NCBI GenBank assembly: GCA_030144725.1
Contig: JASKMD010000362.1
Span: 1-64,000, forward strand
Length of the DNA stretch: 64,000 nt
Reading direction: 5' to 3'
Source: Haematococcus lacustris
Lineage: Eukaryota > Chlorophyta > Chlorophyceae > Chlamydomonadales > Haematococcaceae
Shown: one piece after another, positions 1 through 64,000 of the stretch
How the letters are laid out: each line of letters opens with the position of its first letter
How positions within the stretch are numbered: position 1 is the stretch's first letter
Notes under the pieces: generated by a model
The model's input: the letters and a program-made list of their open reading frames with translations, nothing else
The model's database searches: none
Told to the model about the DNA's origin: nothing
Program-made: the position numbers and the translations under genes

Positions 1-69
1 GGTACCAGCAGCAGCAGTGACAGCGGCAGCGGCAGCAGCAGTGACAGCGGCAGCGGCAGCAGCAGCAGC

Positions 70-405
70 GGCAGCAACACTGACCTGCTGGACCCTCCCA
101 GTGTGCCTCTGCCATAGCCAGGGCTGCGGGGTGGTGCTCCCTCCAGAAAGTCAGGGCCTGGGGGTCAGTCTGGGGGAAGCAGCAGCAGCAGCAGCAGCAG
201 GGACGGGGCAACAGGGTCAGGGCAGCAGGAGCAGCAGCATACAGGATCATGCCATGGGTCAGCAGCCCTCAAATCGAGTAACCCACTACTCAGCCAGCTC
301 AGTGGGTACAGCCACCGGCAGTCAACCTGCACCCGGCACCTCAACCACCACCTTCACCTAACATGACCTGCCCTGGCACCAGTATCAACGACAGCGGCTA
401 CAGAG
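70..405. repeat. Segmental duplicate of 60.06-60.40 kb
   Basis: This stretch matches about 60056-60397 almost base for base, in the same orientation, and includes one SPATA20 exon plus flanking intron with a CAG tract. Similarity stops soon after a shared block near 400. The left boundary lies near the CAG/GGC repeats that open the window, so the duplicate may extend to the left of the window. Confidence 0.85.
85..169 (-). pseudogene. Duplicated SPATA20 exon (partial copy)
   Basis: Read on the minus strand, this is an intact 85-nt exon with an AG acceptor and a GT donor. It encodes a peptide beginning TDPQALTFWREHHPAALAM, nearly identical to the exon at 60073-60157 of the SPATA20 gene at the other end of the window. 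The exons upstream of it in that gene are absent here, so in this window it is an orphan. It is either a fragment of a second SPATA20 copy continuing to the left, or a stray duplicated exon. Confidence 0.7.
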
Positions 406-1246
406 GCAGCACTGCTAAGGAGAGGCATCAACATTCTGCTGGCCATACCTTGCGGCACTACACAACACATGCAAACACAACGGAGCACCAGCAGCATTGG
501 TGGTGGCGGCAGCAACAGAGGCTTTTCTCTGCAGGGTGGCACACACCAGGATGGCAATGCATCAACCAAGAACTGGTAGTGATCAGGTTAGGTAGTTGTC
601 GGACAACGCATGCAGAATGATGCTCCAGCCTTGGTGCCTGTCTTGTGCGGAAGGTGTGGAGCAGCAAGCAGGCAGGCAGGTAGGCGCATGATGCCAAGTC
701 AGTTTTGTCATCCACCGATGTGCATTGGTGCATTTCATCAGCCATCTGGGTGTGCGGGGTGTTTCCAGGGGCGACGGGTGTGAACAGAGTGTGAAGCGTG
801 AGCTGCTGTGTTGCTGAGCATATTATGCTACGCAGCTGAACGGTAAGGTGTCAGAAGTGCGGAAAGGTGGCCTGGGCAGGAGTTTGGCCATGAGGGATGC
901 CAAGCAGGATATAGTCGAGGAGGCCCAGTTGGCGACCAGACTACGATTCTTGGCTGCTACTAACTGTGAGGTTGCATGTTCAATACTTACTGTCAGCAAA
1001 GCACATCACGCTTCGTGGTGAGGTTTTCAGATGTGCAGCATGGAATGGGAGACCTTTTAATGTGGGTGTACATGCGCTTAGCATTTGAAATGCTAGCCAT
1101 GGAAGTACTCCTGCATATAAGAACTGTTTTGCAAATGTATAAGTTGTGAAATGTGTCATGCAATGCTCAATCTCGCTACACAACGGCCGGAAGGGACAGC
1201 AACGCGCAGAATACATACGCCATAATGAAGCTCGTGCTGTCATGTG
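406..1246. other. No gene recognised
   Basis: Only short overlapping ORFs on both strands, without family motifs or a consistent exon structure. I see nothing I can support here. Confidence 0.5.
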
Positions 1247-1434
1247 ACTGCAATGCAGCGCTGAACATGCAGCGCATTGGCGAGAGCAGGTGGTGCCCAC
1301 TGGAGCTGTGCTGGTGGCCAGACCAAGGAGCATTGCCAGCCAAGGGCAAGGAGTACCCTGAGCATGGGTACAAGCGGCTGCCAGACAAGCCACCCAAGGC
1401 CCAGCAGCAGCGGCAGCCTGCTGAGGCTCAATAG
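1247..1434 (+). pseudogene. Fanzor/TnpB-like C-terminal tail, copy 1
   Basis: This fragment encodes a 62-residue tail containing CDCNAALNMQRIGESRW, then a P-L-E-L-C-W-W-P-D-Q segment and a Y-K-R-L-P-D-K-P-P-K end with a stop. It is the same tail as in copies at 11.94, 20.89 and 41.24 kb. D-x-D-x-N-A-A-x-N is the form of the third RuvC motif of TnpB and its eukaryotic Fanzor relatives; this copy has Cys-Asp-Cys instead of Asp-Arg-Asp-Cys, so it is damaged. Everything upstream of the motif is missing. Confidence 0.6.
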
Positions 1435-1570
1435 TGTGTTGCCCCCCATTTGAGCTATCATCAACTTACAAGTAGTGCATGCAGGTCATGCCATCTCTAG
1501 GCTATAGCCCTGTCCCAGGGGTCAGGCAATGGTGTAGGTGGTGGGCACTCATAACTACACAGACACCGTT
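1435..1570 (+). repeat. Conserved 3' module downstream of Fanzor-like tail, copy 1
   Basis: The about 130 nt after the stop align with the regions just downstream of the tails at 20.89 and 41.24 kb (in sense orientation): a C-rich run, a GAGCT block, a GCATG-CAGGT-CATGC hairpin at 1477-1491, a GGTCAGGCAA block and a GTAGGTGGT block. Conservation beyond the stop codon is a property of the element, not of the protein alone. Confidence 0.6.
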
Positions 1571-2396
1571 TTGTAGTGGTCCACTCCAATGTAGGCCCTA
1601 GTGGGGGATGAAATGCTGTCATGTGAATAAGGGGGATGAAGAGAATCATGCCTGTGGCACTGCCCTGTTGTGCTTGCGCATGCTTCCCCAGTATCTTACA
1701 AAATGCACACATCAGCACCATGGCTACTGAGGGAAACCTCAAAAAATGCTGCAAATCCCGAACCATTATACACATCAACCTCTTGGCCCGTGTGAGAAAA
1801 ACTAGTACAATGCTGTCTACGCCTCAGTTGGTAATCAAGCTCATGATCAAGCCTGAACGCCCAGCAGCGTGTCATTAAGTGCTTATGCAAAGAGGAATGA
1901 GCTGACAGCTCCTGACGGCCGCATGAACATGCAGCATGCAGCTGCGGAACTTGCGCCTGGGATGGCCAGAACAATAACAAGTAAGCTGCCTGACATCTGG
2001 AGAAACAGCAGCTTCTTCCTCCTGCTCTGCCTCTGACATCCTTTGGCTGGGCTGCTGGTGTGCTGGGGTGGCCAGGTTCGTCCTGAGCTCAGCTGGGCCA
2101 CCTCCACTACCTGCAGCGCCCAGTCACTGGGCCCAGCGCATGCACGCGCCCCTGGCCAGCCTTGTAGTGGCCCCACCCGTGTAGTGGCAGCCCTTCGCCA
2201 GGCTGTCACGGCTGGCCTACTGGGCAGCAAGCAGGCCCCACCACTTGTTCCAATGAGTGCATTGGAGGACTAGCACGTAGCACATGGAGCGGGCAGTGAG
2301 CCGCTTCTGGCATCTGACAGCCTTGGCTCCATGGCACTATTGCAGCTGGCGGTTTTGCATCACTAGCGTCGGAGCTTGTGCATGTGTCAAACCGTG
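1571..2396. other. No gene recognised; likely 3' flank of HSBP1
   Basis: Short ORFs only. The right part is presumably the HSBP1 3' untranslated region. No RNA gene or repeat was recognised. Confidence 0.4.
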
Positions 2397-2830
2397 CTAC
2401 TTGCTCTGTGGCTGCCCCTGCTCAAGAAGCTCGCCAATTGATTTCTCCAACTCGTCAATAGAAACACCCATGTCATCAACCTGCACAGTGAAAGCCCCCA
2501 GAGCTACATTGACTCGCATGTAAAATACAAGCAAGAGACTATGCTTGGATAACTCGTGGTCGTCAAAGGAAGAGAAAGACAGGCAGCTGGTTGAAGGAAC
2601 GGGCTGACAGACCCTACCTTGCGAATTATGTTATCAGACATCTTATCAAAACGCTGGCGCATTTGAGAGAGCAAGCCTGGGCGTCGCACAGGGAATGCAG
2701 GGTCAAGTCAGCTCTTTGACTGACAGGGTGCAGCAACAGCGGCAATTGGCATTGCAATCATCCTACCCTGAACAAGAGTAGTAAGCTCGGTGTCGCTGAC
2801 TGCCGCGGACACGCCCTTCTGTGAATCCAT
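2397..2830 (-). CDS. HSBP1: Heat shock factor-binding protein 1 (HSBP1)
   Basis: Three exons on the minus strand: 2767-2830, 2618-2676 and 2397-2480, joined in phase by GT-AG introns, giving 68 residues. The protein starts MDSQKGVSAAVSDTELTTLV, continues LLSQMRQRFDKMSDNIIRK and VDDMGVSIDELEKSIGELL, and ends QPQSK. This is the whole HSBP1 pattern: a short N-terminus, then a heptad coiled coil with the Q-M-x-x-R-F-x-x-M-S-D core. In other eukaryotes HSBP1 binds the trimerisation coiled coil of heat shock factor and damps the heat-shock response in the nucleus and cytosol. It lies head to head with the kinase gene, 151 bp apart. The exons are too short for ordinary ORF calling; the match to the family is strong. 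Confidence 0.9.
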
Positions 2831-2981
2831 TTATTGTCACTGTCGTCTGTGAGTCCCATCCAACACCGTGGGCTGGTTTGCGTTTTTGGATTCAGAGGCA
2901 GAGGAGTGAGAGGAGTGCTTTTTGGAACTCCTGCTGTAGCGAGCTATACAGCGGCATCTTGCAACAAGAACTACATCAAGC
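2831..2981. promoter_or_regulatory. Shared divergent promoter region, HSBP1 / kinase
   Basis: Only 151 bp separate the start codons of two genes transcribed away from each other, so both promoters and 5' leaders must lie here (or within the first introns). No TATA box or heat-shock element is clear enough to mark. Confidence 0.5.
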
Positions 2982-5900
2982 ATGTCAGAAGCTGAGCCTT
3001 TGGCTCAGCATCCGATGTATTGCAAGATACGCACTGTCGGGCGTGGACAGCGCAGCTTTGTCCAGGTTGCTAGAAACAAGGCGACGAATGAGCTTGTGGC
3101 GATTCGCTTCATTCCCAGAGGTGCTACGATGCCTGCCTGAACCGTGCCTGGTCGGCTTATTCTGTCAACACAGCGCTCATGTACCTTGCTGTACACCGGC
3201 TCGCACAATGCAGGCTGGGAGCCAAGCCATACCAAATACGTCGCAAGGTACAGCCGCGTTACCTGCACGTGTGCAGGCCTGCATCGAACTGTAGTGTCAG
3301 TTCGTGCAAGTCCAGTGGCCATGGTGCTTTGCTTGCAGGGCTATACTAAATCACCAGGAGCTGAGCTTGTCTAAGCACCCCCATGTGGTCCGTGCTTCTC
3401 AGGAAGTTGATGAACTTGCATGTAGGAGGTCATTACGCTGTAGTTGTGAAGCAGGTTGAGTTCAAGGAGGTGTTCCTCACCTCTCGCTACCTTGCTGAGG
3501 TGCTAGAATACGTGGAGGGTGAGACACTTCAAGTATTCCTGGAGAAGGTGGGGTGATGGTCATGCCTGAGCCACAGTATCACACATATGCAACACTGACG
3601 TCAGAACTCACAGGCAAGTCCGAGTGCCACTCGCGCAGCTACCGTTTTGCCTTCACAGGTGGGGGGTAAGGTCATTGAAGGCCTTGCAAGGTTCATCTTT
3701 CAGCAGCTCATCATAGCGCTGGACTTCTGTCACCGAAAGGGCAAGGTAACCTGTCACCTACAGGTGGTGGTGAGCACGGCAACCTTGGTGGTGACATACC
3801 CGAACACATGCGCCAAGTAGCTACACCAGGTTCACGATTGTAGAGCTGTAACGCCATCATCACCTATGTGGCTGTGAGACTGCAGGTTAACCGGGACATC
3901 AAGCTGTCAAACATTCTGCTCTCTATCGCGGAGGGTCAGCTGCCCCTAGTCAAGTTGTGCGACTTTGGGTGAGCGGGGCTGGACACGCTGGATCTCACTG
4001 GCACACAGCAGTGATGCCTGAGACTTCAGCTTGTCTGCCACCAGCACATGCGCTTGGGCACCATCAGCATGCCACCGCTCCTTTCCTTCCTGCATGGGCT
4101 CCGGATCCTATGGCCATTAAGGTGGCAGCCCTTCAGATCGCTCCTCAGCTCAATTGCCATCGTGCACGCTGCCTGTCTGCAGGTTCTCTAAGGACACGTT
4201 TCGGCACTCAGAGCCCCACTCGCAGGCAAGCTGACAGACACACTTGATGTGCTGTGAACCGCTTGGCCTGCTGGTTTCAGTTGGTGATCACTGCTAGCTT
4301 CCCCGTAGTAGGTTACCTTGCTGATCGTCACATAGCCACTTGCTTTCACACATGGGCTGCATGTACGACGCAGCATTGCAGTTCCGGTTTACCTACCGGC
4401 TTGGTTGAGGTGCTGTATTTGCCTCAGCAGCCTTGCCCTTGCCCTGGTTCTGCCTTTGGGGACTTGGCTGCTTGTTCAGTTTGGGTGCTGTTGGTGTGCT
4501 TGGCACAGCTTTAAGACAGGGGTGCGGGTTAGGGTTCAGGGGTAAGGATTAGGGAGGGTTAGGGCATCAACGACAGCGGTGTCTGCTCACACAGCGCGGA
4601 GCAAACACACATTGTAGCACATCGTGACAAACCTTGGTATTGAAGGTGGTTTCCGCTGGGCACTGCTGTGGTTTGGCAGTGCTCTTGCTCTTCATTCGAG
4701 TCATTATGCTGCTTGGCGCCGGGCTCTGGGACGTTTGTAACGTATCCGTGTGACTGAGGGGCTTGTGGGGCGGGCTCCTTGTAGGGCGGACTCCTTTCTT
4801 TTCAGCTCCCTGCTCCTTGCTGCAATGGTGAACACCATGGATGGCCCCAGCCGCTGTGGGTTGCGGCATGGTGTGCTGCAGGTGGGCACTGCGCTGTTTG
4901 TAGCGCCTGAGGTGATGCAGAACTTCACAGGCGGCAACTACAACGGGCAGGCAGCGGATGTGTGGGCCTGTGGGGTGTGCGTGTTCATCATGCTGTTTGG
5001 CCGCCACCCCTACCTGCGCCCAGCTGACAATCAGCTGAGCGAGCAGCAGCAGATGATCAAGCTGTTCCAGCGCATGATGCAGGTGGGCGGCTTTACAGGA
5101 CGGCTTGTGCTGCCATGAGCCATGCATGAGAACCCTCATTTCTGTCAAAGCACAGAACACTCATCTCCTGCCACAGAGCAACACAACTCACTCTGTCAGC
5201 TGGTGAGAAGTGCAAGGGCAAGTCATGGAATCATGAGGCATACACAGGAAGGTGCCTCATGTGCCTAGAGAGGAACCTAAACAGCGAGCAGGGCTCAAAC
5301 GGGCGTCACTTGTGGCAGCCGAAATGTGGTTAACTGCCCCAAACCTACTCACACCATCCTCACAAACTCGAACAACCGTCTGTGAAAGGAGGCATGCGTG
5401 TTAAGGGCCCGGGGGGGAACGACCATAGCAGGCCTAACCATAATCAGGCACTGCACTGTGTGCCCCCTCTGGCCTGTACCAAGGCACGCTGCCATATGCA
5501 CCTTGTATGCAATGTTTGTTGCCCAGGATGAGATGGAGTTTCCTTCCGAGCTGGTGTCCAGCCTGTCGCCGGAGTGCCTGGATCTGCTGCGGCGCATGCT
5601 GAAAACCCGTCCGGGGCAGCGAGCTACCATGGCAGACATCCAGAACCACCCATGGTTTCGCACCGCGTTGCCTGAAGGGGCCAACCTCATGAATGGTGCG
5701 CCCGCCCGCCTTTGTCACAGCTTGCAGCATGGACCTGCCATGGGCCTGGCACAAGCACCACACAGCCATGCAGGACTGCTGGGAAGGGACTGGCTGATGA
5801 CAGGGTGAGTGCCTTGCAAGTAGTATCTCTGTGGTGCTTTGGGGTGACTGCATTTTCCCTAGACACTTGCATCACTGGACAGCTGCACCACTGCAGGTCC

Positions 5901-8900
5901 TGCACCTATGTAGCCAACAGCCTTCATGACAGGCCCAGGAAAGCCAGTCAGCAAAGTCCACTACGCCCACCCCTGCACTGCTGTCTGACCCCCTATGGAA
6001 CGGCTTGCCAGTGTGGCATGCAAGCACACATTAATCCAAGCTGACACAGCTGCAACGCCATGATGGCACACGCAACTGTGCTGTATCAGGCTGCAGGTCC
6101 TGTGCCGTGGGTGCTCGGTCTCGCAGCCGCTTGTAACACACAGAACAACTACCTAGACACTGTGCTTCAGCACATATTCCCCTGCTACTAGGAGATGCGT
6201 ATACCCTTGGAATAATATCGCGAACAACATTGGAGTATGTATGTAACTATGTATGTTGTCCAACTTTATGTTGTCCACCAATGCTGAAACCCATGCACTC
6301 ATCTGTGCTTCAGCAGACTGCTGATAGCCTTGACATGGTAGCCGACATCAACCCGTACACCCCTGACAAGTTAGGGTCAGGCCTACAAATCGGTCATGTA
6401 TAGTTGCAGAGTGGGATCAGGGTGGCCAGTCTGTCCCTGCTCTTCCTTGCATATGCATCATTTGTACACCCACTGCCCAGCCATGTGCTGTATCTCAGCG
6501 CCTCCCCTCCCAGCCTCCAACAAATGTGCACCTGACCCTAAGCCCAGTAGCTGCATGCCCCTCCGCCTCCATGCGGGGGGTGGCTCTTCACCAACGAGGG
6601 AGCTCATACAGCCCCATGTCCGCCTTGCATGGGTGGCGCAAAGCTCCCTGCTGGTATCTTGAGAAGGGGACCAGGAGTGAGGTCTGTGCTACAGTGGTTT
6701 AGTGCCCTGAGCTCACTCACAGCTAGGAGGAGGCCAGAGGTGAGGTCCACACTGGGGCGATGCAATGTCACCTGCCCTCTCACAGTAGCAGAGAGGGCTG
6801 GGGCTGAGACCTGCCTCTGCTGACCCGCCCTACAGACATGTTCCTGCACGAGGATGCAGCCTGCTTGTCGCCCCAGAGCCACACCCAGATTGAGGTATGT
6901 GCCCACTGGCCATCTGACCCCACCCTAACCCTGATCCTAACCGTAACCGTAACCCTAGATTGGCACCCTAGAAGGGTACGGGTTAGGGACCCTAGGTTCT
7001 ATGCCCACTGGCCCTCAGCCCATCGTACCGCATTGAGAAGCTCTGGTGGCAACCCAGCTGCCCGGTGCTGCCATACCTCGACCAGACAGGTTGGGTGCCA
7101 CACAGACCAGCATGCACCCCACCACACTGCGTAGTGATGGTGTTGTTGGTGGAGGCTATGAGGATGGAGGTGGCGGAGGTCACTGATGTGCGGTTATTGA
7201 ATTGCGAATGTGGTTATGGCGGTGGCGGTGGTCACTGGTACACACCACACTCCACTATTGGCCCAGGGGGTGCAGTGACAATTGCAGCACAGCTGCCACA
7301 GTTGCCACAGTTGGAGTACGTGTGGGGCATTTCCTTCTGCTCTGCCACTGTGCCGCAGGCTCTGGTCTCGCTGGCTTCCCGTTTGGACGACGCTGTCCCA
7401 TCCCTCCCACAGCTGCCCAGCCAGCTACCGGCCTCCGCTTTTGCCAAACCCATCAGCAGCCTAATCTCTAACGCACCAGCGCACCAGAGCTTGGCCAAGC
7501 ACCTGCCTGTTGGCAACTCCACAGGTAATGCTCTTGCACTCAGCATGCAACCTTAAGGCATCCACTGACTGGTGGCTCTTGCATAGGCAAAGCATGTGCA
7601 TTGGGCGGAAGGTGCCAGTCTGTTCAACGAGCCCTCTGTTCAACGATCTAGCACATGCTCAGCACATATTCCCCTACAACTAGGAGATGCGTGATCTGAA
7701 ATCCCAACTTTCGGTACCTACACTAAAAACAGCCGGCGCCAAAACCTGATTTCCTACCCCCCACCCCTGACGAGGGTGGGGCGATAGGTGTTGGCATGAA
7801 ACACATGCTCTGATGTGAGCAACAGCTTAAGCATTGCCTAGTGCACATGCTACTGTGCTACATGCTCTGCACATGGGCTCCATGCAGTGAGGCAAGCCCA
7901 GTGTAGCACCTCCTGTGCTTCTTACCCTTGCGGCAGGTGCAAGCTCACACCCTGGTCAGGCTCAGCTCAACCATGTCCAGGCAGGGGGGCAGCTCTCACA
8001 GCTACCAAGGATGCCTGTGAACCGCATGCTGCCGACCCAGCCTCCACCAACCCTGCCACACAGGCCCAGCGGACAGGGGCAGGCCCCACCCAGCATGCCA
8101 GCCCCACCACAGCTGCAGCACCTCTCCAGCCAGCAATGGGCTGCCCAGCCGCCACAACACCAAGGAGACCCCAACATGCCATGGTCTAACGGCATGCAGC
8201 CAGCGGCTTGGCCTCGCCCGGCCTGCAGTACCGCCAGCTCCAACAGCGCTGGCGCTGCCCTGGACGGCGGCAGCAACGGGGGACCAGCCCCCTTCCCTCA
8301 CGCCCCTCCCCCTGCCCCCTGGCCCAGCCCCGCTGGCAGCAACTGCTCCCAACCACCCAGCCTCCTTCCTGCCTATGGCACCTCCAACAGCTTCACCTCC
8401 CCCGGCCCTCCCCAGCTGCTCTTGGCCCCCATGCCTTCAAACAGCTCCGCCTCTGACCAGTCCCCTCCCCTGCCCCAGCGTAAGTTCTCACAGCCCGTCT
8501 TTGCTCCAGAAGTCCTGAAACAGGCATCACCAGCAGCAGCAGCAGCAGCAGCAGCGCCAGCCGTCCACCATTACCACCACCCCACCCCTCAGACCCAGCT
8601 GTACCATCACCCAGGTGGTCAGCTGACTGCGCTGGGGGCCAGCCCAGCTGTGCCCAACAAAGGCCACCTGGGTTCCCTGCCTGACCCCAGGAGCCTTATG
8701 ATGGAGGGCTGCAGGTCTGGGGGCCCACGCCAGGCAGCGTCTGGTGGCTGTGACTCCCCACCCCACAGCGTGCACAGTGAAGCTGGGTCCATGGGCCAGG
8801 AGGCAGCCATGCAGATGTCTGGCATGCAGGCAGCATCCATGCAGGCATGGGCTGGCTCCCCCCATGCAGTGACCTCCGTGCAGACATCCTCTGTGCACAG

Positions 8901-10580
8901 CCTGCCCCAGATGGCAGGCGGCATGGCCCCATCCCTCAGCGTGCGACAGCCCAGTCAAAGCATGGTGAGGAGTGGGGAGACAGGAGCGCTCCGGCGCAGC
9001 ACCTATGAACAGCAGGGCTCAATGGGAAGACAGGGTCAGCTGCTGCTGCAGCAGCAGGGCATGCGCCACACAGATCTCGGCTGCCTGCCCAATGGGCACT
9101 CCTCCCCACCCCCACCCCTATCTCACTCCTCCAGCCACCCCACCCCCGCGCAAGCCTCATCCGCAGCAGGCATGGCTGGGCTCGACTATGGACCTAGGAG
9201 CTCAGCTGCCGGGGCTGGGGGGCCAGCCAGCCTGAGTTGGGAGGCCGACTCTGAACCCATCCCTGACCTGGATGCCATGGTGATGATGTTGGGGGAGAAG
9301 GAGCTGCTGCAGGCTGCCACCGTGGACCTGCGCACACCTCTGAACCCTAGGCCTACCAGGGGCCCCCAGCTGGACCTCAGCCAGCCCCCAGAGCCATCGG
9401 CCTTAGGGACACCTGCATATGTCAAGGCTCCAACTGCCTCCAACCACCCCTCACCCAGCAGTCTAGGTCATCATCGCCTGCAGCACGCCAGCTCAGCAAG
9501 CATGGCCAGCATGCACGGTGGCGACTCCCCACATGCACGGGCAATGCTGGTCATGGCCCACCACACGCAGCAGGGGCAGCAAGTGCAGCAGGTGCAGCAG
9601 GTGCAGCATGCCAACTCAGACCAGCACTGGCAGCACCAGCAAATGACCAGCAAGCCTAGGCCAGCAGTTGCTTCACCTGCCCAGTATCCTTTGCCTAGCG
9701 CCAACACCAGTGGGGTAATGCTGAACTCTGATGGCGATGCTGGTGGTGCAAGCGTACAGCTCATCTTCCCGACCAACGGCACACAGCAGCAGCAGCAGCA
9801 GTGGGCCGTGGAGCGGTGTGGCGTGCAGGCAGCAGGGGCGGGCCAGCCAGGCAGCGGCATGCCATCCATCTATGAAGGGCCTGACGATGGGCTGCCTGTG
9901 CTGGGCTCAGTGTCGGCCTTCAACCCCAACTTCGACTGGTGAGTGGGTCCAACCCTACCTGGAGACCAGCTGAGGGGTGCACTGAAACGAAGAGTGCATG
10001 TTGATGTGCATGCGCACAAAACTGCACACCTGCATGCAAGCTGTTTAGGTGCAGTGATGCAGAACCCATGTTTGGCAAACAGTGCAAGTCGAACTTGAGG
10101 GGAAGTGTACAAACGCCAGCATCAGTGCCTGGAGGCTGCCCTCTCTTCTTACACCCCTACTTTTCCACTCTCTCCTTCCACACTTTCCACTCTCTCCTTC
10201 ACACAGGGTTGCACCCCTGACCTCACCTGAGCATTCTGGGTTGGGACAGCTGGCATCTACGTGCACCTTGAAGACCAAACACTCATAGGACAGCACAGTA
10301 GTCACAATACTGCGACTAAACATTGGCGTGTGGCATGGCTATGCATCGCAGGGGTCAGTATGCCACCAGCTTCATGGATGAGGACGACCAGGGCATTGGC
10401 CTGAGCACCGACCACTTTCATGCCGCCACCTTCACCCGGGCCTGTCGCCATGTCAGCCAGCGCGCCACGGAGAGCAACTGCCCCGCCGACCAGCTGCCTC
10501 CCGCACCAGACTTCAGCATCAGCCTGTTGGGGGGCGACATGGAGGGCGACCTCCTTAGCCAATATATTTACCAGGATTGA
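2982..10580 (+). CDS. SnRK2-like Ser/Thr protein kinase with long Q/P-rich tail
   Basis: Thirteen exons: 2982-3120, 3214-3247, 3339-3387, 3461-3547, 3659-3745, 3886-3968, 4183-4225, 4882-5082, 5527-5695, 6836-6894, 7359-7524, 7937-9938, 10352-10580; 1115 residues, phases consistent throughout. The kinase domain (about residues 12-290) shows a glycine loop VGRGQRSFV, NRDIKLSN (Asp136, Asn141), CDFG (Asp158) and VAPEV, followed by WACGVCVFIMLFGRHPY, which is the SnRK2/SNF1-like pattern. The beta-3 lysine is Arg42 (ELVAIRF) and the alphaC glutamate position is Ala59 (VARAILNH), so activity is doubtful. The tail of about 800 residues is rich in Pro, Gln, Ser, Met and His, with polyAla and polyGln, and ends in an acidic segment. 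Intron 7 appears to be GC-AG (AG/GCAAGC). The exon 3-4 junction is the least certain. Introns 9 and 11 hold fragments of the Fanzor-like 3' module. Confidence 0.85.
4520..4566. repeat. Degenerate telomere-like GGGTTAGGG tract (intron 7)
   Basis: Several imperfect GGGTTAGGG-type units lie in a kinase intron. A similar degenerate CCCTAA-type run sits at about 6920-6960 in intron 10. They are too short and irregular to be a telomere. Confidence 0.5.
6105..6200 (-). repeat. Fragment of Fanzor-like tail and flank in kinase intron 9
   Basis: On the minus strand a Y-K-R-L-R-D-R-A-P segment matches the tail of the 11.94 kb copy (K-K-L-R-D-R-A-P-K). The following CAGCACATATTCCCC block recurs near 7660 in intron 11. 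It is a short decayed insertion. Confidence 0.5.
7655..7875 (-). repeat. Fanzor-like 3' module fragment in kinase intron 11
   Basis: Holds the GCATG-AAACA-CATGC hairpin at 7794-7808 and a block (about 7830-7870) that matches the downstream flank of the 11.94 kb copy. No protein-coding part remains. Confidence 0.5.
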
Positions 10581-11677
10581 GCTTCCCACAGGTCCCCGGC
10601 AAATGCACATCAGCCCAGCCATGGTGACCCCATCAACAGGGGCAGCAGCAACAGCATCAAACCTTGAGTTGTGGTTGGCTTGTGGATGGTAGGGTCTGCA
10701 ACCAGCATGCCAGGACAGTTGATGGAGAGGGCTGAGTGTCATAGGCCTGCACGATTGTTTTCCTGTCCCCTCATCTAAAGTCAAAGCACCTGGCAGACTT
10801 GTTGGTTGCTCTCACCGTTGTCAAAGGTTCAGAGTTGTGTAGCCGGAGTGTGCAGTAGCGTGCAGGACCTTGTTGTTGTGGCCGGGCTACAGAGCATGCC
10901 AAACTATGCACGGTGCATAGTCATGGAGCAAACATGGTTGTTTGGGGTGGATATGTCATGGGTGGCCAAGACCATGCCATGCTAGGGAGGCAGCTACCCT
11001 AGGGGTCCATGCCAGTTCTTTTGGACTTGTTGTTGCATAACGGCAGGTGTGGCGTGACAGAGCCAGGCGTTGTCAGGGAAACCCGAAAGACATAGGGTGC
11101 TTGTGGTGCATTGCGTTTGAGTGTTGTGCACACTACAAATATCATTTGCCAGAGGCGCTCGTGGAAATAGAGCGAAGGCTGTAGCAACGCCATGTTTGGG
11201 TATTGCCTTGAAATGATGATGACTTGTGATGACTTGTAATCGGCGACGAATGCCATTTGTCCGAGGCGCTCATGCGCTTGGAGCCCTGGGTGGAGGGGTG
11301 GGCTGCCTGACAACCAAGTTTGGCGGTTGTCGTGTGATGGTGATGGCAGCATTGTCTAAGGCAGCAGCAGCAAGGTGTGGCCCTGCCATCCCTCACACAG
11401 ACTGTGGCCCACACACCTGATGGGCCTCTGGTCAGCCCCCCAGTCAGGGCCTCTGGTCAGCCCCCTAGCGGCCAGTGTGTGCCCGCATGGCCTGCTGAGG
11501 CCTGCCCTCAGCCTAGGATGCTGGCCTGGGCGTCTATCCTGCCAGCAGGGTTGGGACCTATGTGCTACAAAGTGGGGCCTTGAGGGACAGTACCCGCTAG
11601 CTGACGTGGGGCCTTCAGGGACGTCAGCTATTGAGGTGGGTTCAGCACCCTGACCATGAGCAGTGCTGGTTGCCCAG
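10581..11677. other. No gene recognised; kinase 3' flank
   Basis: Short ORFs only. A TGTAA element, the usual green-algal poly(A) signal, occurs near 11233, but it is some 650 nt from the kinase stop, so I do not assign it. No other element was recognised. Confidence 0.4.
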
Positions 11678-11728
11678 GATGAGATGGAGTTTCCTTTTGA
11701 GCTGGTGCCTAGCCTGTCGCCTGAGTAA
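11678..11728 (+). pseudogene. Duplicated fragment of kinase exon 9
   Basis: Preceded by the same TTGCCCAG acceptor as kinase exon 9 (5527), this encodes DEMEFPFELVPSLSPE and then a TAA. It differs from the functional exon by a few substitutions and breaks off at the stop, so it is a decayed partial duplicate of the upstream gene. Confidence 0.75.
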
Positions 11729-11940
11729 ATGCGGATGGCGCCAGCCATTGTTGTGACAGCATCGACGTACAAGTGCAGTACTCTGGTTCATTCGACAATC
11801 GTAAGGTAGGTGTCTGTCCGCCATGGCTTGCATATGCCGGTGCACGCTGGAAGAGGATCCAAATGCGTCACACGACTTGATACAAACACCAATTGGAAGG
11901 GCAACGAGCAAGCATTGCCTAGTGCACACATGCTATTGTG

Positions 11941-12936
11941 CTACAGGCTGCTGGGCCTGGGCTTGGGTGCTCGGTCTCGCAGCTTCTTGACGCCCAGGCC
12001 AGGGTACTCCTTGCCCTTGGCTGGGAGCCTTGCTCGGTGTGGCCACCTACACAGCTCCAGTGGGCGCCACTTGCTGTCCCCAATGTGCTGGAGGTTGAGG
12101 GCTACATTGCAGTCCCTGTCCACCCATCTGCCGTTTATCCCAGGGGTGGCCTGGTACAGGCACCACATGGGGTTCAGTACTGGTGCCTCGCAACGCTGGC
12201 TCCAGGCTGACCGCAACAAGGGGTCCTGCACCTGACTTGCCTGGGGCTTCCAGCACTCAGGCCTGGTAGGCTCGCTGCGGTCCAGCTCCTCCTCAATGGG
12301 CTGGGAGCTGTTCATACCTGGTAGGGAACTCATCCATCGTCACCACCTTGCCTGGCAGCCTGTCTGTTGGCTTGCCGCTGTTAGGCCTCTCCACCATCTT
12401 GCGGCAGGCCTTCAGCACGGCCTTGGCCCCCCACCTACCCCGCGTACTAATGCCAGTGTTGCCAATAAACATTACTAGCTGCTTGCGAGTCCCCCACCGC
12501 TGTTGGGACACCATGGTTGCCTCCTCCTTCAGCTGCATGGCACACAAGGCACACAATGCGCATGACATCCTTGAGAGGACTGGGGACATGGCACCTAGCA
12601 ATTCACATGTGGAGCTGTCATCAGCATCTGGCCCTGCCCCTCCCCCCCTACCCTTGGCAATCCCACCTTCTTGAAGTAGCCCTCCAGGACCTTCTCCTGC
12701 ACGCCGCACAGCCTCATCCTTGCCACTGCCCGCTTGGGATGCAGGTACTTCCCCCACACTGCATCCCAGGTGGCCAGGGTGATGGCCACAAGCCGCTGGA
12801 TGGCCACCAGGGAGGTGCCTGCAGGGGTGGCCAGATGCCGCAGCTGAGGCTTGATCTTGTCATTCCGACAGACCCCCATCAGCGCCACCTCCTTGGCAAT
12901 GATGCACACGTGCAGCACGCATGAACATCTTCCCAT
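11941..12936 (-). pseudogene. Fanzor/TnpB-like protein, longest copy (frameshifted)
   Basis: Minus strand. Exon 1, 12936 to 12668 or 12667, starts MGRCSCVLHVCIIAKEVAL and includes AITLATWDAVWGKYLHPKR and RLCGVQEKVLEGYFKK. A GT-AG intron leads to an exon at 12532-11941, with LVMFIGNTGISTRG, GAKAVLKACRK and GKVVTMDEF. A frameshift follows near 12320; the other frame continues IEEELDRSEPTRPECWKP, GRWVDRDCNVALN and the K-K-L-R-D-R-A-P tail. The order of basic helix segment, VVTxDE (RuvC-II-like Glu) and DRDxNxAxN (RuvC-III-like Asp) fits TnpB/Fanzor nucleases. No CxxC zinc finger is visible between the last two. The gene lies head to head with the LRR gene, 272 bp apart. The RuvC-I Asp was not located with confidence; the Fanzor label is a family-level inference. 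Confidence 0.55.
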
Positions 12937-13208
12937 GATAGAACACGCGCCAATGTCATGGGGGCACTTGTCAGGCCCATCATTATTCACTCGTGTAAGT
13001 AGGCAGGGCAGGAGGAGGCTGGCTAGTTGGAAGTGCTTGAGATAACGCTTGACGGTCAGCAACACGTGGCAGCCAAGGAACAGGACTGCAGAAAGGCCGC
13101 GGCAGTAGCGCAATAGCATGCCTTTCGTCGGGCCCGCCAATCTTGTACTTCCGCCATGCACATGATGGAGCGAGTTGTCATTCCTAGCCAACAGGCAAGA
13201 CGGCCAGT
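12937..13208. promoter_or_regulatory. Shared intergenic region, Fanzor-like / LRR gene
   Basis: This 272-bp gap between two divergent coding regions is conserved in the inverted duplicate (33741-33950 plus 36268-36350), better than random flank would be. It probably carries both promoters. No core element stands out. Confidence 0.45.
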
Positions 13209-14888
13209 GTGGCAGACATGAGCAAGCGCCGCAGGAGCGGTCGGGCCTCAGCAGCATCCGCAGCTCCATCTGCCACCTCGCTGCTGGACCTGCCTGTCGC
13301 TCTGTTGCAAGACATCGCCAGCGTAGCCGTGCAGCTTGGGGCTGGAGACGGGCTGTCACGCACCTGCCGCGCCTTCTCTGAGGCCAATCTGCGGCACGCC
13401 CCAGCTTTCCGCATGCAGCTGGACACACTGCGCTGCAACCAGCTACTCACGCCCCGCGTCGTTGAAGCCTTGCAAGCCAGGACGAGCAAGCTGACCCTGA
13501 CTTTGCTGCAGACTCAACCGCATGGCAGCAGGATGTATTCAAAGCAGCTGAACTATGCTCTGAGCAAGCTGGGCAGCTGCTCAGCAGTAGATGTGTGTCA
13601 CCTGGAATGGAGCAGGGCCTCTCGCGACGACCTCCCCAGGCTCCTGGACTGCACACCTGGCCTAGCCCAGTGCCTGGTGGCCAGCTTCCCAAGCCTGACT
13701 GCCCTGTCCCTCCACAACTACTCCGTCAGCTGCAGTGGCCTGGCCAGCCTGCTCTCCCATCCTGAGCTGGCCCTGCAGCTGCAACAGCTGGACCTCACCC
13801 GCACCACCATCTCTCAACCCAAGCGGCCTGAGCCTGGGGCTGTGACCCTGGACACTCTTTTCTGTGGGATCAGGCTTAAGCAGTTGAGCTTGGAAGCCGA
13901 ATACCCTTCGCCACCTAACCTGCAGCCCCTGGCACAGCATTTGACACAGCTGAGAATTGGGTGGCCTCAGCAGCCACGGCTGACACTGGCTTCTATTGCT
14001 GCAGAGCTCTCCCTGCTAGCCCAGCTGGAGGTGCTGACTCTCCCCTGCTTTTACAGCTTGGAGGGGCTGCCTGAGCTGCTGAAAGCGCTGCCCAGACTGC
14101 ACACCCTGCAGCTACCTGCTGTTTCTGTGTGGCATCAACAACCCATCGATGCACTCCTGGCAGCCACCCAGCTGACCAGCGTGCAACTGTGCGCAATCTG
14201 GCAGCTGACTAGCTCCCGGGTGGATGCGCCCTGCAGCTGGCAGCAGCTGGAGGTGGTCACTGCCCTGAGCTGTGATGTTGCTGCCTACCTACCACTTCAT
14301 TCCCTCACCCAGCCCTTCAAAGTGGGCCGGTTGCGCGTTGGAGTCGATGACGTCTCCAATACTAAAGTGGAAGATGCAATCGAGCACCTTGCGTACTGTT
14401 GGACGGTGCCAGTGATAATCAAGCGTCTGGATGTAGAGTGCAAATCTTTGACGCGCACCCAAGACCTTGCAATACAACAGAGGTGGGACTTGGAGGAGTT
14501 GTTAGAGTTTCTGCAACCATTGCAGCGCTGCCGGGTGGAGGAGGTGGCAGTACATGGCTTGATGGACATCAGCAGCCCAGATGTCCAGGTACTCGCACCC
14601 ATGTGCCAGGGCTGCAGCCGCCTTGTGTTTATGCATGGCAGCGTGATCCCCTCATTGGAGTTCTGGCGGCAGTTGGTGCTGCTCATGCCCAGCGTCACAC
14701 AGGTCACCTTCTCGTACACCCAGGGTTCTTTGACCGTGGCCATGCACAAATCTCTACGGCTTATGGCCGAGCAGCCATGGGCACGGTGGCTGGACATCAC
14801 CATTGTCCGTGGCTCCTCCGGGTTGGCTCCATGTTGGCGGACCAATAGCTTGTCCAGCACCGGGAAGTTCAAAGTGTGCATGAAGTGA
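13209..14888 (+). CDS. F-box-like/leucine-rich repeat protein
   Basis: Single-exon ORF of 559 residues, starting at 13209 or at the next Met at 13218. Residues about 22-60 (LLDLPVALLQDIASV followed by LSRTCRAFSEA) look like an F-box-type segment. The rest is irregular leucine-rich repeats such as LTALSLHNYSVSCSGLASLL and LQLQQLDLTRTTISQP, then a C-terminal domain ending KFKVCMK. Such proteins often select substrates for SCF ubiquitin ligases, but nothing here shows the partner. A second, broken copy lies inverted at 32.0-33.7 kb with the same upstream and downstream flanks, so gene and flanks were duplicated together. Absence of introns is unusual beside the other genes here and suggests a young or mobile origin. 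Confidence 0.75.
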   Translation: MADMSKRRRSGRASAASAAPSATSLLDLPVALLQDIASVAVQLGAGDGLSRTCRAFSEANLRHAPAFRMQLDTLRCNQLLTPRVVEALQARTSKLTLTLLQTQPHGSRMYSKQLNYALSKLGSCSAVDVCHLEWSRASRDDLPRLLDCTPGLAQCLVASFPSLTALSLHNYSVSCSGLASLLSHPELALQLQQLDLTRTTISQPKRPEPGAVTLDTLFCGIRLKQLSLEAEYPSPPNLQPLAQHLTQLRIGWPQQPRLTLASIAAELSLLAQLEVLTLPCFYSLEGLPELLKALPRLHTLQLPAVSVWHQQPIDALLAATQLTSVQLCAIWQLTSSRVDAPCSWQQLEVVTALSCDVAAYLPLHSLTQPFKVGRLRVGVDDVSNTKVEDAIEHLAYCWTVPVIIKRLDVECKSLTRTQDLAIQQRWDLEELLEFLQPLQRCRVEEVAVHGLMDISSPDVQVLAPMCQGCSRLVFMHGSVIPSLEFWRQLVLLMPSVTQVTFSYTQGSLTVAMHKSLRLMAEQPWARWLDITIVRGSSGLAPCWRTNSLSSTGKFKVCMK

Positions 14889-15840
14889 CACGTGCATGCG
14901 TTTGCAGATTTAGCTGTGCTCATGCAGAATGCGGCCAACACAAGAGCTTCAGGGGTCTGTGCCTTCATGATTGTGTGGCTGGGGTAAGGACCTCTGTGTG
15001 GTATTGCTGCCGTGTGCTTTGTTCGTTGCGTTGTCAAAATGCATGGCGATGGGTGTTGAGCACATCTGATTGCCGCAGTAACAGAGCATGGAAGGTGAGA
15101 TGATGGTGATGATGTGGATGATGATGTGGATGTGGATGTATAGCCCAACTCAGTGCACATGCATTGCCTTACTGTGATGGAGAGGCTTAAGCAGGGCAAT
15201 TGCAGCGGCACAGCCCACCGGCGCGGGTGACAATTCATCTCATCTCGCGGGTGATACTGAGCAAAACCGCACCCAAGTTGGGACGCTGGGCACCAGGCAC
15301 TTGGCTAGGCCGGACGTGCAATCAAATGGCCTCACACCCAGCCTTGCTCTACCCCTTAGTCCTGGTCTTGGCGGTCAATTGCGTATGAACACACGTACCA
15401 GCGAATCAGCATGCAATCGGTTAGGGTTTCCGGCATTGCCATCTGGTTTCGGGCTGCATCGAACTGGACTGTTTTGAGCTCGTTTGTGATATCCTGTAGA
15501 GTGCACAGCCGCTGCACCCCCGTGGAGGTAAGCCGCTAGCTCCGAAATAACTCACGCTGGCATGCGCCGAGGTCGCATTCGCCTCAATTGCGCTGAGGTC
15601 GCAGTTGCGTCAATCGCTGCAGAGTGAAAGCCACTGCCGAGCAAGACCCGCGATCATCATTTGCGGCGTTGCGGTGGGTGGGGTGGCCGGGTTGACCCCA
15701 GTTAAGCCATAAATGATTAGCTGGTACGGCTGCTTGGCCTTGCTCAGTGGCAACCTGGGAATGAGAAGCTGGCCACCTCAGCAGCTAATCGAGCAGCAGC
15801 AGCACTAGCTGGATGCTTTGATGGGGCGCCCGCAGGTGCC
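14889..15840. other. LRR 3' flank, GAT-rich microsatellite, possible 5' leader exon
   Basis: About 14889-14982 is conserved with the flank of the LRR pseudogene (31935-32018). A GATGATGTGGATG run covers about 15096-15135. A GAG/GTAAGC donor near 15530, paired with the CGCAG acceptor at 15835, could be a 5' leader intron of the small gene at 15841. Otherwise empty. Confidence 0.4.
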
Positions 15841-16002
15841 ATGCCAGCCGGCCTGCCCTTAATGTTGCTGTCCAACACGTTTGTGGTGTTCGCCCTGCTG
15901 GCCGTGATGGTGGAAGCTGCGAGGCGCTCTAGCGCCAAGGACTACGACGCGGATGATGTGGTAGAGGATGATGATGACTACGACGACAATGACGCAGCGT
16001 AG
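15841..16002 (+). CDS. Small single-pass membrane protein with acidic tail
   Basis: A 53-codon ORF, too short for standard ORF listings. Residues about 5-24 (LPLMLLSNTFVVFALLAVMV) form one hydrophobic segment, followed by a short basic stretch EAARRSSAK and an Asp-rich tail (DDVVEDDDDYDDNDAA). The start lies just after a plausible splice acceptor, consistent with an intron in the 5' leader. The basic-after-hydrophobic order suggests a signal anchor with the acidic tail in the cytosol. I do not recognise the family. The composition is unlike the noncoding DNA around it, but expression is unproven. Confidence 0.4.
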   Translation: MPAGLPLMLLSNTFVVFALLAVMVEAARRSSAKDYDADDVVEDDDDYDDNDAA

Positions 16003-17386
16003 CGTAGCGTCTGGTTCTTGCAAAGGTGTCCCACCTGTGTGACGGCCACTGTGGGACTGGCTACCCTACAGCTGGTGGCGGCTGGACATGTAGCCACACC
16101 AGGCAGGTGGCAAATTCTCCCGGGTGTCGTGGCCTAAGGTTGGGAGGCGCCTGGTGTGGGGCATAGATCCACACCCTATGGGGGGTGTTGGAAGTGTTGT
16201 TGCTCAACAGTATCAGATGCGTGTGTGGGTGTGTGGGTATGGGCAGGCAGGTAGGGGGTAGGAGTGGTGCTGGTGTAGGATTCAAGACACCAGCTAGGGC
16301 ACTTCAAGGGATGTCACACCCCTGCAGTGTGACTTGTGGATGGCTGTTGATGGTGCTGAGGAGGGTAGGGACTGGAGGCCCCCATGGTGGCCTGGTGCCA
16401 TGTCAAGGCTCATCTTGGGATGTTGCGTGATGAACCAGATTCATGACGCAACATCCCAAGCGTGAGGATGCGTGCCATGGGTGGTGCCTGATGCAACGTG
16501 ATCGTCAACGCTGCATCCACCAGCCACACCTTGAGACCCGTAGTTGTACAGGCATATGGTACACTTGTTGTAACACAGCTGTGTGGCACCACCATGGCCT
16601 TCACCCTAACCTGCCAAGCCAAGCTAACCCGACCTGCCGAGCCAAGCCAAGCCAAGCCAAGCCAGTCCAGCCCCACCCAACAAAGTTACCTGAAGAAGAC
16701 TGCTCTGATCTGCAGTTGCTTTGAGAGGGCTAAAGCCTGGGAAAAGGGGCGAGCCGTGTGGTGTCCAGCGTGCAGTGGAAAGCAACGATGAAGTGCACTC
16801 GTTCCAATTTTAACAGATGTCCCGAAGGATGGAAGGCACTTAGGGTAGGTGGTTGGAGCTTCCCTGGATGCAGGCCACGTCAACAGTCTTACTTATAATT
16901 CATCTTGTGATGCACCAACATTACTCAGTTGGACTCAAACAAAGTCAGACTCTGACCCTGTGCCTGATGCATCGCGTGCACTTCTTACAACCGACGCCTG
17001 CCTCAATGCCTGTTGCCTGGGCCCCCACCTAACATCTTGCCAGCCATGGTAGTACCGCCTCTCGTCTCAACTCATCGCTTGCCGCAACCTACGCACACTA
17101 CCCCGGCCACATCCACCACCTGTCTGGCTTACTGAACTCATGCAACTTCATGGTTGCCTGTGCCATCTTCATATAAGCAAGTGACGCTGTAGGACAGCAA
17201 GTTACCCAGCAGGCTATCACCGTTGCACATAGCTGTGGCGTCAGCCTTTCCACGCCGGGACTCTCGTTACCCATCGACACAACCCTGGCAGGCGAGCTGT
17301 CCTGCATGCCCAACTTGGTGCTAGGAATGAGCGTCGACATGTCCTCCTCTGGGCGCGCTTAGTGGAGCGCCCGCCTCCTACTTCAA
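16003..17386. other. Intergenic, contains a perfect-looking hairpin
   Basis: Apart from the hairpin at 16414-16460 and a short GCCAAGCCAAGC tract near 16630-16660, I see no gene, repeat or RNA. Confidence 0.4.
16414..16460. other. Strong inverted repeat (21-bp arms, 5-nt loop)
   Basis: Arms 16414-16434 and 16440-16460 are complementary except for one position, with loop CCAGA. The arm begins CTTGGGATGTTGCGT. It could be a small fold-back element, an RNA hairpin or a cruciform. Confidence 0.7.
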
Positions 17387-20276
<2,890 letters not shown>

Positions 20277-20605
20277 AGAACGATCGGAAGATTACTCTGG
20301 CAGAACCGGCGTGCATTGAGGGAGGAGCTTCTGCCTGGGACACGGCCTGCTCCCACCACCTATCCCTAGGTGGTCGGGGCTAAAGCCTAGTCGATTGAGT
20401 GAGGACACAGGGAAATGTAGGAAAGCATTCAGCTTTTTGAGGAGGGAGAGGTGCGGGATGTGATATCAAGTCAATGCAGGTTGTGAACACGCGTGTACTT
20501 TTCATAGTGTGCTGGGTTTGCAGGGGGGGCGGCATGGTGTCCACTGAGAAGAACACAGCATGGTACCATTAAAGAAGCAAGAAAAACACACCATGGTACC
20601 ATTGA
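20277..20605. other. UPF0193 3' flank with local tandem repeat
   Basis: About 20545-20620 holds two to three imperfect about 30-bp units sharing AAGAACACAGCATGGTACCAT. This array was the insertion target of the next element. Nothing else seen. Confidence 0.5.
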
Positions 20606-20620
20606 GCAAGAAGAACACAG

Positions 20621-21162
20621 CCCCCCTGTCCCTCACTAGGGCCTCCGTTTGAGCCGGACAAGTAGTGGCAACTAGCAGCATATACTAGTGACCAATACTG
20701 GCCCGACTCATCATGGTGTTAATGGGCTGTGTGGAGTATACCCAGCGCCTACGAGCGCCTACCACAGCGCATACGAGCGCCTACCACCTACACTGTTGCC
20801 TGACCCGTTAGGGCTATTGTGTAGAGTTGGCATGAAAAAACATGCACTGATAAACAGCTGACGACAGCTCATCAAAGGGGGGCACACACTACTGTGCCTC
20901 AGCAGGCTGCTGCTGCTGCTCCTGGGCCTTGGGTGGCTTGTCTCGCAGCCGCTTGTAGCCCAGGCCAGGGTACTCCTTGCCCTTGGCTGGCAGAGCTCCC
21001 TGGTCTGGCCAGAAGCACAGCTCCAGCGGCCGCCACCTGCTCTCCCCAATGCGCTGCATGTTCAGGGCTGCATTGCAGTCCCTGTCCAGCCACCTGCCTG
21101 GCTGTGGGGCTGGCTTGGCTTTGGCAGCCTTGCCCTTGTCCTTGCCTTTGCCCTTGGTGCAA
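20621..21162 (-). mobile_element. 5'-truncated Fanzor-like element, copy A, with 15-bp target duplication
   Basis: Minus strand. The open reading part, about 21157-20889, runs from a Lys/Gly/Ala linker (KGKAAKAKPAPQPG) through RWLDRDCNAALNMQRIGES and ALPAKGKEYPGLGYKRLRDK to the stop. It is the best preserved tail here, with Asp-Arg-Asp intact. Downstream, 20888-20621 is the conserved 3' module with the GCATG-CATGC hairpin at 20830-20845. Direct repeats GCAAGAAGAACACAG at 20606-20620 and 21163-21177 flank the whole unit. A fixed 3' end, a truncated 5' end and a long target duplication point to insertion by target-primed reverse transcription. Confidence 0.65.
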
Positions 21163-21177
21163 GCAAGAAGAACACAG

Positions 21178-21605
21178 CATGGTAAACTCCCTCCCTGGGC
21201 CAGTGGGGGGAGGTGTACTAGCTTAGCAAGCCTAGCCTAGTAACTAGGTCCTGGGCCGGGGACGGCGGGAAGCACTCGGATGGCGGGGGAGTATTAAACC
21301 CATGTTTCGAAGCTGCTGGGGGGCTTGCTTGAGGGCACAACACCTGGGGCACTGAGGCACCGCATGCATTGACTTCTTATGTTGGCTCCATGCCGTAAGG
21401 ACCTTACTTCCAAGGGGCTTTCAGACGTCAGCCTTTTCTGTAGCTGCTCCTCACCCGCTCGCTAGTGATGGGTGCGTGGGTGGGCAGGGGTTGCCAGGCT
21501 ACCCAGTAGCTCCCCAGGCTTACCCAGTGGCCATGTCAACATCCTCCCCCCCTACTGCTCCTCGCACTAGCTGTTGCTGTCCATTTGACAGCTGGGTGCA
21601 GCTCA
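21178..21605. other. Intergenic with repeat R3 fragment
   Basis: 21490-21583 is nearly identical to 30648-30738 (GGCTACCCAG..., CTCCTCGCACTAGCTGTTGCT). No gene recognised. Confidence 0.6.
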
Positions 21606-21922
21606 GGCGACCCCAACTAACAAAAAATGATAGGAAATGATAGGAAACCGACCCCTGGTAATCAAAACGACGCCGCGTCTCAGCCACGTGGTTTATATTT
21701 ATGTCTCGCACATCACTGGATAGAGGGCTCCGTCAGCTATGCGGTGAAACATGTATCATTAAATACTGTGCACTGTGCTGAGTGCTATGGCGGCTCGAAT
21801 CTTGACATTCAAATTCATGTCAGTTTTGCTCATGCGGGCCTCGCCGCGACCGACCGCCGCGACCGACGTGGCCCAGTAGCATCTGCAAACAGTCAGGGAC
21901 AGTCGCCGCAGTCAAAACAATT

Positions 21923-22156
21923 TGTGAAGGGGCACAGCCGTGCCAATTACATTAGTTGAAGGAAGAACACAAGTACAGATGCATAAGCGGTGCACTAGAG
22001 GCTGACGCCCTACGTGCAACAGATAGAACGACACCATACCTGTGAAGGGGCACAGCCGTGCCAACTTCACAGGTGCACCACGCAGCCTAAGCAAGGCTGG
22101 TCACACTAAACAAGTATAACCTAGGCAAGTGGTCTTGGACTGACATCCCCACTACA
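21923..22156 (-). repeat. 3' LTR of copia element
   Basis: 234 bp, identical to the LTR at 25750-25983. Internally it carries the block GTGAAGGGGCACAGCCGTGC twice. A purine-rich stretch (GAGTGGGAG on the minus strand, 22157-22165) abuts it as the polypurine tract. Confidence 0.9.
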
Positions 22157-22595
22157 CTCCCACTCAGGCCTAGACCATGAAGCCAAATGAAGGAACGTCA
22201 TAAGAAAAGAGACTACATGCAAGAGACCATGCGTGTTCATGCAAGCTCACAAGCAGAAATGAAGAAGATGACTTAGTGATATGTTGTTAGGAGGAGATGA
22301 CATGTGAGCACTAGTAATAGCAGATGATGAAGCAACAAGTGTAGAGCGCATGCAAGCTAGCAGGTACAGACAAGACAGGTAGGCACTACTAACAAAAGCT
22401 GCACCATGACACATGAATTTCAGACTTCAAAGAGGCTCGACCGCTGTACGCAGACATGCCACCAAACCACAGGTCACAGCATAAGCTGGCCTGTCCCACC
22501 AAGCTGACTCTAGCCCACTCCCAAGCCTTCCTTGCATGCCAGAAACTTCTTGCCAGGAAGCGCCTTGGTCAGCATGTTCCGGCTCGTTGAGGTGC

Positions 22596-24914
22596 TTACC
22601 CTTCATCACCAGCCTCGTGCCATAGGGAAGAGGCAGCTGGCGGGAGTTGCACTCTGGCCATCTTGGCATCCATGGCGCGGCCCCACTCCTCAGCTTCTCG
22701 CCTTGACAGAGCCTTGCTGAAGCGGCGCTTGGTGGAGAAGCTGACTGAAGCTGCCTTGCTGCCCACCAAAACCACACTCTCCCTTCTCCCACTGCTCCCA
22801 CTGCTCCCAACACCCTCATTGTTGCTGCAGCTACCATTACGTGCTGAATAGCACATGGTGTCGTAGTCATCAAATCTGACAGCTTTGCGCACACGCTCGC
22901 CTCGGCGCAGCACAGGCGGTGCTTGCTCAGGTGCGGGCGCAGCCAAAGACTCAGGCGTGCGCTCCATTCCCCCTGCTCCGTCCCCACCTAAGCCTGCCAC
23001 ACCAGCCTCACTTAAGCTACCCCCAACGCCACCTAGACTACCCGGGGCAGCAAGGGGATCACCCACACTGCCCGCTTGTCCCCCACTGCCACTGCTGCTG
23101 CTGACATGGGCGATGGGAGTGACAGCAGGGGCCCTTCCCCTACTACCCTCGCTGCCGCTGTTGCTGCTGACCGCACCACCTGAGCCTACTCCCCCCCTGG
23201 ATGCATCGCCCAAAGGCGGGGCAGCCAGCTCAGCGGGTGCAAGAACAGCATGAGGCACAAAGCGTTGCAGGACGGTTTGCTCGTCAAACACCACAGACTT
23301 GCTGACGTAGATCCTGCCTTCAGCCCAAACCCGGTAAGTTTTTCCCCCCCGCTCGTAGCCAACAAACACACCCTTTACAAAGCGGCTGTCCAGCTTGCTG
23401 GCAGGCATGGGGTCATGCACATATGCCGGGCAGCCCCACACCCGCAAGTGCGACACATCAGGCTTGACGCCAAACATGAGCTCATGGGGAGTGCAAGGCT
23501 TGCCCGACACGGCACTGAGGTTGTGCAGATCTGCAGCTGTGCGAAGGGCTTCACCCCACAAGTGCTTGGGGGTGCCGGCGGCCTGTGTCATTGCCCGGAC
23601 ACACTCTTCGAGAGTGCGGTTTATGCGTTCCGCGCTGCCATTCATTTCGGGGCTGTAGGGAGCGGTTTGCTGATGGATCACCCCTTCTGCCCGCAGCCAC
23701 GCTTGCAGCTCCCCCCCCGTGAACTCACCCCCCCTATCTGTGCGGAGGGCTTTGACGGTGTGCCCAGACTGGCGCTGCAGCTCTGTGAGACACACTATGA
23801 TGGCTTGAGCTGCTGCTGACTTCTGCCTAATCAGCTCCACTGCCACCAGCCCGCTATACTCATCGAGGACAGTGACAAAGTACAGGTTGCCCGAGGGAGT
23901 GGGGCAGTCAAAAGGACCGCAAACATCGCTGTGCACGAGCGCAAGCGGCCGCTTGACAGGCAGCCCCAGCCCTGGATGCTGTACGGCAACGAAGCGGTGC
24001 TGCTTGCCCAGCACACAAGGCTCACACAACCCACCGCTGTCCGCAATGGCTTCGCACTGAGCCGCTCTGACGCTGGTGCCCAGCAGCATGTCTTCACGAA
24101 CTGCCCTGGCCAGCTGCCGATACCCCGGGTGGCCTAGGCGGAAGTGCATGAGCCGCGGGTCATCGCACGAGCGCGCTGACATGCTGACACTGCTGTCACC
24201 TAAGGGCACAGGCTTGCTGTTGAGAAGGAACAAGTCCCCAACAACCATGCGAGCCTTGATGCTGTGGTCAGCCCCAGGCATGTGGATGCTGCAACCCTGC
24301 CCTGTGAACACAACCTCACCCCCAGCCCTAGCTGCTTTGCCCACTGACAAAAGGCTGCCTTCTGCATCGGGCACGTGCAACACATTGCGCAACACCATGC
24401 TCCCACCAGCCCCCTCAAACACCACTGACCCCTGGCCAGCTGCTGTCATAGTGCTACCATTGCCGCATACGATGTGGTGAGGGGCGCGGAGGGGCTGGTA
24501 GTCACGCAACAGCTCAATATGAGGCGTCAGGTGGGTACTGCAACCAGAATCCACCAACCACTGACCCTTGAGTAGGTTTGGCGCTACCGCCAGCGCCGCA
24601 TCAGCGCCGGAGTGCCCAGAGAAAGCCAGACTGCTGCGGTGACGCAGTGGCGACGGGGAGCGGCGGGTGCGGCTGTCCGGCAGCCCAGAATCCCTACCCC
24701 TTGGGCCAGGTGTGGGGGGGCCTGTCCCCCCGGCTGCGGTCAGCATGCGGGGAGTGGGAGGGGCTGTCCCTGCGATCAGAAGACACACTGGCGCGGGGGC
24801 ACTCATAAGCATAGTGGCCAAAATGCCCGCAGTTGTAGCACTCGCTGTCAGCCTTGCTGCGGCGCCCATGCCCCTTGCCCCTCTCCCCCCCGCTTCGGCT
24901 GCCACCACCACCAT
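22596..24914 (-). CDS. Copia pol: protease and integrase, truncated before RT
   Basis: A 772-residue reading frame. Protease motif WLVDSGCSTHLTP; GAG-pre-integrase segment with RLGHPGYRQLARAV and a Cys pair (CEPCVLGKQH); integrase core with LVHSDVCGPF, ALRTDRGGEF and YSPEMNGSAERINRT (the D, D, E residues); C-terminal integrase part WGCPAYVHDP and VFVGYERGGKTYRVW. Ala/Gly/Ser-rich linkers follow, then REAEEWGRAMDAKM, which normally leads into reverse transcriptase, but the sequence jumps to an unrelated end. The frame is +1 relative to gag and overlaps it by about 220 bp, so expression would need a frameshift or the shift is a mutation. Confidence 0.85.
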   Translation of the reverse strand: MVVVAAEAGGRGARGMGAAARLTASATTAGILATMLMSAPAPVCLLIAGTAPPTPRMLTAAGGTGPPTPGPRGRDSGLPDSRTRRSPSPLRHRSSLAFSGHSGADAALAVAPNLLKGQWLVDSGCSTHLTPHIELLRDYQPLRAPHHIVCGNGSTMTAAGQGSVVFEGAGGSMVLRNVLHVPDAEGSLLSVGKAARAGGEVVFTGQGCSIHMPGADHSIKARMVVGDLFLLNSKPVPLGDSSVSMSARSCDDPRLMHFRLGHPGYRQLARAVREDMLLGTSVRAAQCEAIADSGGLCEPCVLGKQHRFVAVQHPGLGLPVKRPLALVHSDVCGPFDCPTPSGNLYFVTVLDEYSGLVAVELIRQKSAAAQAIIVCLTELQRQSGHTVKALRTDRGGEFTGGELQAWLRAEGVIHQQTAPYSPEMNGSAERINRTLEECVRAMTQAAGTPKHLWGEALRTAADLHNLSAVSGKPCTPHELMFGVKPDVSHLRVWGCPAYVHDPMPASKLDSRFVKGVFVGYERGGKTYRVWAEGRIYVSKSVVFDEQTVLQRFVPHAVLAPAELAAPPLGDASRGGVGSGGAVSSNSGSEGSRGRAPAVTPIAHVSSSSGSGGQAGSVGDPLAAPGSLGGVGGSLSEAGVAGLGGDGAGGMERTPESLAAPAPEQAPPVLRRGERVRKAVRFDDYDTMCYSARNGSCSNNEGVGSSGSSGRRESVVLVGSKAASVSFSTKRRFSKALSRREAEEWGRAMDAKMARVQLPPAASSLWHEAGDEG

Positions 24915-25632
24915 CCGACCCTGCCCCTATGCCCCTGTTGCTGGATTTGTCTCTGCTGCCACCAGGCCTTGCTGAGAGGGCCAGGCCAGCAGCTTGCCTG
25001 CGGGATATCAACACACGCTCTTGCACGAGGAGGCGGGGGAGTGCCTTGTCGAAGGTGAGCGTGCTTTCCTCTGCAAGCAGCTGATTGGCCACTGAATCAA
25101 AGTCAGCGGACAGTCCAAGCACAGCCAAAGAGAAGGAGTTGTGGAAGGGCTTGTCTGGGGCGGAGCAGGCTGCAATCTGCTGGTCTAGCTCTTGCGCATG
25201 CTGCCAATACTCCTGCACAGGCTGACCAGGCTGCATTCTGATCATCGACATTTGTTGTATGAGGACGGAGCTGCTCGCCAGCACCTTGCTGACGTGCATA
25301 GCCTTGAGCCTCTGCCACAACTCGCGGGCTGTGCTGCAGCTCTGGCAAACAAAGCGGTACTTTGCAGCATTAACTGTGCTGCTGATGAAAGCGTGTGCAC
25401 GCGCATTGATGGAAGCTGACAGCGCTGCAGTCGGCACGGCCTCAGGGTCAGGAGTGGCCGCAGCCTCTACTCCCGACCTACCCTGATCCGTCCCACCCGT
25501 GCCCAGCCCCGCAGGCGCTGGCGCACAGATAGCTGCATCTAGCCCGCATAACACTAGCGCGTTCTGCACATCAAATTCCCACTGATACCAGTTGTCCCCG
25601 TTCAGCTTGGCTATCCCAGCTGCGGCCTGCAT
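24694..25632 (-). CDS. Copia gag polyprotein
   Basis: 312 residues. The start AAAGIAKLNGDNWYQWEFDV is the copia gag (UBN2-like) opening, the central segment LASSSVLIQQMSMIRMQPGQ is typical of the family, and residues near 272-285 form the zinc knuckle CYNCGHFGHYAYEC (C-x2-C-x4-H-x4-C). It packages element RNA into virus-like particles. Intact, but the element lacks its own RT. Confidence 0.85.
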   Translation of the reverse strand: MQAAAGIAKLNGDNWYQWEFDVQNALVLCGLDAAICAPAPAGLGTGGTDQGRSGVEAAATPDPEAVPTAALSASINARAHAFISSTVNAAKYRFVCQSCSTARELWQRLKAMHVSKVLASSSVLIQQMSMIRMQPGQPVQEYWQHAQELDQQIAACSAPDKPFHNSFSLAVLGLSADFDSVANQLLAEESTLTFDKALPRLLVQERVLISRRQAAGLALSARPGGSRDKSSNRGIGAGSDGGGGSRSGGERGKGHGRRSKADSECYNCGHFGHYAYECPRASVSSDRRDSPSHSPHADRSRGDRPPHTWPKG

Positions 25633-25737
25633 CTTAGCACCCTCCTCTGCTCACCGGTGCTCTCACCAAGCGAGTCTTACGAGGTACGGCTTGGTGCACA
25701 CCAACTGGTTTCCGGAGTCCCGCACATTGAAGTGGGT

Positions 25738-25749
25738 GGGCCCATAACC
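25738..25749 (-). other. Primer-binding site, half-tRNA(iMet) type
   Basis: Directly next to the 5' LTR, the minus strand reads GGTTATGGGCCC. This is complementary to the anticodon stem-loop of initiator methionine tRNA rather than its 3' end, as I recall for Drosophila copia. Confidence 0.7.
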
Positions 25750-25983
25750 TGTGAAGGGGCACAGCCGTGCCAATTACATTAGTTGAAGGAAGAACACAAG
25801 TACAGATGCATAAGCGGTGCACTAGAGGCTGACGCCCTACGTGCAACAGATAGAACGACACCATACCTGTGAAGGGGCACAGCCGTGCCAACTTCACAGG
25901 TGCACCACGCAGCCTAAGCAAGGCTGGTCACACTAAACAAGTATAACCTAGGCAAGTGGTCTTGGACTGACATCCCCACTACA
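25750..25983 (-). repeat. 5' LTR of copia element
   Basis: 234 bp, identical to 21923-22156; TG...CA ends; the CAATT duplication follows on the right. It should carry the element promoter. Confidence 0.9.
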
Positions 25984-26429
25984 CAATTCACATAGCTCGC
26001 CAAACCGATGTAACGACGCCCCTCCACCCATGCTCGGAAGTATACAAGGCTGCTGCATTGCTTGACCGCTTCGTGAGTAGTACCTACTACCTGGCCACTC
26101 GGTAAGGCCACTTAAGGTGTGTAGGCCATTGCTACGTTACCTTGCTCGACATGTTGGGTCCGATCCCTCCCGCCCGCCCTCCGCTAGCGTGTCGAGCTTG
26201 TGTCCAGCTCCGCCCTGACCCCCTGCTGCTCAGATGGAGGGGTGGGCAGCCCAGGGGCAGCACCAGCACCAGCTGCCTGCTGCTGCCAGGGGGGTGCAGC
26301 AGGAGGGGGGGGCAGGTCAGGAGCAGCACCAGCACCAGCTGCCTACTGCTGCCAGGGGGGTGCAGCAGGAGGGGGTAGAAGGTCAGGGGCGGCACCAGCA
26401 CCGGCACCTGTTGCTGCCTCCAGCTCATC

Positions 26430-26720
26430 GCCATGCAGGGGTGGGAGGGGCTGGGAGGGGGTGGGAAGGGTTGGCGGGGCAGTAAGGGGCTCAGGAGGGG
26501 GTGGGAGGGGCTGAGAGGAGGTGGGAGGGGGTGGGTGGGGGGTGGGAGGGGCTGGGAGAAGGTGGGAGGGGGTGGGTGGGGGGTGGGAGGGGCTGGGAAG
26601 GGGTGGGAAGGGGTGGGAGGGGGTGGGAGGGGGTGGCGGGGCAGTGAGAGGGCTGGGAGGGGGTGGGGGGGGCTGGGAGGCTTCTGCGGGGGCTGGGAGG
26701 TGGTGGGGCTGCAAGGGTAG
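26430..26720. repeat. GGGAGGGGGTGGG-rich tract inside R1
   Basis: Irregular tandem GGGAGGGGxTGGG units with four or more G-runs at short spacing, expected to form G-quadruplexes. The equivalent tract in the other R1 copy is at 48108-48270. Long ORFs here are artefacts. Confidence 0.8.
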
Positions 26721-27330
26721 GCAAGTCAACTCTGCAAGGCAGAGTCGGGTCACGCCAAAGTCAATTACGGCGGGCCTGATTGATGAATTGCCGTGCTTTC
26801 TTTTCCAGCAGCTGTGTCGTAGAGCTACGAACAGAGTAATGACTCGAAATTTCAGAAAATCGCAGTGGTCAGCTTACAACGTGCCGATTTGTGCAAGGAG
26901 GTACTTTTCTGTGTGACTGGCTAGAGAGAGGAACGCACCTCCCACATAACCCTGCGCGTTTGATGCAATGTCCGGTCATTACTAGCCCCACGACGGTCTT
27001 CCGACACCGCCTGCACCAATGAAAGGCTCGCGGAGCAAGCCTGGCGGGCTGAATTTAGATTGTACTTCTGGCTCGATATCACGCGCAGCTCCATCACTGA
27101 TGCCGCTACATACCACTAGAACAACCGGTTGTGAGCAGCTGAGGTGTGTCCGCGCTCGCTTGCGCCGGCATGGACTCTGATGCAAGGATTAAAGCGCCGC
27201 TTGCCAGTAGATGCGGAGTAATTCGCAGGTGCTAATGCAACAAACGCTGCCGAAATCGGTGCACTTTGTAGCGAGTACTTGCATGAAGATTACCAACCCC
27301 ATGTTGGGACATCCTGAGTGCAGCAGAGGA

Positions 27331-28161
27331 TGGTCAAATGCCCTCGCCACTGCAGGTTTTCAATGTAAAGCAGCTGGCCTGCAGGTTTTCAATGTACGGC
27401 AGCTGCCTGCAGCTTTGTAGCCTGGCCTGGTCACTTGGTCCTGGTCACTTGGTTGCGCAGCGCCTATCACTTGTGAGTAGGGTACGCCCATATAATTATA
27501 GTTGGCTCGGATTTATATAAAAAGCTATAATTATAGGCTATGATGAGGATAACTGCAACACCGAACCTTTTCCGGGTTTGTAAACGACCGAGGCCGAAGC
27601 AGTTCCGAGTGAACGCTCGAGACCGACGCCAGGGGCCGGAGGCACAAATAATTGGCGGTTGGCTATAATTGACGGTTGCCTATAATTGACGGTTGGCTAT
27701 AATTGACGGTTAGCTATAACTGACGGTTGGGACATAATTAGCCGTCGGTTGCCCTTGTTACAGCCTTTGAAAATGTGGGCAGAAACCGTTTAGATCCGGG
27801 TAAATTGAAGTAATAGGACTATAATTATAGCCTAGCTCAGTAGCTTAGCAGCCAAGTGCGAGAGGTTACGGGTTCGACCCCACGCAAGAGCGTACTTTTC
27901 ACGTCAAGTCATCTCAAACAAGCCGTGAGCAGCCCATCGACCCGCATTTTCATAGCAAGCTCATACACAAGACAAGTCAGTTGACGAAATGTTTACGGTG
28001 CGCCGTTGAGAGGCGGTGATGATAAATACTGATGCTAAATACATGCATTGATGCAAGAAGGTGGCATTGATGCAAGAAGGTGATGCATTGATGCAAGAAG
28101 GTGGCGAAGATGTTGATACGGGTGTGGGTTGGGGTGGGCTAGGGGAAGGGGGGGGGAGTTA
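27331..28161. other. AT-rich intergenic DNA with short tandem repeat
   Basis: About 27657-27735 holds five units of TATAATTGACGGTTGGC. Palindromic CTATAATTATAG motifs occur near 27489, 27524 and 27820, and another near 30163. About 28040-28110 holds repeated GCATTGATGCAAGAAGGTGG units, seen again near 28638. No protein gene. Confidence 0.6.
27829..27896 (+). ncRNA. tRNA-like sequence with A and B boxes (SINE head?)
   Basis: A-box-like TAGCTCAGTAGC at 27833-27844 and a B box GGTTCGACCCC at 27871-27881, spaced as in a tRNA gene. I could not pair a proper acceptor stem, so this is more likely a tRNA-derived SINE head or tRNA pseudogene than a working tRNA. Confidence 0.35.
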
Positions 28162-28400
28162 CACTCCTACAAATTAATCCCTGCGTTCTTCCCTGCGTTT
28201 TTGACCAACCTTGTCCGATCGGACTGAAATTTTGATAGATGGTGTTTTGCAGAAAATAAAACATATTGTTTTTTTAAAATATTTCTCAAAAACCAATATG
28301 TTTTATTTTCTGCAAAACACCATCTATCAAAATTTCAGTCCGATCGGACAAAGTTGGTCCAAAACGCAGGGAAGAATGCAGGGATTAATTTGTAGGAGTG
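28162..28400. mobile_element. Fold-back MITE with TA target duplication
   Basis: A 239-bp near-perfect palindrome: the arms, starting CACTCCTACAAATTAATCCC, extend more than 100 bp each with only a few mismatches, around a short AT-rich loop. TA dinucleotides at 28160-28161 and 28401-28402 suit a Tc1/mariner-type (Stowaway-like) MITE. No coding capacity. Confidence 0.8.
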
Positions 28401-28844
28401 TATGACTGAAAGTGGTCTTGCCGACCCCGGGCAGGGTCGTCATGGAGGGTCATTTTACATTCTCTCCACAATGTTGATTCTGATCTGATACAAACTTGCC
28501 ATGTCATGTCTTACAATCATTACTTTGTGCTTAGTGGTACATTAGAGAAAAAGCAGAAGCACTGGCAGCATACATGTCTCAAGCTCAACTGCCTTGCAAC
28601 ACCACTACAGAAGACATGTATCGCTGATGCTAAGTACATGCATTGATGCAAGAAGGTGGCAACACCACACAACACAATAACACCTCAACAACACACCACC
28701 ACCACAACAACACATTGACTCATGCCTCACACACCACCTATGCTATGTGCACAACAAGCAAGGACCGGCTGCACCTCCTTGCTTTAGCTAACACTCACTA
28801 CGGGACTGCTAAGCACTTTGCCTTGCTGCCTATGCCCAATGCCC
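28401..28844. other. No gene recognised
   Basis: AC-rich low-complexity DNA. The GATGCTAA...CATTGATGCAAGAAGG block near 28628-28660 repeats the left flank of the MITE. Confidence 0.4.
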
Positions 28845-29346
28845 CATGGCTGGGCTGGGCTGGGCTGGGCTGGGCTGGGCTGGGCTGGGCTGGGCTGGGC
28901 TGGGCTGGGCTGGGCTGGGCTGGGCTGGGCTGGGCTGGGCTGGGCTGGGCTGGGCTGGGCTGGGCTGGGCTGGGCTGGGCTGGGCTGGGCTGGGCTGGGC
29001 TGGGCTGGGCTGGGCTGGGCTGGGCTGGGCTGGGCTGGGCTGGGCTGGGCTGGGCTGGGCTGGGCTGGGCTGGGCTGGGCTGGGCTGGGCTGGGCTGGGC
29101 TGGGCTGGGCTGGGCTGGGCTGGGCTGGGCTGGGCTGGGCTGGGCTGGGCTGGGCTGGGCTGGGCTGGGCTGGGCTGGGCTGGGCTGGGCTGGGCTGGGC
29201 TGGGCTGGGCTGGGCTGGGCTGGGCTGGGCTGGGCTGGGCTGGCTGGGCTGGGCTGGGCTGGGCTGGGCTGGGCTGGGCTGGGCTGGGCTGGGCTGGGCT
29301 GGGCTGGGCTGGGCTGGGCTGGGCTGGGCTGGGCTGGGCTGGGCTG
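28845..29346. repeat. TGGGC pentanucleotide satellite, about 100 units
   Basis: Almost perfect array with one 1-bp interruption near 29241. Because five is prime to three, all six frames stay open except at the interruption, which creates the long false ORFs. A GGG run every 5 bp makes it a G-quadruplex candidate. Confidence 0.98.
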
Positions 29347-30211
29347 TACCCTAACAACACACAACACAACACAACAACGTCCAGCTCCAGACTGCGCACT
29401 CCAGGCTGCCCGCTCCAAGCTCCAGCGTGTCTCGTGGGATGTGGGGGAGGGGAGGGGGGGAAGTAGGTGGGTAGAAGACTCGGAAGTGGTGGTGGGACGG
29501 GGTAGGGAAGGGAGAAGGGGGCAAGGGACAGGAGTGTGAACAACAAGCCTGCAGCCAGCAAGAGGCATCCTTGTGATTAGGCTGGGCATTGGGGGGCACT
29601 CATGTCCAGGGGCTGGCCACTCACAGTTTTGCTCCGTGTCATGCCTTGCTGACTCCTTGCTACCTCCTTGTTGGCTGCTGCTCTACGCCGTTGCTGCCTT
29701 GCTTGCAACCACCAAGCCATGCTACACCTGTCATGCTCCAGCTGTCTGTATTATCAGTCAGCTAAGGCTTAGCAAGCAGATGAACAAGATTAACACCCCA
29801 GCTGCATGTGCACTCACCGGAAGTCCAAGCTGACGCTCCAAGCGCCTCCTACCTGCTGCTCTTGGCTACTGCTCTTGCGATGACGACCAGCTTATTCATC
29901 GAGCTGATTCGAGTAACTGGCGATGATTGGCGATAACTGGCGCGCGTAGTGAAGCCTTTGACCTGGTTCTACACCTGAACGACAGTGCTTTCCTTCCCTC
30001 CAAGGTTTGCGTGGTGGTATGGGCAAACTTGGGCAGACCATCCGACCCTAGCGCATTGGGGTCATCGGGGCTAGGCGCAGCCATTGCGCTGGTCGGCGGT
30101 GGAAGCTGATGTAAGATTCGAGGACCTATAAAAGCTATAAAAGTGCTCAAGCCATATAAAACTATAACTATAATTATAGTCGGGCCGGTCGCTCCCTACT
30201 TGTGAGGCTAC
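29347..30211. other. No gene recognised
   Basis: Short ORFs only; the last 100 bp are AT-rich, with CTATAA-type motifs leading into repeat R2. Confidence 0.4.
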
Positions 30212-30467
30212 TGGTCACCCCCGCCATTGGCTGCACCCCTGATAACTATCCGACTGATCTTTGAGAGTTTTTCAGCGATTCTTGCGCAGGGCTGTGCAGC
30301 TCACGAGCGCGAGGCTAGCGGGCTGCTCGGGCTGATGTGCACCTGTGCCGGGGCGGGCGGGGGTGTTGAGAATTATGGTCGCATTGTGCCGGGAATGGCC
30401 TGCTTAGTGGGGCTGTGGTCAGAGAACAGCTATCGCGCTCAGCGGCCCAGCTTTTCAAATGTTTGAA
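30212..30467. repeat. Interspersed repeat R2 (copy of 55.3 kb TIR element left end)
   Basis: About 255 bp nearly identical to 55299-55553, starting GGTCACCCCCGCCATTGGCT and ending CTTTTCAAATGTTTGAA. Only the left end of the TIR element is present, so it is either a fragment or a separate short non-autonomous unit. Confidence 0.8.
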
Positions 30468-30477
30468 AGTACTGTGA

Positions 30478-30740
30478 TGAGCTACCCTGACCTGATCTGA
30501 CCTGACCTGATCTGACCTGACCTGATCTGACCAGGCTTCACGGTTCAACATCATCCTGACATTGCCTTGTATATGCCGCCATCATCAGAAGTAGCAGCAG
30601 CAGCAGCAGCAACATCACCAATATATAACTCCCCTTCCAGGCATAATGTTCCAGGCTACCCAGGAGCTACCCAGGCTTACCTAGTGGCCATCTCAACATC
30701 CTCCCCCCCTACTGCTCCTCGCACTAGCTGTTGCTGACCC
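30478..30740. repeat. Interspersed repeat R3
   Basis: CTGACCTGAT runs, an AGCAGCAGCAGC tract and a CTCCTCGCACTAGCTGTTGCT block. Its left part recurs at about 31715-31870 and its right part at 21490-21583. No coding capacity. Confidence 0.65.
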
Positions 30741-30874
30741 TTTGCTCTCTAGGTGGCGCGGCTGGTGCGATGTGCTCGTCCATCAGTTATGCCCCCAACG
30801 CCGGTGGGCTGTGCCCTTGCAAGCCTCCCCATTACAGTAAAGGCAAGGCCAGTGCTCTGGATGGGTCTCGCAGC

Positions 30875-30976
30875 CCCCTTGTCCCTCACTAGGGCCTCCG
30901 TTTGAGCCGGACCAGTAGTGGCCACTAGCAGCATAAACTAGTGACCAATACTGGCCCGACTCATCATGGTGTTAAT
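30875..30976 (-). repeat. Fanzor-like 3' module, copy B (end only)
   Basis: Matches 20621-20720 and 40981-41080 (CACTAGGGCCTCCGTTTGAG, GACCAATACTGGCCCGACTC). Only the terminal 100 bp of the module are present; no protein tail. Confidence 0.7.
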
Positions 30977-31934
30977 GACACACACGCAAATTAGTGCACA
31001 ACTATCGATTTTGAGGGGGTATTTTTTGTACACGATTCGCCTCGGAAGGAGACTATTGGCCCATGCCCACCAACATCGTGAAAAATCTCGTACCCTCTTT
31101 TAAAACTACGCCTTATAGTGCAGTACTGCACCATATCTAATGCCGCAGCAATGCACCAAACCTTATCGTGAAAAACTGCATCATATATAGTCTAGTAGTT
31201 TTTTGATGTAATGAAGTAGTCATGTTGGTAATTCATTGGTATTTTACTGGTTTGGAGATTGTTGTTCCTTTAAATCACATTGGTCCTCATACTGCACCTG
31301 TCACTAGTGCACTACTACAATGCACCCAATTGTGCTACACTGCACCACACCGAGTGGTACAACACATCACCTTAGCGATATCTCACCAACCATGCATGTT
31401 TATGAATTTTCGTTCAAACCCCAATCTTACAACCACGTCATATGGCTACGTGCAAAATCTCAAGCCGCGGTTCTGAAAAATGCTGTTACTAATTTGCCTG
31501 AGTGGGGCTGTGTGGAGTATATCGCAGCAGGTTGCTGATCTGGGTGATTGCTGACAGCTGGCTGCAGCAGCGGGTGGTCCAATGCCCCCGGCACCAACTT
31601 GATGACGTCATGCATCCTAGGTTGTTAGGGTTAATGGCTGGCCTGCCTGCAGGTTTTCGGTGCATGGCAGCTGCCTACAGCCTTGTAGCCTGGCCTGGTC
31701 AAAGTTGCACAACGCCAGTTACCCTGACCTGACCTAGCCTGGCTTCCCGGTTCAATATCATCTGAACATCACTTTGTGTAAGGCGCTCATCATCATCATC
31801 ATTATCATCATCATCAAAAGCAGCAGCAGCAGCATCAACATCACCACCATTCATCTCCCCTTCTAAGCATTTTGTACTTCGAAGCAAATCAAATGTGCTC
31901 AACTTCCATCGCCATGAAACACCACACAGCGCCC
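30977..31934. other. AT-richer intergenic DNA with R3 fragment
   Basis: 31505-31525 repeats a GGGCTGTGTGGAGTATA piece of the Fanzor-like 3' module, and 31715-31870 is an R3 copy. About 31640-31695 resembles 27365-27425. No gene recognised. Confidence 0.5.
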
Positions 31935-32018
31935 CTCAGCACAGCCACACAACCCTGAAGGTCTTGTGCTGGCAACATTGTGCATGAGCACAGCTAAATC
32001 TGCAGATGCATGCATAGC

Positions 32019-33740
32019 CTACTTCATGCACACTCTGAACTTCCCTGTGCGGGACAAGCTATTGGTCCGCCAGCATGGAGCCAACTTGGAGGAGCCACGG
32101 ACAATGGTGATGTCCAGCCACCGTGCCCATGGCTGCTCAGCCATAAGCCGCAGACATTTGTGCATGGCCACAGTCGCAGCCCCTTGCGTATCCGAGAGGG
32201 TGACCTGTGTGACGCTGGGCATGAGCAGCACCAGCTGCCGCCAGAACTCCAATGAGGGGATCACGCTGCCATGCCTAATTTCACCAGGCGGCTGCGGCCC
32301 TGGCACACCGGTGCCAGTACCTGGACATCTGCGCTGCTGATGTCCATCTAACAGACCATAGACTGCCACCTCCTCCACCCGCCAGCGCTGCACTGGTCGC
32401 AGGATCGCCATCATTTTCTCCATGTCCCTCCTCTGTTGGCTGCTATTCGGGTGCCCTCGTTCCCCCACTGCTGTCCTGCTTGCAGCTGAGGGTGGGTAAT
32501 GCACACCCAGCCGTGCTTGATTATCACTGGCACCGTGCAGGAGTGCGCCAGGTTCTGCACTCCTTCTGCCACTCAAGGGCTAGGAGACATCACGGTCATC
32601 GTGACGCTCAGCCGGCCCACTGTGAGGGGCTGGGTGAGGGAGTGAAGTGGTAGATGAGGCAGCAGCGCCACATGCTCAGGGTCAGCGCCACCTCCAGCTG
32701 CTGCCAGCTGCAGGGTGCATTCGCCCGGGAGCTGGTCAGCTGCCAGATTGCGCCCAGTTGCACGCTGGTCAGCTGGGTGGCTGCCAGGAGTGCATCGATG
32801 GGTTGTTGCTTGCCACACAGAAACAGCAGGTAGCTGCAGCGTGTGCAGTTTGGGCAGCGCTTTCAGCAGCTCAGGCAGGCCCTCCACGCTTTTAATGCTG
32901 GGGAGAGTCAGCACCTGCAGCTGTGCTAGCTGGGAGAGCTTCGCGACAATAGAAGCATTGTCTGCTGAGGCTGCGGAGACTGCTCAGGCCACCCGATGCT
33001 CAGCTGCGTCAAATGCTGTGCCAGGGGCTGCAGGTTAGGCAGCGGAGCGGTACTCGGCTTCCACGCTCCCAGCTGCTTGAGCCTGACACCACAGAAAAGG
33101 GTGTCCAGGGTCACAGCCCCAGGCTCAGGTCGCTTGGGTTGAGAGATGGTGGTGCGGGTGAGGTCCAGCTGTTGCAGCTGCAGGGCCAGCTGAGGGTGGG
33201 AGAGGAGGCTGGCCAGGCCACTGCAAGTGACGGAGTAGCCATCGAGGGACAGGGCAGTCAGGCCTGGGAAGCTGGCCACCAGGCACTGGGCTAGGCCAGG
33301 TGTGCAGTCCAGGAGCATGGGGAGGTCATTGCAAGAGGCCCTGCTCCATTCCAGCTTATACACGTGTACTGCTGGGCAGCTGCCCAGCTTGCTCAGAGCA
33401 TAGTTCAGCTGCTTTGTATACATGCTGCTGTCATACGGTTGAGTCTGCTGCAAAGTCAGGGTCAGCTTGCTCGTCCTGGCTTGCAAGGCTGCAACGACGC
33501 GGGGCGTTAGCAGCTGGTTGCAGCGCAGTGTGTCCAGCTGGATGCGGAAAGCTGGGGCGTGCCGCAGATTGGCCTCAGAGAAGGCGCGGCAGGTGCGGGA
33601 CAGCCCGTCTCCAGCCCCGAGCTGCACGGCCACGCTGGCGATGTCTTGCAACAGAGCGACAGGCAGGTCCAGCAGCGAGGTGGCAAGTGGCGATGCGGAT
33701 GCTGCTGAGGCCTGACCGCTAATGCGTGCGCTTGCTCATG
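32019..33740 (-). pseudogene. Broken inverted copy of the F-box-like/LRR gene
   Basis: The minus strand aligns with the LRR gene at 13209-14888 along its whole length, including the end KFRVCMK, and its flanks match too (to about 31935 and 33950). The reading frame is broken: the start region hits a stop after five to six codons (MSKRTH), and frameshifts occur near 32920 and 32580. The remaining frames keep recognisable repeats such as LTALSLDGYSVTCSGLASLL. It is a decayed segmental duplicate. Confidence 0.85.
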
Positions 33741-33950
33741 ACTGTATCACTGGCCGTCTAGCCTGCTTGCTAGGGAACTGTCAACTCGCACCAACATGTG
33801 CATGGCGGAAGTACAGGATTGGCGGGCCCGACGAAAAGCATGCTATCGCGTTATTGCCGCGGCCATTCTGCAGCCCTGTTCCTTGGCTAGCACGTGTTGC
33901 TGGCCGTCAAGCGTTGTCTCAAGCACTTCCAACCAGCCAGCCTCCTCCTG

Positions 33951-36267
33951 TCAGGGCCTCCCAACTCTGATGTTTTGGCATGTAAGACCGTCACATGCGA
34001 CCGATTGCTCCGGGAGCATGCCGATGGCTTTAGCCCCGCGCGGCATGGCTTAAACGCGGACTCTAGTTGCGGCAGCAACCAGCAGTTGCTTCAATTGTGG
34101 TCGATAGGGTGGTTGGGATCCGCCGGCCACCCTCAAGACTTCGCGCAGTGCAGGCGTGTTGTTGGTGCTCTACGCATAGGCGCTGCTGCCAGCCCGCGAG
34201 GTGAGGTGCACGCAGCAGTTGCCACCATTCTCGCGCCAGCACATGTTACCCGACGAACATGTGATGATGCAGGAGTGTCCGAGTACACCACAGTACACCT
34301 ACCGGGGTCTTCTTAGCTTCAGCTGCGGCTCAGCTGAGGAGGTAAATTCAGCCAAAACAGCAAATCCAGCCAAAACTCAGAGAGGTTTCCTTATTTTGTG
34401 CTGGAACCCGCATCAAAGCCTAATGTACTCATATGCACAGCTGTGACAGAAGAAATGATATTCCTCTCAAAGCTCAGTGAGCCATGGCCTGTCAATTGCA
34501 GGAGCCCAAGCACCACAGACCCTCCCTGCCCACAGTACCTGCCAGCAGCCCACCCTAGCAGGCCCAGCTGCCTACCACCACCTCCCAGCACCTCCTCTCT
34601 GCCCTTCTGCCTGACATGCCACCCGTAAAGAAAGTCACGAGAATAAGCAGAGCCAACGGGGGCCCCAGCCCCGCCCCAGCTGCTGCGGCTGACTCCCCCA
34701 ACCCCGCCCCAGCTGCTGCGGCTGGCTCCCCTAGCCCCGCCCCAGCCCTGCCCCAGCCCTCCCCCAGCCCTGCCCCAGCCCCCCTGCCCACTCCCCCAGC
34801 CCCCCTGCCCACTCCCCCAGCCCCCATGCCCACTGCGCGCACACCTGAGGTACAGGAGATGCCATCTCTGACCCCCCAACTTGAGGTGAAGGCGCGGGTG
34901 GTGGCCGTCAGGAAGTGTCCGGACAGCTCGTCACACCCAGCTGTTCAGCAGTTTGTGGACGTCTGCAGGAAGCAAGGGGTATGGGGGTCTCTAGCCAGCA
35001 TCACAGTGGACAGCGCAGCTGGCAATATTGGGCGCATCAGCGGGCTGGCTGTCAGCATCAATGCCTTGCGCAGACAGCAGGGGCTGGCCCTCATCATCTT
35101 CTGGCCATGTGTCAGCCACCAGATTCACAACGCGTTGCACAAGGCAATGACAACATGGGGCAAGGCAGAGGGCTGGGGCAGACAGGGTTTGCAAGCGCAG
35201 CTAGCCCTCAGCATTGAGCAGCTATTCTTCCAGCTCCCTCACTTGCTGGCAGCCATGGGCTCTTCAAACGCTTTGTACGCACAGAAGGCAGCTGAGCAGG
35301 TGCTGAAACAGCGGGACATGAGGCTGCAAGAGTGGGACGTGCACCAGCAGCAAAAGCATGGGTGCTTGCAGTCCTACTAGATGTTTGCCTTTAGATACTT
35401 GTTGCTCATATACTTGCCGTACTTGACGTTGTGGCATGCACCTACGGCATGGATTGATGCTAAAGCAAAAACTGCTGTTCGTTAACAAACTCTAGTGCCA
35501 GGGGCCTTTGCTATGGAGTGTAGAGGCCTAGGGAGTGTAGAGGCCTAGGGAGTGCAGCAGGTCATGGCACCGTGGACCGAAGCACATGTCTCGGTGGTGA
35601 TGTCCCAAAACGATGTAGCGACACAACGAAGGCTTCGCACCTACGCATATGCTCTAGCTACAACGAACAAAGCACATAACCAGGGGAACGAGCAGAAAAG
35701 GCTCAAGTATGAAGAGTCCCGCGGTCAGTTTGACTATCAGGCCACATAGTCTACTGTAACAAGAAGTGAAGGGTGCACATAGTGTCTTGATGAACCGCTA
35801 GAGCACACAACCACTCCGTCTCTCGCTTGACAGCGCGAGCGACACAAATAACGAGTGAAAGCTAATAGATGTTAAGAAATATGCAGCTGTTCTAGACGCA
35901 GCATCAGCAGTGGTGTGGGTGCGTTAAAGAAGCATTTCAGCTTCTTAGGTTTCAAACTCGCGATACCGGCCATCGCAACGCAAAGCGCGACTACACACAT
36001 ACTTGCGGTTGCTTCATCACGGCGTCATTAAGAAGGTCGAGGGTGGAGGAGGCATGCATGGTGATATCTGCCCACAAAATGTAGGCCGGGTTCACGCCTA
36101 AGCAGTGCATTATATACATAGTCATGGACGCTCAGGACAGCCGTAGCGTGTAGCCTTGCGAGCCCTCTACATACTGATGTGCTTCGTTCATCATTCCGCA
36201 AACTGTGCGAGAAATAAACCGCGTGAAACGGACACCCCCCCTTTTCAAGGGGGTTGGGAGGCCCTGA
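33951..36267 (+). mobile_element. hAT-like DNA transposon inserted in the duplicated unit
   Basis: A 2317-bp element with perfect 15-bp inverted ends TCAGGGCCTCCCAAC (33951-33965, 36253-36267) and a direct repeat CCTCCTG on each side (33944-33950, 36268-36274). Removing it restores the sequence seen uninterrupted near 13005-13030, which proves the insertion. The CAGGG end and the encoded protein suit hAT; a hAT duplication is usually 8 bp, whereas 7 bp are clear here. Confidence 0.8.
34616..35380 (+). CDS. hAT-like transposase fragment
   Basis: A 254-residue ORF with a Pro/Ala-rich N-terminus, then ASITVDSAAGNIGRISG and IIFWPCVSHQIHNALHKAM. D-S-A-x-x-N followed by C-x2-H-x2-H is the catalytic-core pattern of hAT-like (DUF659-type) transposases. 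The C-terminal dimerisation part is missing, so the frame is truncated or needs splicing. A related fragment is at 46.8-47.3 kb. Confidence 0.6.
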   Translation: MPPVKKVTRISRANGGPSPAPAAAADSPNPAPAAAAGSPSPAPALPQPSPSPAPAPLPTPPAPLPTPPAPMPTARTPEVQEMPSLTPQLEVKARVVAVRKCPDSSSHPAVQQFVDVCRKQGVWGSLASITVDSAAGNIGRISGLAVSINALRRQQGLALIIFWPCVSHQIHNALHKAMTTWGKAEGWGRQGLQAQLALSIEQLFFQLPHLLAAMGSSNALYAQKAAEQVLKQRDMRLQEWDVHQQQKHGCLQSY

Positions 36268-36405
36268 CCTCCTGCCCTGCCTACTTACACGAGTGAAGAA
36301 TGATGGGCCTGACAGTGCCCCCCTTGACAGTGGCGCGTGCTCTGTAACGGGGAGATGTTCATGCGTGCTGCACGTGTGCATCATTGCCAAGGAGGTGGCG
36401 CCTCA
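36268..36405 (+). pseudogene. N-terminal fragment of Fanzor-like gene (duplicated unit)
   Basis: Plus-strand match to the reverse complement of about 12893-13020: it encodes RCSCVLHVCIIAKEVA and upstream flank, then similarity ends. It completes the inverted copy of the LRR/Fanzor unit interrupted by the hAT element. Confidence 0.7.
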
Positions 36406-37037
36406 CAGGAGGAGGTGGTGCCTCAAAAGGAGGCGGTGGTTCACTCAGACACAGCCAGCTAAACAAACGCAGGGCCACCAGGCCCTGCAGACTGGATGCC
36501 CCCAGGGCAGGTGCACCACTGCCTGGTGCGTTGTGTAACGTCCAAACCATCAGGATCCTAATGGGAATGCCGTGATAAACTTGAAGTTATACTCCAGCCT
36601 CAGCAATGCCAAGGTATGGGGGAGGGCAGGCAGCAGCAGCAGCAAAATAACAGCACATTTCCACATACTTTGGGGGGCCTGCTGCTGAGGGGGGCTTTGG
36701 CTGGAGGGGCACACTTGCTGGCACAACATGCCCATGGGCTGCATGGGGGGCACCTGCCGGCATGGGGGGCACCTGCCGCTGCTGCCGCTGCTGCTGCAGC
36801 TGCTGCAATGCCCACCAGCACCTGTAGCTCCTAGTGTGCTGCCTGCAGCTGCTCCGTGTCTGCCTGCACTTGCACTTGCACCTCCAAGGCCTCCAGGCCG
36901 TTGGGACACTGCTTCAACCCTGCCTGGGGTGAGGACATCAGCTTCTGCAGACGTTGGCGTTCGCTACCGCAACTGTTGCACTGTGTGCTGGGCATCACTG
37001 AACATGGAGATTACAACTAGCACTCAGAGGCGCCGAA
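36406..37037. other. No confident gene; short repeat shared with 39.2 kb
   Basis: 36575-36665 resembles 39205-39300 (minus strand: an ILLLLLP segment followed by a tail). A GCCGCTGCTGCTG tract lies near 36775-36810. Function unknown. Confidence 0.4.
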
Positions 37038-37049
37038 GGTGGGATCGGG

Positions 37050-37264
37050 GTGATGGGGGCGGGGGCGGGGGGCGGGGGCGGGGGCGGCGGGGGCGGGGGG
37101 CGGGGGGCGGGGGCGGGGGGCGGGGGCGGGGGCGGGCGGGGGCGGGGGCGGGGGCGGGGGCGGGGGGCGGGGGCGCGGGGGCGGGGGGCGGGGGCGGGGG
37201 GCGGGGGGCGGGGGCGGGGCGGCGGGGGCGGGGGGCGGGGGGCGGGGGCGGGGGCGGGGGCGGG
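37050..37264. repeat. GGGGGC hexanucleotide-type satellite
   Basis: Irregular GGGGGCG/GGGGCG units next to the 3' end of the unknown gene. A shorter G/C-rich tract sits at the same relative place in the second copy (48882-48930). Confidence 0.9.
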
Positions 37265-37380
37265 TTTCATGCGGGCTTTGTGTCTTGCGTGGTGACCTCA
37301 CAGAGCGAATCTTAAAGCAACTCAGCTACTCACAGCAAAAACACAAGACTCAGCTGCTCACAGCTGCTTCGGTGTGCGGG

Positions 37381-38073
37381 TCAGTACTCACGCCAATCAC
37401 TGTCCCATATGACTTCCTCTTCCTCTTCCTCATCTTCTTTGCTTTGCCCTTCCCTTAGCCGCTGCTCCCACATCTCCCCTACTGTCTCCGGCTGCCATCC
37501 CTCCTTCCGCTTCTCCTTAAACCACTGCTCATGCCCCAAGTCCCACCCTCTAGGCCCAACCACCAAGTGCTCCTCCCCCATCTCATGCGTAACCCCCTTC
37601 CCCTCCCCAACCTCCACCTTCTCCTCCACAAAGCTCAAGTCCATAGGAGGCAGGTAGTATCCTCCGTCTTTCGACAAATAAGCGTACCACTGGCATAGCT
37701 GCTCGACGTCTGCCTCCTCCATCTCAGTCAGAGTCGCCCAAGAGCTGTGCCGCCTGCCGTGGGACTCCAGGCTAAGGGTCACCCCGTTGGCCGTCACAGA
37801 GTCGCCGTTGCGAACCTTCTGCTCCGCCATACGCCGCCCCTCTTGCTGCCGCCGCCATGTCCAAAGGTCGCAGGGGCTATCGTCGAGCAGGTCGTGCAGT
37901 TGAAGGCTTAGGGTTCCCCCGTGCCTACGGCCTCCTGAGCTGAGCTTCACGACAACGCGATTGGACAGGAGCACTACCGCCGAGATGAACCGACACTCGT
38001 GGGAATAAGCGTATCGCCCCCGTGAGTAGAACCCTAGTTTGTATTTCCCCACGCCAAGGCGCTGTAGAGTCAT
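37381..38073 (-). CDS. Unknown protein, two-copy family, acidic C-terminus
   Basis: 230 codons from the Met at 38073, chosen because the copy at 49694 starts at the same place (M-x-L-Q-R-L-G-V-G-K-Y). The ORF also extends 28 codons upstream. Conserved segments are VVLLSNRVVVKL, GTLSLQLHDLLDDSPCDLW, QQEGRRMAEQK and GGYYLPPMDLSFVEE. After these come GHEQWFKEKRKEGWQPETVG, a C-terminal basic helix, and an acidic end (KEDEEEEEEVIWDSDW). No introns, no signal peptide and no recognised domain. Conservation of the reading frame between two diverged copies supports it being coding. Confidence 0.6.
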   Translation of the reverse strand: MTLQRLGVGKYKLGFYSRGRYAYSHECRFISAVVLLSNRVVVKLSSGGRRHGGTLSLQLHDLLDDSPCDLWTWRRQQEGRRMAEQKVRNGDSVTANGVTLSLESHGRRHSSWATLTEMEEADVEQLCQWYAYLSKDGGYYLPPMDLSFVEEKVEVGEGKGVTHEMGEEHLVVGPRGWDLGHEQWFKEKRKEGWQPETVGEMWEQRLREGQSKEDEEEEEEVIWDSDWREY

Positions 38074-38267
38074 CCTGTCACAATAATGTTGCGGCGATCG
38101 TGCGTTACAGAGCAAGTCCTGGAACACTCTTAACAAGCACACGTCACACACGAACACATTTACTGACGGCAGATCTCCCTAGCACGCAAGCCACAGGTCT
38201 TATGAGCTAATGGCATCCCCATAACGAAAAGCACGTCTTCAATCCAAGAGTAACGCCATCACGGTAG

Positions 38268-38986
38268 CCGCCCCGCCCCGCCCCGCCCCGCCCCGCCCCG
38301 CCCCGCCCCGCCCCGCCCCGCCCCGCCCCGCCCCGCCCCGCCCCGCCCCGCCCCGCCCCGCCCCGCCCCGCCCCGCCCCGCCCCGCCCCGCCCCGCCCCG
38401 CCCCGCCCCGCCCCGCCCCGCCCCGCCCCGCCCCGCCCCGCCCCGCCCCGCCCCGCCCCGCCCCGCCCCGCCCCGCCCCGCCCCGCCCCGCCCCGCCCCG
38501 CCCCGCCCCGCCCCGCCCCGCCCCGCCCCGCCCCGCCCCGCCCCGCCCCGCCCCGCCCCGCCCCGCCCCGCCCCGCCCCGCCCCGCCCCGCCCCGCCCCG
38601 CCCCGCCCCGCCCCGCCCCGCCCCGCCCCGCCCCGCCCCGCCCCGCCCCGCCCCGCCCCGCCCCGCCCCGCCCCGCCCCGCCCCGCCCCGCCCCGCCCCG
38701 CCCCGCCCCGCCCCGCCCCGCCCCGCCCCGCCCCGCCCCGCCCCGCCCCGCCCCGCCCCGCCCCGCCCCGCCCCGCCCCGCCCCGCCCCGCCCCGCCCCG
38801 CCCCGCCCCGCCCCGCCCCGCCCCGCCCCGCCCCGCCCCGCCCCGCCCCGCCCCGCCCCGCCCCGCCCCGCCCCGCCCCGCCCCGCCCCGCCCCGCCCCG
38901 CCCCGCCCCGCCCCGCCCCGCCCCGCCCCGCCCCGCCCCGCCCCGCCCCGCCCCGCCCCGCCCCGCCCCGCCCCGCCCCGCCCCGC
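38268..38986. repeat. CCCCG pentanucleotide satellite, about 144 units
   Basis: A virtually perfect 0.72-kb array. The minus-strand GRGGA ORFs of 255-280 residues are artefacts of the repeat. Expected to form G-quadruplexes/i-motifs. Confidence 0.98.
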
Positions 38987-39169
38987 CTGATGAATACCAC
39001 ATTGCAGCTTGGGGCGCCTGACTCATGGCCTAGAATCAGTCCCGGCCCCATGCCGTGACTCGTCCAAGATGGTGACACCAATGGCCTCTGTGCTGTAGGA
39101 AGAGTGTGCCAGGGCCTGGGCCAATGGGGGGAGGTTTGCTAGGTCCTGGACCAGCTAGAGCGGGCCAAG

Positions 39170-40520
39170 GCAGTTCAAGGGCCAGTGGGATGAGGTGGTC
39201 TGCATTGAATACTTGAGTAATACTGCAGCCTCAGGAACGTCCAGGTATGGGGCAGGCCGCAACAGTAGCAGCAGCAGCAAGATAGCCACACATGTGCGCA
39301 TGTTGTTTTCCCAAGATTCGCTGGGTCAGGTAAGGCACCGTTCCTGAACTTGGCCAAGGAGGTGCCCCCCTCCTCCGTCAGCACCCCCAGCATGCCGGCG
39401 TCACGCATCAGGCCAAAGAGGCCCCTGGTGTCCATGAAGATGTGACGAGCCCGGCACTTGCTGGTGGGGGTGAGTGCATAGGGAGGGGGGGGGAGGGGGG
39501 GCCTTGGCATCAGACTGCCGCCAGGGCACCATGTCAAGCTGCCAGGCTGCCATGGCTGCCTCCATCTCCCTGGTGGTGTGCACCGCATGGCGCAACAGGC
39601 TGCTCCAGATTGCTGGATCTTCCAGCCAGGCAGCAGTCACCTGCTCCTCTTCCTCAAGCCCCAGCAGGCCCCGCTGTAATGCCACCTCAGCCTTCATGGC
39701 TGCAGTCACCACCACCCCACCCTCCTCCAGCAGCCAGCTGACTGGCATGCCACACACCATGCGGCGCACATACGCACACTCACGCTTGGACCACTCTGGC
39801 AGGTGCGCACCATCCAGCCCCCTCACCCCAGACTTGCGTTCGTGCTCGTGAGTGCCCATCAGGACCTCTCCAGCTGCCTGTCGACGTGGTCCACCATGTT
39901 GGTGCCTGTGCTATAACGTGGGTCTGCTTTGAGGCGGGCGCGGAGGTCGGGGTGCGCGGCCAGCATGGCAGCGACTGCTGCGCTTGGCCGGTTGTTCTCG
40001 CCGGCTCCAGGCAGGCCGCGGCACAGCTGCATGTACAAACTCCTGCAGCTTAGGTTCGGGATGGCCGCGGCGGAGACTGGGATGTCTGTGTACACGTGCT
40101 GCCCGTGCTCGTCGAGCTGGTCGACTGCGTGCAGGTTCCGTACAAAACACCCAGGAGGAGGCTGCCGAGCACTGCCCGCTAGCTGCAAGCCTCCACTCTT
40201 GGCAGCGCAGCGGCCAGGAAGGCAGCCCACAGCTCTTGCGGCAGGTGAGGTGGTCCAGCTTGCATTTTTGTGCTTGGTAGGTGTTGTCTCTGTCGTGGGC
40301 GGCGCGGGCCTCTCGTGAAGCCTTTATATTGCGCTGCGCCTCGGTGAGGTCTGGCTGCTGTGCCTCGTTGCGGTCGAATATAACGAAGTCGGGTTCCTCC
40401 GGCACTGGTCTATGTCCACCCACACCGCTATGTCTTTCCTTCCTTCCAAAAACAACAGTAAGGCGAAGCGATTGCAAGTACTGGGAATACTTAGATTTGT
40501 CACACACACATGTCACTGAT
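39170..40520 (-). pseudogene. Decayed multi-frame coding remnant, family unknown
   Basis: Three minus-strand frames hold coding-like sequence that continues from one to the next: FVIFDRNEAQQPDLTEAQR (about 40400), then VDQLDEHGQHVYTDIPVSAA and STGTNMVDHVDRQLERS (to 39859), then CAYVRRMVCGMPVSWLLEEG and VHTTREMEAAMAAWQLDMV (39401-39859). Frameshifts separate them. The 3' end shares a block with 36575-36665, so it is probably a dead repeat-borne gene. I do not recognise the family. Confidence 0.4.
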
Positions 40521-40562
40521 CAAATGATACTGTGGTCGACATTTACAAACGGGGCTGGCAAG

Positions 40563-43500
40563 ATGAAGATGCGGCTGAGTGCTTCCGTACGTGCGACACG
40601 TCCAGCTCAGTGCCAGCCTCGGCCTGTCTTATGCACGGCTGCCTCTACGCGCCGGGGCGTCCTCATCGGGGGCGCAGGCATGGCGCTGCTGCCTGGTGCG
40701 ACACGATGCTTGCAGCGATTGGGCGCGACGCAAGCAACTATCGTCACATCGCCCCTTCCTGTGCTCAGGCAGTGCGGCTCTAGCTGATGAGCCAGCCTCC
40801 ATCTATCAGTTCTCCGCCATGATGAAAGGGGAGGAGATTTCCTTAGAAAAGTACCGCGGCCAGGTTCTGGTGGTGGTAAACGTGGCATCGGAATGACCCC
40901 TGCAGGCGAGTTGGCGATGCCCGCATGCACGACATTCCGAGCTAATGGAGCCAGCAAAATGATTGCAGTAGTGGTTGAGCAGCCCCCTCGTGCCTCACTA
41001 GGGCCTCCTTTCGAGCCGGACCAGTAGTGGCCACTAGCAGCATATACTAGTGACCAATACTGGCCCGACTCAAAGTGGTGTTACTGGGCTGTGTGGAGTA
41101 AACCCAGTGCACATGGACATGGTGCACGAGCGCCTACCACCTACACTATTGCCTGACCCGTTAGGGCTATTGTGTAGAGTTGGCATGAAAAAACATGCAC
41201 TGATTAACAGCTGATGACAGCTCATCAAAGGGGGGCACTCACTACTGTGCCTCAGCAGGCTGCTGCTGCTGCTGCTGCTCCTGGGCCTTGGGTGGCTTGT
41301 CTCGCAGCCGCTTGTAGCCCAGCCAGGGTACTCCTTGGCCTTGGCTGGCAGCGCTCCCTGGTCTGGCCAGAAGCACAGCTCCAGCGGTTGAGTATAGTGG
41401 TTGAGAATAGTGGTTGAGAAGCCACACGCAGGGGTGTTGCAGGGGTAGCTGTACCCCGACCTGACCAGGGTAGGGCAACTGTTGTCCGAGAAGTATGGAG
41501 TGTGATGTGCAAACGTATGCTGCGCAGAATGTGAACTACCCAGGCCTGAGGACGCTGTACGACAAGTACAAGGTGAGCACTGGTTCCAGGCAATGATCAC
41601 CAGCCTGGATTAACCGGGGAGTAGGTCTGCAGTCAGGTCGTCATGCGCAGTCGGGTCCCATGTGAACCCCTTAACATGCAAGTCGCCTCATGAGCATGGC
41701 ATCTAGCACGGGCTTTGTTTGCACTCCCGTCAGCATTCAATTACACCACCATCATCATGGCTTGGTAGGTGCTGATCACGGGCAGAAGCTGGTGAGCTGC
41801 AGGCATGCAGGCATGCCATGCACATGTGAAATACAGGCTGCTAGATTTGGCCTGGCATGTGACCTGATGCAGGCTGAGGGGTTCCAAACTATAGCTTTTC
41901 CCTGCAATCAATTCGGTGAGTTGAGGAGCAAGCAACAGCAGCAGCCACACTCCGTCAGCTGGAGCCACCTTGTGTGAGCTGTGTCAGCTGCAAAGAGGGA
42001 AGGCCTATTGAGCCTTACGCCCTGTCAGCTGGCCGCCTGTCAGCTGTCCTGTCAGCTGTCCTGTCAGCCGGCTACCCTGAGCCTGCCAGCAGGCTGCCTT
42101 ACACACAGCCAGCTAAGCAGAGGCAGGGCCCATGCAGGCCCGCTTGCATCATCATCAACATCACTGCGTTGCTGAAACACATACAGTGTGTGATGCCCTG
42201 CATACGTCAGCCTGACAGCAGGCTAGGGGCGTATTCAGGGCCATGACACCTACAGGCCGCACGCAGACCCCACCCCTGGCTCCAGGCACCCCTTGACCAG
42301 GCCCCAGTAGCTACAGGGATCAAACCCTGGGCAGAACAGATCCAGAGGTGCCCAGAAGCTTCTGCACAGGCCACAGTACAGCTGCGCCTGTTGAGCCACA
42401 AGACAGCTGCTGTGCCATGATGTGCCTCAAGGTGCCCAGCCCAGTGGTGCACAACAGCTGCTGTGCCTCAAGGTGCCCAGCCCAGCCCAGCCCAGCTCAG
42501 GGTGGGTGGCTGCGCTGCAGGCGGTCAGGCGCCAGGCACAGATGAGGAGGAGCGTGCCTGGGCCATCCGCAAGTTTGGCTTTGAGTTTGACGTGTACGAC
42601 AAGGTGCTGGTGAACGGGCCCAGCGCGCACCCGCTGTACCGCTTCCTCAAGGCGCAGCAGCCGCTGGCGGCGCCGGGTGCTGCTCAACCTGGGCGGCCTC
42701 AGGGCGATGTGGCCTGGAACTACGTGGGTCCACCTGCCATTGCTCTGGCTCCCCACCACCTTGATGCTGGCTGCATGCCTCCCCAGTGTCTCACACGAGT
42801 TCTCTCACACGAGTTGTCTCCCTGCTCTTTTCAAAAACTCCATGCTTTCATGTGTCCCACACCTGGAAAGGGCAGACAGGGACGGCTGCATACCTCCGCA
42901 CACCCATCGTTTCTCTCGTCGCTCACACTGATCTTTCACTTAGCTCTCACGCAGCTTTGAATAAACCCAGCTTTCATGCACCCATACCAGAAAAAACGGA
43001 GAGGAAAGTTTCCAATCAGCCAGGGGTGGGAGGCTGGAGCGGGAGGCCCCTCCTCCCGTACACCCTGCAGCAGTGTGTTGCCTAAGCTTTGTATGTCACA
43101 AGGCCACGGGCACAGCAACTCACACGCAGTCACACACTGGGGTGGTGGGTGGTTTGTCGGTCGCAGGAGAAGTTTTTGGTGGATCGCAGCGGTCAGGCGG
43201 TGAAGCGCTTCAAGAGTGCCCTAGACCCGTTGAGCTTCGAGGCGGACGTGCGGCTGCTGCTGGTGGGCGGGGCAGGGAGGGAGGGAGGGAGGGAGGGAGG
43301 GAGGGAGGGAGGGAGGCACAGTCACACATGTCCCCTAGGGCTGCCTGCCACACGGCTGCAGCGCTGCAGTGCTGATGGCAAGCTGTAAGCTCCAGCTCAC
43401 CCACAGCCGCCCTCACCACAACACTAGAAAGCCAGTCCCACTCTCTTGGCACGTGTGCTGTGGGTCAAGGTTTAAGTCACCCCCGCTTACTGGGGCATTT

Positions 43501-44039
43501 GCTGTGTGTCGAGCCACGTACACATCACCATAGCATTCACCTGGGTTGAAAGGGGTGCATTTGCTGTGGGTCATTTGGCGCATTTGCTGTGGGTCCAGCC
43601 ATGTACACATCATCATGGCATTCACCTGGGTTGAAAGGGGTGCTGACTGCTTGAAGTGGACTCTGATCATAGCTGGGTGCCCAGTCGCACCGGGACGGCT
43701 GCTGGCCACCACCCGCCACCCAGCTAAGCTGGCACACAACGCCACACACGGCCACATCATCCTTTCATGCACCTGGATGTGGTCTCCATCCTAGAAGTGG
43801 AGTCAAGCTGGCTGCTCAACCATACCAGGACGGCTGCTGTCCATCACCCAACAACCCAACCACCCAAAGCTGACTCACTGAACACCAGGTTGCAGGCAGG
43901 CCAGGTGACTAGGGTGTCTGCAGTCAGGTTGTGCCCTGCCCCACCACCCCTGCAGGCTGGCAAGGGCCCCCTGCCTGCCGAGTGCATCATGCACCCGGGC
44001 CGCAAGGTCTGCAACGTGGACAAGCTGCTGGCGGCATAG
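40563..44039 (+). CDS. Glutathione peroxidase, plastid/thylakoid-targeted, probable selenoprotein
   Basis: Seven exons: 40563-40695, 40769-40905, 41528-41572, 41873-41915, 42521-42723, 43167-43262, 43956-44039; 246 residues, phases consistent. Residues 1-50 look like a lumen-targeting presequence, with a basic/Ser-rich start, TRRGVLIGGAGMALLPG and A-L-A before DEPASIYQF. The GPX core follows: LEKYRGQVLVVVNVASE, then an in-frame TGA (codon 87), PLQNVNYPGLRTLYDKYK, AFPCNQFGGQAPG (catalytic Gln122), PLYRFLKAQQ and VAWNYEKFLVD (catalytic Trp185). Exon 2 must end in a GC donor (CAG/GCGAGT); this gives exactly the family spacing from the catalytic residue to N-Y. Read as Sec, the TGA is the peroxidatic residue; read as stop, the gene is dead. 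The resolving Cys of plant enzymes is absent, as in Sec types. It reduces hydroperoxides. Intron 2 contains a Fanzor-like insertion. Confidence 0.8.
40894..40896 (+). other. In-frame TGA at the catalytic position of glutathione peroxidase
   Basis: This codon sits exactly where the family has Cys or Sec (N-V-A-S-x-C/U), with seven residues to the conserved Tyr as usual. Green algae such as Chlamydomonas do make Sec-containing GPX. A SECIS element in the 3' untranslated region was not proved. Confidence 0.65.
40981..41389 (-). mobile_element. 5'-truncated Fanzor-like element, copy C, in GPX intron 2
   Basis: Minus strand. A tail of about 50 codons (41389-41242) with LELCFWPDQ, a one-base deletion near 41322 that breaks the frame, and the K-R-L-R-D-K-P-P-K end. 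The 3' module follows, with its hairpin at 41183-41198. TAGTGGTTGAG lies on both sides (40969-40979 and, in two imperfect copies, 41395-41418), consistent with a target duplication in a short repeat. It is antisense to the host gene. Confidence 0.6.
42940..43955. repeat. GPX introns 5-6: GGGA run and tandem 60-bp unit
   Basis: 43267-43316 is a GGGA run directly after exon 6. 43440-43650 holds about three imperfect copies of a unit with CATTCACCTGGGTTGAAAGG. No coding sequence apart from exon 6. Confidence 0.6.
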
Positions 44040-44904
44040 CCAGGGGAGGGGGAGTCCCCTCGCCCTCCTACAGGAGGGGCTCCTCCCCCTCCACCCCTTC
44101 CTGAGGAGAGGTCCCCTCCCCTCCCTCTCCTAAGGAGCAGGAGAGGGAGAGGACTCCTGTTGGTTCTGCTGGTCCTGCAAGGCTGGGGCAGCGATGAGGC
44201 CTGCCCTCTACCAGTACCATGAAATGCCCGCATAGCCGGGAGAGGGAGGGTGGGAGAGGGAAGGGGAGGGGGAGTCCCCTCCTGTGGGCCCTGCTGGGCC
44301 ATTGAGGCTGCTGGTCCTGTCAGGCCGGGCCGGGATGACACCTGCCCTCCAGCAGTGGCTGGTATCTTGAAGTGGGCTCGATGGTGGTACTGTATTAGCG
44401 GAGTGGGTTACTAAAAGTTGCCGTATTGGCTGCGGTCGCATCCCGCCTGCGTGACTATGACGGCCACTGTCGCACATCACGCATCGTGGTGGACAGTGGC
44501 CCGACGACTGCGGCAGCTGGGCTGGGTGTCGCGTCCTCGTTATCCATGCACAGCTTCAGTTGCCATGCAGGAGGGCATGCGACACGAGTCAATACCCACC
44601 ATATGGCGCCCACCATGCGCACAACTTGATTGTCTTAACTAGCCCGTTGGAGCTGCCATGGCGGGGTATGTTAAAAACTGAACCCCACAACCGTTCCTGG
44701 TCACCCCTCCGACTCCTCCGGCCCCGATCCTTAACCCTAGCTTGAGACGTGAAGGCTCTGGGCCTACATACAGCTGCTTGTGCATTCCGGCCCAGACCTG
44801 ACCCAGATTCCGACCCAGACAGGCACACCTCCCTCTACTTATCAAACTCCCTCAAGGGAGGGGGCGTGGGCGGTTGAATAGGAGTTGCGGTCGGGCGGTC
44901 GGGC
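44040..44904. other. GPX 3' flank; G-rich duplicated block; no gene
   Basis: GGGGAGGGGGAGTCCCCTC occurs at about 44042-44060 and 44259-44278 within a local duplication. The flank contains ATGA motifs near 44192 and 44334 that could belong to a SECIS stem, but I could not fold a convincing one. Confidence 0.4.
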
Positions 44905-45310
44905 CCCAACTAACAAAAATGGACAGGGAATGATGGGAAACCGACCCCTAGTAATCAAAATGACGCCGTGTCTCAGCCACGTGGTTTCTATTTCTGTTTC
45001 GCACATCACTGGATAGAGGACTCCGTCAGCTATGCGGTGCAACATGTATCAATAAATACTGTGCACTGTGCTGAGTGCGTTGGCGGCTCAAATCTTTACC
45101 ATTTAAATCATGCTTGTAATGCTCATGCGGGCCTCGCCGCGATCGACCGCCGCGACCGACGTGGCCCAGCAGAATCTGCACACAGTGCGGAACAGTCGCC
45201 GCAGTAAAATCGATTCACATGGCACGCTGAACCGATGTATCCGCGCCACTCCACACACGCACATAAATTCAGGCGTTCCCAACATGGGGTTGGTAATCTT
45301 CATGCAACTG
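44905..45310. repeat. Repeat R1, second copy, with inverted right end
   Basis: 44905-45262 matches 21606-21922 followed directly by 25989-26030, showing the empty site of the copia insertion. Next to it, 45263-45310 matches the R1 right end in inverted orientation (CCCAACATGGGGTTGGTAAT), so the copy is rearranged and lacks the G-rich middle. Confidence 0.75.
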
Positions 45311-45677
45311 CAGCCCATATACTCCATCATTTGATGTAACGTTTGCTGCGTCTGCTGCAATGCGATAACGCGCGTTTAATGTAAGACTGGAATTGCCATC
45401 GGAGTCATTCGATGCGGGCAGCCACATGTGACCCCGGATGTGTCCCAATCGCAGACCGTGGTTAGCTATACTGGTAAGCTACGTCCTTGGCTACCCGTTA
45501 GCGATGCACGACATGTCGGTGGCGCACACCACCGAAGTCCGGCAAACATGGCTGCGCGAGCTTCCTGATGGTGCAGGCCGCTTGGCGAGGATGTGAAGAA
45601 ACTCGAATTCGTGTGCGACATCGCTGTATCGCTGTAATGGTGGGCGGCACAGTAGGGACTAGACACCCCCTCCAGCT
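45311..45677. other. No gene recognised
   Basis: Short ORFs only; the first 60 bp may still belong to the inverted R1 end. Confidence 0.4.
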
Positions 45678-47267
45678 ATGACCCGCTATATGTTTTCAAC
45701 CATTGAACAACAGCCTGGCCTCACACGAATCTTTTGTAGCATACTCATCAACGCGTCCATGGCACCATGCAACTCAATTATTGGGTTTGTATGTGACAAG
45801 ATGGACCGCTTACAAGGTACACATGCTGATGGCTACAGGTGCATGAGGAGCCGACTGAGCTTGGCTGACCACTCCGCCACATGGCCACCACCAACACACC
45901 TTAACCCACCACCTCCCAACCTCGTATACCCCGCCCAGCTCCCAGTAGCCCCTCATCCCAGCCTGCCATCAGCCTCCTCCCCCCTAACCCTCCAGTGCGT
46001 CCTCCCCAACCCACACCGGCCAGGCAAGACATCCACAGTTGGGCGTGAATGCCACATCGTGTCCACCTACATGCGGCGCAAGACCCTTGGTAAGATGCAA
46101 AGGGGAAGGGGCAGGGTGGCGTGGGTGGGAAGGGGCCGGGAGAGAGTGGAAGGGGGTGGAAGGGAGTGGTAGGGGGTGGGAGGGGGGGGCTGAGGGGGGG
46201 GCTCAGGGGGGGCTGAGGCTGGGAATAACCGCATGTTTTTGCTACCTGCTTTCAGACCAACTATTGCGCGCAAAGGCAATACACCCGCAATTTGATGGGT
46301 GCACATGCGATCGCCATGGCAAGGTGCTCGTATTGCGAGTGACAGCAGCAGTCACCCCGCAGCACCTGACAGAGGGATGGGAGCAGAGGCCCGGTGGTGC
46401 AGTTGGGGCTGGGGCTGGGGCTGGGGCTGGGGCTGCAGCTGGGGCAGCGGCAGGGGCAGCGGCAGGGGCTGGGGCTGGGGCTGGGGCTGGGGCAGCAGCT
46501 GGGGCAGCAGCTGGGGCAGCAGCTGGGGCTGGGGCTGGGGCTGGGGCAGCAGCTGGGGCAGCGGCAGGGGCTGGGGCTGGGGCTGGGGCTGGGACAGCAG
46601 CTGGGGCAGCGGCTGGGGCTGGGGCTGGGGCTGGGGAAGCAGCTGGGGCAGCAGCTGGGGCAGCAGCTGGGGTTGGGGCTGAGGCTGCAGCTGGGGCAGG
46701 CCGACTCACCACTCAAGTCACCGATGTTTTGGCTATCATCCCCTTGCCTATTGGCACGGCAGAAGCTCATGTCCAGGTCATAATGCAGGAGCTGCTCCTC
46801 CACGGCCTCGACACTGCCTGCATCGCCAGCATCACAGCAGACAGTGCAGCTGTGAACATGGGTGAATATGGTGGTGTTGTCACCCTCTCCTCCTGCAGAG
46901 CAAGGGGCAGGCTGGTTGCATTCGGGCGCAACCCTGCTATAGCCACGGCATACACAACACCCTGCTGGCTGGGATAGCTGCATTGGGTGGTGACATCCGC
47001 CCAGCCATTGAATCCATTGCCAGCTTGCTGGCCCAGTATTGGGTGCCGCTCGGCATGGGAGCATGGGGCGCCAAGCCCCAAGTGCCGTGTGACACCCGCT
47101 GGGCCAGCTACATCAGCTCAACGGTGTCCATGCTGCGCGTCTGGGCGCATGCGAGAGATGCCGTGTCACAGCTGCTTGAGGGGCAGAAGGATCGGTCTCC
47201 ACCATGGGCTGTCACCCTTAGCCAGCTGCTCCAGGACCTGCTCCAGGAGCTGCTCCAGGACCCTTAG
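45678..47267 (+). pseudogene. hAT-like transposase remnant with expanded Ala/Gly array
   Basis: Successive plus-strand segments: TSTVGRECHIVSTYMRRKTL (to about 46085); LLRAKAIHPQFDGCTCD and VLVLRVTAAVTPQHLTEGW (46260-46385); an AGAGA repeat from the GGGGCT array; VTDVLAIIPLPIGTAEAHVQ and SITADSAAVNMG (to about 46870); a frame change; then PCYSHGIHNTLLAGIAALGG and PCDTRWASYISSTVSML (46930-47140). D-S-A-x-x-N, C-x2-H-x2-H and T-R-W are the hAT core motifs also seen at 34.6-35.4 kb. Stops and shifts make it non-functional unless spliced. No inverted ends were identified. Confidence 0.6.
46399..46700. repeat. GGGGCT/GGGGCAGCA satellite inside the transposase remnant
   Basis: Six-base GGGGCT units mixed with GGGGCAGC(A/G) units. 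The length keeps the frame open as Gly-Ala repeats. Confidence 0.9.
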
Positions 47268-47699
47268 CCAGCTGCACCATGTACTGCACCTAGCACCTTC
47301 TTTAAGCGTGGTAGAGCAGCCGGTAATGCACTAGCGCCAGCAGCAGCTCCAAAAGCTAATAGTGGTATCCAGTCGTCACGACTGCCGTCGTCGCGTCCAC
47401 ATGCCAAAAGCAAAACATGTTCCGACTGCTGCTGCGCGTTGCAGGTGCCACTCACAACAGTGTGGCGAAGCGTGCTAGAGCGGCGCGCCTCGCATGGGGC
47501 GAAATCGCATGAATACAAATGTCTGTCTTTGGGCAGGCACTGAGCACCGCTGAGAGCGAGATAGTTTTTGCTGCGTCTGCCATCTCGTAGCTATGAGTCT
47601 CCTCTGTTCAAAGCACTGTTTACATATATTTTCGACTGAGTGGCTGCGGAGATACAGGCTTCCTATCACAGGGGGGTGGTTTACAGGTAGTTGGGAACG
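47268..47699. other. No gene recognised
   Basis: Flank between the hAT-like remnant and the R1 copy; short ORFs only. Confidence 0.4.
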
Positions 47700-48880
47700 C
47701 CTGACATAAATATACAAGGCTGCTGCATTGCTTGACCTCTTCGTTAGTAGATCCTACTTCCTGGCCACTCTGTAAGGCCATGCAAGGTGTGTACGCCATT
47801 GCTACGTTACCTTGCTCGACATGTTGGGTCCGATCCCTCACGCCCGCCCTCCGCTTGCGTGTTGAGCTTGTGTCCAGCTCCGCCCTGACCCCCTGCTGCT
47901 CAGCTGGAGGGGTGGGCAGCTGCCAGCTGCCAGCTGCTGCCAGGGGGGGGCAGCAGGAGGGGTGGGCAGCTCAGGTAGTACACCTCCAGATGCGATTGTA
48001 GTTGTTGCTGGTCCTGTTCACTCAGCTCATGCATGTTGGCCATGGCACGGATCTGCTTTTCATGCATCTCCCATGTGCCATGTGCGTCCGCACTAGCGCA
48101 GCTGTGCTTCTAGGCTGGGGCTGGGAGGGGCTGGGAGGGGGTGAGAAGGGGTGGGGCTGGGGGTGGGAGGGGGTGGAAGGGCGGGGCTGGGGCTGGGAGG
48201 GGCTGGGAGGGGGTGAGAGGGGTGGGGCTGGGGCTGGGAGGGGCTGGGAGGGGCTGGGAGGGGGTGGGGCGGGCTGCAAGGGTTCCGGGTGGGCTAGTCA
48301 GCACTGCAAGGCCAAGTTAGGTCACGCCAACTTATGTTTCCACAAGCCTGGTTGATGGAATGCTTTGCTTTCTTCTCCAACAGCTGCTTCGTTGGGTTAG
48401 GAACAAAGTTGACACGGCAAATCCTGGAAACTCACAGTGGTCGGTTCACAATACGCCGGTTTGTGCAAGGGGGTCCCTTTTCCTGTGTGGCTGGCTAGAG
48501 AGACCTCTTTCCATTCGCACCTCGCAGCAATTTCGAGTGTCAACTTGCCAAACGACGGTCCTCCGACAACGCCTGCACCAATGAAAGGTTCGCGGAGTGA
48601 GCCTGGCGGGCTAAACATACTTCCTGCTCGATAGCAGGCGCAGTTCTACCACTGATGCCGCTACATACCACTAATGCAATTGATGGTGAGCAGCGGAGGT
48701 GTGTCCGCGATCGCTTGCGCCGGCATAGCCTCACTCGCAAGAGTTAACGCGCCGCTTGCCAGTAGACGTGTAGTAATTCGCCGGTGCCGATGTGACAAAC
48801 GCTATCAAAAACGGTGCAGTATAGAGTGAGTATTTACATGAAGATTACCAACCCCATGTTGGGGGCGCCTGAGTTGCGGG
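47700..48880. repeat. Repeat R1, third copy (right part)
   Basis: Matches about 26035-27320: TATACAAGGCTGCTGCATTG at the start, the G-rich tract at 48108-48270, and ATTACCAACCCCATGTTGGG near the end. The left 300 bp of R1 are missing. The unknown two-copy gene begins just beyond. Confidence 0.8.
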
Positions 48881-49181
48881 GCGGGGGGCGAGGGCATGGG
48901 CGGAGCGGCGGGAAGTTTCATGCGGGCTTTGTGTCTTACATGGTGACCACACGAAGCTCAACCTGAACCTAAACCTAAAGTAGCTGAGCAGCTCACAACA
49001 GAAAAACAGTATCCGACTGCTCAGAGCGGCTCAAGGTGTTTGTGGTACCGACGCCGTTCACTGTCTTATGCTCTTCCCATCCCTCATCTTCTTCTCCCCG
49101 CTCCTCCCTTGCCCGCTCAATCTACATCACCCCACATCACCTCATCTCTGGCTGCCATCACTCCTTTTGCTTTCACTCCAT

Positions 49182-49694
49182 TCACTCTAAATTCCCACCT
49201 CCAACCCTCCCTTCCCTAGACCCCCTCCCTTCCCCGACCTCCTCCTCCACAAAGCTCAAATCCATAGGAGGCAGGTAGTATCCTCCGCTTTTTGAGTACT
49301 GAGCGTGGGTTTGGCATAGCCGCTCTACGTCTGCCGCCTCCAACTCAGTGAATGTCACGTATCTTAAGTGCGACCTGCCGAGGGTGTCCAGGCCGAGAGT
49401 CACCCCGTTGGCTGTCACAGAGCAGTCGTTGTACAACTTGTGCTCCACCATGCGCCGCCCCTCTTGCTGCTGCTGCCATGTGCTCAGGTCGCAGGGGCTG
49501 TTGTCGCGCAGGTCGTGCAGCTGAAGGCTTAGGGTTCCCCTGTGCCTACGCCCGTATGTGCCGAGCTCGACTACAACGCGATTGCTCAAAAGTATCACCG
49601 CCTTGATGCGCTGACACTCCTGGGAACCGCGATTTATCCCCCGTGAGAAGAAACTGAGCTCATACTTCCCCACGCCAAGACGCTGAAGAGCCAT
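49182..49694 (-). pseudogene. Truncated second copy of the 37.4 kb unknown gene
   Basis: 170 codons from MALQRLGVGKYELSFFSRG, clearly homologous to 37381-38073 through GGYYLPPMDLSFVEEEV, after which the sequence turns to low-complexity Gly/Arg and stops. The C-terminal basic/acidic part is lost. Flanks (48930-49080 and 49740-49845) also match, so it is a segmental duplicate. It may be a shorter functional form or a pseudogene. Confidence 0.55.
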
Positions 49695-49753
49695 TCTGTC
49701 CTGATGGTGCCTATAAGCCTAGCTCTTGCGTTATAGAACCAGTCCACGTCACA

Positions 49754-49803
49754 CATATACATTACGGACCCATATACATTACGGACCCATATACATTACG
49801 GAC
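49754..49803. repeat. Three tandem 17-bp units
   Basis: CATATACATTACGGACC three times, upstream of the truncated gene; the single-unit equivalent is near 38150 in the other copy. Confidence 0.9.
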
Positions 49804-50857
49804 GGCACATCTCACTAGCACGCTAGCCACATGTCTGATGAGCTGGGTGACATGTCAACAGCAGCAAGCAATGCATATCTCTACACAATGATAGGCACTG
49901 TTCGCAACCGATTCGTACTTCTATATTCAATGCCGTTGACGGTTACCTGGTTCACTGCCGCACTTTGATTGGCTGGCTTCGCTGATGGGCGGCTAGTGGT
50001 ATAAGCTAAGCGCAGAAGCTGACGCAGGTTCGACTGGCTCAAGTGTCGGCAAAACACCCCGTATCAGGAGGATTCTGCCGCGTGCCTGGTGTGAACTGTT
50101 TTCTGCGTCGCCCGAGCTGCTGGCACCCACGGTGACAGGCAGTCTACCAGGCACGCGAACGGTTCCGCTCTGCGCGATGGGCCTTCTAAGTGCTGCTTTA
50201 CAACACCCACAAGTGGTGGGCCACAATGCAGGATGCAGAGTTCTCCGCTGCGGTGCACTTGCATGGAACCAGGTTTCTCAACGTCATCTTACACAGCCAG
50301 CTCAATCGCACTCTGCATGCTCATCATGTTTAAAGGCGCTGGCACCCAAGACACTCACTGGCATCTACTTGCATGGCCACTACATTCACGACGCATGCTG
50401 TCCGGCCATGTCAAGGACAAGGTTGCATATGCCCTAACAACCAGCGAGGGTAGAGCCCAGCGAGTCAGCAGCTGACAAATCAAGTGGTTTTGTCCAGGCA
50501 CGAACACTAGCCAGAGCCATTACCAGACAGGTGAAAGCCTCGACCCAAACCAGCACTGCCCTGGCTGAGCATGTTGTGAGGTAAGCTTCCTACTCTCCTA
50601 CCACTACCCATACCCTCTATCACAATCTCAACGCCCTCCTGCACTTACCGCCCTGCCCACACCCACGCTGACTCCCACCCACCCAGCCAGCCCTTCCCAA
50701 ACCACCCACACTGCTCCAAATCAATCTTCACACGGGGACCGTGACTGTCTTTGCAAGCAGCCTTTAAAGTGCGTTGAAGAATGTCCCGGACCTCTGGAGG
50801 AAGAGGGCGGCCAAGCAATCTTACGGCCGACGGCTGCAGTGGTGTGAACCACCACCA
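49804..50857. other. No gene recognised; 3' flank of pfkB gene
   Basis: Short ORFs only. A TTACA (TGTAA on the minus strand) near 50290 is a possible poly(A) signal for the pfkB gene, but it is distant. Confidence 0.4.
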
Positions 50858-53556
50858 TCAGACTGGGCCCACTAACACTTGGTGTGCCCCTGCAGCTGCT
50901 CCCGCCATATCCAACACGGAGTCTGACCCTGCTGCCTGCTCGGTGCTGGTCCCTGTGCATGCGCTGTTGCCTGTTTTTGCACTCTGTGCACGGAGCTCTT
51001 CTTGTGCTGGGCTCCCCCCATTGCCATGTCCCACCAGCCCCTCCTGCTGCCCCTGCCCCTCCTGCTGCCCCTGCTCCTGCCCCACTGGCTGTGGCATGGG
51101 TGGCAAGGGAGCGGAGAGGAGGCTACTGGTCACGGGTTGTGCTGTGGCGCTGGCTATGCAGGCGCGGATGTCTGCTTGCAAGTAGGTCCATGTGGCAGGT
51201 GCCAGCTCCGCGCCCTGGGTCTGCATGGGCCAGCACATGCAAGCATGCGTTAGTGCATGGCCACATGGAGCTCGAGCAGCATGGGCCCCCCTGCCTACCC
51301 TCACCCCTTACAATATTCCTCACCCCTCACCCCTACCTCACCCCTCACACCTACCTCACACCCCTCACACCTAATTCACACCCTCACACCCTTGCTTGCC
51401 CACTTGCTTGCAGTATTGCCTGGCACCCTGTCTGCTGCACTGACCTGCACTGCCTGAGCTCCTGCGGCGCAGCCTGCCCTGCAGCATGCGCCCAGGTCCC
51501 CCGCCGCGCCCTGCACACACACCATTACACCAGGCAACAGGTAAAGGGCAGCAGGGAGGGCCAAAGGATTTCCGCCCCCGCCCCCGCCCCCGCCCCCGCC
51601 CCCGCCCCCGCCCCCGCCCCACCTGCAGAAAGGCTGCCAGGAAGCCCGCGGTGAAGCAGTCCCCGGCTCCAATGGTGTCCACAACCTTGACCCCAGCGGC
51701 GGGACTGCGCCCGAGGCGCCCGTCACGGGCTCGAGCCTGGCAGCCCTGAGGGCCCTTGCTGACCACTGACACCTGGGGAGGGCAGGGCAGGGCAGGGCAG
51801 GGCAGGGCAGGGCAGGGCAGGGCAGGGCAGGGCAGGGCAGGGCAGGGCAGGGCAGGGGAGGGCAGGGCAGGGCAGGGGAGGGAGCAGGCCAGGAGGCGGG
51901 CAGGAGGTGTTCAAGGTGGGGGAATCAGGGGAAAGGGGAAAGGGCTACTTTCTAACATGCGGGCGGGCGGGCGGACTGGCAGGCATGGGTGTAACAGAGT
52001 GGCTCTGGTGGTGGGACATGGATATCTCAGCAGCAGGTGGGGGCCTTGCTAGCAGCAGCCAGTCGCCCCCTTGAGGCTGCTGGGCCTGCTGCCCGGCTGG
52101 CTTCCATGCCAGGTTTTACATCCATGCACAACAGAGTGCCTCGATTCACAGTGCTGTGGGACTGACGACCTTTGTCCTGCACCTACTTCCCTATGACGGC
52201 CCTGGTGCTGTCCCAGGCAGCAGGTAGGCAGCCACAGGGGTCAAGCCCACAGGGGTCACCCTATCACGCAGAGCGCACTAGGTAGACAGCCACACGCGCA
52301 GTGGGGCCGCAGCACCCGTCTGGCTGCCATGCCAGGTTCCACATCCTGACACTGACTACAGGAGCCGCTGACCCACACCTCTCCTACACCTCAGCTCAGG
52401 CAATAGCACCTTAGCCGCGCCCCAGGCAGTACAGCACACACAGTAGACCTCCTGCAGCTGAGCCAGCTGGGCGACCACACACACCTGGATGTGCTGCAGC
52501 AGGAAGGTCTGCGCCGCGTCCACCTTGTCATCGTGTGCAGCTGCGCGTCACCAGGGGCAGGGCGGGCAGGGCGGGCCGGGAGAGGGACTGATGAGCTGAT
52601 GGGAAGGGGGCAGGAGATGTCGTGTGCAGCAGATCGGTAGCTGGGCTGAGGTGTCTGCCGTCGAACCACCTTGTGAGCTCCTTGTGAGCTGAGCATGTCT
52701 TCTCTGTTGGCTGAGTCTGAGTCTGAGTTAGAGTGTCACGTCTGAGTTTGAGTTTGACGTCACTCTCCTCATTGGGGCCAGTGCCTGACATTGATGTCAG
52801 TGCCCACCATGCCGTCTTGACGGCTGAGGTCCCATGCACCCCTCACCCGCCCTGCACCTCTCACTGCAGGACCCTGCGCCTCTCACCTGAGTAATTCAAA
52901 CTGCCCCTCATGCGCCCCTCATGCTCCCAGCCCCCCCCTAAGCCATCTCCTCTGTCACCCCACACCCCCACGCCCCTGCCGCCTCACTCACCATCCGGTG
53001 GCGTGAGCTGCAGGACCTCAGCCAGAGCCACCGCCTCCTCCTGGTTGGCGAACACCAGGTCCAGGCAGCCCGTCTCCAGCAGCTGTACCAGGCTGGACTG
53101 ACAGCTGCGCACCAGCTGTGGCACAAGGGGCAGCGCGAGAGGGCGGGGGGCAGGCAGGCAGGCTGGCAGGTGGACAAGTGAGGGGGTGGGCATGTGGGGC
53201 AGGGCACAAAGGGCGGGGCAGGGCAGGGCGGGGCAGGGCAGTGCGGGGCAGGGCAGGGCGAGAGGGCGGTGGGCAGGCAAGCAGGTTACCAATCGAGGGG
53301 ATGAGCATATGACGAGGCTCACCTCAAAGCTGGCCAGGTCCATGGCCACTAGGGCCCCTTGCTGCTTTGCCGCCCTCATCACCTCGCTGGTCAGTGCGGG
53401 GCGGTACAGGCAGTAGCCCTCACAGTGCAGCAGCCTGCAGCCCTGAGCCCAGCTGCAGGGCAGGGGGGGCAGGTGTAGGGGCAAGGTAGGGGCAGGGGCA
53501 GGGGCAGGGGCAGGGGCAGGGGCACACCAAAGGCATCTAGGCATTCCAGTTCTCTC

Positions 53557-53635
<79 letters not shown>

Positions 53636-54907
53636 AGCAGCTGACCTGGGGGGCAGCTGGCTGGCGGCCTGCAGCTCCAGAGAGGCCCCCAGGCAGGTGC
53701 GCATGGTGCGCTGGCCATCAGGCGTGACCAGGCACAGCGCACAGGCCGAGGGGGCGGCGGAGGTGCTAGTCAGCAGCAGGGGGGAGACGCCCTGCAGTGC
53801 CAGCTTCTCCCTGCACCACCACCCGCACCACCAGCTGTAGGGGGACAGTGAAGGGTGGTCATCAGGGGGCGTGAGAATGGTGCTGTCCCTGCCGCTACCC
53901 CTGCTGCTACCCCTGCTGCTACCCCTGCTCTTGCCCCTGTTGCTGCCCCAGCCCCTGCCCCTGCCCCTGCCCCTGCCCCTGCCCCTGCCCCTGCCCCTGC
54001 CCCTGCCCCTGCCCCTGCCCCTGCCCCTGCCCCTGCCCCTGCCCCTGCCCTCCAGCTGTCCCCCTGCTGTCATCCGCTGCCCTCGTGCTGCCCCCCTGCT
54101 GCCGGTCCTGCTGCTGCCGCCCCCCTGCTGCCTGCCATCTGCTGCCCCCTTGCTGCCGCCCCTGCCACCTGTACTCAGCGCCAGTGGCGTCGCAGCCCAC
54201 CATGCCCATGAACCGGCACTCCACGTCCCCTGGCACCAGGTGCGCCAGCCCCTTCATCACATTGGCTGCACTGCCCCCAGGTATCCTGCAGTGAGAGCGG
54301 GAGGAGGGGGAGGCGGCGGTGGAGGGGGAGGGGGAGGGGGAGGAGGGGAGGAGGGAGGGCGAGGACGGGGAGGGGGTCCAGGGGCAGGGGGAGGAGAGGG
54401 AGGAGGGGAGGAGGAGGGGAGGAGGAGGGAGGGAGGGAGGAGGGGAGGAAGAGGGGAGGTGGGCAGTCTTAGCACAAGGAAGGAAGGAGGCGGGACTATA
54501 TGATGTTGCTGTCACAAGCCTCAGCTATTGAGGCATGGTGGCATGTAAGCATGCATTCAAACATGCTACCATTAAACACACTGCTTTCATGGTGCACCCT
54601 CACACCTGCGATGATGTGTTGTGCGTGCATGGGGAATCCATTTTTATGCTAGAGGTCCATGCCCAATTGATCTTAGCTCCTAGTGCTGCCCCATGGCCCC
54701 ACTGTAGGCACTGAGGGGGGCAGCGTCAGCGCCCAGAGCAGACTCCTTGGACTCTGCGACTCTGGTGCCCCACCTTTTGAGTTCGCTTTGGGAGCGAGCC
54801 AAGGCCTGCAGCCTGTCCATTTCTTCGGGCGAGACTGGGCAGCAACCTCCGACCTCTCCTGCGACGCTGCTGAGGAATTCGTGGCTGACCAGTGCCAGCA
54901 CGTCCAT
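50858..54907 (-). CDS. pfkB-family carbohydrate/nucleoside kinase
   Basis: Nine exons on the minus strand: 54774-54907, 54169-54285, 53646-53810, 53323-53452, 52992-53115, 52485-52540, 51623-51772, 51445-51510, 50858-51220; 434 residues, phases consistent. The N-terminus is MDVLALVSHEFLSSVAGEVG, followed by IPGGSAANVMKGLAHL (substrate-binding GG-S-A-A-N, residues 48-53), FMGMVGCDATGAEY, QRTMRTCLGAS, ALVAMDLASFELVRS, LDLVFANQEEAVAL, VVSKGPQGC and the signature VVDTIGAGDCFTAGFL with catalytic base Asp279. The tail after WTYLQADIRACI is Gln/Gly/Pro-rich. The pattern resembles the plant pfkB-like group near At1g19600 (adenosine kinase-like fold); the substrate is not known. Nearly every intron carries a simple-sequence array. 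Confidence 0.85.
51573..51620. repeat. CCCCCG array beside pfkB exon 7 donor
   Basis: Eight units directly next to the 3' end of the exon coding the catalytic Asp, within the intron. Confidence 0.9.
51780..51885. repeat. GGGCA pentanucleotide array (pfkB intron 6)
   Basis: About 20 units starting 8 bp before the exon 7 acceptor on the minus strand (TGCCC units, so it partly acts as the pyrimidine tract). Confidence 0.9.
53561..53635. repeat. CTG trinucleotide repeat, 25 units (pfkB intron 3)
   Basis: On the sense (minus) strand it is an uninterrupted CAG run 11 bp after the exon 3 donor. Such runs are length-unstable. Confidence 0.95.
53945..54050. repeat. CCCCTG hexanucleotide array (pfkB intron 2)
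   Basis: About 17 units; continuous reading frames across it are artefacts. Confidence 0.9.
54299..54470. repeat. GGAGGGGGA purine-rich tract (pfkB intron 1)
   Basis: A polypurine strand on plus; the minus strand provides a very long pyrimidine tract before the exon 2 acceptor. Confidence 0.85.
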
Positions 54908-55183
54908 CACTGCGGTGCCAGCATTGGGGTGCGGAAGTCCAGGCGTGATGAACGTGCAGCGCCAGGTCAGCGCGGCCAGGTTGCGATAACGCACCAGGAT
55001 CACCCATTCCAACAATCGCCATCCTCGCCTGCGCAGCCATCAGCGCCGATGCGTGGTACAAAAGTTTTAGCAAGTGGAGGGCGCACGGACTTCAATAGAC
55101 AAAAGAGAGCACTCAAGCAGGTAGTGCAGGGCTACAACAAAGCTGCCAACTTGATGCAGCAGTCACACCACGTGCACCAAATG
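54908..55183. other. pfkB upstream region
   Basis: Presumed promoter of the pfkB gene; no motif assigned. Confidence 0.4.
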
Positions 55184-57190
55184 TTTATCCGTTAGATTGC
55201 CATGTTTGGCGGCTGCAGCTTGTCATGTCAGGGCTTCGTCCTCAAGCAGCAGCTCTCTATCTTTGTAGTTGGTATTTTGCTCGGTTTATTTTGCAATGGG
55301 TCACCCCCGCCATTGGCTGCACCCCTGATAACTATCCGACTGATCTTTAAGATTTTTTCAGCGATTCTTGCGCAGGGCTGTGCAGCTCACGAGCGCGAGG
55401 CTAGCGGGCTGCTCGGGCTGATGTGCACCTGTGCCGGGGCGGGCGGGGGTGTTGAGAATTCTGGTCGCATTGTGCCGGGAATGGCCTGCTTATTGGGGCT
55501 GTGGTCAGAGAACAGCTATCGCGCTCAGCGGCCCAGCTTTTCAAATGTTTGAATTTCTTGTCGGGCGCAGGATTTCCTGTCGGGGGCAGGACCCCCCTTG
55601 ACATGTGTTAGAGTGCTGGTATGGCTTTTGGGCTGCTCTTTAGGGTGTGTCGGCTAATATTAGCTCCGAGCCAAAACTGGCTCTACTGCGGCTAATATTA
55701 GCTCAAGGGGCGGCCGGGCGGTCGGTAACCGAGGGGTACGGTGTTCTATCCCTGCCGGATGCAAAGTCTCCGCTATCTTTCTATGCTTGTCAAGAGATAC
55801 CTTTGCGAAGACACCTATTACCGCAACTTTGCTAGCTGCAAGGGGGCACGTGAGGTGGTGGTATATAACAAGCACTACTTGGAAACTCTATGAAAACTGC
55901 GCGAAAGGGGTGTCCATGGTGTCCATGGTGAATGCAAGGTCAAGGCTGCAGAGCTACAGGGCAGTTGGACTGCAGGGCTGTAGGCTATAGCCTAGCATGC
56001 GGACTTGGGACTGTTGCTCTGCTTGCCTGAGATGGTGGGAGTCAGCTGCCCGTTTACAGCAACGGTCAATATGCTGGTACTGCCCAGTCGTCATGTTCGA
56101 GCAGCTGACCGTCGTCCAGCAGAGCACGCACGCGATCATGACCTTTTTCAGTTTCAAGTCGACCATCGCGCGAAAGTTTGTGCGCACGGCCTTGCTGGCC
56201 TTCAGCTTTTCGAGGAGGGCAGCGACATTGTGGGTCTTGTTCTTAATCCTCTGGGTCCATGAGGCGGCCTCCGATGGCGCATAGGGGTAGTAGGTGCGTA
56301 GGGGGCACAGCGTCACCAGTCGCAGCCATTGCGCTAGGAAGCGAACGAAGACGTGACACGAATCGAGAGCTATTATGAGCTATTATGGTTGGCTGGCTAT
56401 TATTTCTATTACTAATATTAGCTGGGGGGGTGAACCACCCTACTGCTCTTGCACCACAACAGCGTGCAACTCGTGTCGCGTCACCCCATGTCAGTTTTTT
56501 ATGTTTTTTTACTTTCTTGACAATTTTTCAGAGTCCAACCACGACGTCAAATGATAAACTGCCAGTTCTGTGCTGCTCCCTGTGTGGGCATCTAACGTCT
56601 AATCAGGACAGAAGCGCGATGTCATCATGTTTGGGCCGTTTCATGAGTGGGCGGTCAATTTTTTCCCAGCTCAGTTTCTACATGTTTTTGACCAATTCTT
56701 GCTGCGCGTGGTTGCTCGGAAGTCGCAGGCATCAATGATCAGAGCATCCTGCAATCTCGCAACTTGGCAGCAGCTTGCACATGGCACAGGTTCATCAGCA
56801 ATCCGCCGTCGCGGTCACGCCCCCAGCTTGGGAGATGGTTTCGATGCGTGCTGGGACGCAGCAGCACTGTCGCGTGCTGACCTGAAAATTTGAATTGTCC
56901 GTCGCGGGTTGGGGCCAGCCACCCGGCAAATCGTTGGGGCTGGCTGCACTCTAGTTAGGCCATAACTAGCTCATCGCACCAATCGGCGGCCTCATCCGTG
57001 CAGAAATGAGTAAGAAAGGTATCTCTTGAGCCACGGGGGTGCAGCCAATGGCGGGGGTGACCCGTTTTTTATTTATCCGTTAGATTGCCATGTTTGGCGG
57101 CTGCAGCTTGTCATGTCAGGGCTTCGTCCTCAAGCAGCAGCTCTCTATCTTTGTAGTTGGTATAGTGAGAGCTCGGTTTATTTTGCAATG
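55184..57190. repeat. Long direct repeats flanking the TIR element
   Basis: 55184-55298 (115 bp) and 57072-57190 (119 bp) are the same sequence apart from a short indel, from TTTATCCGTTAGATTGCC to TTTATTTTGCAATG. They lie immediately outside the inverted ends of the element at 55298-57063. Confidence 0.85.
55298..57063. mobile_element. DNA element with 28-bp perfect terminal inverted repeats
   Basis: 1766 bp; the ends GGGTCACCCCCGCCATTGGC... (55298-55325) and their reverse complement (57036-57063) match at all 28 positions. The left 255 bp are repeat R2, also at 30212. Inside, a minus-strand ORF at 55954-56316 (SWTQRIKNKTHNVAALLEKL) is the only coding-like sequence and matches no family I know. 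No short target duplication is clear. Probably non-autonomous. Confidence 0.7.
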
Positions 57191-58242
57191 ATCTTCGTAT
57201 GGAAAGTTTAGAGTGCTGGTCGCGACATTACATTGCACCACCGAGGAAAGACCTCATTACGGATGCAAAGCTGAACGCTTAGGTCACCCTGCCTCCAGGC
57301 TTTGCTGCCTGCTTGCTCGAGCAAAAAAGGGAGCAGGCTGAAGCGTGCGGCCTAGCGAGACACACTCCTCGCGGTCGCTGTCACTACGAAACCCAGTGAA
57401 TATGAGCTCTGCCGGGTGCTTTCACCAGGGTAGCCCACCCTGGCCATGTGCAAAAGCTTGATCTGAGGCCCTAGACCGAGGCAAACAGCTACCTATGAAG
57501 TCACTGGCTGCAGCGCTCTGTAGCAATTGTGCATCAATCCTTCTAGCCTGTCGAGGCTGTGATGCAGCCAACAGCGGGTTAGGTTTTGAGTTGAAAGTTA
57601 AGTGCTTAGGATTAGGCTTGACTTAAGAATCAGGGTCAGGAATAACCCTGACCCATCCCAAGACTGCACGAGTAACACCAGCACGGTAGCTGGTCACAGG
57701 TGAGGCCGCCGTCATGTAGTGTCTAATGTGCCATTGTTTTGGTGCAAGGCTGTGATGCGGCCAGCAGCTTCATTAATGGTCCTGCAGCATGAGGGTGAAC
57801 CACTCAGCTGCTGTCACTGCTGGTATGACAGTTGGGCAGTTGGGGCTGCAATGCCCCTGCCATCTTCCCATTGCTGTTGCTCCAGTTGCTGCTAGTGCTG
57901 TGACCTGCAGTCATCTGCCTGCCTGTATGGCATGGTTGCTGCGGCCAATCCCTCGCAGGCTGCACCCCATGCTGGCACTCTCATGAGTTTTTGAATCATG
58001 CAGCAGCCTGGTGGGAAGGCACTACTGAGCTGAGCAATGTCCCAGGCCTGGAAAAGGCAATGATTCTTAGACTGAAGCTGGCATAAGCCACTCACACTGT
58101 TTACATGTGGCCACATGCGAACACCAATGCAGGGCATTCCTGCTGGCCAAAGCAAATAACTGACATGTCATGCTCTCTTGCCGTGCTAACTGCCTCGCTG
58201 CATTGCTGTCCAGTGGTGCTGCTGCCAGCCCTACGCTGCAGT
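57191..58242. other. No gene recognised; RPS13 3' flank
   Basis: Short ORFs only. TTACA at 58101-58105 (TGTAA on the minus strand) lies about 140 nt past the RPS13 stop and is a plausible algal poly(A) signal. Confidence 0.45.
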
Positions 58243-59081
58243 TTACGACACCATGGTGGAAGCGGTTGCTGACTCATACTTCCTGCATGCAAAACAGATG
58301 CAACATCATTGCATGCGAGCTTCTAGCAAGCAATTGCTGATGTGCTTGGGGGGAGCAGTGGCATGAGTTCCTCACCAGTTAGGCGGCAGCTTCCTGGCAC
58401 GCTTGTAGTACCGGGCCAAGCGGTGAATGCGGGACTCCACCAGAATCAGCCTATGCATGCAAAACACATAACCACTATGTGTTGAGCTGCTGAGCTACCC
58501 AGCTCTCCACTTGGCTTGCTGCTTAATGCATAAGGTCCAGGCTTGAGCTGGGAATGCTAACCTGAACTTGCCGTCCTTGTCCTTGCGGCTGCGCTCCAAG
58601 TGCTTGCGCACAGACACTGCGTGCGCGCACAGTGTAATAACTCCAATGTCAGTAACCAGAGTCCGTGCCGCGCGAGCTGCAGGCGCAGCCGTAGCACATA
58701 TCTTTTTGATCAGGTGGTACAGGTCCTCTGGGATCTCGGGGGCCAGCCCATGGCCTTTGAGAATGCGCAGAATCTTGGAGCCGGTAACAGAGTTCACCTG
58801 GCACACGGCACCAACATTTCTGGAGTCCATGCTGCGGCTCGGCGGGCCGGCTACCAAATGTTTTCTTTCGTCCTCTATACTGCAAGACTACCAACCTGAG
58901 GAATGCCGTTGGAGTCCCTGAGAATGACACCAATCTGCGACGGGGTCATGCCCTTGCGCGCCAGCTTGCAAATCTGGTCGGTGACCTCGGTGGCGGTTGT
59001 CTTGCACCAGCTGGGAGGGCTGCGCTTGTAGGGCAGAGCAGAAGAGCTCATGCCCTTGCCCTTGCTATGCATTCGACCCAT
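58243..59081 (-). CDS. RPS13: 40S ribosomal protein S13 (uS15)
   Basis: Five exons on the minus strand: 58896-59081, 58698-58797, 58562-58616, 58376-58450, 58243-58282; 151 residues, the standard length of eukaryotic S13. The protein begins [20 protein letters not shown] and continues [39 protein letters not shown] and HLIKK. The C-terminal half reads [38 protein letters not shown] and [11 protein letters not shown]. uS15 binds 18S rRNA in the small subunit. The second intron (77 bp) has no stop in frame and a length giving an open frame, so simple ORF calling reads through it; family alignment shows it must be removed. This is the most certain gene in the window. Confidence 0.97.
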
Positions 59082-59720
59082 CTTGACGGGTTGCTGTCAC
59101 AAACTGCGCGCAGAGGAGAAAGAGCACGCCGCAACGACGCCGGCCAAATAAGAAACCACAACCGACCAACCGTGACGGCCATCATTGCATGAGCCGCAGG
59201 GTTTTAGAAAAGACATACTGGCGTATAGTCGCATATTCAATGGTAACGTCACGCCCAGCTACAGGACATTTCCGACACTACGCTAACACTTCTCTACGCC
59301 CGTGTCTTTACACCTCCGCTACACACCAGTACACATTGCTGGCACTGCTTGCCTCTGGCAGAGCCTGCCATTGGTAGCTATTTACCAACCTTTTGCATTG
59401 CTTCGTGCCGGAAAGACAACTCAGGCCTCCGTCGCAGGTGCTTGCATACACCATGTGCTTCAACATTTAGTGCATACGCCCGTCTCACACCCATCATGCC
59501 ACATGAGTGTATACGTTCATGCAGCAACTGACACCATGAACGCCATCGACGCGACAACAATACTTCCTGAAACCCCAGCCCTGTACCTCAATGAAATTAG
59601 TTTCTCAGCATGCACTCATGACCCATGTCAAAGTCCGGCCACCAACAGGCAGCATGCCTTGCATCACACTTGACTCCCTCACACGCAGCCTGTCTAACGT
59701 CACACCAGGTGCCTCCAGCC
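59082..59720. other. RPS13 promoter region and SPATA20 3' end
   Basis: 640 bp between two genes on the same strand. No other gene is visible; core promoter elements were not recognised. Confidence 0.45.
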
Positions 59721-63959
<4,239 letters not shown>

Positions 63960-64000
63960 CTGGGCCCAGGCTCAGGGTCATGGCTCAGGGTCATGGGTCG

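What the first reader, a model, noticed from the sequence alone, without database searches (positions are those of the whole stretch)
40769..41572. Probable selenocysteine codon in a plastid-type glutathione peroxidase
A TGA lies exactly at the catalytic position after N-V-A-S-E, and with a GC-AG intron the downstream residues keep family spacing (seven residues to Tyr). Catalytic Gln122 and Trp185 are intact and the resolving Cys is absent. Sec GPX exists in Chlamydomonas, but the residue after Sec is Pro instead of the usual Gly, and the enzyme carries a thylakoid-type presequence.
Basis: partly seen in the sequence, partly recalled or inferred. Interest (0 to 1): 0.8.

Follow-up and report, generated by a model that had tools for sequence, protein, structure and literature searches.

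The report
Selenium enzyme in a green alga
An internal 'stop' codon in this green-alga gene almost certainly codes for selenocysteine in a peroxide-removing enzyme that appears to be sent inside the photosynthetic membranes; it is the counterpart of a selenium enzyme already known in Chlamydomonas.

Summary
The window is Haematococcus lacustris DNA with a seven-exon glutathione peroxidase (GPX) gene; an in-frame TGA (40894-40896) sits at the catalytic position, three codons before a GC-AG intron.

Of the 120 best relatives listed, 81 belong to one algal clade: none shows Cys at the site, 2 read W-P-L, and 79 start after it or lack it. In a second search, 52 of 67 hits stop exactly after N-[VI]-A-S-E. 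The Chlamydomonas relative, GPX2, is a published selenoprotein. The genome has tRNA-Sec (UCA) and the Sec synthase family.

The weak point is the SECIS. Nothing matched Rfam, and AA/CC hairpins occur only at background rate. A hairpin at 44457-44505 has green-algal type II geometry but a GCA bulge instead of AA. No transcript or protein evidence for this species was available.

Verdict: a real selenoprotein gene, new member of a known kind. Sec-Pro, a twin-Arg presequence and a C-terminal C-x8-C pair mark the clade.

The parts
40563..40695 (+). exon 1: presequence with twin Arg (TRRGVLIGG)
   Evidence: frame and GT donor; own-genome match
40769..40905 (+). exon 2: end of presequence (ALA|D) and N-terminal GPX part up to Sec-Pro-Leu-Gln
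   Evidence: own-genome match with 1 TGA inside
40894..40896 (+). TGA, Sec codon 87
   Evidence: stop at this codon in relatives
40906..41527 (+). intron 2, GC-AG (gcgagt...gcgcag)
   Evidence: same position with GT donor inferred in P0121
41528..41572 (+). exon 3 (N-V-N-Y...)
41873..41915 (+). exon 4 (F-P-C-N-Q-F)
42521..42723 (+). exon 5, with Gln122 at its start (G-Q-A-P-G) and Trp185, Asn186, Tyr187 at its end
43167..43262 (+). exon 6
43956..44039 (+). exon 7: C-x8-C tail (Cys229, Cys238) and stop TAG at 44037-44039
44457..44505 (+). SECIS candidate: AUGA, spacer C, 10-bp helix, GCA bulge, 7-bp mini-stem, CGAC; 418 nt after the stop codon
   Evidence: bulge lacks AA
45115..45119 (+). first TGTAA after the stop; a second at 45335. 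TGTAA as the chlorophyte poly(A) signal is recalled

Best explanation
This is the Haematococcus lacustris counterpart of Chlamydomonas GPX2, a selenocysteine glutathione peroxidase. The ribosome reads the TGA at 40894 as Sec with tRNA-Sec(UCA), directed by a SECIS in the 3' UTR, most likely the hairpin at 44457-44505 (about 0.6). The twin-Arg presequence takes the protein into the plastid and across the thylakoid membrane to the lumen, where the selenolate, with Gln122, Trp185 and Asn186, reduces hydroperoxides. Shown here: the gene, the TGA, the recurrence of a stop at this codon in relatives, tRNA-Sec, the Sec synthase family and the presequence motif. Inferred: Sec insertion itself, which hairpin is the SECIS, lumenal location, substrate and reductant.
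For: Intact seven-exon frame with a single internal stop at the catalytic codon. 0 of 81 clade members with Cys there, against 39 of the 120 listed hits that read N-x-x-S-x-C-G and lie outside the clade. 52 of 67 N-terminal hits end at this codon. GPX2 of Chlamydomonas is a published selenoprotein and its transcript was amplified (PMC9404770, PMC3095285, PMC7230881, passages). tRNA-Sec: 5 loci over the Rfam cut-off, ARAGORN reads anticodon TCA in 4 of the 5. Sec synthase family exons at three places. The other GPX genes read have Cys. Twin Arg in 27 of 30 clade N-termini of 85 or more residues (several of these are near-identical to one another).
Against: No Rfam SECIS at E up to 10; strict AA/CC scan found none in 43959-46000. 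The candidate's bulge is GCA, three unpaired bases where the published rule asks for AA or CC; its 95-nt fold is not unusually stable (z -0.52). With any apical letters a loose grammar finds six 5' quartets in the UTR, not one. PSTK, eEFSec and SBP2 not tested. No transcript or peptide. The stops in most relatives are seen as ORF ends, not as TGA. The gene is found at one place, on a 64,656-base contig.
Confidence: 0.9

Rival explanations
1. The gene makes a Cys enzyme: an exon starting at 41501 supplies TGT and the TGA is spliced out.
For: An AG precedes TGT at 41501, and several donors upstream of the TGA keep the frame when joined to it.
Against: Every in-frame join that avoids the TGA loses V-A-S-E or more, giving for instance V-N-C-D-V-Q-T-Y-A-A-Q-N-V-N-Y, with Cys out of spacing. 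P0002 and P0006 run A-S-E-W-P-L without any Cys exon, and none of 81 clade members shows Cys.
Confidence: 0.01
2. TGA is read as Trp or another residue, or simply ends a short protein.
For: P0002 and P0006 carry W at the site.
Against: The W may only reflect a gene finder using a code with TGA as Trp; P0002 also has a W in a tail beyond the usual C-terminus, which fits that (inference; the DNA could not be fetched). Trp at the catalytic position would leave no selenol or thiol. Sequence downstream of the TGA is conserved, with clade-wide Gln, Trp and Asn. tRNA-Sec is present.
Confidence: 0.05
3. A dead gene with a nonsense mutation.
For: One in-frame stop; a single place in the genome, on a small contig.
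Against: Only one stop in 246 codons, splice sites intact, and the stop recurs in relatives. Deposited H. lacustris proteins P0001 and P0130 agree with it: P0001 has the TGA by its other-frame M-T-P-A, and P0130 ends at the codon.
Confidence: 0.02
4. Sec is inserted, but the SECIS is not the 44457 hairpin; it lies elsewhere in or beyond the 3' UTR, or in a spliced UTR.
For: The candidate lacks AA. Under a loose grammar AA/CC-type matches lie at 44194, 47593, 48597, 48792 and 49348. PMC6627142 (passage) reports predicted algal selenoproteins without a predicted SECIS.
Against: Such loose matches occur at the window's background rate, 0.47 per 1.4 kb over 45 pieces; the 44457 geometry is the only hit on both strands of the window.
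Confidence: 0.37

Closest known systems
Chlamydomonas reinhardtii GPX2 (CrGPxB, Cre08.g358525), Sec glutathione peroxidase
   Same: P0007 (CHLRE_08g358525) aligns along the mature protein, with twin Arg, Q-A-P-G, W-N-Y and C-x8-C. PMC9404770 names this gene Sec GPX2; the CrGPxB primers of PMC3095285 encode DSIYQF and DIEWNY, both in P0007 (translated by hand).
   Different: 59% identity over 75% of the query. Its residue after Sec could not be checked: the deposited model lacks that part and the primary papers are not held.
Chlamydomonas GPX1 (CrGPxA) and human GPX4, Sec glutathione peroxidases
   Same: Sec enzymes of the same fold; the model of relative P0002 matches GPX4 structures.
   Different: Gly follows Sec in CrGPxA (PMC3095285 passage); here Pro. 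The C-x8-C tail is absent from the 38 non-clade proteins counted.
Plant Cys-type GPX (poplar GPX5, 2p5q)
   Same: Fold and spacing of seven residues from catalytic residue to Tyr.
   Different: Cys-Gly at the site and a Cys in the VCTRF stretch; both absent here.
Green-algal type II SECIS (Ostreococcus, Chlamydomonas)
   Same: NTGA quartet, 11 nt to the bulge, 28 nt to GA, long mini-stem, as in the rule and description of PMC2375036 (passages).
   Different: Bulge GCA instead of AA or CC.

Membership tests
Glutathione peroxidase family (PF00255) | Profile match over the curated cut-off | tested here: met
   106.9 bits, cut-off 27 (Cys typed at the TGA)
Glutathione peroxidase family (PF00255) | Catalytic Cys/Sec position with Gln, Trp, Asn | tested here: met
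   TGA at codon 87, Gln122, Trp185, Asn186; the same place as the catalytic Cys of poplar GPX5 by alignment of P0002. That these four form the active site is recalled.
Eukaryotic selenoprotein gene | In-frame TGA at a conserved redox position | tested here: met
Eukaryotic selenoprotein gene | SECIS in the 3' UTR | tested here: inconclusive
   No Rfam or strict AA/CC match; candidate at 44457-44505 without AA
Eukaryotic selenoprotein gene | tRNA-Sec with anticodon UCA in the genome | tested here: met
   5 loci over cut-off, TCA read in 4 of 5
Eukaryotic selenoprotein gene | Sec synthase (SepSecS) in the genome | tested here: met
   PF05889 exons over cut-off, three places
Eukaryotic selenoprotein gene | PSTK, eEFSec, SBP2, SPS in the genome | not tested
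   not searched
Eukaryotic selenoprotein gene | Selenium in the protein | not testable with these tools
   needs 75Se or mass spectrometry
Chlamydomonas GPX2-type clade | Q-A-P-G, C-x8-C tail, twin-Arg presequence, stop at the catalytic codon | tested here: met
   the clade is defined here by these motifs, no tree was built
Thylakoid-lumen protein | Twin-Arg lumenal presequence with A-x-A cleavage site | tested here: met
   TRRGVLIGG ... ALA|D; motif reading, no predictor was run
Thylakoid-lumen protein | Found in the lumen | not testable with these tools
   presequence only

The most novel reading that the evidence does not exclude
Green algae keep a lumen-dedicated seleno-GPX subfamily whose Sec-Pro site has not been replaced by Cys in any member seen. 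With no resolving Cys in the usual place, its selenenic acid is resolved by the conserved C-terminal C-x8-C pair instead of glutathione, and a SECIS without the AA bulge drives its synthesis.
Probability: 0.2. Interest if true: 0.65.

Novelty: new member of a known kind. Interest (0 to 1): 0.45.

Why it matters
Deposited proteins for this gene are cut or spliced wrongly at the Sec codon in several named green algae; in H. lacustris, P0001 is read in another frame and named thioredoxin-like, and P0130 has 47 residues ending at the codon. A selenoenzyme apparently sent to the thylakoid lumen, with no Cys replacement among the 81 listed clade members, raises a testable question: why this site needs selenium, and what reduces it in the lumen.

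Tried and rejected
Rfam SECIS search: none at E up to 10. Strict AA/CC hairpin scan: none in 43959-46000. A looser scan gave 3 overlapping hits, all from one ATGA at 44194, and 18 of 46 same-length pieces of the window scored as well or better (fraction 0.391); a PatScan-like grammar gave the same site once; rejected. Cys exon at 41501: rejected. DNA of relatives: viral contigs, none; prokaryote contigs, four bacterial GPXs only. SelM/Sep15 as a source of another Haematococcus SECIS: no match, but no control genome rang either, so uninformative. SelT/SelW (PF10262), SelU-type (PF13911) and MsrA (PF01625) searches did not complete. A TGA listed inside Sec synthase exons was looked for once, without result. 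In one search a looser rule counted 82 clade members instead of 81; the C-x8-C counts (51 of 55 and 0 of 38) come from that rule. One search's rule left out P0074 and P0076, so its counts are for 79 of the 81. The AlphaFold model gave no coordinates, so the distance from the site to the C-terminal Cys pair was not measured.

Full report
What is there. The window lies on a 64,656-base contig of a 308-Mb genome. The deposited Haematococcus lacustris protein P0001 matches the query at 100% over 61% of its length, and P0130, also H. lacustris, matches the N-terminal half at 89% over 55%. The gene has seven exons, 40563-44039. Five introns are GT-AG; intron 2 is GC-AG (CAG|GCGAGT). The frame is 246 codons plus TAG, interrupted only by TGA at codon 87, in N-V-A-S-E-TGA-P-L-Q|N-V-N-Y. 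Tyr is seven residues on, as in poplar GPX5. Gln122, Trp185 and Asn186 are present.

Is the TGA a Sec codon? First, the relatives. The first search scored 8,000 candidates, found 6,081 significant proteins and listed 120. The 120 split: 39 read N-x-x-S-x-C-G, and 81 form a green-algal clade marked by Q-[AS]-P. None of the 81 shows a Cys at the site. Two, P0002 and P0006, read through as A-S-E-W-P-L. In one search, 79 of the 81 were sorted: 38 begin within six residues of the conserved Tyr, 28 begin later or lack the Tyr region, and 13 have residues upstream of it. The 13 include the two W readers; the other 11 skip or replace the stretch around the site, among them models from Chlamydomonas, Tetradesmus, Chlorella, Micractinium, Raphidocelis, Myrmecia, Symbiochloris and Asterochloris (Asterochloris is my reading of the tag Astpho2). 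Of the two not sorted, P0076 begins at M-N-Y-P and P0074 lacks the stretch.

Second, the mirror search. An alignment of nine N-terminal pieces, three of which ended in A-S-E, found 67 proteins. Of these, 53 end exactly at the codon: 52 with N-[VI]-A-S-E, having 40 distinct last-40 stretches, and one fish GPX4 (P0177; that fish GPX4 is a Sec enzyme is recalled). The other 14 are 10 other GPXs that read on, 9 of them with Cys-Gly, and 4 algal ORFs that leave the frame or end before the motif (P0121, P0123, P0124, P0126). These ends are stop codons, not proven TGA in each. TGA is read in the window. It also follows in P0001, whose other-frame M-T-P-A needs ATGACNCCNGCN, and in P0121 by the same argument; P0121 then back-translates to a sequence consistent with CCC CTG CAG|GTGAG, an intron at the same place with a GT donor (inference).

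Third, a characterised relative. PMC9404770 (passages) names Cre08.g358525 as Sec GPX2. PMC3095285 (passages) calls CrGPxB (GPx2) a selenoprotein and confirmed its transcript by RT-PCR; its primers encode DSIYQF and DIEWNY (translated by hand), both in P0007, which NCBI names CHLRE_08g358525. PMC7230881 (passages) also treats GPX2 as a selenium enzyme. Two primary papers are not held. PMC7539508 and PMC6627142 (passages) report Sec GPX widely in algae; the word Haematococcus does not occur in either text.

Fourth, the machinery. Five tRNA-Sec loci pass Rfam's cut-off and ARAGORN reads anticodon TCA in four of them. Sec synthase family exons lie at three places. PSTK, eEFSec and SBP2 were not tested. 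In the whole genome, within a capped search, this GPX type was found only on C315. The other GPX genes lie on C22, C420 and C90, three places each; of these nine, four were read at the site, and all four have Cys (two on C22, one on C420, one on C90).

SECIS. No Rfam SECIS reached E 10, a strict AA/CC scan found none, and looser AA/CC hairpins occur only at background rate. The hairpin at 44457-44505 has AUGA, a spacer base, a 10-bp helix, a GCA bulge, a 7-bp mini-stem and CGAC. [quoted passage not shown] By a pattern written after seeing it, it is the only hit on both strands of the window; the same pattern gave none in 60 random 64-kb replicas and none in 2,000 replicas of the UTR's length, none in 100,795 other bases of this genome and none in four bacterial loci. 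Random replicas do not model natural inverted repeats. A simpler pattern (quartet, nine or more pairs, GA) gave 2 places on the + strand, none on the other, and 0.8 per strand in ten replicas. With any apical letters the loose grammar finds six 5' quartets in the UTR. The 95-nt fold is no more stable than its shuffles (z -0.52; 55 of 200 as stable). I put it at about 0.6 as the true SECIS.

How it works. The presequence has twin Arg, a hydrophobic stretch and A-L-A|D. Twin Arg, two residues and a hydrophobic residue stand in 27 of 30 clade N-termini of 85 or more residues that end at the codon; several of these are near-identical, so they are not 30 independent cases. This points to Tat transport into the lumen (inference; no predictor was run). 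The AlphaFold model of relative P0002, with W at the site (pLDDT 85.5, pTM 0.83, 37 sequences), matches GPX structures. The C-terminal C-x8-C pair is in 51 of 55 clade tails long enough to judge and in 0 of 38 others. Whether it resolves the oxidised Sec is open.

Novelty. Searches of the held library: 'selenoprotein, twin-arginine, thylakoid, alga' gave no paper. 'Selenoprotein, thylakoid lumen' gave 8; passages of two were read and described no lumenal selenoprotein. 'Selenoprotein, Haematococcus' gave 39, of which 15 listed entries were seen. The gene is a new member of a known kind. Sec-Pro and the C-x8-C tail were not described in the passages I saw, but the primary Chlamydomonas papers could not be checked.

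Noticed in passing
window 38268-38987: A perfect (CCGCC)n array of 144 copies, 720 bases at 100% match.
   Followed up: no
window 43274-43316: AGGG tandem array of 10.8 copies, just inside intron 6.
   Followed up: no
G000: C22, C420, C90 against C315: Other GPX genes and the Sec synthase family lie at three places on one contig each, as if copies or haplotypes were joined, while the Sec-GPX was found once, on a small contig.
   Followed up: no
G000:C420:5559921-5560088, 7939079-7939243, 5937321-5937482: The search lists one TGA inside a Sec synthase family match at all three places; one look at nearby loci did not find it, and an exon edge read into an intron is likely.
   Followed up: partly
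P0001 and P0130 (deposited H. lacustris proteins): P0001 reads the Sec exon in another frame and is named thioredoxin-like; P0130 has 47 residues and ends at the Sec codon.
   Followed up: partly
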